Below are positions 1 through 64,000 of a stretch of 64,000 bases of DNA, in pieces. The position numbers were made by a program, and so were the translations under genes. The notes under the pieces were generated by a model that saw nothing but the letters and a program-made list of their open reading frames with translations, searched no databases and was not told where the DNA came from. Source of the stretch: a candidate division WOR-3 bacterium. Its GTDB lineage: Bacteria; Hydrothermota; Tepidihabitantia; Tepidihabitantales; Tepidihabitantaceae. Positions within the stretch are counted from its first letter, which is position 1; the number at the start of each line of letters is the position of its first letter. Location of the stretch: the NCBI GenBank assembly GCA_024653355.1, contig JANLFQ010000001.1, positions 704,576-768,575 of the forward strand. Reading direction: 5' to 3'.

Positions 1-1
1 T

Positions 2-586
2 ATTTCCGCACTGGTAATCTGCAATATTTATGCCGACGGCTTTCTTTACTGCAACCGCGGCACTCATCAATCGTTTGAAGTCGCAATTAATAATATCCCG
101 GCCGGAACTGTCGTCGCCACATCACACCCAACGCTCCTTGATTACCTTACAAAACGCTCGAAAAAGAGTCTGAAAATTATGCCGCTTTTTGAACCGGCGG
201 GCTACCGTTTAAACCAAAAGATATTAAGAGATTCGACCGTAAAATTCGTAATCTTAAAAAAGTTTTACTACGACCGTTTACGCCACACCTACCCGGACGA
301 TTGGGACAGTCTTTCTTATCACTTCGCCGATAAAGAAGAGTTTATTGATTTTACCTGGTCACTTTGGCAGACGACCGAAAAACAAATTGACCGCCAATCA
401 AATCTCTTTAGAAGCCTTGCCGAATTCGCCAAACCCATTGGGGTGATAGTTCTTCGCCGAACAGACAGAAAAGAACAGGACTCACAGTCCACTTTGTTTT
501 CCGTCGGCTCAGAAGAAAGATGTTTAAACCAGGCTATTGACTTCTTCCGGTTTACCAATTATTCTTACGCCAACAAATGCCGCTAA
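2..586 (+). CDS. C-terminal part of an unidentified protein, cut by the left window edge
   Basis: The reading frame is open from base 2, so the true start lies outside the window and the first ATG at 179 is internal. About 194 residues are visible. An early stretch reads like the junction between a membrane region and a soluble tail (GTVVATSHPTLLDYL), loosely resembling the region after the membrane helices in GT-C/DUF2723-type glycosyltransferases such as the one at 53697. The rest is charged and lacks a motif I recognise. The stop overlaps the start of the decayed gene at 577, so the two were probably co-transcribed. The glycosyltransferase idea is weak inference; the open frame is directly visible. 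Confidence 0.6.
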   Translation: MSALVICNIYADGFLYCNRGTHQSFEVAINNIPAGTVVATSHPTLLDYLTKRSKKSLKIMPLFEPAGYRLNQKILRDSTVKFVILKKFYYDRLRHTYPDDWDSLSYHFADKEEFIDFTWSLWQTTEKQIDRQSNLFRSLAEFAKPIGVIVLRRTDRKEQDSQSTLFSVGSEERCLNQAIDFFRFTNYSYANKCR

Positions 587-957
587 TTCTTCTCTTCTGG
601 TTTGCGTTCTTCTCCGGCTCCCCTACAATCGAGTGGCACCAAACCTCGAATACGCACCGGTCCCGGAAACCTTGCCACCCTTGGCTACATCAGCGGCACA
701 ATCGTTGGTACAATTTACGACGCCGCAACTGGTAAACCGGTATCAGTGATATTTTTTACCGCAATCCCGTTTACGGAGAAGAACAAACCGACCCGCTCAT
801 CGGCACATTCGCCCTTCGAAACATCTCCGGCGGCACATACATCCTGACAGCACGTGGACCGGAAAATTATTTTGCTCAAACCTGCACCCTTTAACTACAA
901 AGGGTCAAACCTCTGCGCCGCGACTTTTATCTCCAGCATCGCTCTCAGACAAACCAA
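577..957 (+). pseudogene. Decayed secreted protein with a carboxypeptidase-regulatory-like domain
   Basis: An ATG at 577 opens a signal-peptide-like stretch (MPLILLFWFAFFSG) in frame 1. Homology then jumps to frame 2 (GTIVGTIYDAATGKPV, typical of the start of a carboxypeptidase-regulatory-like beta-sandwich). It returns to frame 1 (FALRNISGGTYILTA, the matching end of that fold), and near 910-930 it switches again between KGQTSAP and RDFYL. At least two, probably three, small indels separate pieces of one domain. The start overlaps the end of the upstream gene, as in an operon. It is either a true pseudogene or a run of assembly errors. Confidence 0.6.
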
Positions 958-978
958 AACAATTCCCACGAGGATTTT

Positions 979-1007
979 TCATCGGCAGTAACCGGCACTG
1001 CCGATGA
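979..1007 (-). terminator. Hairpin overlapping the end of the YVTN gene
   Basis: A perfect 11-bp inverted repeat (TCATCGGCAGT / ACTGCCGATGA) with a 7-nt loop includes the stop codon of the YVTN gene. On the minus strand no U-run follows it, so it may be a weak terminator or a 3'-end stabilising hairpin between two converging genes. Confidence 0.4.
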
Positions 1008-3903
1008 TGGTCACGGTCCCGGAATCGTAATTGGCAACATACACTTTGCCGTCCGTGGAGTTGGTGCACAGGGCAATCGGCCGCTGGCCGACGGGAATTG
1101 TTTTCCGTACCGAATTAGTAGCGCAATCAATCATATTGACCGTTTCTCCATCGTAGTTAGCACAGTAAAGTTTATCGACCCAACCAGCCCAAGCCAGACT
1201 CCGGGGATGAGTACCGACATTCACCGTCGTTACCAGAGAGTAATTCTGGGCATTGATGACAGAAACATTATTACTACCGGAGTTGGCAACATAGATGCGG
1301 TTGTCAACCGCATTGTAAGCAAGCGCCCAAGGTTCGCTGCCGACATTTATCGTCGTAATCACCGCCTGATTGTTACCGTTGATGACGCTTACTTTGCCGA
1401 AAAGTCGATTGGCAACTGTAACATTGCCCCGGGCATCGACCACCAGCGCACAGGGCTGATAATCAACGCTAACCGTACCGAGCACCTGATTGGTCGCACC
1501 GTCAATGACCGTTACACTGTTGCGCGCAAAGTTAGCGCAGTACACCTTGTTGTACACCGGGTTATAGACCAGCGCAATCGGGCTGGAATCAACCGCTATC
1601 GTCGTGATTATTTCATTAGTAGCACCATCAATTACCGTCACCTGGGCATTGCGATAGTTTGCGACATAGACGCGATTGTTTGTTGTATTAAAACACAACG
1701 CTTGGGGGAAACTGCCAACATTGACTGTCGTAAGCACCTGGTTCGTTGCACCATCAATTACCGAAACTGTCCCCCCGCCATAATTACTTACATAAATCCG
1801 GCCATTCGTTGGGTTAAGACACAGGTCATATGGGTTAGCACCAACCGAAATCGTTGCCGTAACCTCGTTGCGTGAACCATCAATAACCGAAACATTACCG
1901 CTGTTGTAATTAGCAACGAAAATCTTGTTATGCAAACTGTCCCAAAGCAGCGCCCGGGGTTTGGAGCCAACCGTGACCGTTGCCACTACCGTATCGGGTG
2001 TCCCACCGGTACCTGCAACGGTAAATGTTCCGCTTGTTCCTTCGCTTGTATGATTACCACAGAATGCCCGAACCCTGATTAGCGCATTGTTGGTTGTTGG
2101 CGGCGGTACTTGCCAGACAAAACTACCCGGCACTGTGGTCTTCCCTTGCCGCGACCAGTCCGTGCCGCCGTTACTGGAGTAGAAAATCACCGTTGACTCC
2201 ATCCCAAAGGTGCCTCCGGTCCAGGTAATGGTCTGTGTCGAACCAACGGTCCACCGCGCCCCGGGAGCAGGTGAAGTCACGGTAATCGGTGTGGGCGGCA
2301 ATGAGTCGTAAACAACATAGCGCTGGCTCGTCCCCACCGAAGAGTCTGCCCCAACATAAGCCCGGACCTGAACCCGGGCGTTATCGGTCGCAGGACCGGG
2401 AACGAACCAGGAGTAACTGCCTGAACTGGTTGCCCGGCCGTGACGAAGCCAGGTAACACCGTCATCGGTGGAGTAATAAATTGTAGTTGAGTCGGGCGCT
2501 GCCGGACCACCAACCCAGGTGATGGTTTGATTGGAGCCTTCGCGCCATCGTGTTTGTGAGTTCGGTTCGGTAATTGTTATTGCTGGCAGACCTTCAATCA
2601 CCCGAAAAGTAGCACTGAATCCGGTTGTAACCGAATCAAGACAGTAGGCGCGAACCCTGATCTTTGCCTGGTCTGTTACTGGTGCCGGCACGGTCCATAA
2701 AAATCTTCCGGGACGGGTTGTCTTGCCCTGTCGTGTCCAAACAAGGCCATTGTTGGTTGAATAGTGAATAACCGCTGAATCCATCCCGAGTAAAGTACCA
2801 CCGGTCCAGATAACCTCGTGGGTTGAACCGATGGTCCATTCCGACAGCGAATCGGGCGCAACGATTGTAATCGCTGAAGGCTTTCTCGTATCGTAAACCT
2901 CAAACTGTGCCGATGTTCCAAGCAAAGTGTCCCGGCCGATATAACGGCGCACCTGAATCCGGGCGCTGTTGGTTGGTGTCAGGTTAATCGGCAACGTCCA
3001 GGTATAACTATTGGGAGAGGTTGCTCGGTCAATACGCGTGGGCCAGGTAACACCGTTATTACTTGAATAGAAAAGCACCGTTGAGTCTCCTAACAATCCA
3101 CCAGTCCATCTAATCGTATAACTTGTCCCGCTACGCCATCTCGATGTATCGTTTGGTTCCACCACTCTCAATGCCGAACAGACTGAAAACTGCCATAATG
3201 GGCCAACCACCGTATCACCAACTTCATCGCGGGCAACCACATACCAGTAGTATGTTGAGTCGTACATCAAACCAGGCGGGCTGCAAAAAGTGTCTGAGAG
3301 ATTGCGAAAAACAATCGCTAAAGGCAGGCGCGTGCCGAGATAAACATCATAAACTACTGTATCACCTAAATCCGGGTCTCCGCCCCGCCAGGAAAGGCGG
3401 ACTCTTGGCAGTTGATTGATTGCACCACTTTCGGGCTGGGGACGATTAGGTACAAAAGGCAAAGTGTTTGCCCGCTTGGTTGTAAACTGATAGACTGGAC
3501 CCCAGGCGGTATCACCAAACCGGTCCCGGGCTAAAATTCGCCAGTAGTAAGATGTAAGAATTGCGAGATTATGGGGACGGTAGAATGTGTCTTTAATCCC
3601 GGTATCGCGCAATGCCGGCGGGTTTCCCGTTCCCAGATAGATGTCGTATCTTAACCTTTCACTGGTATCCGGGTGGGTGCACCGCCAGTGTAAAGTTATT
3701 CCGGTGTCAACATTTACCGCGCCACTCTCCGGCACAATCGGCACCGGTCGATTGGGCGGTTTGTCAAACGGATTTGCCCACTTTCGACAGGTACTGTTCC
3801 CCAACAGTACAACGATAGCCATGAACGCCAGTAGTGCGACTGCGCCCCAGCGCACCAACCTTCTTTTCGCCCGTTCTGCCACTCTTGTATCGCCTTCTTT
3901 CAT
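979..3903 (-). CDS. Membrane-anchored extracytoplasmic protein: two Fn3-like, four Kre9/Knh1-like domains and an 8-blade YVTN propeller
   Basis: This protein has 974 residues. A basic N-terminus and one hydrophobic helix (about 15-36) anchor it in the membrane. Two fibronectin-III-like domains follow (about 48-143 and 144-240; each contains a YDIYLG or YDVYLG strand). Next come four Kre9/Knh1-type repeats, each with a WTxGSTxxIxWTGG-like core (about 241-635). The C-terminal third has eight repeats of about 42 residues with VxVGxxPxAL, (V/I)YVANY and VSVIDGATN signatures, a YVTN beta-propeller. It is probably a surface binding or scaffold protein. Its start lies one base after the stop of the PEGA gene (TGATATG), so it is the last gene of the kinase-PEGA-YVTN operon. 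The ligand is unknown. Confidence 0.85.
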   Translation of the reverse strand: MKEGDTRVAERAKRRLVRWGAVALLAFMAIVVLLGNSTCRKWANPFDKPPNRPVPIVPESGAVNVDTGITLHWRCTHPDTSERLRYDIYLGTGNPPALRDTGIKDTFYRPHNLAILTSYYWRILARDRFGDTAWGPVYQFTTKRANTLPFVPNRPQPESGAINQLPRVRLSWRGGDPDLGDTVVYDVYLGTRLPLAIVFRNLSDTFCSPPGLMYDSTYYWYVVARDEVGDTVVGPLWQFSVCSALRVVEPNDTSRWRSGTSYTIRWTGGLLGDSTVLFYSSNNGVTWPTRIDRATSPNSYTWTLPINLTPTNSARIQVRRYIGRDTLLGTSAQFEVYDTRKPSAITIVAPDSLSEWTIGSTHEVIWTGGTLLGMDSAVIHYSTNNGLVWTRQGKTTRPGRFLWTVPAPVTDQAKIRVRAYCLDSVTTGFSATFRVIEGLPAITITEPNSQTRWREGSNQTITWVGGPAAPDSTTIYYSTDDGVTWLRHGRATSSGSYSWFVPGPATDNARVQVRAYVGADSSVGTSQRYVVYDSLPPTPITVTSPAPGARWTVGSTQTITWTGGTFGMESTVIFYSSNGGTDWSRQGKTTVPGSFVWQVPPPTTNNALIRVRAFCGNHTSEGTSGTFTVAGTGGTPDTVVATVTVGSKPRALLWDSLHNKIFVANYNSGNVSVIDGSRNEVTATISVGANPYDLCLNPTNGRIYVSNYGGGTVSVIDGATNQVLTTVNVGSFPQALCFNTTNNRVYVANYRNAQVTVIDGATNEIITTIAVDSSPIALVYNPVYNKVYCANFARNSVTVIDGATNQVLGTVSVDYQPCALVVDARGNVTVANRLFGKVSVINGNNQAVITTINVGSEPWALAYNAVDNRIYVANSGSNNVSVINAQNYSLVTTVNVGTHPRSLAWAGWVDKLYCANYDGETVNMIDCATNSVRKTIPVGQRPIALCTNSTDGKVYVANYDSGTVTIIGSAGYCR

Positions 3904-3904
3904 A

Positions 3905-4957
3905 TCACCACTTAACTACAAAATACATACCAATGCCCAGCGAACCAACTCCCAGCGCAACATTGCGAATCATATCCCAGCGCTCAGTTTCCTGGCGGTA
4001 ATTGACCGCATCTTCCTTTGTCGCCGCATTTTGATAAAGTCCATAACTTTGCTCCCCCATTATAGCGGCACCGGCACCTCCAGCAAGAAAGGCGATGCTA
4101 GCAATTAACACCGGCAACTGTCGTCGCGGTAAACGCTGCAGTGTCTCCCGAACATAGGTCGTCTCGCCCATCTTTACCTCGGCATAGCCCAGCCAGTCAA
4201 CATACCCTTGCTTTGAACACAGCACCGCATACCGGTCTGGTGCCAATCCAATCAGCAAATTACTTACCCCAATCTTTCTACCGTTGGCAAAAACCTCGGC
4301 ACCGGTCGGCTTTGTTTCCACGCTGAGAAACCCCCGGCCCTTTCCCATCTTCACCAGAACTCCAATCGGGCCGCTGCTGCTGACCTCAACTAATTTTGTT
4401 GCATCTTCATAACCGGAATAGCGGGCTAAAATCGATCGGGAACCAAAAGGTACCTTCGAAACAACCAGCCCGGTCTCGGTTGTCCTGCCCTTGTAAACCC
4501 CATCAATCCATATCTCGGCACCAACCGGGTCGGAAGTAATCACCAGTGTTGCCAATCGGGCGGTGATATTAAAACTCCCGTAATATGTTCGATATCCAGA
4601 ATAACGGGCCTCAACCGTATGTTTACCCACACTCAAATTGTCGATTTCTAATGGGGTCGTGCCCCGCTCCACATCATCGACTCTTACCGTTGCCCCGGAA
4701 GGTTGAGAAGTTATCCGGACACTATTGCCGGTAACATCAATATCTACTCGGAGCGCAGGCAAAGATGGCCTGTATTCAGGCTCGGGCAACTTCGCACCAC
4801 ACTTTTTGCAGAACTTGGCGTCGTCTCGATTAACCGTTCCGCAATTCGGACAGACCTTCTCCGCCCAGGCAATGGTGCACAAAAAAATCAAAGTCAATAT
4901 CAATACGGTCACGGCATGCCGGGAACCAACTCGTCTGTTCCTTCGCCTCTCACTCAT
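3905..4957 (-). CDS. Exported PEGA-domain protein with an N-terminal zinc ribbon
   Basis: This protein has 350 residues. A hydrophobic signal (about 15-32) is followed at once by a zinc ribbon, Cys36-X2-Cys39-X10-Cys50-X2-Cys53. Three PEGA beta-domains follow (about 70-270), recognisable from repeated motifs such as SQPSGATVRVDD, SDPVGAEIWIDG and TKPTGAEVFANG. The C-terminus has one or two further hydrophobic segments. PEGA domains are usually extracytoplasmic adaptor modules. A good AAGGAGG lies before the ATG. The gene starts 10 nt after the kinase-like gene and is followed after one base by the YVTN gene. A zinc ribbon exposed outside the cytoplasm is unusual, and it has the same spacing as the ribbon in the kinase-like protein. 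Confidence 0.85.
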   Translation of the reverse strand: MSERRRNRRVGSRHAVTVLILTLIFLCTIAWAEKVCPNCGTVNRDDAKFCKKCGAKLPEPEYRPSLPALRVDIDVTGNSVRITSQPSGATVRVDDVERGTTPLEIDNLSVGKHTVEARYSGYRTYYGSFNITARLATLVITSDPVGAEIWIDGVYKGRTTETGLVVSKVPFGSRSILARYSGYEDATKLVEVSSSGPIGVLVKMGKGRGFLSVETKPTGAEVFANGRKIGVSNLLIGLAPDRYAVLCSKQGYVDWLGYAEVKMGETTYVRETLQRLPRRQLPVLIASIAFLAGGAGAAIMGEQSYGLYQNAATKEDAVNYRQETERWDMIRNVALGVGSLGIGMYFVVKW

Positions 4958-4967
4958 TCAATCCTCC

Positions 4968-6233
4968 TTAATCTTCAAACCGGTAACCGCACCGGGTGCA
5001 AAATTGCGCGCCGGGTTCGCGCTTTGCTCCACACGCAGGACAGGTAGCCCGGCCCGCTGCCACTTTCAACTTCACACCGGTATGGGGTTTTAACTTTGCT
5101 CCGGCTCGGGGTTCAATCCCAATCACCACCCCGGTGCGATACTGGTCACTGTACTCCCGCACCACAACCACACTGTCCAATCCTATCTTGAGCAATTGAT
5201 TGCGTGCAACCGCTTCGGCAACACCAGTTACATCCGGTATTGAAACCAGCCCGGTGCTCAACCGTAGCTTTACCACCCCACCCTTTTTCATCTTGGTACC
5301 AGCAGATGGAATCTGCTCTGCCACCTTACCCAGCGCAAATGTGTCGTCTTTATCTTCAGCCAGTTCTACCCGAAAACCGGCATCCTCGAGCTTCTTCTGC
5401 GCCTCTGCCTGATAAACACCCTGCACATCGGGAATCGGTTTTCCCTGACCGCCGATTATTAGCCAGCTACCTACCGCGACCAAAATCAACCCCGCCAGGA
5501 CAATCCATACTAATGGACCGCGTCCTCTTTCCCGCGGCAGCGGTACGGCGGCAACAGGAGGTGCCGCTTTCGGCGGTGAAACGGGACGCGCCGTGGACAT
5601 GACCGACTTGGACACCGCAGCCGCAGGAGTTGACTCGGTTTGTCGAGGAGGCTGCGTCATCTTAATTGGTTCCGGGCGTGGCTGTTCCGAAGTAATTGGT
5701 GCCGGTTTTTTTTCTAACTCTTTAGGAATTACCGCCAGCAGGGCGGCACGAAAATCCTTCGCAGTTTGAAACCGCTCCTCAGGTTTTTTCGCCAATGCCT
5801 TCAGGATAACCTTTTCCAACTCCGGTGTGATTTCCGGCCGAATGGAACGAGGGGCAGGCGGCGGTTGTTCGATGTGCGCCCGAATCAAATCCGCTCCCAG
5901 TTCTGCCTCAAAAGGTGGCTTTCCAGTTGCCGCTTCGTAGAGAACCACACCCAACGAATAAAGGTCCGCCCGAGCATCAACACTCTTGCGCTGTGCTTTT
6001 TCCGGAGCGATGTACCGAGCGGTTCCGACCCGGGATACACCATAATCAATCAACCGCCACACCCCGTCTTCAACCTGAACGATTTTTTTGGGTTTAATGT
6101 CACCGTGCAGTCGGCCCTGGCTGTGGGCATGCGCCAGGTCGTCAAGAATAGAAACGAAAATATTTTCCAGCTCCGGGCTCGGAACCACCCGTCGTTCCGC
6201 AAGCAAATCAGCGAGTGTTTGCGCTCGCGCCAT
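4968..6233 (-). CDS. PASTA-domain Ser/Thr kinase homologue lacking the N-lobe, with a C-terminal zinc ribbon (probable pseudokinase)
   Basis: This protein has 421 residues. It begins at the kinase hinge/alpha-D region (TLADLLAERR) and has no glycine loop, no ATP-binding Lys and no alpha-C helix. An in-frame stop at 6267-6269 rules out an N-lobe in this ORF. The catalytic loop reads HGDIKPKK (residues 43-50): the Asp is kept, HRD is HGD, and the metal-binding Asn is Lys50. DFG is DYG (63-65), and the activation segment before RYIAPE is very short. A Pro-rich linker, a transmembrane helix (about 240-262), two PASTA domains (about 267-394) and a CX2CX10CX2C zinc ribbon (Cys398-Cys415) follow. 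It heads the operon with the PEGA and YVTN genes. A signalling or docking role rather than catalysis is inferred. There is no Shine-Dalgarno sequence before the ATG. Confidence 0.85.
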   Translation of the reverse strand: MARAQTLADLLAERRVVPSPELENIFVSILDDLAHAHSQGRLHGDIKPKKIVQVEDGVWRLIDYGVSRVGTARYIAPEKAQRKSVDARADLYSLGVVLYEAATGKPPFEAELGADLIRAHIEQPPPAPRSIRPEITPELEKVILKALAKKPEERFQTAKDFRAALLAVIPKELEKKPAPITSEQPRPEPIKMTQPPRQTESTPAAAVSKSVMSTARPVSPPKAAPPVAAVPLPRERGRGPLVWIVLAGLILVAVGSWLIIGGQGKPIPDVQGVYQAEAQKKLEDAGFRVELAEDKDDTFALGKVAEQIPSAGTKMKKGGVVKLRLSTGLVSIPDVTGVAEAVARNQLLKIGLDSVVVVREYSDQYRTGVVIGIEPRAGAKLKPHTGVKLKVAAGRATCPACGAKREPGAQFCTRCGYRFED

Positions 6234-6242
6234 CTTAATAAC

Positions 6243-6270
6243 AGGATAACAACAACTTAAGTAATGTCAA
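6243..6270 (-). promoter_or_regulatory. Promoter of the kinase-PEGA-YVTN operon
   Basis: TTGACA, a 16-nt spacer and TATCCT, with the -10 ending 9 nt before the ATG at 6233. No Shine-Dalgarno sequence is present, so the transcript should be nearly leaderless. Confidence 0.7.
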
Positions 6271-6288
6271 GGATTTAAATAAACCAAA

Positions 6289-7956
6289 TTACCGCACTGC
6301 GCCGGGAGCAAAATCCGTAGTTGCTTTCCGAAGCAAATTGCGCCCCAGTGACGCATAAGGTGAACCGGGAAATTCCATAATGAGTCGCTCGATAGTTGCC
6401 CGAAATCGACTTTCATCTTTCAAACCCTGGCGGTAAATTTCTGCCTGCTCAAGGAGCGCCCGCGCTGCCCGTTCCCCTTTGGGAAATCGGACAAGCAAAG
6501 AGTCGAGAACTGTTAGCGCCGCGCGGTAGTTTCCTTCCTGGCGATAAATCTGTGATACAAGAAAGAAAGCATCCTGTGCCACCGCGTCGTTTCCCCGCAT
6601 CAACCCCTGTGCCTGTTTTAGGCTTATCTCGACCGCACCAGCATCAAGGTCAAGCATCGCCCGGGCAAGTTCTAAACCCCGCTCGCCACTCAATGTAAGC
6701 ATCCCCAGTTCCAGGGCATCATTCGCCAGCAAACTTTGCGGAAATCGAGCGTTAATCTCCCTGACGATTGCCCGTACCGAGTCAAACTTACCTTGATAAA
6801 AAAGTATCTTTGCCTGCAGAAACAGTACACTGTCATCAGGCGCAGTGATTTTTCTTAGCACCTGCTGGGCGCTGTCCAGTTGCCGCAAACCGACGAGCGC
6901 TGCGGCGAGTCCTAAAAGCGCCGCTCGATAATCGGGCTTTTTCTTCAAGACAGCGCGATATCCTTGAACCGCACTTTTAAAATCCCTCTTTTCCAACCGG
7001 GCGTACTCGGCGTATTCAAACCGCGCCGCAACACTGGTGTCTTGAGATAGAAGTGCCAGCGCCTCATCAATCCTACCCATCTTTCGCAGGACTCTTGCGG
7101 CATCGGCACCCAACTTCTGCTCCTGGTAAATCGCCAGTGCGGCACGCAACGCCCCTCTCTTTTCGCATCCCCGGGCAAAATTAACCATTTCACCACGGTT
7201 CAAACTGTTCTGGATTATTCGCACCGCACCCAGCTCATCGCCCGCACCAAGCGCAACCTCCGCCTGCGCCCTTAATCGAATCGTCTCGTCTTTGATTTTA
7301 CTTAAAACATTCAGCACCCTTTTAACCTCACCACTCCTTCCATAACTACCCAGCCGGTCAACAAATTTATTAAACCTTCGCGGCTCATAATTGACAATAT
7401 CAACCAACTTTTCTGCCGCCGTAACAAACCTGCCTTGCATTTCATATATTTCCAATAACTTCTCGGTGTACTCAACTCTAAACCCATCGCGCCGCAATCG
7501 CTCTTCAAGATACTGCGCCGCCCACCCCTTTTCACCACCCCGCAGGATTGCTTCCACCAGTTCCATAACCCGTCCGGGCCATTTCTCGAAAAATCTCTGC
7601 GCCCGCTCCCGCGCCGCACTCTTCCTTTTTAAGCCCAGAAGTGCCTCAATTATTCCCAATGTCACTTCTGCGTTATCGGGCACAACCCCTTCTACTTTCT
7701 GTAAAATTGAAAGCAGGGAGTCAAATCTGCCCAGCTGGCGGCTTACCCGCACCACACCCAGAAGCGCCTGCCGGTCCTCGGGATTTTTCTCCAGTGTCGT
7801 TTTGTAAACCGTCCATGCCTGCTCCAACTGCCCCGCCTGTTCCAGCATTTGACCCTTAAACCCATCCTGTGCAAACAACGGTGCTGAGAAAAGAATTAAC
7901 GGCAAAAAAAGAACGACTCCTGCCGCCCCACGCCTTGTCTTCCGGTTCTGCCTCAT
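6289..7956 (-). CDS. Exported tetratricopeptide-repeat protein
   Basis: This protein has 555 residues. A basic start and a hydrophobic core ending FSAPLFAQ form a cleavable signal peptide (about 1-29). The rest is helical repeat sequence, with recognisable TPR units near the start (LEQAWTVYKTTLEKNPEDRQAL), in the middle (YRAVLKKKPDYRAALLGLAAAL) and near the end (YRAALTVLDSLLVRFPKGERA). TPR proteins of this kind act as periplasmic scaffolds. Its ATG overlaps the stop of the DUF4175 gene by 4 nt, so the two are translationally coupled and probably work together. The partner and exact role are unknown. Confidence 0.8.
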   Translation of the reverse strand: MRQNRKTRRGAAGVVLFLPLILFSAPLFAQDGFKGQMLEQAGQLEQAWTVYKTTLEKNPEDRQALLGVVRVSRQLGRFDSLLSILQKVEGVVPDNAEVTLGIIEALLGLKRKSAARERAQRFFEKWPGRVMELVEAILRGGEKGWAAQYLEERLRRDGFRVEYTEKLLEIYEMQGRFVTAAEKLVDIVNYEPRRFNKFVDRLGSYGRSGEVKRVLNVLSKIKDETIRLRAQAEVALGAGDELGAVRIIQNSLNRGEMVNFARGCEKRGALRAALAIYQEQKLGADAARVLRKMGRIDEALALLSQDTSVAARFEYAEYARLEKRDFKSAVQGYRAVLKKKPDYRAALLGLAAALVGLRQLDSAQQVLRKITAPDDSVLFLQAKILFYQGKFDSVRAIVREINARFPQSLLANDALELGMLTLSGERGLELARAMLDLDAGAVEISLKQAQGLMRGNDAVAQDAFFLVSQIYRQEGNYRAALTVLDSLLVRFPKGERAARALLEQAEIYRQGLKDESRFRATIERLIMEFPGSPYASLGRNLLRKATTDFAPGAVR

Positions 7957-10900
7957 CGCTCCTCCAGCAGTTTCTCAAAATAGGAACGGATCAAAAGTTC
8001 ATACTCCCCTGGATAACCCTGCTTTAACGCCCGCAACAACTCCTCGCGCAAGACCTGATTGCGTTCGCCAAAATCTTCGGGCAGTTCCGGCCTTACCTCA
8101 ATCCGATAACCCTTTCCGGTCTCGGCTTGCCGCTCCTCCTTAAAACCCTCCTGGCGCAAACTCCGCTGGGCATCAAGCAAGCGGGAAAGAATTCCCTCCT
8201 GCCGTTCAATCAACTTTCGGTCAATCTGCAGTTCGGACAACGCCCGTTCCACCGCCTTCATCTCCTCAACAAGCTGGTCCAGTCTGCCGGTTAAGCCGGG
8301 TCTTTGCCCGCCCATTGACTGTAACAACCTCTCCAGTTGCTCGCGTAACGCCGCCTGCTGCGCGAGCAGTCTTTGCAACTGCTCCATCTGGCTGGCGCTC
8401 AAACCGGAAACCGGAATCGGTATCGGTATACCGGACATTCCGGCATTAATCGCCATTTGCTCCGAAGTCATCTGGGAAAGTTGTTCCAGTAGACTTTGCA
8501 ATCCGCTCTTCATTCCCCCACCCTGCGCCGCTGCGGCGGCGGCATCCAGCACCATTGCAACCGCCCGATTCAAACTCATCCGTGCCTGGGTCATCGCCCC
8601 CTTACTGTCACCAAAGTTACCCAGTGCCAGCATTTCGGCGGCACTCTTCATCTGGTTCATCGCTCGCGCAAGTTGCTGCCCCATCTCGGGTGAAACCAGC
8701 AGGGTTTGGGCACCAAGTGCCCCAATACTCTCCGCCACCAACCGCGTTGCCTCAAGCAATCCCATCTCCTCCGGGGCAAGATAAGCGGGATTTGTTTTCT
8801 CCCCAATTTCTTTTTCCAGCCCCTCCTGGGCTTGCGACACCCGCAACAGCGCATCAGCACCAGCGATTAGCCGGCGCATCACCTCCTCAGAACGACGGCG
8901 TTTTAACTCCTCGCTCAACCGGTCAAGACGCTCCGCCAGTTCCTGAAAAGAACGCTGCAGTTGCTCGCTCTTCTGTTGCGCGCTCCGCCGCTCGCCCTGA
9001 GCAAGTTGTCGCTTTAGCTCTTGCGCCAGCCGGTCCAGCCCCTCCTGCTCAATCTGCTTCTGCAGCGACCCAAGCGACTCCGCAACCGCCGGCTCAGCCA
9101 GTTCAACTGCCAGTTTTTCAAGTTCGGCGCGCAAACTGTCAAACTCGGCATTGGTTCTTGCCTGCTTCTCTGCCAGCTCCTCAGAAGCGCCCTTTTTTAG
9201 CTCTCGGCTCACTTCCTCCTGAGCCTTTTGCAACTCTTTTGCCTGCCGCGCCAGCGCTTCAAGCCGTTCCTCCTCCATTATGCGCTTTAACATCTCCAGG
9301 GCGCGCTCAATACCCGCCTTCAATTTCTCCTGCTCCAGTTGAACTTGTTCCAGCACCGGCCGGACATCGGGCGATTTTTCACCCAGTTTTTTCGCCAGTT
9401 GTTCCAGCGCCTTTTGCAGTTCAGGAGGCAAAAGGCGCGTTAGCAAATCCTGCAACTGCCCCAGCCGCTCCAGTGTCTCTTGGTCATAACTCATACCCTT
9501 GACCATCTCTTCAATCGTTCGCGCAATCTCCTCTTTCAAACCCTCAACCTGACTGAGAATTTGCTTTTGCTCCTCCAGGAGCCCTTCAAGCCGCTTCTTC
9601 TCCTCCCAGGACAGCTCGCGTGATTTTTTCAATTCCTCACCAATCCGGCTCAACTGAGCACCAATCTCTTCCTGCCTGGCGCCCAGTGGTGCCAGTTCCT
9701 CTTGAGTTGTCTGGGTTTTTTCCACTGCTGACGAATAAATTTCACTCATCGTCGGAAACCGCACCGCAAACACTTCACTCCTTGTTATCTTGGGACCTGA
9801 AACGATATCGTTATCGGTTACCTGAAGATAGTAGCGCAAAGCCTCGCCGGGTAAAAGCCCGGCTGAAGACAGGTCCCAGACATAAAAAGTGGTGTCTTCC
9901 CTTTGATGGGAAAATTTTTTCAGCCGTACGACCTCGTGGATACTGTCCTTGCCGTAGTGGAGTGATAAATCGCCCAGACCATAATCGTCAATACTGTTCA
10001 CCCCTAAAAGAACCTGCATGCTCACCGGCAGGTCAACATCCCGCCCTGGTGTAAACACCTTCACAAATGGCGCTTCATCAACCATCAACCGCAACCTGAC
10101 CCGGGCTACTGTCTGAATTGCACCCCCCGCCGGTGCCAGCTCCAGCGCCATCTCGCCCTCGTTCCGCACCGTAAAACGGGCTCGAAAGTGGGTGGGCTTT
10201 TGCGCATCAACAGCAACCGCCACCGTCTCGGACCGCAGAACCAGCCTTCCCCTCTCAACCGGTTGACTTGCCTCAGCATCAAGCGTCACCTGCGTTCCCT
10301 TCAGTAGGAGTAACTCATCTCCCTTTATCTCGCTCGCCTGTAGATTGGCATACGAGGGCGGCTGACATTGAAAGACCATTCGGCGCAGGGTTAAGGGTTC
10401 AATAAGCCCAACCCGAAACCAGCCCGAACTTTGGTTCAGAACCCGAAATCGGTAACTCATTCCCTGCTGAACGGCAAACTGTGCCCTAACGCTATCTCCC
10501 TTCATTACCATAAACCGATGCTTCCCATCCTGTTCTTTTATCTCCATCTTCACGCGGCGGAAAATACCGGCGGGCTGCACCCGGCAGGAAAAGGTCACAA
10601 CATCACCGCTCACCACCACGGTATCACCGGGCTCAACCGCAAACACCACCTTTAATCGATGCGGGAAAAATGCGTTCTGCAATCCGATATCAGCCCTCGC
10701 GCCGCCTATCGAAATAAACCCCAGAAGTAAACCCCATCCCAATAACGCAACCATGCCACAGAGGAAAACCCTCTTTCCACAAGAGACTCCCCGCAGGCGT
10801 TGCCCGCTTAACAACTGCTCAACCTGTGACACTGCAGCATCTCTCAACTCCCGCGAGTACCCCTCAACACCCTCCTGATAGCGCGCCAGTTCTAAACCGG

Positions 10901-11174
10901 CAAAAAGCCTTCCCCGCAACTGTGGATTAACACGCTCCATCTTGTAGGCAACCGCCTTAACACCAACCTCACTAACCCAGACCGGGACAAAATAAATCAG
11001 CGGCACCAAAAACAAAAGAACCACCCAGCCCGAAAGGAAAAAGGCGGTGCAGAAAAAAGCCCCGAGGGCAAATAGCCCGATGGTTAAAAGCAAAACCGAC
11101 ACCAAAAAGTTAACAAACACCATCCGTTGAACGCGGCTTATTGCCATCTCAAGAAGAGTCGTCGTGCGTTTCAT
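7953..11174 (-). CDS. DUF4175-family membrane protein with a very long coiled-coil tail
   Basis: About 1073 residues from the ATG at 11174 (MKRTTTLLEM). The open frame extends to a TTG at 11201, but the ATG fits better. Two hydrophobic helices near the N-terminus and a third around residue 140 are followed by extracytoplasmic beta-rich sequence (PGDTVVVSGDVVTFSC, VTDNDIVSGPK). Several hundred Glu/Gln/Leu/Arg-rich residues follow with strong coiled-coil character, then a Gly/Met-rich stretch and a short C-terminal domain (RPELPEDFGERNQVLREELL) typical of the DUF4175 family. The family has no assigned function. It is coupled by a 4-nt overlap to the exported TPR gene. Confidence 0.8.
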   Translation of the reverse strand: MKRTTTLLEMAISRVQRMVFVNFLVSVLLLTIGLFALGAFFCTAFFLSGWVVLLFLVPLIYFVPVWVSEVGVKAVAYKMERVNPQLRGRLFAGLELARYQEGVEGYSRELRDAAVSQVEQLLSGQRLRGVSCGKRVFLCGMVALLGWGLLLGFISIGGARADIGLQNAFFPHRLKVVFAVEPGDTVVVSGDVVTFSCRVQPAGIFRRVKMEIKEQDGKHRFMVMKGDSVRAQFAVQQGMSYRFRVLNQSSGWFRVGLIEPLTLRRMVFQCQPPSYANLQASEIKGDELLLLKGTQVTLDAEASQPVERGRLVLRSETVAVAVDAQKPTHFRARFTVRNEGEMALELAPAGGAIQTVARVRLRLMVDEAPFVKVFTPGRDVDLPVSMQVLLGVNSIDDYGLGDLSLHYGKDSIHEVVRLKKFSHQREDTTFYVWDLSSAGLLPGEALRYYLQVTDNDIVSGPKITRSEVFAVRFPTMSEIYSSAVEKTQTTQEELAPLGARQEEIGAQLSRIGEELKKSRELSWEEKKRLEGLLEEQKQILSQVEGLKEEIARTIEEMVKGMSYDQETLERLGQLQDLLTRLLPPELQKALEQLAKKLGEKSPDVRPVLEQVQLEQEKLKAGIERALEMLKRIMEEERLEALARQAKELQKAQEEVSRELKKGASEELAEKQARTNAEFDSLRAELEKLAVELAEPAVAESLGSLQKQIEQEGLDRLAQELKRQLAQGERRSAQQKSEQLQRSFQELAERLDRLSEELKRRRSEEVMRRLIAGADALLRVSQAQEGLEKEIGEKTNPAYLAPEEMGLLEATRLVAESIGALGAQTLLVSPEMGQQLARAMNQMKSAAEMLALGNFGDSKGAMTQARMSLNRAVAMVLDAAAAAAQGGGMKSGLQSLLEQLSQMTSEQMAINAGMSGIPIPIPVSGLSASQMEQLQRLLAQQAALREQLERLLQSMGGQRPGLTGRLDQLVEEMKAVERALSELQIDRKLIERQEGILSRLLDAQRSLRQEGFKEERQAETGKGYRIEVRPELPEDFGERNQVLREELLRALKQGYPGEYELLIRSYFEKLLEER

Positions 11175-11289
11175 AAAACCCAACTTAAATAGTAGCCCCA
11201 AACCTCTGACAAGGCAACATCAACCGCTTAGTAATATCTAATTACTTCCCAACCGTGCTGCGCAAGCGCTAAACACTCTGCCTCGCAAC

Positions 11290-11317
11290 TTGACTTGCCT
11301 CAGCACCGCCCTAACCT
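11290..11317 (+). promoter_or_regulatory. Promoter of the CDF transporter gene
   Basis: TTGACT, a 16-nt spacer and TAACCT. The ATG lies 15 nt after the -10, so the leader would be about 8 nt with no clear Shine-Dalgarno sequence. Confidence 0.55.
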
Positions 11318-11332
11318 TTATCAGAGAACACA

Positions 11333-12244
11333 ATGACTGATACCGCTCTTCTTGTTCAGCAAAAAGCCGAGCGCCGGATAACTGTTATCGGAATGCTAGT
11401 CAACATCGTCCTTATCGCCGGCAAACTTTTCGCCGGTGTTATAGGTAACTCCAGCGCGATAATCGCCGATGGCCTCCACTCCTTTTCTGACCTCGCCAGC
11501 GACATCGCGGTGCTCTGGGGCATCCGCGCCGCAAAAAGGCCGCCCGATTATGACCATCACTACGGGCACCTTCGTTATGAAACAATCACCGCCCTTGGTG
11601 TTGGCATTTTGCTTGTCGTTGCCGCCTTATTCATCGCCTATGAAGCGCTCGTCACCATCAGTCAGCGCCCCGCCGCTCTGCGCAACTGGTTCCCATTCTA
11701 TATCGCCCTCCTGTCGATTGTCCTAAAAGAAACATTATACTGGCTCACTCGTGCGATCGGCAAACGGTACCATAACCAGGCGTTAATCGCCAATGCCTGG
11801 CACCACCGTTCTGACGCCTTCTCCTCTATTGCCGCAGCAGCGGGCATTCTCGGTGCCCTGCTCGGTGGTGAAAAATGGTCCTTCCTTGACCACCTTACTG
11901 CCGTCCTCCTTTCTGCCTTTTTGGTGTACATCGGTATTCGTATTATCCGGGATTCGCTCCACAAACTTTCTGACCGTGCCCCGGACCAGCAAACTTTGAC
12001 AAAAATTCGTGCGGCCATCAGCGCCATCCCCGGCGTTAAAAGTTTTCATGCCTTCCGTGCCCGTTCTGCCGGCTCCGGCAACAAAATTGAGATGGATGTC
12101 CATGTTCTCGTTGACCCGACAATAACTGTTCAAGCCGGACACGAAATCGCCACCCGGGTCGAAGAGCAAATCAAACTTGCCAACCCCGAGGTGACCAGTA
12201 TCGTTGTCCACATTGAACCGGAACAGCGCGACGAAGCAAATTAA
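11333..12244 (+). CDS. Cation diffusion facilitator (CDF) family metal efflux transporter
   Basis: This protein has 303 residues, the usual CDF length. Six hydrophobic helices are visible, followed by the cytoplasmic metallochaperone-like C-terminal domain (about 210-300). The transport site is visible as HxxxD in TM2 (His49, Asp53 in DGLHSFSDLAS) and HxxxD in TM5 (WHHRSDAFSS). Two His plus two Asp are typical of zinc-type members rather than the Asp-rich Fe/Mn type. A His-rich loop (DYDHHYGH) follows TM2. It exchanges a divalent cation, probably Zn2+, for protons at the inner membrane. The gene stands alone with its own promoter. Confidence 0.9.
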   Translation: MTDTALLVQQKAERRITVIGMLVNIVLIAGKLFAGVIGNSSAIIADGLHSFSDLASDIAVLWGIRAAKRPPDYDHHYGHLRYETITALGVGILLVVAALFIAYEALVTISQRPAALRNWFPFYIALLSIVLKETLYWLTRAIGKRYHNQALIANAWHHRSDAFSSIAAAAGILGALLGGEKWSFLDHLTAVLLSAFLVYIGIRIIRDSLHKLSDRAPDQQTLTKIRAAISAIPGVKSFHAFRARSAGSGNKIEMDVHVLVDPTITVQAGHEIATRVEEQIKLANPEVTSIVVHIEPEQRDEAN

Positions 12245-12573
12245 CCATCCTTCCTTTTTGTAACCCGTTATTCCTGACCCCTGCGCCGCCACCAAACTCA
12301 GCACCCCGCCCATTTCACCACCAAAACCCCACTCCACCCGGTAACTATTCCGGGGATTACTCCCGGTCTGCCCTATGCCTTTTAGTATTGATTACAACAA
12401 AATTGGCTAACATCTTTATTTATTTTATATTATAAAAACACCTATCTGATACCTTCATTTTTCTCCGTTAAAACTGCGCACTTAAAGGCTCTTAAAGTAA
12501 TAAGACCGTCTTTGTTTAATCGTTTTCCCGGGCACATTGCTATCTCAATAGAAATACGCCCGGGGTAAAATCC
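12245..12573 (+). other. Intergenic region with one inverted repeat
   Basis: I see no convincing gene here. The middle is AT-rich. A 7-bp inverted repeat (CCCGGGC at 12527-12533, GCCCGGG at 12558-12564) encloses a smaller ATTG/CAAT pair just upstream of the rmuC promoter. It could be a terminator for the CDF gene without a U-run, or an operator. Confidence 0.4.
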
Positions 12574-12601
12574 TTGACCTGTATTCAGATTAACTTATCC
12601 T
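12574..12601 (+). promoter_or_regulatory. Promoter of rmuC (leaderless geometry)
   Basis: TTGACC, a 16-nt spacer and TATCCT, then exactly 6 nt to the GTG at 12608. No Shine-Dalgarno sequence is present. Confidence 0.7.
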
Positions 12602-12607
12602 AAATAG

Positions 12608-13654
12608 GTGGTCTTTGTTTACATCGCCGCTGCCCTTGCCCTGATAATTAGCATCGTGGTTCTATTCCTCAATCTCAGCCGTTCCCGTGCACCCGCCGGT
12701 GAACTGCATTTACTCCTCCAGCAGTTGGAGGCACTGCGCCAGCAACAGATTCAGGCGCTTGACAACAACACCCAGCTCCTGAATCAGCGCTTGAGCGAAA
12801 TCAACCGGCTTCTTGCCGAAAACACCGGGCAGATTAACAGCCGGCTCGACAACGCCGCTCGAATGGTAAGTGATGTTTCTCGTGCCCTGGGCGAACTTTC
12901 GCAGGCATCCCAGCAGATTTACGAAATCGGGAAAAACATCGCCTCCTTACAGGAAATCTTGCGTGCCCCAAAACCGCGTGGTGTCCTCGGTGAACTATTT
13001 CTCGGCAACTTGCTCCAGGAGATGGTCCCAAACAACTACGAACTACAATACCGGTTTCGCTCTGGTGTCAAAGTCGATGCGGTTGTCCGGCTTGGTCAAC
13101 GACTTGTACCGATTGATGCCAAATTTCCCCTGGAAAACTTCCAGCGTCTGCTCACTGCACCCGACGACAACAGCCGGCGCAGTTTACGGAAACAGTTCCT
13201 GAACGACATCAAAAAACACATCGACAGCATCGCTGACAAGTACATCCTGCCCGATGAAGGGACATTTGACTTTGCTTTGATGTACATCCCGGCAGAAAAT
13301 GTGTACTACGAAACAATTGTCGCCAATCCCACCGAAGAAAAAGAGACCATACTAGATTACGCCTTTTCCCGTCGGGTAATTCCGGTTTCCCCGGGAACAA
13401 TCTACGCCTATCTCCAGACTCTCATCCTCGGATTGCGGGGGCTGGAAATCGACCGCAAAGCGATTGAAATCCTTGACCACCTCAACCGGCTCCAGGCAGA
13501 AATCAGCCGGTTCCGGGACAAGTTTGAGACCATCGGTTCCCATTTAACCAACGCCCACAATCGTTATGAGGAAGCAGCCCGGGAACTGGTGCGTCTTACA
13601 GAAAAGGTTGCAATAAACATCGATGAAAAGATTAGCACAGGAGGTCAAAAATGA
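12608..13654 (+). CDS. rmuC: RmuC-family DNA recombination protein
   Basis: This protein has 348 residues from a GTG start. One N-terminal membrane helix (about 2-24) is followed by a coiled coil (about 30-115) and the RmuC nuclease-like domain (about 120-345). Family motifs are visible: RGVLGELFLGNLL, VDAVVRLG, VPIDAKFPLENF and the later DFALMYIPAENVYYE. Escherichia coli RmuC limits inversion of short inverted repeats; its biochemical activity is predicted to be nuclease-like. The GTG is chosen because the promoter ends 6 nt before it. The stop overlaps the ATG of the next gene by 4 nt. Confidence 0.9.
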   Translation: MVFVYIAAALALIISIVVLFLNLSRSRAPAGELHLLLQQLEALRQQQIQALDNNTQLLNQRLSEINRLLAENTGQINSRLDNAARMVSDVSRALGELSQASQQIYEIGKNIASLQEILRAPKPRGVLGELFLGNLLQEMVPNNYELQYRFRSGVKVDAVVRLGQRLVPIDAKFPLENFQRLLTAPDDNSRRSLRKQFLNDIKKHIDSIADKYILPDEGTFDFALMYIPAENVYYETIVANPTEEKETILDYAFSRRVIPVSPGTIYAYLQTLILGLRGLEIDRKAIEILDHLNRLQAEISRFRDKFETIGSHLTNAHNRYEEAARELVRLTEKVAINIDEKISTGGQK

Positions 13655-15840
13655 AATTTGTGACCGTTCTCCTCTTTACGATCGTGGTTGGCGCCATTGG
13701 TAACTGGCAGCAACTTGGACCAAATGGAGCCGCCATCACCGCATTAACCTCAATCCCTAATTACCCTGATGAACTTTACATTGCGGTCGGCAACTTTCCC
13801 ACTTTAATATTCCATACCACCGATGCCGGTATTTCCTGGACAACGCCGGAAACCATCCCGGATATCATTACCGCCCTGACCATCAATCCAAACAATGTCC
13901 GAACTCTCTACGCTGCCGGCAAAACCCGGCGCATTTACAAAAGCACCAACGCCGGGGCAACCTGGCAGGTGGTCGCAAATCTGCCTTCGTCATACGACCT
14001 CTGGGTAACGCAAATCGCTGTCCACCCTGTAAACGACAACGAAATCTGGGCAGCGGCTGAAAACTATTCCGGCGATTCGGTTGGTATCTACCTTTTGTCC
14101 AGCACCGATGCCGGTGCAACCTGGAACATCAACCGGCTCATAAATTCTTTTGAAGCCCGTGCCCGACTCCTTACCATTGACCCGGCAAACCCGGGAACCG
14201 GATTTATTGGCGGCTCAGTAGCCAACCGTGCCCGCCTGTTTTACACCACCGACTTTGGCACCACCTGGCAGGATAAGTCCAATGGGCTGGCAGGCAGTTG
14301 TGCCTACAGCCTTGCCCTAAACCCGGCGAACAGTTCAACCGTCATCTGCGCCACCGACACCGGTATCTACCACTCTTTCGACCTTGGTTCAAACTGGACC
14401 CGGCGTCTCATTGCCCCGACCTACGCCATCGCATTTTCTCCGACCGCACCTTACTATGTCTATGCCGGCGGTGAAAACCTCGTTTACCGTTCAACCGACC
14501 AGGGCTTGACCTGGAACGCCGATACCAATCAGTTTACCGGCACAAACACCCGCTGGCTCGCACCGGTTCGCCCCTTAGAACTCTATGCGGCTAACTCTTA
14601 CGGACTTTTTCACTCCACAAACGGCGGTTTTGACTGGAACTATCGCACTCCGGGGATGAAAAACCTTCGGGTGTTAACGCTCAACTTCTCTTTTCCGGAA
14701 ACCGTACTCGCCTGTGTTGAAGGAGTCGGCATACTGAAGACATCTAACATCAGCCAAAACTGGCAACCCTGGGGCAGGAAGTTTCCTGGTTCTGCCTGGA
14801 TTAAAGATATTGCGGTCAACCCGCGCCATCCGGACACAATAGTCTGCGTCACCACATTTGATTCGCGCCTGCACCGAACAATAAACCGCGGCGACTCCTG
14901 GGAAACAGTGCTTATCGCCCAATACTTTGAACCGCAGGGTATCGCCTATCACCCAACCGGTCCGGACACACTTTACGCCTGGGGCGGCAAAAGGGACTCG
15001 GCATCCGGTCCTCTCAGATTTGCCGTTATGCGTTCCACCGACCAGGGCGAAAACTGGAACACGGTAATGTTGCGTGACCCGGGGTTGTGTCTGGGAATGT
15101 ATTTCTCCCGTAATGCCGACACAATTTACGCCTTTGGTAAAACCGGCTCCGCACCGGCACTCTTTCGTTCCATTGACCGGGGCAGAAACTGGACAACCAC
15201 CACATCGGGCATCACCGGCACGCCGGTAACCGACCTGAAACAGTTTCAAGGAAATAGCGCAATCTGGTTCTGCACCACACCCGCCGGTGTGTTCAAATCG
15301 GAAAACAACGGCATGACCTGGTCCAATCTTGGATTAACCGGAGCAACCTGTGTCCTTCCTGACACCGCAATTTCCACCCGGGTCTGGGCAGGAACCGACA
15401 CCCAGGGGGTCTTTTACACAACCAACAACGGCATCATTTGGAACCGGGATACACTGGGAACAATCGGCAGGACAAACTCCTTTATCCGGCGTCATCCTGC
15501 CAACGCCAGCACAGTATACTTAGGTGTTTATGGCTTCAGCCTTGCTGGTAAAAATGTGTTCGGTATTGAAGAACCATCATCTACTCCTAAAACTACACCC
15601 GAACTCCGTATTTTCCCGACCACGATAACCAGTTCTTTCCGGATTGTCACTACGCCCGATGTTAGCAGTTTAGACCTCTACAATGCCGCCGGGCGAATGG
15701 TCTGCACGATACCGATTCCCCAGAATCAAAAAGGACCGTTTCTATTCCAGCGTCCCAAAAACCTTGGCGCTGGCGTCTATTTGCTAAAAGCCTGCGAAAC
15801 CAACCGGCAAGAGATTGTTAAACTTATTCTCCTTCGCTGA
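13651..15840 (+). CDS. Secreted Asp-box (BNR/sortilin-like) beta-propeller protein with a sorting-like C-terminal domain
   Basis: This protein has 729 residues. A signal peptide (about 1-16) is followed by many repeats with the Asp-box signature S-T-D-x-G-x-x-W (STDAGATWNI, STDQGLTWNA, STDQGENWNT, SIDRGRNWTT), which indicate a sortilin/Ycf48-like propeller. The last 75 residues form a small beta-domain (ELRIFPTTITSSF ... LDLYNAAGRMV ... GAGVYLLKA) resembling type-A sorting or FlgD-like C-terminal domains. AGGAGG lies 5 nt before the ATG, inside the end of rmuC. The coupling with rmuC looks positional rather than functional. The ligand is unknown. Confidence 0.85.
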   Translation: MKFVTVLLFTIVVGAIGNWQQLGPNGAAITALTSIPNYPDELYIAVGNFPTLIFHTTDAGISWTTPETIPDIITALTINPNNVRTLYAAGKTRRIYKSTNAGATWQVVANLPSSYDLWVTQIAVHPVNDNEIWAAAENYSGDSVGIYLLSSTDAGATWNINRLINSFEARARLLTIDPANPGTGFIGGSVANRARLFYTTDFGTTWQDKSNGLAGSCAYSLALNPANSSTVICATDTGIYHSFDLGSNWTRRLIAPTYAIAFSPTAPYYVYAGGENLVYRSTDQGLTWNADTNQFTGTNTRWLAPVRPLELYAANSYGLFHSTNGGFDWNYRTPGMKNLRVLTLNFSFPETVLACVEGVGILKTSNISQNWQPWGRKFPGSAWIKDIAVNPRHPDTIVCVTTFDSRLHRTINRGDSWETVLIAQYFEPQGIAYHPTGPDTLYAWGGKRDSASGPLRFAVMRSTDQGENWNTVMLRDPGLCLGMYFSRNADTIYAFGKTGSAPALFRSIDRGRNWTTTTSGITGTPVTDLKQFQGNSAIWFCTTPAGVFKSENNGMTWSNLGLTGATCVLPDTAISTRVWAGTDTQGVFYTTNNGIIWNRDTLGTIGRTNSFIRRHPANASTVYLGVYGFSLAGKNVFGIEEPSSTPKTTPELRIFPTTITSSFRIVTTPDVSSLDLYNAAGRMVCTIPIPQNQKGPFLFQRPKNLGAGVYLLKACETNRQEIVKLILLR

Positions 15841-15849
15841 TGTAAACTG

Positions 15850-15878
15850 TTGACAAGAGGGCATAATTTGGCTAATTT
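15850..15878 (+). promoter_or_regulatory. Promoter of the rpsP operon
   Basis: TTGACA, a 17-nt spacer and TAATTT, followed by a short leader with AAGGAG at 15890-15895. Confidence 0.7.
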
Positions 15879-15901
15879 TAATAATTAAAAAGGAGTTGCA
15901 C

Positions 15902-16213
15902 TTGGTCAAAATTCGACTTACGCGTCTGGGTGCTCGTAATAAGCCGGCCTATCGAGTGGTCGCGATTGACTCGCGACGGGCACGCGACAGCAAGTACCTC
16001 GAAGCGCTGGGACATTACGACCCGCGCCGGAAAATACTGAAACTTAATCTTGAGCGGGTGGACTACTGGCTATCCAGAGGAGCCCAACCCTCTAATACCG
16101 TTGACCGATTAATAAAACGTTATCGGAAAATGGTTCCGGTTTCCCCGGTTCCAGAAGAGGGTGGAACTGGTGCGGAATCGGACCCTGTCCGGCCTACAGA
16201 ACCTACAAACTAA
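15902..16213 (+). CDS. rpsP: 30S ribosomal protein S16
   Basis: This protein has 103 residues. It begins [22 protein letters not shown], the family signature, and continues with [29 protein letters not shown]. Two TTG codons are possible. The one at 15902 is chosen because AAGGAG ends 6 nt upstream and it yields the standard MVKIRL start; the TTG at 15896 would directly abut the ribosome binding site. The C-terminal tail (about 80-103) is low-complexity and typical of longer S16 proteins. It is the first gene of the translation operon. Confidence 0.95.
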
Positions 16214-16226
16214 CAAAGGAGGTAGT

Positions 16227-16463
16227 ATGAATCTGAAGGAACTCATCGAATACATCGCGAAAGCCCTCGTTGACCATCCAGACCGTGTTGAGGTCAAAGA
16301 AATCGCAGGCGAAAAGACGCTGATTTACGAACTGCGGGTTGGTCAGGGCGACCTCGGCAAAGTAATCGGCAAAGAAGGTCGCACCGCCAAATCGATCCGG
16401 GCGATTATCTCAGCCGCTGCAATGAAGCAGGGTAAACGGGCACAACTGGAAATTCTCGAATAG
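16227..16463 (+). CDS. khpA: KH-domain RNA-binding protein KhpA (YlqC family)
   Basis: This protein has 78 residues and is a single KH domain with the GxxG loop in [18 protein letters not shown]. The start at 16227 follows a strong AAAGGAGG; the frame is open further upstream but lacks a better start. KhpA proteins bind RNA broadly, often with KhpB, and are almost always encoded next to rpsP, as here. The usual next gene, rimM, is missing: trmD follows after about 50 nt. Confidence 0.93.
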
Positions 16464-16514
16464 CCCGCGCCCTGTTTTATCAGCACTGAGTCAGAAAGAG
16501 GACGGAACAAGCCG

Positions 16515-17267
16515 GTGAAAGTCCATATCATAACCATTTTCCCGGAGTTCTTCTCCGGACCGCTTGATTGCGGCCCCACGAGAATTGCCCGGGAAAAAGG
16601 TGTCCTTGAAGTCCATCTGGTCAACCCCCGGGATTTCACCACCGATTTGCACCGCACGGTTGACGACTATCCGTTTGGCGGCGGTGCCGGAATGGTGATG
16701 AAACCAGAACCGATATGTAAGGCGGTCGAGTCGGTACGAACATCTGACTCCCGGGTAATCCTGCTTTCACCGCAGGGCAAAAGGTTTGACCAAGCAATGG
16801 CGCACCGGCTCAAAGAGCTACCCCATATTGTCCTTATCTGTGGACGCTACAAAGGGGTGGATGAACGCGTCCGGGTCTTGCTGGTTGACGAAGAACTGTC
16901 AATCGGCGACTATGTCCTTGCCGGTGGAGAAGCCGCGGCGGTGGTTGTCATTGAAGCCATTGCCCGACTTCTCCCCGGTGCCGTCGGTGACGAAGACTCG
17001 GTCGCAACCGACTCTTTCGCCCATGGTTTGCTTGACGCGCCGCTCTACACTCGCCCCCGGGAATTCCGGGGTCTTGTGGTTCCTGAGGTGCTCGTTTCGG
17101 GCAACCATGCTGCGGTGGCAAAATGGCGTCGCGAGCAAGCCCTGCTTGCTACCGCACGCCGCCGACCCGACCTGCTGAGTAAGGTAACCCTGACACTGGA
17201 AGACCAGGAGTTTCTCCGTAAATCTCTGGGAAAGGAGTTTGTCTATGGCACGGAAGCCGAAAAATGA
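16515..17267 (+). CDS. trmD: tRNA (guanine-N1-)-methyltransferase TrmD
   Basis: This protein has 250 residues from a GTG start. TrmD makes m1G37 in tRNAs using S-adenosylmethionine. The SPOUT trefoil knot motifs are clear: [37 protein letters not shown] and [17 protein letters not shown], followed by the [16 protein letters not shown] and [17 protein letters not shown] signatures. A weak GAGGACGG lies upstream. The end overlaps the start of rplS by 23 nt. Confidence 0.96.
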
Positions 17268-17637
17268 AAATCAACCGCCCACTGCAACGCAGCAAAACTC
17301 AACCGTAACACTACCCGAACCAGGTGACCTGGTTGATGTCCACATCCGGATAAAAGAAGGCGACAAAGAACGAATTCAAATATTTCGGGGCACAGTCATC
17401 GCCGTTCGTGGTAAAGGCGCCAGTAAAACCTTCACCGTACGCCGGGTCAGCCGCGGCGTGGGAATTGAACGCATCTTTCCCATTAATGCCCCGGTGATTG
17501 CAAAAGTTGACATCCGCCGCAAGAGCAAAGTCCGCCGGGCAAAACTGTACTACCTGCGCAAGAAACGTGGCCAAGAAGCGGTGCTCAAAGAACGCAAGCC
17601 CGGTGAAAAATCTCGACCGCAAACTGTGGCGCAATAA
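17245..17637 (+). CDS. rplS: 50S ribosomal protein L19
   Basis: This protein has 130 residues. The core matches L19: [49 protein letters not shown] and [16 protein letters not shown]. The ATG at 17245 is chosen because AAAGGAG lies 7 nt upstream; a TTG two codons earlier is less likely. The Asn/Gln/Thr-rich N-terminal extension (about 20 residues) is longer than in Escherichia coli L19. It overlaps trmD and rnhB. Confidence 0.95.
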
Positions 17638-18241
17638 CCACCTGGTCTGTGGCGTTGACGAGGTGGGAAGAGGCGCCCTTGCAGGACCGGTGGTTGCGGC
17701 GGCAGTGGTTTTTCCCCCGAATACCAGAATCCCTGGAGTCCGCGATTCCAAAATTCTAACACCAGCGACAAGAAAGTATCTGGCAAACATCATAAAACGC
17801 TGTGCCCTTGGCTGGGCGATTGGTGCGGCTGGACATCGCTTCATCGACCGTTACAACATCGCCCAGGCAACATTTTATGCGATGCGCCGGGCCGTACTGC
17901 AAATCCACTGTCGGCTGTTAAAAAAGGGTATTACAGACGAAATGTTAGTCATCGCCGATGGCTGGAAAATTCCTGATTTGCCTCTCCCCTGTCAGGGCGT
18001 AATTGACGGTGACAATCAAAGCCTTTCCATCGCCAGTGCCTCAATCGTCGCCAAGGTGTACCGTGATGAACTGATGGAAAAATTTGACCAGAGGTTCCCG
18101 GGCTATGGTTTTGCCCAGCATAAAGGATATGGAACCCCCCATCACATCGCGGCAATCAAACAGCTGGGCATTGCATCTATTCACCGCCGCACCTTTGAAC
18201 CCATCAGAACGCTGATTCAAAACTCCCAGGATTTATTATGA
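17603..18241 (+). CDS. rnhB: Ribonuclease HII
   Basis: This protein has 212 residues from a GTG at 17603. RNase HII cleaves RNA in RNA-DNA hybrids and at single embedded ribonucleotides. The catalytic signature [20 protein letters not shown] appears early, then the DSK motif ([11 protein letters not shown]), the DG motif and the late KGYGTPHH. The GTG is chosen because it gives normal family length; the longer open frame upstream only duplicates rplS sequence in another frame. It overlaps rplS by 35 nt and yraN by 4 nt. Confidence 0.93.
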
Positions 18242-18612
18242 CCCAACCCAATACCCGGGGTAAAAAATCCCGCCAACTGGGCATTACCGGTGAACAGCTC
18301 GCCCACCGCTTCTTGGTCAACAAGGGTTATCGTATTTTAACGACCAACTATCGCTCTCCCCGCGGCGAAATTGACCTTGTATGTCAGGATGGCGACACCG
18401 TTGTCTTTGTGGAAGTTAAAACTCGCTCTTCAGAAAAATTCGGCACCCCCGAGGAATCGGTTACACCGCTCAAACAGCGCCGTCTTCAGCAACTTGCCCA
18501 GGAGTATCTTATCGCTCACCACCTCGAAACCCAGCCCGTCCGGTTTGATGTTCTGACCCTGCTCTGCTCGCCGGGCGCAATTAAAATTGAACATCTAATC
18601 GGGGCATTCTGA
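18238..18612 (+). CDS. YraN-family (UPF0102) endonuclease-like protein
   Basis: This protein has 124 residues. The family signature is clear: [49 protein letters not shown], with the Glu-Ile-Asp and Glu-Val-Lys residues of the PD-(D/E)XK-like fold. The cellular role is not established; it is usually found near rnhB, as here. The ATG overlaps the rnhB stop and its own stop overlaps the comM start (TGATG). Confidence 0.93.
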
Positions 18613-20153
18613 TGCTTGCCACCGTTCTTTCCAGTGCCGTCTTCGGGGTTGACGGGTTCTTGGTTTCGGTGGAAACCGATGTCGCACCTGGTCTTCCTGC
18701 CTTCAACATCGTCGGTTTACCGGACACGGCAGTTAAAGAGTCGCAACACCGGGTTCAGGCGGCAATCAAAAACTCCGGACTTTTCTTTCCCAATCGGCGC
18801 ATCACTGTAAACCTTGCGCCCGCCGACATCAAAAAGGAAGGGCCGTCTTTTGATTTGCCTATTGCCCTTGGAATCCTTGCCGCCGCCGGTACGATTTCCC
18901 CGGCCGCCCTTGATGGCTATGTTATTTTAGGCGAACTTTCCCTTAACGGTACCTTACGCCCGGTTCGCGGTACAGTAGCAATGGCGCTTGCCGCCCGGGC
19001 GGCAAAAGTCAAAGGCCTTTTGGTGCCGGAAGGGAATGCGCTCGAAGCTGCGCTTGTTCCTGACCTGCCAGTTTACCCGCTCAACTCCCTTGTTCAGACC
19101 GTCAATTTTCTAAAAGGGGTTGACACCTTAACACCAGTTAAAACCGATGCTGAGAAACTCTTCGCCCGTGCCGCAATATCGGATGTTGACTTCGCCGAAG
19201 TTTACGGTCATGCCCATGCGAAACGGGCACTGGAAATCGCTGCCGCCGGTGGCCACAATGTGTTGATGCTCGGACCACCCGGCAGCGGTAAAACGATGCT
19301 TGCCCGGCGACTGCCAACCATCCTGCCGCCGCTGACGCTGGAAGAAGCGCTGGAAGCGACCAAGGTTCATTCGGTTGCCGGCACATTACCGGAAGGCATT
19401 CCGATTGTTGCCAACCGACCCTTTCGTTCCCCGCATCACAACATCTCAGAATCGGGTTTAATTGGTGGCGGTGCCGTACCCCGCCCCGGAGAGGTATCTC
19501 TTGCCCACAACGGTGTTTTGTTTCTTGATGAACTGCCCGAGTTTCACCGTGATGCCCTGGAAGCGCTCCGCCAGCCTCTGGAAGACGGCGAAGTAACCAT
19601 CGGTCGGGCGCGTTCCACCATCACCTTTCCCGCACGCTTTATGCTCGTCTGTGCCCTGAACCCCTGCCCCTGTGGTTTTCTTGGTGACCCGCGCCACACC
19701 TGTACCTGCACGCCGTTGAAAATTCGGCGTTATCGCAGCCGTATCTCCGGCCCGCTTCTTGACCGCATTGACATCCACATCGAAGTCCCGGCATTAAAAT
19801 ACACCGAGATTGCCAGCCGGCGTCCAACCGAAGATTCGGCAACAATCCGGCAACGGGTCACCCAGGCTCGCGCCATCCAGGGACAAAGATTCAACGCCCT
19901 TAATCTGCGCCGTAAAATCTATGCCAACGCCCAGATGACACCATCCCTCATCAAGCGCTTTTGTCCTATAACCCCTCAGGGAGAAGAAATTCTCCGTGCT
20001 GCCATTGACCGCCTCGGTCTATCGACCCGGGCATATCATCGGATATTAAAGGTGGCGCGCACCATCGCCGACCTAGAAAAGTCGGAAACAATCCAGCCCA
20101 GTCACCTTACTGAGGCAGTACAGTATCGAAGTTTTGACCGTAATGTTTTTTAA
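18612..20153 (+). CDS. comM: ComM/YifB-family Mg-chelatase-like AAA+ ATPase
   Basis: This protein has 513 residues. An N-terminal Lon-protease-like fold (about 1-165; [21 protein letters not shown]) precedes an AAA+ module with Walker [21 protein letters not shown], Walker [11 protein letters not shown] and a Zn-like Cys cluster ([20 protein letters not shown]). A C-terminal Mg-chelatase domain follows. ComM helicases promote branch migration during integration of transforming DNA. It is the last conserved gene of the rpsP operon, followed after 17 nt by the UDP-sugar dehydrogenase gene. Confidence 0.94.
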
Positions 20154-20170
20154 AGGAAGGAGGAAAAACA

Positions 20171-21502
20171 ATGGAAAGGAGTCTCGTGGAAAACCTCACC
20201 GAAAAAATTGTTAAAAAACAGGCAAAGGTTGCAATTATCGGTATCGGCTATGTAGGTTTACCACTTGCAGTGGAAATCGCCCGCAACAACTACGATACTA
20301 TTGGCATCGACATCGATAAAAATAAAGTCCAGGCGGTAAATCGCGGCCAGAGTTTCATCGGTGATGTCTCCACCACTGACCTGGCAGCAGTAGTCAAGCA
20401 GGGCAAACTTCGCGCAACGACAAAATACGCGGTATGTCGCGATGCCGACATCATCAACATCTGTGTACCAACCCCCTTCACCGCTTCTAAAGACCCCGAT
20501 GTCTCATACATAATTGAAGCCGGCAAATCGATTGCCCGCTATTTCAAACCCGGGAAACTTATTATCCTCCGCAGCACTACCTATCCGGAAACAACCGAAA
20601 AAATTCTTTTGCCCATTCTTGAAGCAACCGGCTATAAAGTAGGCAAAGACTTCTACCTTTCGTTTGCGCCGGAAAGAATCGACCCAGGTAACCGCGTCTG
20701 GACAACGCGCACAACTCCGGTGGTCGTTGGTGGTGTGACCCGAAAATGCACTGAACTAACCGCCCTGTTCTACCGCCAGTTCGTTGATAAGGTTGTCCCG
20801 GTTTCCTCCCCACGCGTTGCCGAAATGTCCAAACTTCTTGAAAACATCTTTCGCAGCGTCAACATTGCTCTCGTCAACGAACTCGCCCGAATGTGCGACC
20901 GGATGGGTAACATCGACATCTGGGAAGTTATCAACGCCGCCGCAACAAAACCGTTCGGGTTTATGCCTTTTTATCCTGGACCAGGCATCGGTGGTCATTG
21001 TATCCTTATCGACCCCTACTACCTCGCCTGGAAGGCGCGAGAGTTTGATTTCCATTCCAACTTCATCGAACTGGCAGCCGAAACCAACGAAGCGATGCCT
21101 TACTTCGTCGTTGACCGACTGTTTGAAATTCTCGGCACAAACGGCGTGGCGGCAAAAAAGGCGAAACTTTTAATAATCGGTGCTGCCTTCAAACGGAATG
21201 TCGAGGACACAAGGCACTCGCCGGCTATCAAGGTGATGGAACTTTTACAGGGTAAAGTACAGAAAATTGACTACGCCGACCCCTATGTTCCCGAGATTCA
21301 AATCAATGGTAAAAAGTTTCGGGCAAAGGTTCTGACCCCGGGTCTGATTCGGCAGGCAGACTGCGTTCTGATTCTCACCGACCACTCCTGCTTCGACTAC
21401 GATTTGATTCTCAGAGAGAGCAAACTTATTCTTGACACTCGCAACGCAATCAATCGCCGCGGGGTAAGAAAACTCTACACCCTTGGGTATCGCCGGCAGT
21501 AG
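20171..21502 (+). CDS. UDP-N-acetyl-hexosamine 6-dehydrogenase (WecC/WbpA-type nucleotide sugar dehydrogenase)
   Basis: This protein has 443 residues. It oxidises the C6 hydroxyl of a UDP-N-acetyl-hexosamine with two NAD+ to form a uronic acid for envelope polysaccharide. The NAD motif is GIGYVGLPLAVEIARNNY. The catalytic region GPGIGGHCILIDPYYLAWKA contains the nucleophilic Cys, and the C-terminal UDP-binding domain carries AFKRNVEDTRHSPA. The sequence is closer to the WbpA/WecC group (PTPFTASKDPD) than to UDP-glucose dehydrogenases, but the epimer used cannot be told. AAGGAGG precedes the ATG. It is probably co-transcribed with comM. Confidence 0.9.
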   Translation: MERSLVENLTEKIVKKQAKVAIIGIGYVGLPLAVEIARNNYDTIGIDIDKNKVQAVNRGQSFIGDVSTTDLAAVVKQGKLRATTKYAVCRDADIINICVPTPFTASKDPDVSYIIEAGKSIARYFKPGKLIILRSTTYPETTEKILLPILEATGYKVGKDFYLSFAPERIDPGNRVWTTRTTPVVVGGVTRKCTELTALFYRQFVDKVVPVSSPRVAEMSKLLENIFRSVNIALVNELARMCDRMGNIDIWEVINAAATKPFGFMPFYPGPGIGGHCILIDPYYLAWKAREFDFHSNFIELAAETNEAMPYFVVDRLFEILGTNGVAAKKAKLLIIGAAFKRNVEDTRHSPAIKVMELLQGKVQKIDYADPYVPEIQINGKKFRAKVLTPGLIRQADCVLILTDHSCFDYDLILRESKLILDTRNAINRRGVRKLYTLGYRRQ

Positions 21503-21503
21503 A

Positions 21504-21998
21504 TTATAAACCTTTCAGCCATTGCCGGATAAAATCAACCACCCGTGGTAAAGTGGCGGCAACCGGCGCCGAAAGCCCGGCGCCGAGCGTAATACTTTCC
21601 GGCTGAATCCCAAGCAACCACACTTGGGCGCCGCAGGTATCGCTAATGAGTTGGGCAAACATATTAAGCGGCAGTGTGTGAGATGAAAAACCCTTAAAGT
21701 TTAGCCGCTCAATCTCTTCACTCGAGAAAAGCCGAAACTCGCCGCCCGGTGCGCCAAAATCACAGGCGTCAACCAAGAGTACCCTCTCGGGTTTCTTCCG
21801 GACAATAACCCCGATAAAATTTTCCGGCACCGCACCGGCATCAATCGCCTCAATCTTCTCTTTTTGTAATAGCGTCACAATCTCACACCCTACGCCATCG
21901 TCTCCTCGCAAGCGATTCCCGATGCCAACCACCATTACCTTTGCCTCACTGCCTTCTTTTCCAGATGTTTCAGTTTCGTTCCGCTCCCCTTGATTCAA
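21504..21998 (-). CDS. HycI/HyaD-family hydrogenase maturation endopeptidase
   Basis: This protein has 164 residues. Family motifs are visible: GIGNRLRGDDGVG (metal-binding Asp), DAGAVPENF, LLVDACDFG and SSHTLPL (conserved His). These peptidases remove the C-terminal tail of the [NiFe]-hydrogenase large subunit after nickel insertion. The first 20 residues are charged and may be an extension; an internal GTG near the fold is possible. The start overlaps the TPR gene stop by 4 nt. Its stop lies 1 nt from the convergent dehydrogenase stop. No hydrogenase gene is in the window. Confidence 0.88.
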   Translation of the reverse strand: MNQGERNETETSGKEGSEAKVMVVGIGNRLRGDDGVGCEIVTLLQKEKIEAIDAGAVPENFIGVIVRKKPERVLLVDACDFGAPGGEFRLFSSEEIERLNFKGFSSHTLPLNMFAQLISDTCGAQVWLLGIQPESITLGAGLSAPVAATLPRVVDFIRQWLKGL

Positions 21999-22999
21999 CT
22001 TTTGCTTCTCCTAACGCGTTCTTTCAATCCTTTTGCCTCCCGCACATAGTTAGCAAGCCACGGCACCTGATTTTGAAAACCCTCCCAGGCGATAATCCGT
22101 TCGCTATAAACCACCACGCTGTCCGCTTCGTTCAGTTTCTCAAATGCATAAGCCATTTTAAGCCAGTTTTCGGCAAGACCATAGCGATTATTAGGAAATG
22201 CTCGCCTTATATCCCGCTCCAGCCCCCTTGCCACCGCAATCGCCTGGTGAAATCTGCCCATATCCAGGTAAACATCGCGCAACAGCCGTCGTGCTGCTCG
22301 ATTGTCGGGATACCGTGCAAGCAGTTTCTCGCACCATTCAATTGCACCCGGGTAAAGTTTGTCCTCCTTCATCATAAAACCTAAAAGAAATTGCGCCATT
22401 GGTACCATCAAAACACCCGTTCGCTCCGCTTTTTGCACCAGTGAATAAGCCCGCTCACGGGAACCAATCAATCCTAACCCAAAAAGATATCGGTCTGCGG
22501 TCGCTTTAAAATACTCAATAACTCCTAACCCAAATGCGGCGTCTGCCAGCCCGGGTTCCAATTCCAGTGCTCGATGCAATCGACTCGGCACCTTCAGCAT
22601 CGTCATAAATGCCGGCAACTTTCTGTTCTGCCAGCTCAAGCAGTTTGCGCGATTCAGTTCTGCCAAACCCCAGTAAACTAACGCCCGGGCATCATCGGGC
22701 GAACCCTTCAACCTTCTCCGACACAATGCAACCACCCGGTCAGTTGTGCGATAAAAAGAGTCCAGAAGCCCAACATTACCGGAATCGTAAATCAGCATCT
22801 GCAATAGGCATGCCTGCCAGAACAACCCGGCGGGGTCGGATTCGTCTCGGCAAATTAACCTGTTAACCCCTTCTGCCGCAGCCTGATAGTTCTGTAAATA
22901 GCACAAATCGCGCGCCCGGATAACATCGTCTTCGTTCGCATTGCAATAGCCGAAAGTCGCTAATACAAAAAGAACGCCCAAAAAATTTCTCATATCCAT
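21995..22999 (-). CDS. Exported TPR-like protein
   Basis: About 334 residues. The open frame extends to 23068, but the hydrophobic segment MRNFLGVLFVLATFGYCNA looks like a signal peptide whose first Met codons lie at 22999 and 22993. I use 22999; neither has a clear ribosome binding site. The mature part has helical repeats (RLHRALELEPGLADAAFGLGV; CEKLLARYPDNRAARRLLRDV) of TPR type. It sits between ridA and the hydrogenase peptidase in a run of four minus-strand genes. Its function is unknown. Confidence 0.75.
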   Translation of the reverse strand: MDMRNFLGVLFVLATFGYCNANEDDVIRARDLCYLQNYQAAAEGVNRLICRDESDPAGLFWQACLLQMLIYDSGNVGLLDSFYRTTDRVVALCRRRLKGSPDDARALVYWGLAELNRANCLSWQNRKLPAFMTMLKVPSRLHRALELEPGLADAAFGLGVIEYFKATADRYLFGLGLIGSRERAYSLVQKAERTGVLMVPMAQFLLGFMMKEDKLYPGAIEWCEKLLARYPDNRAARRLLRDVYLDMGRFHQAIAVARGLERDIRRAFPNNRYGLAENWLKMAYAFEKLNEADSVVVYSERIIAWEGFQNQVPWLANYVREAKGLKERVRRSKS

Positions 23000-23051
23000 A
23001 AGAGAAAAGGCATCGTGCGCACGAAAACTATGAAGGTGCCAAAACTTGCTA

Positions 23052-23429
23052 CTACCCGCGTTCAGCAATTACCTCAATTTCAACCAACGCACCTTTGGGT
23101 AATGCCCCAACCTCAACCGTTGACCTGGCGGGAAATGGCTCCTTGAAAAAACGAGCGTAAACTTCATTCACCCTTGCGAAGTTGTCCATACTGGTGATAA
23201 AGACCGTTGTCTTAACAACCCGCTCCAAACCACTGCCCGCCTTTTCCAGCACCGCTTTCAGGTTGTTAAAAATCTGCTCGGTCTGCTGCTCCAGCCCTTC
23301 AACCAGTGTCCCCGTGTTTGGGTCGATACCAATCTGCCCGGAACACCAAACCAGAGAACCCACAATAACCGCCTGACTGTAAGGACCGACCGGCTTTGGT
23401 GCCTGCTCACTGACAACCGCTTGCTTCAT
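23052..23429 (-). CDS. ridA: RidA (YjgF/YER057c) reactive-intermediate deaminase
   Basis: This protein has 125 residues. RidA hydrolyses reactive enamine/imine intermediates from PLP enzymes to 2-oxoacids and ammonia. Signatures: KPVGPYSQAVIVGSLVWCSGQ, the substrate-binding Arg in FPARSTVEVGALPKGALVEIE, and a C-terminal EVIA. AAGGAGG precedes the ATG. It follows glnA after 13 nt, so it is co-transcribed with a nitrogen-assimilation gene. Confidence 0.95.
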   Translation of the reverse strand: MKQAVVSEQAPKPVGPYSQAVIVGSLVWCSGQIGIDPNTGTLVEGLEQQTEQIFNNLKAVLEKAGSGLERVVKTTVFITSMDNFARVNEVYARFFKEPFPARSTVEVGALPKGALVEIEVIAERG

Positions 23430-23442
23430 AAAACCTCCTTTA

Positions 23443-24822
23443 TCAACAACCGTAATAAAGATTAAACTCCCAGGGATGGGGTCTTCTTCCTATCGCCTCA
23501 ACCTCCCGCATCTTCAAATCAATCCACTTCTCAATCGTTTCCTCCCTAAACACCCCATCCTCAACTAAATAACGATTATCCTGCTCCAACTCCTTCAGAG
23601 CCTCTGCCAGCGAACTTGGAACCGGCTTGCCCCGGGAACGAATTCCCTTTCCTCCAGCTCGTCCCGAAATTGGCAAACCGGGGTCTATCTTCTTTCTTAC
23701 GCCATCCAAACCGGCAAGCAAAACCGCTGCCAGTGCCAGATAGGGATTGGCAGTCGCATCCGGTACCCGGAACTCAATCGCCATTTTCCTTGTCCCTCTT
23801 ATGTACCCGGGAATCCGAATTGCCGCGGTCCGATTTGCAACGCCGAAAAACGCCTCGGTCGGTGCTTCATAACCCGGAATTAACCTGCGATAAGAGTTGG
23901 TGCTTGCATTCGTCAGCGCACAAAGCGACCTGAGATGTTCAATTATCCCGCCGATAAAATAAAGCGCCAGTTGTGACAGTCCGGTTGAGCTTTTGCTATC
24001 ACCAAAAAGTGAAACCCCGGCACGCGAAAGATAAAGATGTATATGCATTCCGGAACCCGGTTCATTGTAGATTGGCTTGGGCATAAATGTTGCGCTCTTT
24101 CCCTGCCGGAATGCCAGATTGCGCACTAAATACTTGGTCAATATCACCCCGTCCCCGGCTCTAAACGCCGGCATAAAAACCGGCTCCACTTCAACCTGCG
24201 AAAACCTACCACCCTCATGATGGTGATACTTAACATCGATACCACAACTTGCCATCAGACCGGCAAGTTCCGAACGAAAATCACTACTCCGGTCAAAAGG
24301 CGGTGCTACCTCATAAGCGCTACCTTTAAAAAGCGCCAATCCCGTCTGGTCATCGTGCCTCAACTCATCGGTCTCAATCCTGTAAACGGCCGAACTGTCG
24401 TCGGTCCAGAACTCTGCCGAATTGAATAGATAAAACTCAAACTCGGGCCGCACCATTACCTCATCGCAATCCACCACATCCTTAACTAATGCCACCGCCT
24501 TTTCAAGAATAAACCGTGGGTCATTACCATAGCGCTCGCCGGTCCCGGCTTCATAAATTTCGCCAAAACAGGAAACGGTTGTCTCCTGGGCAAATGGCTC
24601 AACAAAAGCCGTATTCAAATCCGGCTTTAAAATCATATCGCTCCCCTCAACCTTCCCGAATCCAGCAACCGAAGAACTGTCAAACCCGACCCCGCTCTCC
24701 GTAATCTCCTTAAACCGCTCTATTGGCAAGGTGATATGACGCAAACGCCCCCAAAGGTCGCAATACTTCAAATCAAAGAACTTAGCCTGCTTTTCGCCAA
24801 CAAAATCTTTAATTTTTTTCAT
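23443..24822 (-). CDS. glnA: Glutamine synthetase, type I
   Basis: This protein has 459 residues. It ligates ammonia to glutamate with ATP. The beta-grasp start (KFFDLKYCDLWGRLRHITLP) is followed by active-site motifs VRPEFEFYLFN, HHHEGGRFSQVEVE, FMPKPIYNEPGSGMHIHLYLS, NRTAAIRIPGY and the conserved C-terminal RRPHPWEFNLYYG. It ends without the NLYDLPPEE adenylylation segment, so it is probably of the non-adenylylated alpha-like subgroup. The ATG has no Shine-Dalgarno sequence and lies in leaderless position relative to a TTGACA element. It heads glnA-ridA-TPR-hycI. Confidence 0.95.
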   Translation of the reverse strand: MKKIKDFVGEKQAKFFDLKYCDLWGRLRHITLPIERFKEITESGVGFDSSSVAGFGKVEGSDMILKPDLNTAFVEPFAQETTVSCFGEIYEAGTGERYGNDPRFILEKAVALVKDVVDCDEVMVRPEFEFYLFNSAEFWTDDSSAVYRIETDELRHDDQTGLALFKGSAYEVAPPFDRSSDFRSELAGLMASCGIDVKYHHHEGGRFSQVEVEPVFMPAFRAGDGVILTKYLVRNLAFRQGKSATFMPKPIYNEPGSGMHIHLYLSRAGVSLFGDSKSSTGLSQLALYFIGGIIEHLRSLCALTNASTNSYRRLIPGYEAPTEAFFGVANRTAAIRIPGYIRGTRKMAIEFRVPDATANPYLALAAVLLAGLDGVRKKIDPGLPISGRAGGKGIRSRGKPVPSSLAEALKELEQDNRYLVEDGVFREETIEKWIDLKMREVEAIGRRPHPWEFNLYYGC

Positions 24823-24828
24823 AATTTA

Positions 24829-24856
24829 AGATTGCCACAAATTCATTATCTGTCAA
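24829..24856 (-). promoter_or_regulatory. Probable glnA promoter
   Basis: TTGACA, a 16-nt spacer and a poor CAATCT -10, 6 nt before the ATG at 24822. The geometry matches the other leaderless promoters but the -10 is weak. Confidence 0.45.
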
Positions 24857-24872
24857 CCACTACACCATTTAT

Positions 24873-24900
24873 TTGACAATAGGTAGTGCAAAAATACAAT
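24873..24900 (+). promoter_or_regulatory. Promoter of the EamA transporter gene
   Basis: TTGACA, a 16-nt spacer and TACAAT, divergent from glnA. GAGG lies 5 nt before the GTG at 24917. Confidence 0.65.
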
Positions 24901-24916
24901 CCTCTTTGAGGTAACT

Positions 24917-25813
24917 GTGCCCTTGAAAATTCCTTATTTCGGCGAATTACTTGCACTTCTCAGCGCCCTGCTATGGGGATTTGCCGTTATCTTGTTCAAA
25001 AAGAGCGGGGAAAGCCGGCATCCCATTAGCCTCAACATTTTTAAAAACCTTCTTGCCACTATCATACTCATTCCTACCATCGCCCTTTTCGGCGAGCCCT
25101 TTTTCCCCCGTTTACCCATGAACCATTATGCCCGTTTCATCTTGAGCGGCATACTCGGTATGGCAATCGGTGACACATTATTTTTTGCCAGTCTCAACCG
25201 AATTGGCGCCAGCTTCTCCTCAATTGTTAGTTATATGTACAGCCCGGCACTAATCCTGCTATCTCTCCTCTTTCTGAAAGAAACCTTATCTTTGGTCCAG
25301 TTATCTGGTGTCTTTCTAATCCTTGCCGCACTCATAGCCACCACCCGCATCGAAATGCCTAATAACATCTCCCGGACCCGTCTGCTATCTGGTATCGTAC
25401 TTGGAGTCCTCTCGACCTTTTGCACCGCCATTGGTGTCATCATCATCAAACCGCTTCTTGCCACAACTTCAATACTATGGGTAACCATGTTTCGCCTCTT
25501 TGCTGCCCTATTTGGCCTTCTCGTTATTACCCTGTTTCTTCCTGAACGCAAAGTCTTGATTTCTGCTGTCTTCACCCCCAAAGCGATTGGCTACCCCGTT
25601 TTGGGCACCATCCTAGGCACCTACCTTGCCTTAACAGTCTGGCTCGCTGGTATGAAATTTACCCAAGTATCGATAGCGGCTCCCTTAAACCAGCTCAGCA
25701 ACATCTTCACTTTCATTCTTGCTGTCCTACTCCTCAAAGAACCTATCACCCCAAGAAAAGTTGTCGCCATTTTTATCGCCTTTCTCGGAGCACTCCTTGT
25801 GGTATTCGGGTAA
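24917..25813 (+). CDS. EamA-family (DMT) inner-membrane transporter
   Basis: This protein has 298 residues from a GTG start. Ten hydrophobic helices form two EamA halves of about 140 residues each; typical features are LLWGFAVILFKKS in the first helix, and LLSLLFLKETLSLVQLSGVFLI and LLLKEPITPRKVVAIFIAFLG at the ends of the two halves. The family exports amino acids, nucleobases or other metabolites; the substrate cannot be predicted. Single gene with its own promoter, divergent from glnA. Confidence 0.88.
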   Translation: MPLKIPYFGELLALLSALLWGFAVILFKKSGESRHPISLNIFKNLLATIILIPTIALFGEPFFPRLPMNHYARFILSGILGMAIGDTLFFASLNRIGASFSSIVSYMYSPALILLSLLFLKETLSLVQLSGVFLILAALIATTRIEMPNNISRTRLLSGIVLGVLSTFCTAIGVIIIKPLLATTSILWVTMFRLFAALFGLLVITLFLPERKVLISAVFTPKAIGYPVLGTILGTYLALTVWLAGMKFTQVSIAAPLNQLSNIFTFILAVLLLKEPITPRKVVAIFIAFLGALLVVFG

Positions 25814-26042
25814 AAAGCATTTTGTCACACTTAAAAATTTTCATAAATCTGTACGCTCTTCGGGAAACAAAAAAGTTTACAAGCCGCACATTTTCCAGTA
25901 ATTTCGTCGAGGCTTGGAATGAGGCAAAAATCCTAAGCTCTGCGAGAGAATTTATCAACCGCCTGTGACTGAAACTTCTTACGATTTTCTTACCACGACA
26001 CCAAAAACGAATACAACGCATCGGTTGGAAAACCGCTAAAAT

Positions 26043-26070
26043 TTGACATTTAAAGACCGGGATTTAATAT
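26043..26070 (+). promoter_or_regulatory. Promoter of the SIMPL-domain gene
   Basis: TTGACA, a 16-nt spacer and TAATAT; AGGAGG lies before the ATG at 26086. The 229 bases between the EamA gene and this promoter show no gene. Confidence 0.7.
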
Positions 26071-26085
26071 TCATTAGGAGGAGCT

Positions 26086-26787
26086 ATGAAAACAAAAGAT
26101 ATTTTTATTATCAGTATCGCGCTGGTGATTTGTGCCCTTATCCTCGGCATCTTCTTTTATGCTGGCAGAAGAGCTGAAAAGACAATAAAGGTAACCGGTT
26201 ACGCCAGCAAAAGTTTCGAATCGGACATTGTTAAATGGACCCTAACCGTTGCCAGTCAATCATCGCTCAACGATGTCGCCAGTGGTTATCTCAACCTTAA
26301 GAGACAGGTTATCAGGTTGCTGGAAGAGTTAAGTAAAAAGGGCATTGAGCCGAAAGGAGCCACAGTTCAACCCCCATCGCTCAGTTCCATCTGGGAAGGT
26401 GACAGACAGATTGGCTACACGATTCGCCAGTCGCTTTTTATTATTAGCAAAGATGTTAACCGTGTAGAAAGTCTAGCAAGTAATCCGGACTTTATTTACG
26501 AAAAGGGCATCGTTTTGGAAAACTCCTACCTTGAATACAACTACACTAAAATTGATGAGTTGAAAAAAGAACTTCTTGCCGCTGCGACCAAAGACGCCAT
26601 TAACCGGGCACAGGAGATTGCTCGCAGTGCGGGCGCACAAATCGGTAAAATTACATCGGCACGCCAAGGTGTTTTTCAAATTACCGAGCCCTACTCAACC
26701 GAAGTTTCGGACTACGGCATATACAGCACGGCGACAAAAAACAAAGATATTAGAGTAACCGTAACTGTTACCTTCGCCGTAAAATAA
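26086..26787 (+). CDS. SIMPL-domain (DUF541) membrane-anchored protein
   Basis: This protein has 233 residues. One N-terminal membrane helix (about 5-27) precedes a SIMPL domain: IKVTGYASKSFESDIVKWTLTV at the start, a middle GYTIRQSLFIISKDVNRVESLA, and the late AINRAQEIARSAGAQIGKI before a final beta strand (VTVTVTFAVK). SIMPL proteins are widespread, envelope-localised and of uncertain biochemical function. The gene has its own promoter and a good ribosome binding site. Confidence 0.88.
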   Translation: MKTKDIFIISIALVICALILGIFFYAGRRAEKTIKVTGYASKSFESDIVKWTLTVASQSSLNDVASGYLNLKRQVIRLLEELSKKGIEPKGATVQPPSLSSIWEGDRQIGYTIRQSLFIISKDVNRVESLASNPDFIYEKGIVLENSYLEYNYTKIDELKKELLAAATKDAINRAQEIARSAGAQIGKITSARQGVFQITEPYSTEVSDYGIYSTATKNKDIRVTVTVTFAVK

Positions 26788-26828
26788 GAAGCCGAAGTTT
26801 TACAACGCTGCTCGACCCCTACGGGTTA

Positions 26829-26857
26829 TTGACGCGTTGAGTATTTCTAGTTAATCT
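26829..26857 (+). promoter_or_regulatory. Promoter of the HEAT-repeat gene (leaderless geometry)
   Basis: TTGACG, a 17-nt spacer and TAATCT, then 6 nt to the ATG at 26864, with no Shine-Dalgarno sequence. Confidence 0.6.
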
Positions 26858-26863
26858 TATTTT

Positions 26864-28591
26864 ATGAGATGGCTTTTTGGCAAGAGGGAGCCCGGTGCAA
26901 AACTACTCAGCCTATTGTCTTTATGGCACATTTTCGAGACCGTTGACCTGAACAGACCCGAACTTGAAGACAAACTTCACGACTTTACAACGCGACTTGA
27001 ACAAGAAATAGATGAGGCAAAGGCATTGGTTAACAACCGGGCTGCAACCGGAACTAAAGAGGATATCAACTTCATCTTTGACATCCTTTTACGGCTACCC
27101 GCACCCCCAGCAAAATTAGGCAAACTGCCTTTAGACCCTGAATTTCAATGGGAAAAGGCTGAAGCGGATTTAGGCTCTGTCGCCCGGGTGGCACGCGACA
27201 TCAGAATAGCGGTGCAGAAAAGAGTTATTGCACCATACGAAAAGAAACTGAACCAGCCCAAATCGCCTGAGAAAGAAGCATTGCAAAACGAACTGCGCCT
27301 ACGCTTACAGGAAATAGACCAGCAATACCGCAACTACCTGAATAAGCTTTTGAAACTTTACGAACTTTATAATCACAGCCTTAATGCACTTGCTCAGACA
27401 AAGTCGCCAGAAGCCCGCCAGGAGATTGTGAACCGGCTTTGTGCCTCTTCTCCTCAGGAACGGTTGATTGCCTTGAAAACTGTTGCCCACGGCGACTGGG
27501 AATTGAAAAACCTTAAGCAGATACTAAACTTTCATCTCGCCCGGGTCAAGTTGAGTGAAGATGAAGCGGAACAGAAGGCAGCGGTAAAGGCGCTGGAGAA
27601 GTTAATCCAGAACTTAAACGATGCCCGACAACTTAAGGAAGATGTTGAACCCCGACTGGCTGAAGAAGGCTTAACCAGCCTTCAGGCACAGGCGCTCATA
27701 AGGCTGGCAGAAATTGCCCCCGAAATGGCACAGGAACGATTTGCCGAGCTTTTCCGCAGCGGCGATGAGCCGGAAGAACTTAAAGTCGCGGCACTTAGAG
27801 CGATTGGTGAATCGTTGTTGCCCCGTTCACCGGAACCGGCAATAGAATTACTCTTGATTGCGCTTGACGACCTTGATGTTACCACCCGCGTCCGTGCTGC
27901 TCTTACCTTAAGCCATCTACCTGAAAGAACCCCGCCGGAATTACGGACTCGGGCGCAAGAAAGATTGATATTTGCCCTCAGGGACGGCGACCGCGAAGTC
28001 CGGGAGGCAGCAGCAAAGGCGCTCAATTATAAAACCTACCCTCTTGCCAGCGAACGACTCGCACAGTTCCTTTTAAATGAAACTAACCCGAACGGCCGGG
28101 AGTTCGCTGCTCGTGCTCTGGGAACGAACTTTCCTGCCCAGTTAGAAACAACTCAGGCGTTGGTTAAGGCGCTTAGCGATGAAGACGCCGCAGTGCGTAA
28201 AGCAGCCGCCGACGCGCTTGCCACTCAGGGTGCTGTTCCGAGCGAACCCGAGATCCGGTTGCAGTTTCTCCTTGCCCGACAAGAGTGGCAGAGTCTAATA
28301 AATGCCGGAAAATCAGCCTTAAACTGCCTTATCCCCCGACTGCGTGACCAACGCGAAGAAATTAGACTGGCCGTAGTCAAAACATTGGGCAAAATCGGTG
28401 CTCCTGAAGCGGTCAAGGAGTTATGCATCGCCCTATCCGATTCCAGTCGCGAAGTACGTAAAGCCGCCGCCAATGCCCTTTCAGCAATTGGTGACCCGAA
28501 GGCAATTCCAGCACTTAAAACCGCCATAACGCGCGAAGGGTTCGCCGAAGTACGGGCCGAAATGGAACGGGCGATTCATCGTTTAAGTTGA
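26864..28591 (+). CDS. HEAT-repeat protein with an N-terminal helical region
   Basis: This protein has 575 residues and no signal peptide. The first 200 or so residues are charged and helical with coiled-coil character. From about residue 210 onward are HEAT/PBS-lyase-like repeats, for example REVREAAAKALNYKTYPLASERL, AAVRKAAADALATQGA and REVRKAAANALSAIGDPKAIPALKTAI. These are protein-binding solenoids; the target is unknown. The stop TGA lies inside the -35 box of the secA promoter. Confidence 0.85.
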   Translation: MRWLFGKREPGAKLLSLLSLWHIFETVDLNRPELEDKLHDFTTRLEQEIDEAKALVNNRAATGTKEDINFIFDILLRLPAPPAKLGKLPLDPEFQWEKAEADLGSVARVARDIRIAVQKRVIAPYEKKLNQPKSPEKEALQNELRLRLQEIDQQYRNYLNKLLKLYELYNHSLNALAQTKSPEARQEIVNRLCASSPQERLIALKTVAHGDWELKNLKQILNFHLARVKLSEDEAEQKAAVKALEKLIQNLNDARQLKEDVEPRLAEEGLTSLQAQALIRLAEIAPEMAQERFAELFRSGDEPEELKVAALRAIGESLLPRSPEPAIELLLIALDDLDVTTRVRAALTLSHLPERTPPELRTRAQERLIFALRDGDREVREAAAKALNYKTYPLASERLAQFLLNETNPNGREFAARALGTNFPAQLETTQALVKALSDEDAAVRKAAADALATQGAVPSEPEIRLQFLLARQEWQSLINAGKSALNCLIPRLRDQREEIRLAVVKTLGKIGAPEAVKELCIALSDSSREVRKAAANALSAIGDPKAIPALKTAITREGFAEVRAEMERAIHRLS

Positions 28592-28617
28592 CAAACTTTA
28601 CAACAAACTCCTAAATT
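28588..28617 (+). promoter_or_regulatory. Probable secA promoter
   Basis: TTGACA (overlapping the HEAT gene stop), an 18-nt spacer and TAAATT. The ATG at 28636 lacks an obvious Shine-Dalgarno sequence. Confidence 0.45.
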
Positions 28618-28635
28618 GCTAAAATTATAAATACA

Positions 28636-31600
28636 ATGCTTCAAGCGCTCAGGAAGTTGATTCCTACCAAGAGTGAAAGGGAAGTCCGGCGTCTACGCCA
28701 AGTGGTCGCCAACATAAATAAGATTTACGAATCTTACCATAACCTCACTGATGCTGATCTACCCCGCAAAACTGAAGAATTTATCTCCCGAATTAAGGAT
28801 GGTGAATCACTTGACGAAATCCTGCCGGAAGCGTTTGCCCTTGTGAAGGAAACCTGCCGTCGCCTAACGGGCAAACGCTGGACCGTAACCAATCAGGAGA
28901 TTACCTGGGATATGGTGCCATTCGATGTCCAGTTAATCGGTGGCATCGTTTTACACGAAGGTAAGGTAGCAGAGATGAAAACCGGGGAAGGCAAAACTTT
29001 AGTTGCGACGATGCCGCTTTATCTAAACGCCCTGACCAAAAAAGGTTGTCATCTGGTTACGGTTAACGACTACCTCGCCCGTCGTGACCGGGAATGGATG
29101 GGCCCGATATTTGAGTCCCTGGGTTTGACCGTCGGCTATATCCAATCAGGAATGACACCAGAAGAACGCCGCCCCCAGTACGCTTGCGACATCACTTATG
29201 GAACAAACAACGAATTTGGCTTTGACTACCTGCGGGACAACATGGTCTTAAACTATGAAGACAAGGTGCAACGGGGCCACTATTACGCAATCATTGATGA
29301 AGTTGACATTATTCTGGTTGATGAGGCACGCACACCGCTCATTATTTCAGGCCCGGTCGGCTTTTCCAAACAAAAGCAGTTGCAGGAACTGGTACCGCTC
29401 GTTAGTCGCCTTTTTCGGGAACAGGACCGTCTTGTTGACCGAATTGTTGCTGAAGGTGAAAGGCTATTGCGTCAGGGGAAAAACCTGGAAGCTGGAATCA
29501 AACTATTGCAGGCGTTGCGCGGCGCACCAAAAAACAAAAATTTAATGAGGGTCCGGCAGCAGGAAGGAGTAATGCGGCTGATTGAGCAGGCAGACGGCAT
29601 TCTGCGCCGGGACAAGAGGCTGCATGAAATTGACAGCGAGCTGTTCTTTGTCATTGACGAACGGGACCATTCGGTTGACCTCACTGATAAAGGCCGGGCA
29701 GCGCTGGCGCCTAATAATCCAAATCTATTTGTTTTACCCGACATCGCAAGCGAACTTGCCCAGTGGGATGTTGACCCAACACTCAGCCCGGAAGAGCGCG
29801 CTCGCCGTAAGGAGGAAACCTACCGACGCTACGCCGAACAGAGCGATCGACTGGCAAACATCCACTCCCTGCTCAAAGCTTACGCCCTGTTTGAAAAAGA
29901 TGTCGATTATGTGGTAACTCCTGATGGCAATGTAGTAATTGTTGATGAGTTTACCGGCCGGTTGATGCCGGGTCGTAGATTCTCGGACGGTTTACATGAA
30001 GCACTGGAAGCCAAAGAGCAGGTCCAGGTGCGCGAAGAAACCCAGACCTTCGGCACCATCACCATTCAGAACTACTTCCGAATGTATGAAAAAATTGCCG
30101 GAATGTCCGGCACGGCAATGACCATTGCCGCTGAACTTTACAATGTGTATAAACTTGAGGCAATTGAGATCCCAACCAATGCTCCGGTACGCCGAATTGA
30201 TTACCCGGATGTGGTACTACGTACGAAAAAGGCAAAATATCGGGCGGTGGTGAATGAAATTGTCAAGTGGCACAAATTAGGTCGACCAATTCTTGTTGGT
30301 ACCACTTCGGTTCAGGCATCAGAGGAACTGGACCGGATGCTTCGGCCCACCGGCATCCGCTACTCAATTCTCAACGCCAAAAATCACGAAGCCGAAAGCC
30401 AGATTATTGCCCGTGCCGGTGAGCCGGGTGCTGTAACTATCGCCACCAATATGGCAGGCCGGGGTACTGACATAAAACTGGGCAAAGGTGTGGTCAAAGG
30501 TGAAAAGTGTTACCTTGTCTCGGGCGACGGCAAATGTGCTTACTGGGAAGAAAAGCCCGGCAGGTGTTATGAAGAGGTACCCTGCGGGTTGTATGTAATT
30601 GGCACCGAAAGACACGAAGCCCGGCGAATTGACGACCAGCTGCGGGGTCGGTCTGGCCGGCAAGGTGACCCGGGCTCTTCACGGTTCTTTATCTCATTCG
30701 AAGACGACCTGTTGCGTCTCTTTGGTAGTGATCGACTCGCCAGCATTATGGACCGTTGGGGCGGTAAGGAAGACGAACCGGTGCAGAGTGGTCTTGTTAC
30801 CCGGGTCATCGCCAATGCCCAGAAAAGGGTGGAGATTCGTAACGCTGAAATCCGCCGGCATCTTTTAGAGTATGACGATGTGATGAACCGGCAGCGTGAA
30901 GTTATTTATAGTCTGCGAGATACAATCCTTAAAGAAAAAGATTTAACATCGGTTTTTAACGATATAGTCGAAGGTTTTAGTGAACAAATGCTCAACCGGT
31001 TTGGGGCCGAACGCCATTCCGAATACTGGGATTGGTCTGGGCTGCGCGAAGAACTGCTGAAAACCTTCCTCGCGGACCTTGTTATATCTGAAGAAGAACG
31101 CGGACGAATTACACCCGAGCAGCTCAAGGAACATATCAGTAGCATCGCTAAACACCGCTACGAAAACCTGAAAAACGAACTGGGGCAGGAGTTGCTTGTT
31201 GAGTGGTGCCGCCGGGTCTTTCTTGCAACCCTTGACGATGCCTGGCGCGACCATCTCCATCAACTGGATATCCTGCGGGAAGGCATCGGATTACAGGCGT
31301 ACGGGCAAAAAGACCCCCTGGTTGAATACAAACAGGAGTCTTTCCGTCTGTTCAGTGAAACGATGCACCAATTTTATCAAAATGCATTGAGGGTACTTTT
31401 CCGGGTTGACCCGAAGAGCGGTGAGGACCGGGTACAACAACAGCGCCGGCCTGCGACGATGCAAGCCTATAAACCGACTGTATCAACACCAGTCGAAAGT
31501 GGCGCAACATCAGCCGCAACGGCAACTACCCCGGTCCGTCGCCAAACACCAAAAGTAGGAAGAAATGACCCCTGTCCTTGTGGGTCGGGGAAAAAGTACA

Positions 31601-31662
31601 AGCACTGCTGCGGTAGGGTTGTAACAACCGAACCGCACAGCAAAACAGGCGCTAAACAATAA
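28636..31662 (+). CDS. secA: Preprotein translocase ATPase SecA
   Basis: This protein has 1008 residues, about 100 more than Escherichia coli SecA. It drives unfolded preproteins through SecYEG. Walker A is [17 protein letters not shown]; other motifs are [84 protein letters not shown]-like, and [20 protein letters not shown]. Two insertions stand out: a charged helical segment after the DEAD-like motif (about 240-320), and a Cys-rich insert (Cys625, 634, 644, 650) before [14 protein letters not shown]. The C-terminus carries the SEC-C zinc motif [13 protein letters not shown] after a Thr/Pro linker. Confidence 0.96.
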
Positions 31663-31675
31663 AAAGGAGGAGTAA

Positions 31676-32047
31676 ATGGCAAAAGTCCCTACCAGCCGAA
31701 TCGTTTTATATGCGATTCTCGGCATCATAGTCATCGTCCTCGCCGTCTGGGTGATAAAAACCCGTTCGCAAGAGGCGAAATTAGGCAAACGGGTAATGGA
31801 AGTTGAGGACGTTCCTAAGTTCATAAAACAAATCACCAAGCGGGTGGAAAAACTGGAAGCCGAAATTGCCGGTTTAAGCGGTCCCAGCGCTGACCAGGCA
31901 CGACAGTTACTACAAGAAGCGCGCACCGGTATTGAAGAAATCCAGACGATTAACGACCCCAATGAACTGGGCAAAAAGCGGGATGAGATAATGGACAAAG
32001 TGACTGAGGCACAAAAGCTTAAACGTAAGGCGGAACGGGGAGAGTAA
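31676..32047 (+). CDS. Small single-pass membrane protein with coiled coil
   Basis: This protein has 123 residues. One N-terminal membrane helix (about 9-27, RIVLYAILGIIVIVLAVWV) is followed by a charged helical tail (about 40-120) with heptad-like Leu/Ile spacing. AAGGAGG lies before the ATG, 13 nt after secA, suggesting co-transcription. The next gene has the same architecture and may be a distant paralogue. Function unknown; I recognise no family. Confidence 0.75.
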   Translation: MAKVPTSRIVLYAILGIIVIVLAVWVIKTRSQEAKLGKRVMEVEDVPKFIKQITKRVEKLEAEIAGLSGPSADQARQLLQEARTGIEEIQTINDPNELGKKRDEIMDKVTEAQKLKRKAERGE

Positions 32048-32055
32048 AAAATTGG

Positions 32056-32088
32056 AAGAGGGCTGCTCTGCTTTGGGGCAGCCCTCTT
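32056..32088 (+). terminator. Strong hairpin between the two small membrane-protein genes
   Basis: A perfect 11-bp stem (AAGAGGGCTGC / GCAGCCCTCTT) with an 11-nt loop. No clear U-run follows, and AAGGAGG of the next gene lies 7 nt downstream, so it may attenuate or stabilise rather than fully terminate. Confidence 0.55.
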
Positions 32089-32104
32089 AGATAAAGGAGG
32101 TACT

Positions 32105-32512
32105 GTGAAACTACGTGTTGTAGTCTGGCTAATTGTCGGTATCGTCGTGGTCATTGGGTCTCTTTTTCTTGTCCTTACCGGTAAAAGTAGTCGGGGTAAA
32201 AAAGTTACCATTGAAGACCTTAAGCGCCAAGCAGCCCGAACCGAAACGACTGTGAACGCACTCACCGCTCGACTGGCTCAGGCGAAGGCGATACCGCTCC
32301 CCCCCGAAAAAAGCCGTTATATTGCCGAAATTGAAAATAACCTCACTCAGGCACGGGAACTTGTTGAGAAGACAAAAAACAGTACCGGTATTCGTGAAGC
32401 TGAAGAGTCACTGCGTAAGGCACATCGGCTCATCCGCCAAACGCGGCGACTGTTGCGCGAAGCAACAAGCCCTAAACCCCTGCGCCCATCTACCGGGCTT
32501 ACTGGCACCTGA
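32105..32512 (+). CDS. Small single-pass membrane protein with helical tail
   Basis: This protein has 135 residues from a GTG preceded by AAGGAGG. The architecture mirrors the previous gene: a membrane helix (about 5-25), a basic stretch, then a long charged helix (about 35-120) and a Pro-rich end. No enzyme motif is visible. Together the two could form a membrane-tethered coiled-coil pair. Function unknown. Confidence 0.75.
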   Translation: MKLRVVVWLIVGIVVVIGSLFLVLTGKSSRGKKVTIEDLKRQAARTETTVNALTARLAQAKAIPLPPEKSRYIAEIENNLTQARELVEKTKNSTGIREAEESLRKAHRLIRQTRRLLREATSPKPLRPSTGLTGT

Positions 32513-32536
32513 TTTTTTTAACGTTAAGCAAACTAA

Positions 32537-33415
32537 TTAAAACCATTGGAATAGCAACCGTGGATACCGTGGCACCCCCAAAATTCGCGCCATACCATCA
32601 TCGAGCATTCGTTCCAGCCACACTTGAATCCTCTTCCGGGGCTTTATCCACCTAGGCTCACCTTTAATACCACACCGCTCGGCTAAAATTCTTTTTGCTT
32701 CTTCCAGAGTGCCCAAGGTGTCAACCAATCCCCAAGCCTTTGCCTGTCGACCTGTAAGAATTCTACCATCAGCAATTCTTTCCAGACTGTCAATTGGAAT
32801 TGACCGCTCAGAACTCACCACTTCAAGAAACTGTTGATAAACATCGCTCACTACTCCTTGCAAAAGCCGACGGTCAAAATCGGTCATATCGCGGAATGGT
32901 GAGCCGATATCCTTTGCATCCTTAGACTTTATCACCTCAACCTTCATCCCGAGTTTGTCCAGAAAACCACGCACAATCGGCAATTCCATAATCACGCCAA
33001 TCGAACCGGTCAAAGTTCCGGGGTTGGCTACGATTACTGTTGCCGGCGCCGCTACATAATAGCCGCCCGAAGCAGCGATTGTCCCCATTGAAACCACTAC
33101 TGGCTTACCACTATCTCGAATTCGTTTTATCTCCTGATAAATTTCGTGCGCCGCGGTTACTCCGCCTCCGGGACTTTCGACCCTTATAAGAATCCCTTTT
33201 ACCGCAGGGTTTTTGGAAAGATTTTGCAACTGCCGAACAGTTTCCCGGGAATCGGTGAGCGTGCCCTCAATTGTCACATAACCTAGCGCTGGCGCTGTCC
33301 CGATTAAAGAGTCATCTTTTAGACCGGCAATGAAAAAAAAGACTAAAAGAGCCGTAGTTATCAGAGTCATCACAACTCCAATAATAATCAGCGTAATTAA
33401 AGTGCGACGGCTCAT
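32537..33415 (-). CDS. sppA: Signal peptide peptidase SppA (short, 36-kDa type)
   Basis: This protein has 292 residues. SppA is a membrane serine peptidase that degrades cleaved signal peptides. An N-terminal membrane helix (about 5-30) precedes the fold ILIRVESPGGGVTAAHEIYQ. The nucleophile Ser lies in GTIAASGGYYVAAPA, and the general-base Lys lies in the VIKSKDAKDIGSPFRDM region. The ending ADGRILTGRQAKAWGLVDTLG is typical. The start lies only 10 nt after the 3' end of tRNA-Ile with no ribosome binding site, so the mRNA is probably released by tRNA processing. Confidence 0.93.
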   Translation of the reverse strand: MSRRTLITLIIIGVVMTLITTALLVFFFIAGLKDDSLIGTAPALGYVTIEGTLTDSRETVRQLQNLSKNPAVKGILIRVESPGGGVTAAHEIYQEIKRIRDSGKPVVVSMGTIAASGGYYVAAPATVIVANPGTLTGSIGVIMELPIVRGFLDKLGMKVEVIKSKDAKDIGSPFRDMTDFDRRLLQGVVSDVYQQFLEVVSSERSIPIDSLERIADGRILTGRQAKAWGLVDTLGTLEEAKRILAERCGIKGEPRWIKPRKRIQVWLERMLDDGMARILGVPRYPRLLFQWF

Positions 33416-33425
33416 AAAATCAAAA

Positions 33426-33498
33426 TGGGCCCTAGTGGACTCGAACCACTGGCCCCTGCGTTATCAGCACAGTGCTCTACCACCTGAGCTAAGGGCCC
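33426..33498 (-). tRNA. tRNA-Ile (anticodon GAT)
   Basis: The 73-nt sequence folds fully: acceptor GGGCCCT/AGGGCCC, D-stem GCTC/GAGC, anticodon stem CTGTG/CGCAG with loop CTGATAA (anticodon GAT), T-stem AGTGG/CCACT with TTCGAGT loop, and discriminator A. CCA is not encoded. Confidence 0.97.
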
Positions 33499-33508
33499 AC
33501 AACAATTT

Positions 33509-33536
33509 ATCATAATCAAAAAAAATTTTATGTCAA
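33509..33536 (-). promoter_or_regulatory. Promoter of tRNA-Ile and sppA
   Basis: TTGACA, a 16-nt spacer and TATGAT, ending 10 nt before the tRNA. The TGA stop of cysS lies within the -35 box. Confidence 0.75.
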
Positions 33537-34915
33537 GCACGTTTCAGTCGCCAACCAGTTAAGGTATCTTCAACAATCCAACCCCGGTTTTTTATTTCAT
33601 TACGCAACTGGTCGGCACGAACCCAGTCCTTTGCCTTTCTTGCTCTATCTCGCTCAACCGCCAGTTGATAGATGTCTGCCGGTATCGTTTCTTCTTCGTT
33701 AGTTTCTCCCAATCTCAATCCCAGAACTTGGTCAAAGTCTAATAATGTCTGCCATGCTCTGCGGTCCTGACGCCGATTTCCCTCGCGCACAAGATTCCAG
33801 ACCACTGCTAACGCTTGAGGTAGGTTTAAGTCATCCTGAATTGCCGCCTTAAACTCCGCCTTTGCTCGCTCTAACCAGTCGCCCTCCTTGCCCTCCTGCC
33901 AGAACTGTGCATTCCTGCCCAGTTCTCTCAAACCCCGTAACCCGTTCTGGGCCGCACTCAACGCTTCACTTGTAAAGTTGAGTGGCATTCGGTAGTGTGC
34001 GGTCAAACACAGGTAGCGGAACGCCAATGGCTCAAAGCCTTGCGCTTCCAGTTCCGGTATCGTTACAATGTTACCCTCAGACTTCCCCATTCGTGCCTCA
34101 CCAATCTGAAGAAACGCATTGTGCATCCAGTAATGAACGACTTCTTTACCGGTAGCCGCAAAGTTCTGCGCCCGCTCATTCGTGTGATGAATTGGAATGT
34201 GGTCAATACCGCCCGTGTGGATGTCAAACTCCTCGCCTAGATACTTCATCGACATCGCCGAGCACTCAATATGCCAGCCCGGAAATCCTCGCCCCCATGG
34301 TGAATCCCATTGCATCAAATGCTTGGGCTGATTTGTTATCCACAAGGCAAAGTCTGATGGGTTTTTCCGCCCCGGGTCAATTTCAACTCTGGCACCAGCA
34401 CGCTGTTCATCGAGGTTTAACCTGCCCAACCGCCAGTAATCAGGATACTTGCCAGTGTCAAATATCAAACCAACCTGAGTCTTGTAGGTAAACCCGTTCT
34501 GTTCAATACGTTTGATCAAATCAATCATCTCATTGATATGCTCAGTTGCCCGGCAGACGATATGCGGTCTTAAAATGTTCAGCTTTGCTGCATCACGGAA
34601 AAAAGCTGCTTCATAAAATCGGGCAATTTCCTTTGGTGTTTTACCCTCCCTTTTGGCGCCGGCTTCCAGTTTATCCTCTCCCAAATCGTCATCGGTTGTC
34701 AGATGACCGACATCAGTGATATTCATAACATGACGCACCTCATAACCTAAATACTCAAACACGCGGCGCAGGGTATCGGCAAAAATGTACGCCCGAAAGT
34801 TACCGGTGTGGGCAAACCAGTAAACGGTTGGACCGCAGGTGTATATCTTTACCTTACCCGGTTCCACAGGCACAAAGTCCTCTTTTCTTCTTGTCAGGGT
34901 GTTATAAACCTTCAT
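33533..34915 (-). CDS. cysS: Cysteine-tRNA ligase
   Basis: This protein has 460 residues from the ATG at 34915. It charges tRNA-Cys. Class I motifs: MKVYNTLTRRKEDFVP start, zinc-ligand Cys in YTCGPTVY, HIGH-type HTGN, GWHIECSAMS, GGIDHIPIHHTNERAQ, and KMSKS-like RMGKSEGN. The frame is open to a TTG at 34936, but the ATG gives the family N-terminus and lies 8 nt after a good -10 box. Confidence 0.95.
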   Translation of the reverse strand: MKVYNTLTRRKEDFVPVEPGKVKIYTCGPTVYWFAHTGNFRAYIFADTLRRVFEYLGYEVRHVMNITDVGHLTTDDDLGEDKLEAGAKREGKTPKEIARFYEAAFFRDAAKLNILRPHIVCRATEHINEMIDLIKRIEQNGFTYKTQVGLIFDTGKYPDYWRLGRLNLDEQRAGARVEIDPGRKNPSDFALWITNQPKHLMQWDSPWGRGFPGWHIECSAMSMKYLGEEFDIHTGGIDHIPIHHTNERAQNFAATGKEVVHYWMHNAFLQIGEARMGKSEGNIVTIPELEAQGFEPLAFRYLCLTAHYRMPLNFTSEALSAAQNGLRGLRELGRNAQFWQEGKEGDWLERAKAEFKAAIQDDLNLPQALAVVWNLVREGNRRQDRRAWQTLLDFDQVLGLRLGETNEEETIPADIYQLAVERDRARKAKDWVRADQLRNEIKNRGWIVEDTLTGWRLKRA

Positions 34916-34923
34916 CGGCGTGA

Positions 34924-34952
34924 ATTTTACTCTCAAACATCGCTTCGGTCAA
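34924..34952 (-). promoter_or_regulatory. Promoter of cysS (leaderless geometry)
   Basis: TTGACC, a 17-nt spacer and TAAAAT, 8 nt before the ATG at 34915, with no Shine-Dalgarno sequence. This decides the start codon. Confidence 0.65.
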
Positions 34953-34968
34953 TTAAGGGTAAACTTAA

Positions 34969-35952
34969 TTAAAGTGGCTGACGGGCAAGGGCAGGGAGAT
35001 TCAAAGACGAGGAGCCAAATCGTTTAAATCGTTCGTAACCTGCTGCGGCAATCATCGCGGCGTTATCGGTGCAATATTCCGGTCGCGGGAATAAAAGTTT
35101 AAAACCAAGACGCTGACTAAGAATCCCAAGCTGTTCCCGTAGATAATTATTCGCCGCCACACCCCCGGAAACCCCAACAATCTCCAGGCCAGTAAGCCGC
35201 ACCGCCTGTTCCACTCTCTTGGTTATTGAACGAATTGCCGCCGACTGAAACGATGCCGCGACATCGACGCGTCGAATATCGGGATTGTCCCGCAAATAGT
35301 AAAGCACCGCGGTCTTCAAACCCGAAAAACTGAAGTCCAGACCGCCGGGTTCTGGTACGGGAAATGAAATCACGGCTGAGCCCTGTTTTGCCAATCTTTC
35401 AATCTCAGCGCCACCCGGATAGGGCAATCCTAAAAGCTTTGCCACTTTGTCAAACGCCTCACCACAGGCATCGTCAACAGTCGAACCCAGAACCTCATAT
35501 TTGCACCAGTCATGAACAATAAGCAACTCGGTGTGCCCGCCAGAAAGCACAACACCAAGATAAGGTGGTTCCAAATTTGGATATTCTAATCGCAGGGCAA
35601 AGATGTGCCCTTCAAGATGATTCACGCCGACAAATGGAATCCCCAATCCGAAACTTACCGCCTTGGCAAAGGGCAATCCCACAAGCAATGCGCCCAGAAG
35701 TCCTGGAGCATAAGTTACTGCGACCAGATGCAAATCTTCAAAATTAACCCCGGCTTTTGCCATCGCCTCCCTCACCACCGGTACAATAATCCTGATGTGC
35801 GCCCGTGCCGCCAGTTCTGGCACAACGCCACCATAAACCGCGTGCACCAGTTGCGACGAAACGACACTGGAAAAAACCTTAACCCCATCCTCCACCACGC
35901 TCGCCGCAGTTTCGTCGCAGGATGTTTCTATTCCTAGGCAGAGAAAACTCAT
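34969..35952 (-). CDS. tsaD: tRNA N6-threonylcarbamoyladenosine (t6A) synthase subunit TsaD
   Basis: This protein has 327 residues. TsaD transfers the threonylcarbamoyl group to A37 of ANN-decoding tRNAs, with TsaB/TsaE/TsaC. Signatures: LGIETSCDETAASVV at the start, the metal-binding HLEGH motif (VNHLEGHIFALRLE), VVLSGGHTEL, GEAFDKVAKLLGLPYPGG and GVSGGVAANNYLRE. The start overlaps ybbR by 4 nt. Confidence 0.96.
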   Translation of the reverse strand: MSFLCLGIETSCDETAASVVEDGVKVFSSVVSSQLVHAVYGGVVPELAARAHIRIIVPVVREAMAKAGVNFEDLHLVAVTYAPGLLGALLVGLPFAKAVSFGLGIPFVGVNHLEGHIFALRLEYPNLEPPYLGVVLSGGHTELLIVHDWCKYEVLGSTVDDACGEAFDKVAKLLGLPYPGGAEIERLAKQGSAVISFPVPEPGGLDFSFSGLKTAVLYYLRDNPDIRRVDVAASFQSAAIRSITKRVEQAVRLTGLEIVGVSGGVAANNYLREQLGILSQRLGFKLLFPRPEYCTDNAAMIAAAGYERFKRFGSSSLNLPALARQPL

Positions 35953-36860
35953 CTGATTGTAACATCAAAAAGTTGCGGTTCCATCTTCACCATTCGGAAC
36001 CGCTCCGGCAGTTTGACATCCGCGCCTAATCGATACGACCCGGGACCTAAACCAGAAATCTTTATCTGTACTGCGATGTCTGAAGGTTTAAGTGAATCAA
36101 TCCTATTTGCCGGACCAGCAACCGCAATCTGCGCTTCATCTGGTACTACATCAACATCTATCGTTGGTGGTGCCAGCACCTGCACCGGCAAACCTAAAAA
36201 TATCCTTGCCGCCTCTTTTTCTAAAACTACCTCCACATCAATCGACTCCGGAACACAGGTAACCCCAGTTGCCGGCGGCACGACACGCAGACGCCTGATT
36301 TCTCCCTGCTGGACCGTGCTCAAATCCAGCGTTTCGGTACTAACTGCCGTATAACTCTGTACCTCTTCCCTTAACCCGACCAGCATCACACCAGACCGCG
36401 CTTTGATTTGAGAAACCATCATTCCTGAGGTAGGCTGGTTTTTCGTAGGAACCAAAACCGATACCTCTTTCGTTTGTGCCGGGCCCAATTTCACCTCAAT
36501 CACCTCTGGCTCTATCGCACGCACTATCACACCCGGTGGCAATTTCAGGTCCGAACCCTGCAACCGTACCTGTTTCGTTCCGAACTTGCCTTCAGGCACA
36601 ACCGGTGTAAACTCTAGCGCCGAGCGGCGCACCCGCAACAACTCCTTGCCCTTACCGCTCAACGCCACCACTGCTACTCGGGTGTCAACATCGGTTATCA
36701 CGCGCTCCGTCCTACCCTTCTCCACCACCTTGACCGGAACATCAAGTTTGACCTCGTAAGTTCGGTCCAGAACTGCCAGCGACCAGAGAAAAAGGGCAAA
36801 GATGAAGGCAACAATTTTCAACGACAGATTACCAAAAACTATTCGCAAAAACTGACTCAT
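35949..36860 (-). CDS. YbbR-domain (CdaR-like) membrane protein
   Basis: This protein has 303 residues from the second ATG. An N-terminal membrane helix (about 8-28) precedes three or four YbbR-like beta-domains with the recurring pattern (P)VKVVEKGRTERVITD..., VIVRAIEPEVIEVKL and FLGLPVQVLAPPTIDV. In Firmicutes such proteins regulate the c-di-AMP cyclase; no cyclase lies here. The frame starts with two ATGs. The second is preferred because it lies 6 nt after the -10 box. It is coupled to tsaD by a 4-nt overlap. Confidence 0.85.
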   Translation of the reverse strand: MSQFLRIVFGNLSLKIVAFIFALFLWSLAVLDRTYEVKLDVPVKVVEKGRTERVITDVDTRVAVVALSGKGKELLRVRRSALEFTPVVPEGKFGTKQVRLQGSDLKLPPGVIVRAIEPEVIEVKLGPAQTKEVSVLVPTKNQPTSGMMVSQIKARSGVMLVGLREEVQSYTAVSTETLDLSTVQQGEIRRLRVVPPATGVTCVPESIDVEVVLEKEAARIFLGLPVQVLAPPTIDVDVVPDEAQIAVAGPANRIDSLKPSDIAVQIKISGLGPGSYRLGADVKLPERFRMVKMEPQLFDVTIR

Positions 36861-36866
36861 CATTAC

Positions 36867-36895
36867 AATATAAATATCACTGCCTTATCTGTCAA
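36867..36895 (-). promoter_or_regulatory. Promoter of ybbR-tsaD (leaderless geometry)
   Basis: TTGACA, a 17-nt spacer and TATATT; the second ATG of ybbR (36860) begins 6 nt downstream. It is divergent from the acyl-CoA synthetase gene. Confidence 0.7.
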
Positions 36896-36912
36896 TGACA
36901 CATTCTCCGCAC

Positions 36913-36941
36913 TTGACTTTATTAGTAAATAGTCCATCATT
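36913..36941 (+). promoter_or_regulatory. Weak candidate promoter of the acyl-CoA synthetase gene
   Basis: TTGACT, a 17-nt spacer and a poor ATCATT, 4 nt before the ATG at 36946. Confidence 0.35.
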
Positions 36942-36945
36942 GTCT

Positions 36946-38739
36946 ATGGCAGATACCCTCTATTTTTCTTTCCTTGAAACCGCCCAGCGCCTACCTTCCC
37001 ATCCTGCCTTGATGCACAAGGTAGAAAATCGATTCCAGACACTTACTTATGGTGAACTGTGCCACCGTATTGACGAAACTGCTGCCGGACTCCGATTTTA
37101 CGGCGTTAAACCTGACATGCGCGTGGGCATTTACTCCTACAATCGACCCGAATGGGCTATTGCCGACCTTGCCGCCATCAAACTGGGTGCGGTGGTCGTG
37201 CCCATCTATCACACCCTTTCTGTTGATGCCGTTTGTTACATCCTGAACGAAGCCGAAGTCAGTCACCTGTTTATTGAGAGCCCGGACCTGCTTGCACCCA
37301 TCATTCCCTGTCTTCCTCGGCTACCCCATCTGCAACTCATCGTCACCTTTTTTGAACAACTACCGGGGAACTTCAATGGTAAACCGTTTGTCTCCCTGAG
37401 TGCGCTCCAAAATCAGGGCAACAGATTCATCAAGCAAAATCCAGAAAACGCTAAACCCCATCAACCCCAGCCCGACGACCTCTTAACCATCTGTTACACC
37501 TCGGGCACAACCGGAGAACCGAAAGGGGCGATGCTATCTCATCGTAACATTTTAACTAACGCCCGGGCAGCAATTGAGCGCTTTAACATCACTGAAAAGG
37601 ACCGGTTCGTCTCTTTTTTACCACTCTGCCATATGTTTGAACGGACCTGTGGCTATTACACAATGCTTCTTGCCGGAGCAACCATCGCTTATGCCCAATC
37701 GCTCCAGACAATTCGCGAAGATGTTGCCCAAATCAAACCGACGGTCTTACTTGTCGTCCCCCGGGTCCTTGAAAAAGTTTACAATGCGGTTCAGGAAAAG
37801 GTATTGACCGGGCCGCCACTTCAGCGCCGGTTGATGATTGCCACCCTTAAAACATCAACCCGTTGTGCCATTCTCCGTACGCAGAAAAAAAACATTCCCC
37901 TCGGGCTGAAACTCCAGAAAGCCATTCTTGACCTCGTTGTCGTCCGAAAACTGCGCCGGCTGGGTGGGGGTAAAATCCGTATAATTATGTCCGGTGGGGC
38001 ACCACTGGAAAGAAAACTTGCCCGGACATTTCGAAATCTCGGATTCAACCTTCTTGAAGGCTACGGGCTAACCGAAACTGCGCCGGTTGTTTGTGCAGCG
38101 GTTCCGGGCGAAGAGAAAGTGGGCACGGTGGGTAAACCATTCCCCGGTGTTCAGGTGAAAATTGGAGAAAATAACGAAATCCTTGTCCGCGGTGTCAATG
38201 TGATGAAAGGTTATTTTAAGAAACCTGAAGAAACCGCCCGGGCAATCGATGCTGAAGGCTGGTTCCACACCGGCGACCAAGGACGGTTTGATGCCGCTGG
38301 CAACCTTATTATTACGGGCCGCATCAAAGAACTGATTGTCAATTCCTACGGTAAAAACATCCCGCCGGTGCCAATTGAACAGGCACTAATTAACTCCAAG
38401 TACATTGAGCAAGCAGTAGTGTTTGGTGACCGTAAACCCTATCTCGTTGCCCTAATTGTTCCGGCACGGTTGACGCTTGAAGACTATGCCCGCCAGGAGA
38501 AAATCCCGTTCGCTAAATTCGAAGAACTACTCAACCATCCCGAAATCATCGAACTGTTCCGCAACGAAATTACCCGTGCCACCGCCCATCTCGCCTCGTA
38601 CGAACAAATACGTAAATTCCGTCTCATCCCCGAACCTTTAACAGTGGAAAACAACCTTTTGACCCCGACCCTCAAGGTCCGGCGTCAGCCAACCTATGAG
38701 ATGTACAAAGACCTGATTGAATCAATGTATCAGGAATAA
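36946..38739 (+). CDS. Long-chain acyl-CoA synthetase (AMP-forming, FadD/ACSL-like)
   Basis: This protein has 597 residues. It activates a carboxylic acid with ATP and CoA. Motifs: YTSGTTGEPKGAMLSHRN (P-loop), PLCHMFERTCGYY, GGAPLERKLARTFRNLG, EGYGLTETAPVV, WFHTGDQGRFDAAGNLIITGR and the late KNIPPVPIEQAL. The length and the ARFRN-type linker fit the bacterial ACSL group. The open frame starts at 36895, but the ATG at 36946 gives the usual N-terminus and sits just after a TTGACT element. The downstream TPR gene follows by 3 nt. Confidence 0.92.
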   Translation: MADTLYFSFLETAQRLPSHPALMHKVENRFQTLTYGELCHRIDETAAGLRFYGVKPDMRVGIYSYNRPEWAIADLAAIKLGAVVVPIYHTLSVDAVCYILNEAEVSHLFIESPDLLAPIIPCLPRLPHLQLIVTFFEQLPGNFNGKPFVSLSALQNQGNRFIKQNPENAKPHQPQPDDLLTICYTSGTTGEPKGAMLSHRNILTNARAAIERFNITEKDRFVSFLPLCHMFERTCGYYTMLLAGATIAYAQSLQTIREDVAQIKPTVLLVVPRVLEKVYNAVQEKVLTGPPLQRRLMIATLKTSTRCAILRTQKKNIPLGLKLQKAILDLVVVRKLRRLGGGKIRIIMSGGAPLERKLARTFRNLGFNLLEGYGLTETAPVVCAAVPGEEKVGTVGKPFPGVQVKIGENNEILVRGVNVMKGYFKKPEETARAIDAEGWFHTGDQGRFDAAGNLIITGRIKELIVNSYGKNIPPVPIEQALINSKYIEQAVVFGDRKPYLVALIVPARLTLEDYARQEKIPFAKFEELLNHPEIIELFRNEITRATAHLASYEQIRKFRLIPEPLTVENNLLTPTLKVRRQPTYEMYKDLIESMYQE

Positions 38740-38742
38740 TAG

Positions 38743-39483
38743 ATGTTTCATCTGTTCATCATTTCCTTTTTCTTTTCTTCTTTACCAGCAAATGACATCA
38801 ACACGCTGTGCGACCGCGCTCAATTTTTTCTCTTCAACCGACACCTAAACCGCACTTATCTGGACTCCGCCTACGCGATTCTCGCCCACTGCCGTAACCT
38901 CAACCCAAGAAATGAGCGCACCCTCTACCTCTGGTCACGGATTCATACCCAGATGGGCGAAGATGCCCGTAACACCGCCGAAAAAATTCGCCTCTTTGAA
39001 AGGGCAAAAGTGATTGCGGAAACGCTCCAGACAATCAACCCGCAAAACCCGGCCGGCTATTTGTGGTGGGCAATTCCCCAAGGCAGAATCGGGCAGATGC
39101 GCGGTGTGCTCAACTCCCTTTTTATGGTTCCGGACCTTAAAAAAATGTTCAACAAAACCCTTGAACTTGACTCCAGTTATGCGGCTGCCTATGATGCCCT
39201 GGGGGTTCTTTATTACGAACTGCCCTCGTTTGCCGGTGGTGACTTAAAAAAAGCGGAAAAATTTCTGATTAAGGGGTTAAGAGTCGACCCCAACTACACT
39301 GTCATCCGTCTTGACCTTGCCAGGGTGTACATAAAACAGCACCGTTATGAAGATGCGAAGCGCGAACTCCACAACATCCTTAAAACCCAGAAACCAACCT
39401 ATCCTGCCGACTACTTTTTAGAAGACAAACCCGCCGCTGAAAAACTGTTGAAAGATTTAACTAAGGAAAACCGTCACCCCTGA
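38743..39483 (+). CDS. TatT-like TPR protein
   Basis: This protein has 246 residues with a short hydrophobic signal (about 1-15). The sequence NPAGYLWWAIPQGRIGQMRG, followed by LFMVPDLKKMFNKTLELDSS, YYELPSFAGGDLKKAEKFL and VDPNYTVIRLDLARVYI, follows the pattern of the TRAP-transporter-associated TatT family (Treponema TP0956). No TRAP transporter genes are nearby. It is co-transcribed with the acyl-CoA synthetase, so a role in handling a hydrophobic ligand is possible but speculative. Confidence 0.75.
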   Translation: MFHLFIISFFFSSLPANDINTLCDRAQFFLFNRHLNRTYLDSAYAILAHCRNLNPRNERTLYLWSRIHTQMGEDARNTAEKIRLFERAKVIAETLQTINPQNPAGYLWWAIPQGRIGQMRGVLNSLFMVPDLKKMFNKTLELDSSYAAAYDALGVLYYELPSFAGGDLKKAEKFLIKGLRVDPNYTVIRLDLARVYIKQHRYEDAKRELHNILKTQKPTYPADYFLEDKPAAEKLLKDLTKENRHP

Positions 39484-39485
39484 TG

Positions 39486-39788
39486 TTAATCGGTCCGCTG
39501 CCCGGTACGAACCTGAGCAACCGTTGAGGCGTCAGCCGATGGTACTGTGGTTTGTCCCCCCACCTTCTTCAATGCCTCATTGAGCAACCTGATTTTTGTT
39601 GCGACCGAAACCCGGCGATTTACAATCAACCAGAATCGTTCTCGGACACGGCACAATCCTCCTTCCCCGCGTAGGTCGTCATAGACCACCTTGATACCCA
39701 GTTCCTGACACCTTGCTTCCAGTTCCGCAAGCACTGCCTCTTTGCCTTTCAATTGACTTTCTCTTTGTGCTACTTTCTTGCCAGCCAT
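39486..39788 (-). CDS. Small conserved-type protein of unknown function
   Basis: This protein has 100 residues and no signal peptide. The central part, ELGIKVVYDDLRGEGGLCRVRERFWLIVNRR followed by VSVATKIRLLNEAL, matches a pattern of small uncharacterised proteins (GGxC, then a hydrophobic strand with N-R, then a helix). The start overlaps the epimerase gene by 19 nt, so it belongs to that operon. Function unknown. Confidence 0.7.
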   Translation of the reverse strand: MAGKKVAQRESQLKGKEAVLAELEARCQELGIKVVYDDLRGEGGLCRVRERFWLIVNRRVSVATKIRLLNEALKKVGGQTTVPSADASTVAQVRTGQRTD

Positions 39789-40735
39789 CCTTTCTCCTTA
39801 TACCACTGCAAAGTCCTTTCCATCCCTTTCTTTAAATCAAATTCAGGCTTAAACCCCAATTCCGTTTCTGCCCGTGGGTCAGTACAAACCCAGCACTCCT
39901 GACATAACTCCCGCACCTTGTCCGGATTGAAAATCGCCCCTTCTCGATTCAACCATTGATTCAAACTCGCCGCGAATAACGCCAGAATTTTGGGAACTCT
40001 AAAACATAAAACCCTCTTTCCGGTCACATCCTGCCACACCCTTACAAGTGCATAATAACTGTAACAGTTGCCGTCCGAAATAAAGAAAACCGCGCCTGAA
40101 GGGCAATTCTTCTCTCCGGCAAGAACTGCGGCACGAACCGCATCGTCAACATAAACTAAAGAAAATGTTCCACCCATCACCGGTGCCAAACCCCGTAAAA
40201 ACATCCGCCACATCAACAGCCCATCCCGGTCTCTGGGGCCATAAACCGCGGGAAACCGCAAAATCACCAGATGCAGTCTCTCTTTGTACTTAAGCACCGC
40301 CCGTTCCGCTTCCAGTTTTGCTCGACCGTAGAAACTCACCGGCGTTTCAATCTCTTTCTCACTCAAACTCCTGCCCGGTGGCACCGGACCTACCGCCGCT
40401 ACAGAAGAAAAAAGCACAAACCGTTTAACGCCAGCAGAAACCGCTACTCTTACCAGTCGCTCTGAACCCTCGCAATTCACCCGTACAAAATCCGCCTTCC
40501 GCCTTGCCCGCACCACTGCCGCCGTGTGAAACACCAGGTCAACACCTTCAACCGCCCGAGAAAGCGCCTCTTCATCCTCAAGAGAGCCGTAAACCAATTC
40601 TAACTCCAAACCTTCCAGCCACTCTAAGTTGCTCGTCTTTCGCACCAGACCACGCACCTCATACCCCTTTTTGAGCAATGCCGCGCACAAATGGGAACCG
40701 ATAAACCCATTTGCTCCAGTTACCAGCGCTCTCAT
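39770..40735 (-). CDS. NAD(P)-dependent sugar epimerase/dehydratase (extended SDR)
   Basis: This protein has 321 residues. The Rossmann motif GANGFIGSHLCAALLKKGY, the LVYGSLEDEEAL Asp/Glu region, the FHTAAVV strand and the YGRAK catalytic Tyr-Lys (Ser in FSSVAAVG) define an extended short-chain dehydrogenase. The substrate is probably a nucleotide sugar or a related carbonyl compound; it cannot be narrowed. It lies between the TIM-barrel isomerase and the small protein in a three-gene operon. Confidence 0.88.
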   Translation of the reverse strand: MRALVTGANGFIGSHLCAALLKKGYEVRGLVRKTSNLEWLEGLELELVYGSLEDEEALSRAVEGVDLVFHTAAVVRARRKADFVRVNCEGSERLVRVAVSAGVKRFVLFSSVAAVGPVPPGRSLSEKEIETPVSFYGRAKLEAERAVLKYKERLHLVILRFPAVYGPRDRDGLLMWRMFLRGLAPVMGGTFSLVYVDDAVRAAVLAGEKNCPSGAVFFISDGNCYSYYALVRVWQDVTGKRVLCFRVPKILALFAASLNQWLNREGAIFNPDKVRELCQECWVCTDPRAETELGFKPEFDLKKGMERTLQWYKEKGWLARK

Positions 40736-41571
40736 CGCAACTTCGGCAGCAACTGCTCAAAGTATTCCCGCGCAGCAAGCGCTGCCGCTCTCGGCCTGGT
40801 TTCCATCACGAGCCAGGAATTGCTTTTGACCAGCAGGCGTAAATACGGTTGGACATCGGTACTGCCCGCACCAAGCGGCAGGTGTTCGTCCCTTGTTCCA
40901 TGATTGTGATGAATATGCGAATGAAATATCTGATGTTTATACCTCTGAAAAAACTCAAACTCCTCTTTTTTGCGCTCGTCAGGCAAAATTGCAATATGTC
41001 CGATGTCAAAACACAGTCCTAAACTTCCGCCCAGCAGTTCCGGTAAAACCCGCTTCGTCGGCGCAAACCTGAAGCCCCCAACATTCTCGATGCACAACCT
41101 TGCCTTACCCCGGGCATAATTTTTCAACTCGCTAAGCGCCTCAAAAAGCGCATCGTCATAATATTCGGGAAACTCCTCGTGGGTATAGCGATTGCCGCCT
41201 GTGCCCATTCCGTAATGCATATCAAAACCCAAATGCATCACCACATTTTGGGCATCAATCTCCTCAGCCCAATCCAAGGTCTGCTTCAACTCCGCCACCG
41301 CGCAGCTTCGCACCCGCCGGCTCGGAATAAAAAACGACGGCCCTTCTAACGCATGGATTGCCAGTTTTACACCCAGCCGCGCCGCACTTTTTCTGACTGC
41401 GTGTCGCTCCCGAACACGGCGTAATTGCTCGCCAAAGCGGATATTACCGAGGTTAATTTCGAGCACTCCAAAACCAGCACTGGCGGCGAACTCAACCGCA
41501 TCGATTACATCCGAGAAGTCAAACAGAATTTGAATCCCGAGCCGCCTTCTTAGCCTCTCATCTTCAGGCAC
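40732..41571 (-). CDS. Sugar phosphate isomerase/epimerase-family TIM-barrel protein
   Basis: This protein has 279 residues from a GTG. The xylose-isomerase-like (AP_endonuc_2) fold is seen from the start FSDVIDAVEFAASAGFGVLEIN, the strand VVMHLGFDMHYG, the metal-site ENVGGFRFAPTKRVLP, LCFDIGHIAI and FHSHIHHNHGTRDEHLPLGAGSTD. It probably binds a divalent metal and isomerises a sugar or polyol. The GTG is 5 nt after a consensus -10 box. The end overlaps the epimerase by 4 nt. Confidence 0.85.
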   Translation of the reverse strand: MPEDERLRRRLGIQILFDFSDVIDAVEFAASAGFGVLEINLGNIRFGEQLRRVRERHAVRKSAARLGVKLAIHALEGPSFFIPSRRVRSCAVAELKQTLDWAEEIDAQNVVMHLGFDMHYGMGTGGNRYTHEEFPEYYDDALFEALSELKNYARGKARLCIENVGGFRFAPTKRVLPELLGGSLGLCFDIGHIAILPDERKKEEFEFFQRYKHQIFHSHIHHNHGTRDEHLPLGAGSTDVQPYLRLLVKSNSWLVMETRPRAAALAAREYFEQLLPKLR

Positions 41572-41576
41572 AACCG

Positions 41577-41604
41577 ATTATAAGTTTAACCCTGCCTTTG
41601 TCAA
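41577..41604 (-). promoter_or_regulatory. Consensus promoter of the isomerase-epimerase operon (leaderless)
   Basis: Perfect TTGACA, a 16-nt spacer and perfect TATAAT, then 5 nt to the GTG at 41571; no Shine-Dalgarno sequence. Confidence 0.8.
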
Positions 41605-41658
41605 TATGTACGGTATCTATTCAAACACACGCGCCTTAACTCCTTCCCCAGAATGGAA

Positions 41659-41686
41659 TTGACATTTCAGTTTGCCTGATTAACAT
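41659..41686 (+). promoter_or_regulatory. Promoter of the PLDc_N gene pair (leaderless)
   Basis: TTGACA, a 16-nt spacer and TAACAT, then 5 nt to the ATG at 41692. Confidence 0.65.
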
Positions 41687-41691
41687 AAGAC

Positions 41692-41928
41692 ATGAAGGAG
41701 TTGATTGGCGGCTGGCTCTGGTTTTCCATGCTCACATCTATCGTTGCAATTGGTGTTGGTGCAACCGTATTCTGGATATGGATTCTCATTGAAATCCTTA
41801 CCCGCGAAACCGACGAAAATAACACGCGTCTCATCTGGACCCTGGTGGTTATATTTACCCATTGGCTCGGCGCGCTGATTTATCTTTTTGTCCGTCGCCA
41901 CGAGCGAATCAATAAACTTGGGAGGTAA
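41692..41928 (+). CDS. Small PLDc_N-like membrane protein (copy 1)
   Basis: This protein has 78 residues. Two hydrophobic helices flank a conserved loop: FWIWILIEILTRETDENNTRLIW and HWLGALIYLFVRRHERI. This is the N-terminal membrane module of phospholipase-D-like proteins found on its own (PLDc_N family), of unknown function. It is nearly identical in design to the next gene, 5 nt downstream, so the pair is a tandem duplication. Confidence 0.85.
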   Translation: MKELIGGWLWFSMLTSIVAIGVGATVFWIWILIEILTRETDENNTRLIWTLVVIFTHWLGALIYLFVRRHERINKLGR

Positions 41929-41933
41929 ACAGT

Positions 41934-42194
41934 ATGTTGAACTGCACACCGGTACCGGTCTGCACCTGCGGACCCTTACCCCATCGTTTCTGGGGTGGAC
42001 CTTTTACTGGAATCATCGGCTTGGGACTATTCGTCCTTTGGGTCTGGGTGCTGATTGACCTTTTGACCAAAGAAACCGATGAAAACAACGAGCGTCTTAT
42101 CTGGGGGCTTGTCGTTGGACTCACCTATGCAATTGGTGCGATTCTCTACCTCATAATCCGGCGCCAGGAGCGTATTAAAACCCTGAACCGGTAA
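41934..42194 (+). CDS. Small PLDc_N-like membrane protein (copy 2)
   Basis: This protein has 86 residues. Same fold as the preceding gene (VWVLIDLLTKETDENNERLIW, AIGAILYLIIRRQERI), with a Cys/Pro-rich N-terminus (NCTPVPVCTCGPLPHRFWGG) not present in copy 1. A GGAGG lies 8 nt before the ATG. Function unknown; probably an inner-membrane protein. Confidence 0.83.
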   Translation: MLNCTPVPVCTCGPLPHRFWGGPFTGIIGLGLFVLWVWVLIDLLTKETDENNERLIWGLVVGLTYAIGAILYLIIRRQERIKTLNR

Positions 42195-42223
42195 TAATAA
42201 CCTTACTCTTGGATTTGCCTCAC

Positions 42224-42251
42224 TTGACCTTTCTGGCAAGAAATCTAAAAT
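42224..42251 (+). promoter_or_regulatory. Promoter of the MIP18-like gene (leaderless)
   Basis: TTGACC, a 16-nt spacer and TAAAAT, then 7 nt to the GTG at 42259. Confidence 0.65.
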
Positions 42252-42258
42252 CACAAAG

Positions 42259-42675
42259 GTGAAAAAAGATAAAAATGTGCCTCTCATTCGTACACTCCTC
42301 ATCCTCATCCTTCTCAGCGCCGGGATTGCCATAACACTCCTGCCGCACTGGCTCCGTTCCGCCAAAAATGTTCAGCCGATTACCCTTGAAGCTCAGGGCT
42401 GGTCTTATACCGGTGCCGGCGCACCGGACTCTCTCTTGATAATCCACCGCCTGCATCGCGTAATTGACCCGGAACTGGGTACCGACCTGATCAACATCGG
42501 CTTACTTGAAACGCTCAGAATCGACACCGCCGGTAATGTCCGGGTTGTATTCAACCTTACCACCCCGTTCTGTCCATACATAAAACAACTGGCAAAATCA
42601 ACCCTTGACACTCTTATCGCAACACCGGGTGTCCGCCGCGTTACCGTAAAATTTGACCCTAACATCCGGCGTTAA
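42259..42675 (+). CDS. Membrane-anchored MIP18-family (DUF59) protein
   Basis: This protein has 138 residues from a GTG. A membrane helix (about 8-29) is followed by a linker and a MIP18/DUF59 domain: IHRLHRVIDPELGTDLINIGLLETL and the Cys-containing LTTPFCPYIKQLAKSTLDTL. Soluble MIP18/SufT proteins assist iron-sulfur cluster assembly and normally lack a membrane anchor. The topology is type II-like, which would place the domain outside the cytoplasm. Followed after 21 nt by a DsbD-like membrane protein. Confidence 0.82.
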   Translation: MKKDKNVPLIRTLLILILLSAGIAITLLPHWLRSAKNVQPITLEAQGWSYTGAGAPDSLLIIHRLHRVIDPELGTDLINIGLLETLRIDTAGNVRVVFNLTTPFCPYIKQLAKSTLDTLIATPGVRRVTVKFDPNIRR

Positions 42676-42696
42676 CCTTTTCGCCCTGTACTCCTG

Positions 42697-43320
42697 ATGG
42701 AACAACTCGCGTTCCGCGCCCTGATGCTTGGTCTATCATCAGGCGCCTCCTGCCTTGGTTTTTGCCTGCCGGTGGCATTGCCGACCCTCGCTGGTTCTCA
42801 CCGGACGGGGTTCAAAGCCACCGCTCTCAACCTTGCGACTTTTCTTCTCGGTCGTCTCTCTGCCTATCTCCTCTCCGGTCTTATTTTTGGTTTGCTCGGT
42901 TCTACTATTGCCCGTTTTACAATCTTCCACCGCTTGATTTTACCATTCCTCTATATCGTTCTCGCAATCTTACTCATCCTATACGGTATTACAGACCTCA
43001 ACCCATTTGCCCGCTACGCCTTCTGTCAGCTCATTATCTCCCGCACTGAATCTCGTCTCTTTCCCTTTCTCCTTGGCATTATGATTGGATTTTCTCCCTG
43101 CCCGCCTTTTCTCCTGGCCATTACCACTGTGACTGACATCGGCGGCATAAAAAACGGCATCTTATTCTTCTTTCTATTCTTCTTAACGACCAGTTTATTC
43201 TTCTCTCCTTTGCTCCTTATCGGCATCTTTAACCGTTATGCAACCGTTCGCCTCGCTTCTCGCATCCTCGCCGTTATTACTGGCTTTTACTTTATCACCA
43301 TCGGCTTCCGTCTTTTCTGA
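42697..43320 (+). CDS. DsbD/TauE-like integral membrane protein (DsbD_2/CcdA-like)
   Basis: This protein has 207 residues, six to seven hydrophobic helices. Paired Cys/Pro motifs near TM1 (GASCLGFCLPVALPTLAG) and TM4 (GFSPCPPFLLA) resemble the electron-relay transmembrane domain of DsbD/CcdA (DsbD_2, formerly TauE/SafE-like). Such proteins carry reducing power or sulfur compounds across the membrane. It is co-transcribed with the anchored MIP18 protein, which suggests a joint redox or cluster-related role; that is inference. Confidence 0.8.
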   Translation: MEQLAFRALMLGLSSGASCLGFCLPVALPTLAGSHRTGFKATALNLATFLLGRLSAYLLSGLIFGLLGSTIARFTIFHRLILPFLYIVLAILLILYGITDLNPFARYAFCQLIISRTESRLFPFLLGIMIGFSPCPPFLLAITTVTDIGGIKNGILFFFLFFLTTSLFFSPLLLIGIFNRYATVRLASRILAVITGFYFITIGFRLF

Positions 43321-43337
43321 ATAACCTTATCCGTCAC

Positions 43338-43366
43338 TTGACATTAATCCTTTATTTTGCTATATT
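43338..43366 (+). promoter_or_regulatory. Strong promoter of the fibre-like protein gene
   Basis: TTGACA, a 17-nt spacer and TATATT, then an 84-nt leader with AAGGAGG before the ATG at 43451. Confidence 0.75.
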
Positions 43367-43450
43367 TTTCCGAAGGTATGGGAAAAGGGTCAAAAACCCT
43401 GCACGGCCAGCACAAACAAATAAAACCTGCTAACTAATAAAGGAGGTCCA

Positions 43451-46400
43451 ATGAAGTTAGTTACGACTCTATGGTTACTCCTTGTCCTGAGCGTCTCAGC
43501 CTGGGCAGGAAATGATGCAACGGTTGTTTTGGCTAAACCGGTCACCCCTACGATAAATAAAGTGAACCCAACAATCACCATAGCAACCGACGCCATTACT
43601 ATACCCCGTCTTATATCTTATCAGGGTAAGTTAACCGACACACTCGGAATTCCAGTGCCGGATGGCAACTACTCATTAACCTTCCGGCTCTATACTCAGG
43701 AAACCGGCGGCACCCCATTCTGGATTGAAGCCCAGACCGTTGCGGTGCGAAACGGCATTTTTTCGGTCCTGCTGGGAGCGGCGATACCAATTCCCCAGGT
43801 ACCGGATGCCGGTGATTTATACCTCGGTATGCAGGTGGGTGCGGGCAGTGAACTGACTCCCCGTTTAAGAATTGGTAGTGTTCCCTACGCCTATCTGTCA
43901 GAGAGGACCGCCAATGCCGATGCCTTGCAGGGCAGAGACACCACCTACTTTGCCCGTGCAACTCACACCCATCCTTATGTGGACAGTGCCCGGATTTCCG
44001 CCAACACCTACCAGATTGAAGGCAACAACCTTACGACGCTTGACGCCCGCTGGGTAAACGAGGGACAGACAAACGCCATCACGAGCGCAATGGTTCAGGA
44101 CGGCACAATTCTGCGGGCTGATGTGGCGGCTAACTTTAAAGCGCCCTACTCGGACACCGCGGACTACGCCCGTTTAGCACCAGCAACAGACTCAGCCCGG
44201 GTTGCGGCAAACTCCTATCGCTGGAACAACAACCTCTGGGGTGCGGTTGACTATCCCAAGGCAGACCGCGCGGACACCGCGCTCTATGTTGCCGGCGCCA
44301 ATGTGGCCGGCGAAGTTGCTTATGCCAACCGGGCTGATACCGCTGCGGTCGTCACGGGCACAATCGCCTTTGCCGACTCTGCCCGTATCGCTGCCAACAG
44401 CCACAAACTGCAGGGCAAAGACACAACCGCACTGAGCGCCAAGTTTGTTGACGAAGGGCAGACTGCTGGTGGTGACCTTACTGGCACCTATCCCAATCCC
44501 ACGATTGCTAACAATGCGGTAACATCGGCAAAAATCCAGGACGGCACTATTGTGCGGTCTGATGTGGCGGCTAACTTTAAAGCGCCCTACTCGGACACCG
44601 CAGACTACGCCCGTTTAGCACCGGCAACAGACTCAGCCCGGGTTGCGGCAAACAGCCACAAACTGCAGGGCAAGGACACAACCGCATTTGACTCCCGCTA
44701 TGTGAACGAAGGACAGGCAAACGCCATCACCAGCGCAATGATTCAGGATGGTGCGGTTCAGACAGCGGACATCGCCAACCTTGCGGTCACCAGCGTTAAA
44801 ATTGGCAACGGTGAAGTTACAATGGCGAAGATAAACCAGAGTGGCGCAACAGCGGGTCAGGTGATTAAGTGGAATGGCACGCAATGGGCGCCTGCGAACG
44901 ACAGTGCTGGTGGGCTTCCATCAGGTCCTGCTGGTGGTGACCTTACTGGCACCTATCCCAATCCAACGATTGCTAACAATGCGGTGACATCGGCAAAAAT
45001 CCAAGATGGCACGGTTGCCAATGCTGACCTTGCCAGTAATGCGGTTACGAGTGATAAGATTCTTGACGGCACGATATTGGCTGCGGACCTAAATCAGATG
45101 GGTGCAGCAACCGGTCAAGTTTTAAAGTGGACCGGCTCTGCCTGGGCGCCAAGAAACGACAGTGTTGGTCAAGGTGACAACGCCTGGGTGCGCGGCACAC
45201 CGGACTCGGTGCTTTACACAATAAGGCAACTGGGCATTGCGCGTGGTGGTGCAGGTAATATGCTTTATGGTACTTATGCCCATACACATATCAACCTTGG
45301 TGTTGCCTGCACAACTGGAACAAGCGGAGAGAATTACGACTGTTGCACGGTTGGCGGCGGCGATTATAACACCGCCTCGGCAACCAATGCCACGGTTAGT
45401 GGAGGCTACAGGAACATCGCCTCGGACTTTGCTGCCACTGTTTCTGGCGGGGCTAACAACACCGCCTCAGGCTACGCTGCCACAATTGGCGGTGGCGTGG
45501 AAAACAAGGCATCGGCAATTTATACCACGGTTGGCGGCGGCTATAAAAACATCGCCTCCGCCCTCGGTGCCACGGTTGGCGGTGGATATTTCGACACCGC
45601 CTCACACCAATATGCCACAGTTGCTGGCGGGTATAGAAACACCGCTACGGCCCCCCATACCACGGTTGGCGGTGGGTATGACAACACCGCCTCGGTCGAC
45701 TATGCCACGGTTGGCGGCGGGATAAACAACATCGCTTCAGGCTTAGCTGCCACGGTTGGCGGTGGGTATAGCGACACCGCTTCAGGCAATTATGCCACGG
45801 TTGCCGGCGGGTATATAAACACCGCTTCGGGCCCCTATACCACGATTGGCGGTGGGTATCGTAATATCGCCTCGAGCTACTGTGCCACGGTTGGCGGTGG
45901 GTATAGCGACACCGCCTCAGGCAATTATGCCACGATTGCCGGCGGGCATCGTAATACCGCAAGAGACACATACGCCATGGTTGGTGGTGGCTACAGTAAT
46001 AACGCATCTGAGTATGCCACAACAATTGGTGGTGGGCACGACAACACAGCAAGTGGCAGATACGCCACAGTGGGTGGCGGAAGAAGCAATCTTGCAGAAA
46101 CTACCTACACCACAGTTGCTGGGGGATTAGATAATCAAGCAACTAATGAAGCCGCTTCAATTGGTGGCGGGGCAGTTAATAGAGCGGGGGGGTATTGTGC
46201 AACTATCGCAGGAGGGGCATACAACAAAGCGAATGGCACATATGCAACGGTTCCGGGTGGTTATTATAACAACGCTAACGAGTATTGTAGTTTTGCTGCG
46301 GGCAGCTTTGCCCGGGCAAACCATACTAACAGTTTCGTGTGGAGTGATTCGGTGCAAAGTCCTCCTGATTCAGTCTATACCACGGGTGCCAACCAGTGGC

Positions 46401-46798
46401 GAGTGCGGGCACGGGGCGGAGTCTGGTTCTTCTCCAACCGTTTGATGACGAGCGGTGTTTACCTGGCACCCGGTTCCAACTCCTGGTCATCTGCCTGTGA
46501 TAGTGCAAACAAGACCGACTTTCAACCGGTTGACCACAAGGCTCTGCTTAAAAAACTGGCTACGGTGCCAGTGCGCTACTACCGGATGAAAGACCAGAAT
46601 GACGGCACAAAGCACATCGGACCGGTGGCGCAGGAGTTCTACGCTGCTTTCGGCGTCGGGGAAAATGATAAAAGCATCAATATGGCGGATGCGGATGGTG
46701 TACTCTTTGCCGCAATTCAGGCGCTGTACCAGGAAAACCAGGAACTGCGGCAGGAACTGGAAATCATCAAGGCAAAGGTCGGTAACAGGGGGCGGTGA
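43451..46798 (+). CDS. Secreted fibre-like protein with YadA-head-like repeats and a C-terminal S74 (endosialidase chaperone) domain
   Basis: This protein has 1115 residues. A signal peptide (about 1-18) leads to a beta-rich domain starting ISYQGKLTDTLGIPVPDGNYSLTFRL (about 55-165). A repeated stalk follows (about 170-620; DLTGTYPNPTIANNAVTSAKI occurs twice), then 21 repeats of exactly 15 residues, ATVGGGYxNTASGxY (about 632-946). The last 100 residues are a peptidase-S74-like intramolecular chaperone (DFQPVDHKALLKKLATVPVRYY, HIGPVAQEFYAAFG) ending in a coiled coil. It is most likely a trimeric surface fibre whose C-terminal domain folds the trimer and may cleave itself off. A strong promoter and ribosome binding site suggest high expression. 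Confidence 0.88.
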   Translation: MKLVTTLWLLLVLSVSAWAGNDATVVLAKPVTPTINKVNPTITIATDAITIPRLISYQGKLTDTLGIPVPDGNYSLTFRLYTQETGGTPFWIEAQTVAVRNGIFSVLLGAAIPIPQVPDAGDLYLGMQVGAGSELTPRLRIGSVPYAYLSERTANADALQGRDTTYFARATHTHPYVDSARISANTYQIEGNNLTTLDARWVNEGQTNAITSAMVQDGTILRADVAANFKAPYSDTADYARLAPATDSARVAANSYRWNNNLWGAVDYPKADRADTALYVAGANVAGEVAYANRADTAAVVTGTIAFADSARIAANSHKLQGKDTTALSAKFVDEGQTAGGDLTGTYPNPTIANNAVTSAKIQDGTIVRSDVAANFKAPYSDTADYARLAPATDSARVAANSHKLQGKDTTAFDSRYVNEGQANAITSAMIQDGAVQTADIANLAVTSVKIGNGEVTMAKINQSGATAGQVIKWNGTQWAPANDSAGGLPSGPAGGDLTGTYPNPTIANNAVTSAKIQDGTVANADLASNAVTSDKILDGTILAADLNQMGAATGQVLKWTGSAWAPRNDSVGQGDNAWVRGTPDSVLYTIRQLGIARGGAGNMLYGTYAHTHINLGVACTTGTSGENYDCCTVGGGDYNTASATNATVSGGYRNIASDFAATVSGGANNTASGYAATIGGGVENKASAIYTTVGGGYKNIASALGATVGGGYFDTASHQYATVAGGYRNTATAPHTTVGGGYDNTASVDYATVGGGINNIASGLAATVGGGYSDTASGNYATVAGGYINTASGPYTTIGGGYRNIASSYCATVGGGYSDTASGNYATIAGGHRNTARDTYAMVGGGYSNNASEYATTIGGGHDNTASGRYATVGGGRSNLAETTYTTVAGGLDNQATNEAASIGGGAVNRAGGYCATIAGGAYNKANGTYATVPGGYYNNANEYCSFAAGSFARANHTNSFVWSDSVQSPPDSVYTTGANQWRVRARGGVWFFSNRLMTSGVYLAPGSNSWSSACDSANKTDFQPVDHKALLKKLATVPVRYYRMKDQNDGTKHIGPVAQEFYAAFGVGENDKSINMADADGVLFAAIQALYQENQELRQELEIIKAKVGNRGR
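44120..44212 (+). repeat. Internal direct repeat A, copy 1
   Basis: A 93-nt segment of the fibre gene, nearly identical to 44561-44653. It encodes DVAANFKAPYSDTADYARLA and onward, part of the stalk. Confidence 0.85.
44463..44547 (+). repeat. Internal direct repeat B, copy 1
   Basis: An 85-nt segment of the fibre gene, nearly identical to 44928-45012 with about five mismatches. It encodes GGDLTGTYPNPTIANNAV and onward. Confidence 0.85.
44561..44653 (+). repeat. Internal direct repeat A, copy 2
   Basis: Second copy of the 93-nt stalk repeat, about 441 nt after copy 1, with only about two base changes. This suggests a recent in-frame duplication. Confidence 0.85.
44928..45012 (+). repeat. Internal direct repeat B, copy 2
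   Basis: Second copy of the 85-nt segment, 465 nt after copy 1. Confidence 0.85.
45344..46288 (+). repeat. 21 tandem 45-bp repeats (15 aa each)
   Basis: Twenty-one units of exactly 45 nt (945 nt total) encode 15-residue YadA-head-like repeats with consensus (A/T)T(V/I)xGGxxNxASxxx. The last four units are more diverged. Units 10 and 13 encode identical peptides. Confidence 0.9.
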
Positions 46799-47323
46799 TG
46801 AAGTACGCCTTCCTTCTGACTGCGCTGACATTTTTCTACCTTTCTGCCCAGCCCTATCGTTGTGACTGGAGCGTGAGTGGAATTGGGGGCGGTGAGATGA
46901 GCGGTGGCAACTTTCGCTCATCGGTCACTGCGGGTCAAACTGCGATTGGCAGACTTACCGGCACCAATCTGCTTGCGCTGATTGGGTTCTGGCAGACGGA
47001 TGTATCGGTGGGCATTGCCGAGGAGCAGGAGTCTAATCTACCTTGTGGCTTAAAGACCGGCTTGGAGCGAACAATACCAACCCGTCGCGTATGCCTTTGC
47101 GAATATCCTGCGCGTTGTCAGAGAAGAGCCGGTGCGGATTGAGTTGTTTGACCTTTCCGGCAGGCTGGTGTCAACACTGGTGAACTCCTTTCAGAACCCG
47201 GGCAGATACAGTCTGGTCTTCAATGGCAGGGATGCAAGAGGCAGAAGGTTATCAACCGGTGTGTACTTCTTGCGGTTTACTGCGGGTCAGTATCAGGAGA
47301 AGAGAAAACTGATCGTTCATTAA
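46798..47323 (+). pseudogene. Frameshifted secreted protein with a type-A sorting-like C-terminal domain
   Basis: Starts with a signal peptide (MKYAFLLTALTFFYLSAQ) at an ATG overlapping the fibre gene stop, then RCDWSVSGIGGGEMSGGNFRSS and TAGQTAIGRLTGTN, as seen in short sorting-domain proteins. The C-terminal domain is split over three frames: GLERTI in frame 1, NPSRMPLRISCALSE in frame 3, then EEPVRIELFDLSGRLVSTLV to the stop at 47323 in frame 2. Two small indels within about 60 nt (near 47075 and 47120) break it. No usable slippery site is seen. It is either a recent pseudogene or the result of local sequencing errors. Confidence 0.7.
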
Positions 47324-47344
47324 CCGAGCCAGCAAAACCTATCA

Positions 47345-47375
47345 GGCAGGGTGGATATCCACCCTGCCTTTCTTT
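47345..47375 (+). terminator. Rho-independent terminator after the fibre operon
   Basis: A perfect 10-bp stem (GGCAGGGTGG / CCACCCTGCC) with loop ATAT, followed by TTTCTTT. It lies 22 nt after the stop of the broken gene. Confidence 0.92.
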
Positions 47376-47687
47376 CGGTGAATAAGACATTACTCAATTT
47401 TAGTATTATCCGATTTAATCTGGAAAAACCAGGCTTACGGCTGATAAAATCGGCAAAAAAGCAGCAAACCTCACACCCTGCGATAAAGCACAAGAGATAA
47501 CCCCGGTAACGACTCAGGGAGCGGTTCCCCCAGCGGTTTCCCGAACGAATCGCTTAATGACTAACCCATTGATTTACCGGATAATACCGGATAGCCCTTA
47601 ACCCTGTGCCCCTGAAACCTAATTGCCATCCACTTTCCGCTCTTCTCCACTACCTAACTTCCGTTCTATCTCTCACCTACCCATTCC
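47376..47687 (+). other. Intergenic stretch without a visible gene
   Basis: No frame shows coding character. Short direct repeats are seen (GCGGTT at about 47521 and 47532; CCGGATA twice near 47578-47592). I see no other structure before the promoter at 47688. Confidence 0.6.
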
Positions 47688-47715
47688 TTGACCCCGAGGA
47701 AAAATTGGCTATAAT
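47688..47715 (+). promoter_or_regulatory. Promoter of the candidate structured RNA
   Basis: TTGACC, a 16-nt spacer and a consensus TATAAT, pointing into the hairpin cluster. No gene start codon with a ribosome binding site follows. Confidence 0.65.
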
Positions 47716-47721
47716 AATATA

Positions 47722-47806
47722 ATATGCCCTGATGGGCGTGGGTCCTGAATAAAGAGGCGGCTCCTCTTGTATGTGGGGTCAGGATAAACTCCTGACCCCA
47801 TTTTAT
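47722..47806 (+). ncRNA. Candidate small structured RNA ending in a terminator-like hairpin
   Basis: Three hairpins in 80 nt follow the promoter: 47724-47739 (ATGCCC/GGGCGT, 4-nt loop), 47752-47768 (AAGAGG/CCTCTT) and 47774-47800 (TGGGGTCAGGA/TCCTGACCCCA, perfect 11 bp, 5-nt loop) followed by TTTT. TCAGGA of the last stem (47779-47784) can also pair with TCCTGA at 47743-47748, giving mutually exclusive folds as in attenuators. It matches no RNA family I know. The GGGGTCAGGA/TCCTGACCCC palindrome could instead be a REP-like element. Confidence 0.5.
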
Positions 47807-47809
47807 ATG

Positions 47810-47836
47810 TTGACTTCACCATCCTTGGGCTATAAT
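47810..47836 (+). promoter_or_regulatory. Promoter of rarA (leaderless geometry)
   Basis: TTGACT, a 15-nt spacer and consensus TATAAT, then 6 nt to the ATG at 47843, with no Shine-Dalgarno sequence. It supports this ATG over the upstream start of the frame. Confidence 0.7.
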
Positions 47837-47842
47837 TTTACG

Positions 47843-49144
47843 ATGCACCCAACCGACCCCAACACCCCGCTTGCGGACCGAATGCGCCCAGTATCACTTG
47901 ACGATATCGTGGGTCAGGACCACCTTCTTGCCCGTGACAAACCGTTCCGCAAGATGCTGGAACGCGGGGAACTCCATTCAATGATTCTCTGGGGTCCACC
48001 GGGCTCGGGCAAAACCACCCTTGCCCGGGCTATTGCTCATTACACCCGGGCGGATTTTATCACCATCTCGGCAGTAACTTCGGGCGTTGCTGACATCCGC
48101 CGCACCGTAAAAATTGCCGAACAGAACCGCCGGATGTTTCAAAAGCAAACCATCCTGTTCATTGATGAAATCCACCGCTTCAACAAGGCGCAGCAGGATG
48201 CCCTTCTCCCCTATGTGGAATCGGGTTTGCTCATCCTGGTCGGTGCCACAACCGAAAACCCCTCATTTGAAGTCATCGCACCGCTTCTCTCCCGCACCCG
48301 GGTTTATCTCCTCAACCAGCTTTCCCCGGACAACCTGAAGACCCTGATGCACCGCGCGCTCAAATCCGAGCAGGGACTGGCAGCGCTCAATCCAGCGGTT
48401 GAAGACCGGGCGCTTGATTACTTCACCATCATCGCCCAGGGTGACGCCCGGGTTGCTTTGACCGCACTCGAAATTTCGGTCATCTCTGCGGAACCGGACG
48501 AAAACGGTATCCGCCGGGTCACTTTGGAACTGGCACAGGACATCGTCCAGCGCAAATTTCTCCTCTACGACAAAAGCGGTGAAGAACATTACAACCTGAT
48601 TTCTGCCCTGCACAAATCGCTGCGCGACTCTGACCCGGACGCGGCTTTGTACTGGCTGGCAAGGATGCTCGAGGCGGGCGAAGACCCGCTCTACATCGCC
48701 CGGCGCCTTGTCCGGTTTGCCTCGGAAGACATCGGAATGGCAAACCCCAACGCCCTGCTCATCGCCAACGCCGCCAAAGATGCGGTCCATTTCATCGGCA
48801 TGCCCGAAGGCAACACCGCACTGGCGCAGGCGGTCATCTACCTTGCCTTAGCCCCCAAGTCAAATGCGGTTTACCGGGCTTACACGATGGCAAAACAGGA
48901 TGCGTTAAACAGCCTGACCGAACCGGTACCGCTGCATCTGCGCAACCCGGTAACACCCTTGATGGAACAACTGGGCTATGGCAAAGATTACAAATACGCC
49001 CACGACTTTCCCGATGCGCAGGTTGAACAGGAACACTTTCCCGAATCGCTCAAAGGCAGAAAATACTACTTCCCAACCGACCGCGGCTTTGAAGGAGAAC
49101 TCAAAAAACGGTTGGGCAAACAACAGCCGGATAAAGAAAAATAG
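47843..49144 (+). CDS. rarA: Replication-associated recombination protein A (RarA/MgsA, WRNIP1-like AAA+)
   Basis: This protein has 433 residues. It is an AAA+ clamp-loader-like ATPase acting at stalled forks. Signatures: NTPLADRMRPVSLDDIVGQD, Walker [18 protein letters not shown], Walker B ILFIDEIHRFNKAQQDALL, the sensor VGATTENPSFEV, and the tetramerisation domain with ALYWLARMLEAGEDPLYIARRLV and ASEDIGMANP. The frame extends upstream to 47771, but that part covers the hairpin and promoter, and the ATG at 47843 gives the family N-terminus. Confidence 0.95.
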   Translation: MHPTDPNTPLADRMRPVSLDDIVGQDHLLARDKPFRKMLERGELHSMILWGPPGSGKTTLARAIAHYTRADFITISAVTSGVADIRRTVKIAEQNRRMFQKQTILFIDEIHRFNKAQQDALLPYVESGLLILVGATTENPSFEVIAPLLSRTRVYLLNQLSPDNLKTLMHRALKSEQGLAALNPAVEDRALDYFTIIAQGDARVALTALEISVISAEPDENGIRRVTLELAQDIVQRKFLLYDKSGEEHYNLISALHKSLRDSDPDAALYWLARMLEAGEDPLYIARRLVRFASEDIGMANPNALLIANAAKDAVHFIGMPEGNTALAQAVIYLALAPKSNAVYRAYTMAKQDALNSLTEPVPLHLRNPVTPLMEQLGYGKDYKYAHDFPDAQVEQEHFPESLKGRKYYFPTDRGFEGELKKRLGKQQPDKEK

Positions 49145-49207
49145 CCCGTTAAGGTCGGAAAACTGATCAGTGCAAACTTCAAACTTAGCCCTACGCTATG
49201 GCTCCCG

Positions 49208-50599
49208 CTATCTGCCGATAATTACCACCTTCCGGGTAAATGCATCTCTGCCAACGCCCATCTTTATAAGATAAACCCCGGGCACAACCTGTCGGTTGTA
49301 GATGTCTGTGCCATTCCAGAGTTTGAGCCCGCTGCCAGACAACTCTTTTATCAGCCTGCCCTGTACATCGTAAATCCAAACCGGTTGCGCGCTGTTGATA
49401 TGGAGCGCCGAGCCAAGCCGACAGGGGTTGGGATAAACGGTTTGCCTGAACTGTGGTTGCGTCTTCACCTCTTCAACCGCCAGAATCCGCTGCCAGACCT
49501 GTTCTGCCCACCAGGCACGCAACGCTAACTGGGTCGTGTCCCTTTGCTGTGGTGGTTGGGCACTGTCACCATAGGGTGCCGCGATTACCGCATACCAGAA
49601 GGTAAGAACCGAATCGGGCGCAAGGTCAAACGGCCCGGTGGCAAAAAGCGCTCTTTTATCTCCCGGTGCCGCGTCAATAGAGTCATAAGGCTCATACATA
49701 CCGGTGCGGTAGTTGTAGCCCATCAAAGTTAACTGCTGCTGGCCATCAGTAACCGGGTCAATATCAATCGTAAACCGTTTAAATGCGGTAAGTCCGAGGT
49801 TGTTGGGCGCCTGTAACAACCGGAGGGCAACAGCACCAGGAACACCGCTTTCCCAATTTGAACTGGGTACTTCAACATTGTCATAATCATAAAAGAAGCC
49901 AAGGTTTTTCACCCAGAAGGTATCACCACCAATCTGAAACCGTTTATTGAGAATCAAGCCGGTCATATCATCACTATAGGTGCCGATGTCCGCATCAACT
50001 ACCATTCCAAAATAGACACCATTGCGGGTAATTCCTGATGCGTTGGCAAGTTCATACTTCAAGAAAAACATATCCCGGGCGATGGAATCAGAAAAACCGT
50101 AAACGGTTTGATAGATGTCAATGCCTAACGGTCTGCCTGGTGCGATGTGATTTGCCGGGTTGGAGTCGCCCGAACAAAACCACAAATCCATCTCCGAACG
50201 GTTGACCTGAGGTGCCATCGGAAACCGGGAAAGTGGCGCGGGCCAATCACCCGGATACTTGTAGATGCGGTCTGCCGAATCTAATGGGGTCTGACGCCAG
50301 TAACGACAGAGACTGGGGTGCATCTCAGTGCCCCCACTGTTTGGATTGTAGCACACGGTCACCAGCGTATCTGAACCAACAACCGCACCAATCCAGGGTC
50401 CAGCACAAAAGATATACACATTGTGCAGCGGATAGGGCCAGGTGCCACCACCAACAGGCGGGGTCTGGGTTATCTCACCACCCCAGCGGCAGTCGTTGAA
50501 GAAAGGGCAGCGCCAGTTGTTCAGGTCAAACCACTCCATATCGTAGATTGCGAGACATAAGGCGGGCAGTAAAAAGAGCACAACGAAACGTTTCATCAA
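49208..50599 (-). CDS. Secreted protein of unknown fold with a sorting-like C-terminal domain
   Basis: This protein has 463 residues. A signal peptide (about 1-17) precedes a large beta-rich domain that I cannot assign (Trp/Tyr/Asn-rich). The last 75 residues, VYPNPCRLGSALHINSA, VWIYDVQGRLIKEL, LWNGTDIYNRQVVPGVYLIKM, are a FlgD-like/type-A sorting-type domain. AAGGAGG precedes the ATG. Possibly a surface or cell-envelope protein. Confidence 0.8.
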   Translation of the reverse strand: MMKRFVVLFLLPALCLAIYDMEWFDLNNWRCPFFNDCRWGGEITQTPPVGGGTWPYPLHNVYIFCAGPWIGAVVGSDTLVTVCYNPNSGGTEMHPSLCRYWRQTPLDSADRIYKYPGDWPAPLSRFPMAPQVNRSEMDLWFCSGDSNPANHIAPGRPLGIDIYQTVYGFSDSIARDMFFLKYELANASGITRNGVYFGMVVDADIGTYSDDMTGLILNKRFQIGGDTFWVKNLGFFYDYDNVEVPSSNWESGVPGAVALRLLQAPNNLGLTAFKRFTIDIDPVTDGQQQLTLMGYNYRTGMYEPYDSIDAAPGDKRALFATGPFDLAPDSVLTFWYAVIAAPYGDSAQPPQQRDTTQLALRAWWAEQVWQRILAVEEVKTQPQFRQTVYPNPCRLGSALHINSAQPVWIYDVQGRLIKELSGSGLKLWNGTDIYNRQVVPGVYLIKMGVGRDAFTRKVVIIGR

Positions 50600-50649
50600 A
50601 CACCTCCTTTTAAAGATTCGCCCATACCTGCCCTTTGCAGGCTAACTCA

Positions 50650-50677
50650 ATTATAATTCAATTTACAACTCAGTCAA
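50650..50677 (-). promoter_or_regulatory. Promoter of the secreted protein gene
   Basis: TTGACT, a 16-nt spacer and consensus TATAAT, followed by a leader of about 44 nt with AAGGAGG. Confidence 0.75.
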
Positions 50678-50722
50678 TATGCTGTTTTGGCTATTGGAGC
50701 ACCCCAATCCCTTTGCTGTTAA

Positions 50723-50750
50723 TTGACTGCTCTTTCTTTCGGGTTAAAAT
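50723..50750 (+). promoter_or_regulatory. Promoter of the solute-binding lipoprotein gene (leaderless)
   Basis: TTGACT, a 16-nt spacer and TAAAAT, then 6 nt to the ATG at 50757. Confidence 0.7.
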
Positions 50751-50756
50751 TGACCG

Positions 50757-52022
50757 ATGCGCCAATCAACTGTTTACTGTCTCACTCTGACCGTCCTCTT
50801 TGTTTTCCTGACCGGGTGCGGACCGCGTGGTCAATCACCCGCCGAAAAAAAAGTTAAGATAACATTCTGGCATGCGATGGGCGGGCCATTAGGCGATGCC
50901 CTGGAAAAGATGATTGACGAGTTTGAAAAGGCGAACCCGGATATCGACATCGAGCCGGTATCAATGGCAAACTACTCCAGCCTTTCCCAGAAGTTAATGG
51001 GTGCGGTGCAGGTGAATGCGCCCCCAAACCTTGCCCAGATGTACGAATCCTGGACCACCCAGTTTTACGCCCTGAACAAACTGGTCATCATTGACTCTTT
51101 GATTCATAGCCCAGACGGGCTCACTCCGGAAGAACTCGCCGACTTCTACCCGGCATTCATTGAAGGCAACACCTGGGATGGCAAAATCGTCACCCTGCCG
51201 TTTAACAAGTCCTTGCCGGTTTTCTTTTACAATATTGATATGCTTGCCCGGTCGGGCTACAACGACTTTCCCCGCACCTGGGATGAATTGCGGACGATGC
51301 TTTTGCGCCTGACCGACAAAAAAAGCGGGCGTTATGGTGGCGCGGGCTTGGTTAACGAGGGTGTGTTTGGCGCCCTGCTTCTTCAGCACGGTGGTGACTA
51401 CCTGGACGAACAAAATAAAAAGCCGCTTTTCAACTCTCCAGCCGGGGTTCGTGCCGCCCGGTTTCTTGCCGATTTGGTTAACAAGGATTCCAGCGTCTAT
51501 TACGGTGCCGGTTATGAGCCGCAAAACGATTTTCTTGCCGGTCGCATCGCCTGCATTCAAAGCACCTCCGTATCCTGGGCGTTTTTAAAGCCCAACTTTA
51601 CCTTCAAAGTTGGCATCGCGCCCCTGCCTGTCGCCTTGACCCCGGCGGTAATTGGTTACGGCACAAATATCGGTATCTTTCGCACCGGTAACGAGCAGCA
51701 GATTCGGGCTGCCTGGCGTTTTGTCAAGTGGTTTACCGGTCCAGAACAGCAGGCAAAATGGGCAACATTGACCTTTTATGTGCCGGTGCGAAAAAGCGCC
51801 CTTAACATACCGGAGTATCAAAAGTTAATTCAGGAAACACCCGGACTCAGTGCCGCATTAAAACAACTTGAATACCTGCGGTTTGAACCCCGTAGTGAAG
51901 CCTGGTTTGCCGGTAGACGTGTGCTGGGTGACGCTCTGGAAAAAATCATTCGCGGCGGGATTGAACCGAAAAATGCCCTTGACCAGGCTGCGGCAGAGGT
52001 GGAAAAGGAGTTGAAAAGGTGA
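50757..52022 (+). CDS. UgpB-like ABC transporter solute-binding lipoprotein
   Basis: This protein has 421 residues. The lipobox FLTGC (Cys21) is followed by VKITFWHAMGGPLGDALEKMIDEFEKANPDI, typical of family 1 sugar or glycerol-3-phosphate binding proteins, with further motifs YEPQNDFLAGRIACIQSTS and AAWRFVKWFTGPEQQAKWA. It would be anchored to the membrane and deliver a polyol or sugar. No permease or ATPase genes lie beside it; the next gene is a secreted OB-fold protein with a 4-nt overlap. Confidence 0.9.
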   Translation: MRQSTVYCLTLTVLFVFLTGCGPRGQSPAEKKVKITFWHAMGGPLGDALEKMIDEFEKANPDIDIEPVSMANYSSLSQKLMGAVQVNAPPNLAQMYESWTTQFYALNKLVIIDSLIHSPDGLTPEELADFYPAFIEGNTWDGKIVTLPFNKSLPVFFYNIDMLARSGYNDFPRTWDELRTMLLRLTDKKSGRYGGAGLVNEGVFGALLLQHGGDYLDEQNKKPLFNSPAGVRAARFLADLVNKDSSVYYGAGYEPQNDFLAGRIACIQSTSVSWAFLKPNFTFKVGIAPLPVALTPAVIGYGTNIGIFRTGNEQQIRAAWRFVKWFTGPEQQAKWATLTFYVPVRKSALNIPEYQKLIQETPGLSAALKQLEYLRFEPRSEAWFAGRRVLGDALEKIIRGGIEPKNALDQAAAEVEKELKR

Positions 52023-53641
52023 GAAGGTTTATATTTTGCCTGTCGACTTTTGTCACAATTACCCTCGCCCAGGTGATGCCGATAAGGTGGGCAATAGAAG
52101 ATGCCAATGGTGATGGCAAACCGGACCGTCGGGGACAAACGGTAACCGTCACCGGTATCGTTACGGCACCGGACAGCATCTTTGACAATCGTTATACCGA
52201 CATCTACATCCAGGACACAAGTGGCGGGGTTAATGTTTTCAGTTTCACGATGCAGAACGCCGACCTAAAAGACAGTGTGCTCGTCACCGGAAAAGTGGAT
52301 TGGTATCGGGGCAAAACCGAAATCGCTAACGCCACCATCACCCTTCTTGCCCGAAATCGAACCCTGCCCGAACCGCGTATCCTTACCTGCCGGGAAATGA
52401 ACGCCGAAGCCTACGAAGGCGAACTGGTCGCAATTACCGGTGTCAAAATCAGCAGTTTGTTCCTTGTTGGTAACACGAACTACAACCTTGAAGACTCAAC
52501 CGGCACAACTCAGGTGCGGATTGACGCCCAGACCGAAATACCGGGCTTTATCCTATCGCCCGACACATTCACCATCATCGGTATCAAAGGGCAGTACACC
52601 TCGGACACCACCCAGCCTCTGACCGGTTATCAACTCTTGCCCCGCTACCGACGCGACTTCTCATCCAGTGCTGAAGACTATCCCCTCATCACCATCCGCG
52701 CGGCCCAGCAGCCCGGACCCGACGGTGTGACCCCGCAACTGCTTGACCAGTGGGTTCGGGTCAAGGGCAAAATAACGGGTCCGGCACGGGTTTTTACCAC
52801 CGGTAGTGGCAAAAGCCTCTATATCCAGGATGTTACCCAGGGAGTAAATGTTTACAACTGTTCCTATCCTGATGGCCAGGCACCGTTCCTTGACAGTCTG
52901 GGCATAGAAATCACCGCCCTGGGCAGGATAACCGAATACAACGGCTTGACGGAACTCTCCTCAGGTGTAATGTGGGTCAGTGACACAAGCGCCGTTCCGG
53001 TTACACCAAAACTTCTCCCCTTTAATACCCCGCTTACGGAAACGATGGAGTCCGATTTGTTAACCGTGGTGGGTGATGTCATCTCGGCACCGGTGCGCTC
53101 AGGTTCCGGCTACAATATGGTGCTGAAAAACGGCACTCCGGCAATCTCGGTCCGCATCTACGACAACACCGGCATTCAGACCTCGTGGCTGACCGCGGGC
53201 CGAAGAGTCCGAATCACCGGCATCGTCGGTCAGTACGACTACGAACCGCCTTACAACACCGGCTATCAGTTGATGCCAAGATTCCCCGAAGACATTAGTG
53301 ACACCACCGCCGCTTTTCCCCCTTCGGAAAGACTTCAGATTGACTCCATTTTCCCCAATCCGTTTGCCCCTAATGAAGGCGAAATCGCCACAATCCAGAT
53401 CAACAGCCCGCGCACCGGCTACCGTCTGACCGTTGCCGTCTACGACCTCCTGGGCAGGCTAAGAAGACAACTGTTGACCAGCGCACCGGGCGGCTACTAC
53501 GATTTAAAATGGGACGGCACTGATGACCGGCTCCAGCGTTTACCAGCAGGAATTTACCTCCTCAACATCAAGGCGTCAAGAGGTGATGGCTCAACAGAAA
53601 CAATCAACCGACCGATTGTCCTCGCCGTAAAACTGAACTAA
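52019..53641 (+). CDS. Secreted multi-OB-fold protein with a sorting-like C-terminal domain
   Basis: This protein has 540 residues from a GTG overlapping the lipoprotein stop. A signal peptide (about 1-18) precedes three OB-like beta-domains, each starting with a TVTVTGIVTAPDS-, WVRVKGKITGPARV- or LTVVGDVISAPVR-like strand and containing a (I/L)YIQD(T/V) strand. These resemble OB modules of secreted nucleases, but no nuclease domain is present. The end is sorting-like (FPNPFAPNEGEIATIQIN, VAVYDLLGRLRRQL, WDGTDDRLQRLPAGIYLLNIK). The OB domains may bind nucleic acid or sugar. Confidence 0.8.
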   Translation: MRRFIFCLSTFVTITLAQVMPIRWAIEDANGDGKPDRRGQTVTVTGIVTAPDSIFDNRYTDIYIQDTSGGVNVFSFTMQNADLKDSVLVTGKVDWYRGKTEIANATITLLARNRTLPEPRILTCREMNAEAYEGELVAITGVKISSLFLVGNTNYNLEDSTGTTQVRIDAQTEIPGFILSPDTFTIIGIKGQYTSDTTQPLTGYQLLPRYRRDFSSSAEDYPLITIRAAQQPGPDGVTPQLLDQWVRVKGKITGPARVFTTGSGKSLYIQDVTQGVNVYNCSYPDGQAPFLDSLGIEITALGRITEYNGLTELSSGVMWVSDTSAVPVTPKLLPFNTPLTETMESDLLTVVGDVISAPVRSGSGYNMVLKNGTPAISVRIYDNTGIQTSWLTAGRRVRITGIVGQYDYEPPYNTGYQLMPRFPEDISDTTAAFPPSERLQIDSIFPNPFAPNEGEIATIQINSPRTGYRLTVAVYDLLGRLRRQLLTSAPGGYYDLKWDGTDDRLQRLPAGIYLLNIKASRGDGSTETINRPIVLAVKLN

Positions 53642-53663
53642 CTGTTGTTCAGTCCCAAATAGC

Positions 53664-53691
53664 TTGACCGTTCCTTCGCACCGATTAAACT
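53664..53691 (+). promoter_or_regulatory. Promoter of the DUF2723 gene (leaderless)
   Basis: TTGACC, a 16-nt spacer and TAAACT, then 5 nt to the GTG at 53697. The TTG of the -35 is the first in-frame codon of the open frame, but the GTG is the likelier start. Confidence 0.55.
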
Positions 53692-53696
53692 TCTTC

Positions 53697-55595
53697 GTGC
53701 CGAGAAGACCGCTTCGGAACCAAAATTTAATTTTCGCCTTCCTTGCCTTTTTCGCACCGTTTACGCTCTACTTCCTTACTACCTGCCGGGACATCTACTG
53801 GCTTGATTCCGCCGAATTCGCACTTGCCACCCGCACCGGCGGTTTAGTCCATCCGCCCGGTTATCCATTACTCCTCAACCTCCTCAGTTTTGTTTCTCTA
53901 CTACCGGTCTTGACCCTTCCTTTCCGCATCAATCTGGTATCAGCGTTCGTTGCAGCCGGCTCCTGTTTTCTTCTCTTTCTCATTATCAACCGTCTGACCG
54001 GTGATGAAAAATTTGCCCTTCTGGGTGCTTTCATCTGGGCGCTCTCGTTTGAACTCTGGCAGCAGGCAACCGCGATTGAAGTGTACGCTTTGCAGGTTTT
54101 CCTCTTCGCCTTAACCCTTTGGGCACTATTACGCTGGCGGGAAACATCTTCTGCCTCATACCTATATTTTTTCAGTTTTAGTTTCGGACTGACCCTTGCC
54201 AACCATCTGTTCATCATCGTCTGGATTCCAACATTTCTCATTTTGCTCCATACCCCGGCACTGAAAAACCTGCATCGCCGCCAGTGGCTACTCCTCTTTT
54301 TGCTTCTGTTGCTGGGACCTTTGCTCTATCTATCCTTACTATTTCGCTCGCAAAACCCACCCGGATGGGCAGGCATTGAGTCCACCAATGATTTCTTCCG
54401 CTACATCACCGCGGCAGTTTACCGCTACCGTTTTCTTGCTGGAGGAACTGATTATCTTACCCAACAGGTCTCTTCCTTACCTCTGACCCTGTTCAAACAG
54501 TTCACCGTTCTCTGGCTTTTACTAATCCCGGGCGGTGTCTGGCTTATCCGAAAAGACAAAAGGTTGTTCTTCGCCCTGCTCATCGGCACTGTTCTTGCCG
54601 GCAGCGCCGCCCTTCTCTACAACATCCCGGACAAAGAAGGATACTTCCTACCGGTCTATTTCTGTCTGGCAATCTTCATCGGCTCAGCAGCACCACTTTT
54701 TCAGGCAAAAAAAGGACAGACTGGCATTCTCGCCATTATCATCATCGCTCTCATCGGTGTCATTCTGTGGAACTATCCCCGACAGAACCGCTCCCATCTC
54801 ACCGCCCTTAGCGACCTTGCCCGCGCCGTCAGCACCGAACTGCCGGCGCATGCTGTAATCTTTACCGACGACTATAGTTTGTTTCAGGCGTTAAACTGGC
54901 GCAAGATGGTTGAGAAGCCTGTTAACTTCCCGACGATAATCAGTGAACACCATCTGGTGTTCCCCTGGTACCTGAAACAACTTTCCAAAACCGTACCGGT
55001 TCCTGAGCACTGTTTTGACCTTGCACGAACTTTATGGGAAAACCGCGCCCGTTTAAGTAAAACCCAGTTTGGCACTTTAGCCAGCCAAAGGGTCCAGGAG
55101 ATTAAACAGCATTTGCTATTGAACCTCGCAGACCATCCGTGCTTTTACTTCCCTCAGGACTTTTCCCAATCGCTTGAGCGCTGGCAAAACTTTCAATTGC
55201 AGTTACACGGATTGACTTATCAATTTCGACCTCTTGGAGACAGCACGATCGGACCAGAAATCAAATTCACCTTTCCCGGACCTGAAAGGTACTCTACAAA
55301 CAAATTTTACGACCCCTATGCGGAAGACCTGTGCCGCCGTTTTGCCGCCACCGCCAACCGCCGCGGCATGCTCCGCTATGCATCCGGGGATGACACAGGC
55401 GCCATCGCCGATTTCAATCTTGCCCTGAAATACTACCCCGATTACAGCGCTGCCATTGAGAATAAAGGTTTGGTGTTCGCAATGACCGGTAAAAAAGATA
55501 GCGCTCGATTTTACTTAACAAAATTTATCAAATTAGAACCTAACTCACCAGAAATCAATAAAGTAAAAGTTTTTCTTAACAACCTCAACGACTGA
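53697..55595 (+). CDS. DUF2723-family (TMEM260-like) GT-C membrane protein with C-terminal TPR
   Basis: This protein has 632 residues from the GTG. At least nine hydrophobic helices follow the signature CRDIYWLDSAEFALATRTGGLVHPPGYPL (Asp-Ser-Ala-Glu catalytic-type loop) and HQ-type second loop. The C-terminal soluble part includes a TPR-like unit (AIADFNLALKYYPDYSAAIEN). DUF2723 proteins are GT-C-fold, and human TMEM260 is an O-mannosyltransferase, so a lipid-linked sugar donor is likely. It probably modifies exported proteins or glycolipids. The start is chosen from the promoter spacing. Confidence 0.85.
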   Translation: MPRRPLRNQNLIFAFLAFFAPFTLYFLTTCRDIYWLDSAEFALATRTGGLVHPPGYPLLLNLLSFVSLLPVLTLPFRINLVSAFVAAGSCFLLFLIINRLTGDEKFALLGAFIWALSFELWQQATAIEVYALQVFLFALTLWALLRWRETSSASYLYFFSFSFGLTLANHLFIIVWIPTFLILLHTPALKNLHRRQWLLLFLLLLLGPLLYLSLLFRSQNPPGWAGIESTNDFFRYITAAVYRYRFLAGGTDYLTQQVSSLPLTLFKQFTVLWLLLIPGGVWLIRKDKRLFFALLIGTVLAGSAALLYNIPDKEGYFLPVYFCLAIFIGSAAPLFQAKKGQTGILAIIIIALIGVILWNYPRQNRSHLTALSDLARAVSTELPAHAVIFTDDYSLFQALNWRKMVEKPVNFPTIISEHHLVFPWYLKQLSKTVPVPEHCFDLARTLWENRARLSKTQFGTLASQRVQEIKQHLLLNLADHPCFYFPQDFSQSLERWQNFQLQLHGLTYQFRPLGDSTIGPEIKFTFPGPERYSTNKFYDPYAEDLCRRFAATANRRGMLRYASGDDTGAIADFNLALKYYPDYSAAIENKGLVFAMTGKKDSARFYLTKFIKLEPNSPEINKVKVFLNNLND

Positions 55596-55856
55596 AAAAC
55601 CGTTAGTTGTCACGCCCAATTTCCCCGGAGTGTCGCACCGTTAGTTTTGTTCTGTCAACAACTTATAAATCCGAACCCGAATCATCCGTTGTCTGTCCCA
55701 TCTCGCTCAATACAAAGCCGATTTTGCAAGAGATTAAAAATCAACATCTTATCACTTCTAATCCCAACATTCTCAACCGGCATATTCTTTGCATTTATCA
55801 CCTTCAGGAGGGAGCGAATTGAAATTTATCAACAAATCCCTTCAAGGGGAAACCTG

Positions 55857-57857
55857 ATGAGCGTTAGTGCCACGGTCCAGACTGGCGGCAAAATAGAGCG
55901 CCGCACTCTAAAAGAACTGATTACCCAGGTGCAAAAAATCGCTGGGCGCTACCTATCAATCAAAGCAACAAGACGCCGGGTCTTCTTTTTGCTCGGGGAT
56001 GCGCTCGTCGCGGGCGTCTCAATCATCGCAGTTAATTACCTCATACCCTATCCGATTTTAAAATTATCCCCTCCCGATCCCCAAACACTTTTTATTCTTG
56101 TAATCACCAACATACTCCTCACAATCGGCGCCAACTTTGCCCTGCGCAACTACTCTCTCGCCTGGGTCACATTCTCCCTCTCCGATTTACGGAAGTTGTT
56201 CGTCGCCAGCGCCCTGGTCACGGCAAGCCACTTCCTGCTTCGTCTTCTGCCCGCCTGGCGCAATATTTCAACCTCCAGTCCGATACTCATCGGCTTAACG
56301 CTCTTTTTTTCCCTCGCTGCCTTCCGCGGCAGCAAAAGGCTGCTCCTTGAACCTCTTTTTACCAGTGCTGAAGGTAAGCGCACCCTTATTGCCCTCTCTG
56401 CAAAGTATGGCTACTTTATTCCTAACATCCTGCGTCGTTTAACCAATTTCAACTACTACATTGTCGGCATCGTAACCCCGGACCCGAATCAGATCGGTAA
56501 CTACGAGCAGGGCATTGAGGTAGTGGGGACAACCGATGACATTGAGGCAATTGTTGAACGCTACCGGGTTGAGGTGGTAATGGTGATGCTCGAGTCAAAC
56601 CCCGGTTTCAGTTTAGGAGACTTCTACGCCCGGCTCCATCGGATCGGTAAAGTGGAAGTGAAAACGATGCCTTCACTCGTCGACATCCTTGAAGACCGTT
56701 CAGACCTTGGCGCCCTGGAAAAACTGTGTGTCCACGAACTCACTGGCAGACCACCGGTAACGGTTGATGTCAACCAGATGCGCCGGATTTTCTCGGGCAA
56801 GCGGATTCTTGTAACCGGTGCCGGCGGCTCAATCGGCTCGGAACTGTGTCGGCAACTTGCCCGCTTCACCCCGGAACAACTCGTCCTTTTTGAGCGCGAC
56901 GACTCTAACCTTTTTTACATTGAGCGTGAAATCCGCCTGCTTTATCCCAACCTCCAGATACTCCCTTTTCTGGGCGACATCAATCACGCGCCGGACCTGG
57001 AGCGGGCATTTGCGCTTTCCCGGCCGGAGATTGTGTTTCACGCTGCCGCTTATAAACATGTCCCTGTATTAGAATTTCACCCCGAAGAGGCAATCCAGAC
57101 CAATGTCCTTGGCACCCATCTCGTTGCCAAGACCGCCATCCGTTACCACACCCGCACCTTCATCTACATTTCCACTGACAAAGCGGTCAATCCCACCAGT
57201 GTGATGGGTGCCACGAAGCGATTGGGTGAAATGCTCGTCACGGCAATGAACGAACTGAGTGATATGAAGGTGGTTGTCGTACGCTTTGGCAATGTTCTTG
57301 ACAGCCGGGGTAGTGTTTCGACCATCTTCCGCGATGCCATCTTGAAACGCCAGCCCATTACCGTCACCCATGCCGAAATGAGACGGTATCTTATGCTGAC
57401 CAGCGAAGCGGTGACCCTGGTAATGCAGGCAGCAGCACTGGGCAAAGGTGGTGAGGTGTTTGTGCTTGATATGGGCAAGCCGGTGCGCATCTGGGACCTG
57501 GCGCACCGTATGGTAGAACTTGCCGGGTTAACTCCGCAGGTTGACATCCCGATAATCGTTACCGGTATTCGTCCCGGAGAAAAACTTTTTGAAGAACTCT
57601 TAACCGCTGAGGAGGGCACCATCGCCACGGAAAACGAACGTATCTACCGAGCAAGAATCTCGCAAAATTACTCTTACCCGGAACTACTGGGTAAAATTTC
57701 CGAACTGGAAGCAAAACTTGAGTTTCTCAACCCCGACGAGATTAAAAAGGCATTGACCCAATTTGTCCCTACTTATCAGCCGGCGGCGGTTTCGGTAAAT
57801 TATGCCCCGAATCGGGTTTCGATTTTTTCTCACTCTGGAATTGAAAAAGAAGAATAA
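55857..57857 (+). CDS. CapD/WbpM-type UDP-GlcNAc 4,6-dehydratase
   Basis: This protein has 666 residues. Four to five N-terminal membrane helices (about 45-130) precede a first Rossmann-like domain (about 175-300) and the SDR domain (about 315-640). Motifs: GAGGSIGSELCRQLARF, FHAAAYKHVPVLEFHPEEA, and the catalytic STDKAVNPTSVMGATKRLGE with Met in place of Tyr, typical of these enzymes. It makes UDP-4-keto-6-deoxy sugars for envelope polysaccharide. The frame extends to 55647, but the ATG at 55857 fits better. Its tail overlaps the convergent gene by 89 nt. Confidence 0.9.
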   Translation: MSVSATVQTGGKIERRTLKELITQVQKIAGRYLSIKATRRRVFFLLGDALVAGVSIIAVNYLIPYPILKLSPPDPQTLFILVITNILLTIGANFALRNYSLAWVTFSLSDLRKLFVASALVTASHFLLRLLPAWRNISTSSPILIGLTLFFSLAAFRGSKRLLLEPLFTSAEGKRTLIALSAKYGYFIPNILRRLTNFNYYIVGIVTPDPNQIGNYEQGIEVVGTTDDIEAIVERYRVEVVMVMLESNPGFSLGDFYARLHRIGKVEVKTMPSLVDILEDRSDLGALEKLCVHELTGRPPVTVDVNQMRRIFSGKRILVTGAGGSIGSELCRQLARFTPEQLVLFERDDSNLFYIEREIRLLYPNLQILPFLGDINHAPDLERAFALSRPEIVFHAAAYKHVPVLEFHPEEAIQTNVLGTHLVAKTAIRYHTRTFIYISTDKAVNPTSVMGATKRLGEMLVTAMNELSDMKVVVVRFGNVLDSRGSVSTIFRDAILKRQPITVTHAEMRRYLMLTSEAVTLVMQAAALGKGGEVFVLDMGKPVRIWDLAHRMVELAGLTPQVDIPIIVTGIRPGEKLFEELLTAEEGTIATENERIYRARISQNYSYPELLGKISELEAKLEFLNPDEIKKALTQFVPTYQPAAVSVNYAPNRVSIFSHSGIEKEE

Positions 57858-58479
57858 TTGTTAAACCAACAACCGCGATAACCGCACCCACCCAGCCAAG
57901 AAGAGAAAGCGCCGTCACAATTCCGGCTGCTATCAAAACCCCTAAAAAAATCCCCAGCAACGCTCGGGGATAAGACATACCTAACAACATCGCCGCTACC
58001 GCACCGGTCCAGGCACCGGTCACCGGTAAAGGAATACCGACAAAAATTGCCAGACCCCAGAACTCAAACCGTTCAATCACACCACTTTTCTTTCGGGTTC
58101 GCGTAAATAGCCACTTAAAAAACCTTTGGAAAAGAGTAAACCGGTTTAACAATAAAACCATTCGTTCCAGAAGCAGCAGAATCAGAATTATCGGCAGGAT
58201 ATTTCCCACAACCGAAAGGACCAGCGTCTTCCATAATGGCAGATGAAAAAGGTTGTTTCCAATTGGCACCGCCCCGCGCAACTCCACAATCGGCAGCATC
58301 GCAACCACGAAGACCACCAGTTCCGGACTCAACCCTTTCGCCCGCAACTTTTCGGCAATCCGTTCTCCAGTACTTGCTGATGCCGGTGTAACGCCCGTAA
58401 TCAAAATCGCCATAAGCAGCCCAACAAGCAGCGATTTTCTGCCTGTATTCGCAAAAACCTGAGGTAGCGAACCGCGCAT
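57769..58479 (-). CDS. Small multidrug export family membrane protein (COG2426-like)
   Basis: This protein has 236 residues. A signal-like helix (about 15-35) and four to five further hydrophobic helices, with the motifs VAMLPIVELRGAVPIGNNLF and FWGLAIFVGIPLPVTGAWTGAVAAMLLGM, mark the Sm_multidrug_ex family. It is an inner-membrane exporter-like protein without a known substrate. It starts right after the stop of the VWA gene (TAAATG), the last gene of that operon. Its end overlaps capD tail to tail by 89 nt. Confidence 0.88.
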   Translation of the reverse strand: MRGSLPQVFANTGRKSLLVGLLMAILITGVTPASASTGERIAEKLRAKGLSPELVVFVVAMLPIVELRGAVPIGNNLFHLPLWKTLVLSVVGNILPIILILLLLERMVLLLNRFTLFQRFFKWLFTRTRKKSGVIERFEFWGLAIFVGIPLPVTGAWTGAVAAMLLGMSYPRALLGIFLGVLIAAGIVTALSLLGWVGAVIAVVGLTIILLFQFQSEKKSKPDSGHNLPKPPPADK

Positions 58480-60483
58480 TTACAGCAACCCCCTCTGACG
58501 TCTTAAAATTATCTCCAGCCCAAATAGCATCGCAAGCAGTCCATAAATTACCGGGATTTTTCTCGGGTCAAGGGAAAACGACCGATGATAAACGCCCAGT
58601 TTAAACTCTCGGGTTGCAATTTCATCAATACTGTCCGCAGGGATAAACCAGCCCCCGGTAAGTGAGGCAATTCGGGACAGTAAATCACGATTAATGCCCA
58701 GTTGTACTATTTCAACACTCTGCTCTGTAACCCGAAACTCGACTGGAGCGGTCTGATATCGCAGGCGGTTTTCCGCCCGCACTTCAGCACGGGCAAAATA
58801 CCGACCGGGCACCAAACCATCTATTTCCGCCCGGTAACGCCCAAAGCCCGTTTCCTGCATCGGGATATAAAAGTTGTTTCCAAGCGAATCTTGCACCGCA
58901 ATGCGTACATCTAAACCTTCCCAGGGTGTACCGTCCAATGTTTTGGCATCAAGTAGAAGTGTAATTCGTTCCCCGGTCAAATAATTGAACGCATCAGTTT
59001 TTAAACTAAAAAGGGTCGTGTCCTTTTCGCTGAGATAACGTACCATTCCCGAAAGAAAAACATCAAGGGGTGTGGGCTTATCCGGTGGCACATCAGCAAG
59101 GAACCCCCAGCGCCACAGCGGAAACGCCCCAAGATAAACCACCTTTCCTTTACCCGCCTTTCCCGCCACCAGAAGCGGCACCTGATTCTCCTGAGCGGTC
59201 ATCCATACCGCTGTCTGCTCATTTGCCACCGTGCCCGTCCAGATACTGCTAAACGGTGGTACCGAAGCAAGGTTAAGACCGTCTTCTTTCAGCCATGGCA
59301 GAAACAGCGCCGCTTCCGTAATCATCGGTGTCCACTCCCCTCTCAAAAGTTGCCCGCCTCTTATCGGTAGCAACTTCTCCAGTTGCTCTCCGGTCTTAAA
59401 TCCATCCCCCGCAAGCAGTAATACCCCAACACCGCCTTCAACCTGGCTCCGGAGCGTATTCCAGAACTCACGGTCCTGCGCTACCTCCTCAGTGTTGTCA
59501 ACCACAAAAACCTCAGCGCTGTCGAGCAAACGCGCCATCCGGTTGAGACCGCCGGTGAGCGCAATTGCCATCTTGACATCAAACCGGCGGTCCTTCTCCA
59601 GCATCCGTCGGATAAACCTTGTCTGCGGACCGGGATGATTCGTGATATAAACAATCCGTGTACGCGCCGGCTTGATTTCAATTGAACCAGACCGCTGATT
59701 GTCAAGGTAACTCAACTCACCAGGCAAACTGTCAGCGCCGACCTGAACCGTTTTGTGCCCACTCTCAGTAAAAACCACTCGAAAAAAAACATCCTCTTCG
59801 CTCCAATCCTGCGCTAAAGTAACTTCTTTTGTCTGACCATCAAGCCGTAACCGACTTCGCTCCTGATTGAGAAAACCAATACTTGCCAAGCGCACTCTAA
59901 CAACAACCGTGTCCTGGGCATAGGCAACGGCAGGAAGTTCCAGTTCCTTAATCATCAAATTCCTTCCCCTGTTGCCGCCGAACCCCACGGTATAAACTGG
60001 AACCGCCAACCGCTGCGCAACCTGAATTACGTCCACCGGCCCGTTATCCTGACCGTCACTCAGCAGCAAAATTGCGGCTGGTCCGGTTTGCGACACAACC
60101 TCAAGAGCCCGACCCAAGCGGGTACGCTCCTTACCCGGTAGCACCGCCTGACCGCCTGGTCGGAGTTTTATCACACTGTCCGCAAACCACCAAACTTCCT
60201 GTTTCACCCCAACTATCCTTTCCTGTAAAGACCGCAAAACCCGGTCAACAACACTGTCAACGCCAATCATCTCCATACTACGGGACCGGTCAACCAGAAA
60301 TGCCACCCGGCGCGGCTGTTGGGTCCAGCGCACTGTTACGACCCTGTCAAGTGCCATCCAGCCCAAGATTAACACAATTACCAACCGGAGAATAAATAAC
60401 CAATAACCACCCCTTGTCCCGAAGTCTTTCCAGTAAAGCAGAAAAGTTAGGATTAATAGTATAAAACTAACGACGGTAATCAT
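58480..60483 (-). CDS. Membrane VWA-domain protein with a glutamine-amidotransferase-like region
   Basis: This protein has 667 residues. Two N-terminal membrane helices (about 3-45) precede a VWA domain with MIDAS DRSRSM (about 68-210), a CARDB-like region (about 220-290), then a class I glutamine-amidotransferase-like fold (about 290-440) that lacks the nucleophilic Cys signature. A beta-sandwich and a C-terminal membrane helix end the protein. VWA proteins of this type sit next to MoxR ATPases or sulfatase-like genes; none is visible here. The start overlaps the lipoprotein gene by 17 nt. Confidence 0.85.
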   Translation of the reverse strand: MITVVSFILLILTFLLYWKDFGTRGGYWLFILRLVIVLILGWMALDRVVTVRWTQQPRRVAFLVDRSRSMEMIGVDSVVDRVLRSLQERIVGVKQEVWWFADSVIKLRPGGQAVLPGKERTRLGRALEVVSQTGPAAILLLSDGQDNGPVDVIQVAQRLAVPVYTVGFGGNRGRNLMIKELELPAVAYAQDTVVVRVRLASIGFLNQERSRLRLDGQTKEVTLAQDWSEEDVFFRVVFTESGHKTVQVGADSLPGELSYLDNQRSGSIEIKPARTRIVYITNHPGPQTRFIRRMLEKDRRFDVKMAIALTGGLNRMARLLDSAEVFVVDNTEEVAQDREFWNTLRSQVEGGVGVLLLAGDGFKTGEQLEKLLPIRGGQLLRGEWTPMITEAALFLPWLKEDGLNLASVPPFSSIWTGTVANEQTAVWMTAQENQVPLLVAGKAGKGKVVYLGAFPLWRWGFLADVPPDKPTPLDVFLSGMVRYLSEKDTTLFSLKTDAFNYLTGERITLLLDAKTLDGTPWEGLDVRIAVQDSLGNNFYIPMQETGFGRYRAEIDGLVPGRYFARAEVRAENRLRYQTAPVEFRVTEQSVEIVQLGINRDLLSRIASLTGGWFIPADSIDEIATREFKLGVYHRSFSLDPRKIPVIYGLLAMLFGLEIILRRQRGLL

Positions 60484-61423
60484 TAACCCGCCTGGGCACC
60501 GATTCCGGCACCATGATCAGTTTTAAACTCTCACTCGCGGTGTTGAACTCAACCGGCAAACTTATCAGGTCCACAAGACCGTCACTGTTGGTATCGCTGA
60601 CCCCGAACACCGAATACACACCCGCCGGCACTTTAACCTCAAACGAACCGTCGGCTAAAATCGGTGCCACCGCCTTTGTCTTCTCCTGGTCAAAAAAAAC
60701 CGTGCCGCGGTGGACAACAGTTTTCCCTTTAACCGTAACCCCTTCAAAAACTGAATCTGTTGTCCAGTAAGTCCATGCCGGTGTCAAGCCGATGTTGTTT
60801 TCCAGGTCTTGAAATCCCGGATTCAGTAAAAAGTAAAAAACCTTGCCCGGACCGATTGAGTCCCGGCAGACAAAATTGACCTCCTGCCAGTTAGGTTCCC
60901 AGACCCGATGGAAAAGTGTCTCGAACTCTTCGGGCACAATCATATAGTTGAGAGGTAAACTGGTATCCACCGGCTCACTAAATCGGATGATGATACGGAC
61001 TCCACGCCATAAATTAACGCTGCCCGATGCCGGTGAAACCGCCACAACCCGGGGAGAAATTGTGTCAATTCGATTTGACCCAAGAAAACTGGCGCGAAAG
61101 CGCCCGGGATTACCCGCCATATCCCATACCACACCTTGCAAAAAATAGCGCTGGTGGCTTTGCGGCTCAGTCCAGACCAAAATCCGCATCCGGTCTCTTC
61201 CCCTTGAAATTCCCCTTATCCTGAGTCCCGTGATACTCACACTCTCGGGCACAAACCTTGCAGGGTCAAGTTCTTCATCAAACACCAGTTCAACCTGAAC
61301 CCGAGTCCGGGCGTTGACTTCAACGATGTGCGGTGGAAATCGGTCCGGACTCGGCGGCAGCATCTTTTTGGCACAATGACCGCACAATAGCAGTAAACAG
61401 GCAGACAACAGATACCTTTTCAT
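60467..61423 (-). CDS. Exported protein with two SbsA-type Ig-like domains
   Basis: This protein has 318 residues. A basic start and hydrophobic core (about 1-16) contain LLLCGHCAKK, a possible non-canonical lipobox, so the protein may be a lipoprotein. Two Ig-like domains of SbsA type follow: FPPHIVEVNARTRVQVELVFDEELDPARF and ISPRVVAVSPASGSVNLWRGVRIIIRFSEPVD. A C-terminal part (DTNSDGLVDLISLP) resembles SdrD/CNA-B-like sequences. Start overlaps the DUF2520 gene by 4 nt. Confidence 0.8.
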   Translation of the reverse strand: MKRYLLSACLLLLCGHCAKKMLPPSPDRFPPHIVEVNARTRVQVELVFDEELDPARFVPESVSITGLRIRGISRGRDRMRILVWTEPQSHQRYFLQGVVWDMAGNPGRFRASFLGSNRIDTISPRVVAVSPASGSVNLWRGVRIIIRFSEPVDTSLPLNYMIVPEEFETLFHRVWEPNWQEVNFVCRDSIGPGKVFYFLLNPGFQDLENNIGLTPAWTYWTTDSVFEGVTVKGKTVVHRGTVFFDQEKTKAVAPILADGSFEVKVPAGVYSVFGVSDTNSDGLVDLISLPVEFNTASESLKLIMVPESVPRRVNDYRR

Positions 61424-62208
61424 TTCATCCTCTCAAGAAATCTGGTTAACTGCTTATAGAGTATCACCAATTCGGGTTGACGTTCGCGTAGGGCTTTGAG
61501 ATGCCTTTTAACCGTTATCCAGTCCCCCCGTTTTACCGGTCCGGTCAGTGTTGTAACTGCCCCTTGTTTTTTTATGTTTCGAAGCACCCCAACAGTCAAT
61601 GGCATAACAATCTCTCTTGCCCTTTGCGGTGCAAACCCGATGTCCTTGCCAATCTTCTCCACAGCATAAAACAACGGATGAACAAAATTACTCCCGAACA
61701 CGCACATTGCGTGGTAAAGCGGTCGGTCTTCTGAACGGACAAGAACCGCCTTTCCTTTTAACTGCGCCACAAGTCGCCTGCCAAAGCGCAAACCTTTTTT
61801 CGTCCCGTCAAGTGCAAAGTACCCACCAGGCAGGTCTATTTGTGCCTGCGGGCGACTAAAAAAACTTTTGACCGGATGTAGCGCTAAGGTGTCTACACCT
61901 CGCTCAACCGCACCCTTAAAAAGCTCAACGCCATAGGCACCGGAAAGATGAACTACCACAGTCCCGGGTTTGATATACCGCCTCAAACGCATAAACTGTT
62001 TCTGAATCTCCCGGTCCGGCACCGAGAAGACAATCACATCAACGACGGATACCAGATTTCGGGAATCCTCGCTCCGCCGCCTGACTGTCAGAACTTTATA
62101 TCCCAGTCGCGACAGATGCCCGGCAAGTGCGCTACCAACTTTACCATAACCAATAATTAAAACCCGGGTCTGCGCTCTATCGCTCCTGCTCTTCTGCTCC
62201 TCTTTCAT
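61420..62208 (-). CDS. Rossmann-like oxidoreductase with DUF2520 domain
   Basis: This protein has 262 residues from the ATG at 62208. N-terminal NAD(P)-binding domain (VLIIGYGKVGSALAGHLSRLGYKV; VVDVIVFSVPDREIQ; VVHLSGA) and a helical DUF2520 domain beginning LHPVKSFFSRPQAQIDLPG. The family resembles ketopantoate reductase and F420-dependent NADP reductases, but the substrate is unknown. The frame opens 15 nt earlier at a GTG, but the ATG lies 6 nt after TATTAT. First of a four-gene operon with the Ig-like, VWA and export genes. Confidence 0.85.
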   Translation of the reverse strand: MKEEQKSRSDRAQTRVLIIGYGKVGSALAGHLSRLGYKVLTVRRRSEDSRNLVSVVDVIVFSVPDREIQKQFMRLRRYIKPGTVVVHLSGAYGVELFKGAVERGVDTLALHPVKSFFSRPQAQIDLPGGYFALDGTKKGLRFGRRLVAQLKGKAVLVRSEDRPLYHAMCVFGSNFVHPLFYAVEKIGKDIGFAPQRAREIVMPLTVGVLRNIKKQGAVTTLTGPVKRGDWITVKRHLKALRERQPELVILYKQLTRFLERMK

Positions 62209-62214
62209 TTTCCA

Positions 62215-62243
62215 ATAATACACATTTGACTAATCAAGTTCAA
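62215..62243 (-). promoter_or_regulatory. Promoter of the DUF2520-Ig-VWA-export operon (leaderless)
   Basis: TTGAAC, a 17-nt spacer and TATTAT, then 6 nt to the ATG at 62208. It overlaps the divergent promoter of the C25-peptidase gene. Confidence 0.6.
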
Positions 62244-62253
62244 GAAGTAAAAT
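62226..62253 (+). promoter_or_regulatory. Promoter of the C25-peptidase-like gene
   Basis: TTGACT, a 16-nt spacer and TAAAAT, followed by a leader of about 73 nt with TTGGAGG before the ATG at 62333. It overlaps the divergent promoter. Confidence 0.65.
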
Positions 62254-62332
62254 AGATAAGAGCGCAATGAACTGGCTCGGTCATAAATTTTTAAAATCAG
62301 GTGCGCGGCACCTTCAACCCTTGGAGGCTTAA

Positions 62333-63961
62333 ATGAAAAGATTTTTGCTGACCATAATACTGGGTCTCTGTTCCCTTGTTTTTGCTGAACAGGGAGCAAG
62401 GTACCTTATCATTACCACCGATGCCCTTGCTCCAGTGATTAAACCCCTTGCCGATTGGAAGCATTACTCTGGTATGCAGTGTAAGGTGGTAAAACTGTCC
62501 GAAATTGGCACCCCTGCCGATACCACCGCAATAAAGAACTACATTAGAAACGCCTATAACAACTGGCCGGTTCGCCCGGAATACATCCTCCTTGTTGGCT
62601 CGCCGTCCAATCTCCCAGCCCGCTTCTATAGGATTCAAGGAGGATACGGTTACTATTCCGATAACATTTATGGCGATATAAACAGCGACCTATATATGGA
62701 CCTTCCGGTCGGCAGATTTATTGCCAGTTCTGCATCCCAGTGCAGTGTGATGGTCGCAAAAACCCTTGCTTATGAAAGATACCCAGACCTTACCGATAGC
62801 CTGTGGATGCGTCGCCTCACCACCGTTATCCGGGAAAATAGCGACTCAGACGATACCATCTACTGGAACGACATCCGAATACTCGCGAGCCTCGCAGGAG
62901 CAAACGGATTTGTCAGTTGCGACTCGCTTTCCTATTTGCGCGGGCACACCGCTAATGATGTTATCAATTCGGTCAACAATGGAACCGCAATTGTCCTTTA
63001 TCGAGGGAGTGGCGTCAGGAACTGGTACTACCCATTCAGTGTCAATCCCTATTTAACAAACAACGGTAAAAAACTACCGATAATCCTATCTATTACCTGT
63101 GAAACAATGACCCTGGCACCAGGGGAAGAAATGGTTGGCGACTCGTGGGTCAAAGCCGGAACCGTAACCAACCTGAAAGGTGCCGTCGCATTCTTTGGTA
63201 ACACCCATTCACTCGTCTCAAGCAATCTTACAGTTCGGAAAAGAAGTACGGTTGCCCGTGCCTTTACCAGAGCGGTGTTCCTGGAAGGCAAAACCAAACT
63301 CGGTCAGGCGATGATTCGCGCCAAAGATTCGCTTTACCGGGTATTCACTGATGCCGCTGAGTACCGCGGGTTTAACCTTCTTGGCGATCCTGACCTTGAC
63401 ATCTGGACCGCAACCCCGAAACTCCCAACCGTGGAGCATCCGGATGTAATCCCGCCCGAACCCCAAGAACTCGCAATTCGCGTCTTGCTTAATGAGCAGC
63501 CCATCGCCAACGCATTAGTGTGTATCTCAATGGACACTGTGATTTATGAATATGGTTACACCGACAACTATGGCGCCATCGCCTTTAACATCAATCCAAC
63601 CGATACCGGCAGACTCCGCCTCGTGATTACGGGCCACAACCTCTATCCTTATGAGACCCTGATTCCAGTCTCGCAGGTTGGCATTCAAGAATCACCGGCG
63701 CGTTTGCCCCAAGCCAGGGTTACTGCTATCCCTCAGATTTTCCTTAACACCACTCGCCTGCATATCAACAATTCCGACCCCAACGGCACAGAAATCGTCA
63801 TCTACGACGTTACCGGGAAACCGGTGCGCGCGCTGAAACACATCACAAGTGACGCTGTCTGGGATGGCACCGACGACAAAGGAACTCTCTGTCCTGCGGG
63901 CGCCTATCTATGCCGGGTAAAAAACGGCTCCCACCAGACAAAAGTTCTAAAATTGAGATAG
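62333..63961 (+). CDS. Secreted C25 (gingipain-like) peptidase homologue, probably catalytically altered, with a sorting-like C-terminal domain
   Basis: This protein has 542 residues. A signal peptide (about 1-19) precedes a caspase-like C25 domain (about 20-365): YLIITTDALAPVIKPLADWK, EYILLVGSPSNLPA and LPVGRFIASSASQ are typical. The catalytic Cys256 is present in ILSITCETMT. At the position of the catalytic His the sequence reads YRGSG rather than YRGHG, so Ser226 (codon 63008-63010) replaces His. The C-terminus (INNSDPNGTEIVIYDVTG, WDGTDDKGTLCPAGAYLCRVK) is a FlgD-like/sorting-type domain. TTGGAGG precedes the ATG. Confidence 0.87.
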   Translation: MKRFLLTIILGLCSLVFAEQGARYLIITTDALAPVIKPLADWKHYSGMQCKVVKLSEIGTPADTTAIKNYIRNAYNNWPVRPEYILLVGSPSNLPARFYRIQGGYGYYSDNIYGDINSDLYMDLPVGRFIASSASQCSVMVAKTLAYERYPDLTDSLWMRRLTTVIRENSDSDDTIYWNDIRILASLAGANGFVSCDSLSYLRGHTANDVINSVNNGTAIVLYRGSGVRNWYYPFSVNPYLTNNGKKLPIILSITCETMTLAPGEEMVGDSWVKAGTVTNLKGAVAFFGNTHSLVSSNLTVRKRSTVARAFTRAVFLEGKTKLGQAMIRAKDSLYRVFTDAAEYRGFNLLGDPDLDIWTATPKLPTVEHPDVIPPEPQELAIRVLLNEQPIANALVCISMDTVIYEYGYTDNYGAIAFNINPTDTGRLRLVITGHNLYPYETLIPVSQVGIQESPARLPQARVTAIPQIFLNTTRLHINNSDPNGTEIVIYDVTGKPVRALKHITSDAVWDGTDDKGTLCPAGAYLCRVKNGSHQTKVLKLR

Positions 63962-64000
63962 AGAAATCAGAACCTCAATTTCTTGACTTCTTTTCTACTG

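Follow-up and report, generated by a model that had tools for sequence, protein, structure and literature searches.

Gene K, carried by a stretch of 64,000 nucleotides (the window) from a candidate division WOR-3 bacterium, was found to encode a PASTA membrane protein in which only the C-lobe of the kinase domain is present. As judged from its sequence, K is intact and has the look of an expressed PASTA receptor; an assembly error and a pseudogene are both ruled out. With a probability of about 0.6 it is a stand-alone C-lobe, anchored in the membrane, on which other proteins of an envelope complex dock without catalysis.

Architecture and Structure of the Truncated Kinase

The coordinates given for K by the initial annotation were borne out (421 aa, minus strand; Table 1), as was its central claim, the absence of the whole N-lobe. 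The Pfam Pkinase profile was aligned with K only over positions 81-254 of 263, with strands 1-5, helix C and the hinge absent, the alignment with NCBIfam PknB_PASTA_kin began only at profile position 92, and nothing was found upstream within the ORF. K scored 246.4 bits against NF033483, below the curated cut-off of 450. The in-frame stop reported upstream at 6267 was found as a TGA at 6267-6269, and the gene upstream, C, presented TPR matches and no kinase match in Pfam. The order of the transmembrane helix followed by PASTA domains, according to Pfam and the model, is that of the PASTA Ser/Thr kinases; in the search of the window's own genome (G000, 98% complete; G001 and the following numbers are relatives) PASTA domain 2 was placed at G000:C1:709633-709821. 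The C-terminal zinc ribbon of K and the conserved gene cluster around it had been overlooked in the initial annotation.

Table 1. Genes of the cluster and features of the K protein, in window positions.
Feature	Position	Strand	Description	Basis
Gene A	979..3903	(-)	Ig-like and YVTN beta-propeller protein; after B in most K genomes	Pfam/NCBIfam, synteny
Gene B	3905..4957	(-)	Signal-peptide-like start, zinc ribbon, PEGA domains, hydrophobic C-terminus	Pfam, orthologue starts
Gene K	4968..6233	(-)	421 aa, PASTA protein with kinase C-lobe only	ORF, Pfam/NCBIfam, same-architecture orthologues
Zinc ribbon of K	4977..5051	(-)	C-terminal, residues ~395-419, four Cys	PF13240/PF13248
PASTA domain 2	5061..5246	(-)	Residues ~330-391	Pfam PF03793, two stretches
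PASTA domain 1	5253..5435	(-)	Residues 267-327	Pfam PF03793
Transmembrane helix	5445..5519	(-)	Residues ~239-263	Hydrophobic run after basic residues; model helix 240-261
Linker	5520..5729	(-)	Pro/Ala-rich, disordered, residues ~169-238	pLDDT mostly <60; 22% mean identity
Kinase C-lobe	5730..6233	(-)	Residues 1-168, from helix D through helix I; N-lobe and hinge missing	Pfam, AlphaFold, Foldseek
Activation segment	6009..6038	(-)	Shortened, residues 66-75	Length from DFG Gly to APE Pro
DYG	6039..6047	(-)	DFG motif, residues 63-65	Sequence, clade alignment
Lys50	6084..6086	(-)	Catalytic Asn position	Sequence, clade alignment
HGD	6099..6107	(-)	HRD motif, residues 43-45	Sequence
Gene C	6289..7956	(-)	TPR protein encoded upstream of K; predates K at the locus	Pfam, synteny
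Gene D	7953..11201	(-)	Large membrane/coiled-coil protein, weak DUF4175 match	Found across the order

A structure prediction of the C-lobe, as the initial annotation had proposed, gave a high-confidence, PknB-like model. The pLDDT values of the C-lobe blocks were mostly 91-99, with 81 at residues 1-10 and 83 at residues 61-70, the PASTA domains were also predicted confidently and the linker was disordered. The best PDB matches found by Foldseek were structures of Mycobacterium tuberculosis PknB, with an rmsd of ~1-2 Å over ~168 columns. Since the alignment behind the model consisted mostly of full-length kinases, which may bias AlphaFold toward a kinase-like C-lobe, this result speaks for compatibility with the fold only and not for the stability of the isolated lobe.

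The substitutions noted earlier (HGD, Lys50 for Asn, DYG) are all present in K and extend to its relatives. Among the 14 members of the K clade, the catalytic Asn position is occupied by Lys (8), Arg (4), His (1) and Asn (1), and the DFG Asp position by D (8), G (3), E (2) and R (1), whereas the 45 full-length relatives compared present Asn and Asp, respectively, in 45/45 cases. The HRD Arg is changed to Gly or Leu in 11 of the 14 members and is retained in the others, and the HRD Asp is invariant. The very short activation segment was likewise confirmed: the stretch from the DFG Gly to the APE Pro counts 13 residues in the members (19 in one of them) versus 23-36 in the 45 full-length relatives, so that the segment of the clade has about half the usual length. 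Residues of the fold, namely H43, D45, G65, P77, E78, D90 and R154, are kept across the clade, and the four Cys of the zinc ribbon are invariant in 14/14 members. Most full kinases have hydrophobic residues at positions 41 and 53, most K members polar ones, and position 59 is now aromatic; by analogy with general kinase structure, these three positions may represent the resurfaced former interface with the N-lobe. With the N-lobe gone the ATP site cannot form, so that K should not transfer phosphate; it should be non-catalytic and would probably be inactive in the test tube.

Orthologues and Origin of the Truncation

The search for relatives with the same truncation, another suggestion of the initial annotation, yielded 13 full-length orthologues from one WOR-3 family, distributed over seven genera (that of the window included), with identities from 80 to ~39% and the same part missing. 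All share the start position of K and have a stop upstream; the start is identical in the separate assemblies of G001, G002, G006 and G010, with no internal stops. In G011 (L009) a long read-through precedes the K start, and no Pfam N-lobe match was found in it. In addition, G009 carries a 44-residue piece of K at a contig end, beside B. In two genomes of the same family, G013 and G017, K and B are missing and D and C present; the contig of G014 ends within C.

A profile built from the 14 K sequences recovered its members with 545-640 bits, or 295-306 bits for two-piece hits, and the next-best genome with 167 bits; no other strong match to this profile was found among 147 genomes of the phylum. 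A GTDB-wide scan with six short peptide patterns, from which distant members may escape, returned two full-length members only, both from this family, and the plasmid records yielded PASTA kinases only, all with less than 60% identity. An N-lobe was present in all 81 outside relatives with a readable upstream part (of 84; L051 was masked and L070 and L089 were cut), 50 of these calls being made by motif pattern and 31 by reading the sequence; in L087 the N-lobe is present with a degenerate glycine loop. The next-best profile hits within the class also possess N-lobes. In the tree, the 14 K members formed one clade (support 100/100, to which the shortened segment may contribute, the bootstrap being not fully settled), with full-length PASTA kinases from the class as its neighbours. 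These sequence comparisons indicate that the whole N-lobe was lost once, in the ancestor of the WOR-3 family, from a full-length PASTA kinase.

Selection on the Parts of K

Values of dN/dS, obtained by the Nei-Gojobori method for the single pair G000/G001 (dS ~0.9 across the C-lobe), were lowest for the C-lobe (0.045), followed by the zinc ribbon (0.061), PASTA domains (0.130), linker (0.172) and transmembrane helix (0.65). The mean pairwise identity among the 14 members was 70% for the zinc ribbon, 55% for the C-lobe, 39% for the PASTA domains, 27% for the transmembrane helix and 22% for the linker. Kinase domains are usually better conserved than PASTA domains, so that this ranking alone is not special; the telling point is the tight constraint on a half that lacks its catalytic residues. 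Constraint being strongest on the zinc ribbon and on what remains of the C-lobe, the half-kinase is itself maintained by selection. The initial annotation had placed the emphasis on the PASTA and transmembrane regions, which are indeed present, but the strongest constraint lies elsewhere.

Gene Neighbourhood

All five genes of the cluster are on the same strand, in the order D, C, K, B, A; D overlaps C by 4 bp, and the gaps that follow measure 55, 10 and 1 bp. D occurs across the order, mostly followed by a TPR gene that resembles C and without K-B-A. The K-B-A genes follow D-C in nine genomes and are separate from D-C in G005 and G012. Orthologues of B were found in the 15 genomes with K (the G009 fragment counted) and in no others, and B adjoins K wherever the contig permits. 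The zinc ribbon of B (residues ~33-58) stands directly behind the signal-peptide-like start, and charge rules together with this signal peptide predict that the zinc ribbons of both K and B are located outside the membrane, an unusual side for this motif. The zinc ribbon stands at the end of K and near the start of B, and the two mostly match different halves of the double zinc ribbon profile of Pfam, inconsistently: K matched the second half in 6/6 cases, and B the first half in 4/6 and the second in 2/6. A double zinc ribbon split between the two proteins was considered and, given the inconsistent halves of B, not established.

Other Signalling Genes of the Genome

The only other Hanks kinase (Pkinase) match in G000 is a protein of 1766 aa (L117:2346-7643; G000:C3, about 105846-111143) composed of kinase, AAA, TPR, GAF, sigma-54 activator and Fis-type HTH regions, relatives of which, with ~1750 aa, occur in many genomes of the family. 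Its catalytic Asn is replaced by His (HCDLKPEH), as it is in G001, G002, G003 and G005, so that the protein may be inactive too; the counterpart kinase keeps the Asn in G004, G009, G013 and G016, the four genus-g3 genomes examined. Genome searches of G000 returned no FHA match and no PP2C_2 match, PP2C_2 being the only phosphatase family searched. In the family member G005, genes of the PP2C-like, FHA-like and full-length PASTA kinase types lie close together (L118). The signalling set appears to have been lost in the lineage of the window.

A second PASTA membrane protein of 256 aa, with three PASTA domains and no kinase domain, is encoded in G000 at L152:891-1661 (G000:C1:474891-475661). Its gene sits between fmt-like and rpe-like genes, the interval that prkC occupies in Bacillus. 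With K truncated and this protein kinase-less, both PASTA membrane proteins of G000 are without a complete kinase. Three transpeptidase (PBP) genes are present in G000, which makes it likely that there is peptidoglycan for the PASTA domains to meet.

Proposed Role and Alternative Explanations

The strong selection on the remaining half across the family makes it most likely that the C-lobe serves for docking and not as an enzyme. Catalytic loss and retention under selection, as read by the initial annotation, are both strongly supported at the level of sequence; as it further proposed, K may have been kept to sense or dock. We infer a topology in which the C-lobe lies in the cytoplasm, held by the single transmembrane helix, and would dock proteins through the surfaces by which Hanks kinases contact their substrates and partners. 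The PASTA pair would be outside, probably contacting cell-wall material, the zinc ribbon of K would probably touch the co-inherited zinc-ribbon/PEGA protein B, and the propeller protein A may belong to the same envelope assembly. B as the partner, together with the docking role, is the best-supported guess, although the co-occurrence of K and B could reflect common ancestry and linkage instead of contact, and G013 and G017 manage without both genes. It has somewhat better than an even chance of being correct that a kinase C-lobe became a free-standing domain here, the ATP half being removed, the exposed face changed and the rest kept for docking, in a genome in which no catalytically complete Hanks kinase was found.

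It is unlikely that the C-lobe modulates a real kinase by pairing with the 1766-aa protein and relaying an envelope signal to it. That protein is the sole other Pkinase match and has relatives in many family genomes, and C-lobe contacts are frequent in kinase dimers such as those of PknB, but it is not linked to K and its own catalytic Asn is replaced. A newly gained binding or enzymatic activity, such as a site for a small molecule or cation in the old catalytic cleft with Lys or Arg replacing the Asn, seems rather improbable: the invariant HRD Asp and the basic residue at the Asn site in 13/14 members suggest that the cleft is not random, yet the nucleotide-binding half is gone, the DFG Asp varies among D, G, E and R, and the HRD Asp also plays a structural role. 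That the outside part does the work, with the C-lobe as a mere cytoplasmic anchor or spacer, would agree with the intact PASTA domains and zinc ribbon and with the kinase-less second PASTA protein; it is made similarly improbable by a constraint on the C-lobe that exceeds that on the PASTA domains and by conserved residues such as R73 and D32, which a spacer would not need.

A split kinase completed by an N-lobe on a separate polypeptide is very improbable; the metal-binding Asn has been lost as well, no supporting evidence was found, and an N-lobe query of G000 retrieved only the N-lobe of the 1766-aa kinase itself. An artefact, whether an N-lobe hidden by a frameshift or a decaying pseudogene, can practically be dismissed. 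The gap between C and K leaves, with 55 bp, too little room for an N-lobe, and orthologues in separate assemblies begin at the same point, which refutes the frameshift that the initial annotation had raised against its own reading; the closest homologues, which it had thought might carry a complete N-lobe at the locus, are truncated likewise. The low dN/dS and the lack of internal stops rule out a pseudogene.

Comparison with Known Kinases and Pseudokinases

K shares the C-lobe fold and the order of linker, transmembrane helix and PASTA domains with the PASTA Ser/Thr kinases (PknB, PrkC, StkP, Stk1; NF033483); PknB is its best match in sequence and fold, and the tree places it beside PASTA kinases from its own class. 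It differs from them in having no N-lobe (glycine loop and VAIK Lys included), a replaced Asn, a half-length activation segment and an extra zinc ribbon. K descends from PASTA kinases yet fails their definition.

Among the pseudokinases, EssB/YukC of type VII secretion is a membrane protein with an attenuated activation loop, which serves as a scaffold and binds no ATP (PMC9600267, PMC12599244), its glycine-rich region being degraded but present (PMC12599244). A membrane anchor, a cytoplasmic kinase-like part, a domain outside and a reduced activation loop recur in K; EssB/YukC, however, has no PASTA domains and acts with T7SS genes, whereas the neighbours of K are TPR, PEGA, propeller and DUF4175-like genes. 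By analogy, EssB/YukC would be the closest functional counterpart; K itself falls outside the EssB/YukC family. The pseudokinases MviN/ActPs3 have degraded catalytic motifs and control the cell wall by recruiting another protein, the FHA protein FhaA, with the N-lobe kept as a dimer interface (PMC12599244). Degraded motifs are common to them and K, but K has no N-lobe and its genome no FHA match. The bacterial pseudokinases of the same review were described with both lobes, the N-lobe being sometimes degraded (PMC12599244); of these features K presents the kinase fold and the degraded motifs, in the C-lobe only, and not the N-lobe. No case of a natural kinase without an N-lobe was found in the open-access literature.

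How much of the fold is needed for a non-catalytic job is hard to tell from two-lobed pseudokinases, and here evolution has made the deletion. The K family thus offers a minimal scaffold lobe, on which a binding surface could be mapped without a catalytic background. In this organism, most of Hanks signalling seems to have been dismantled, with a receptor-like remnant retained.
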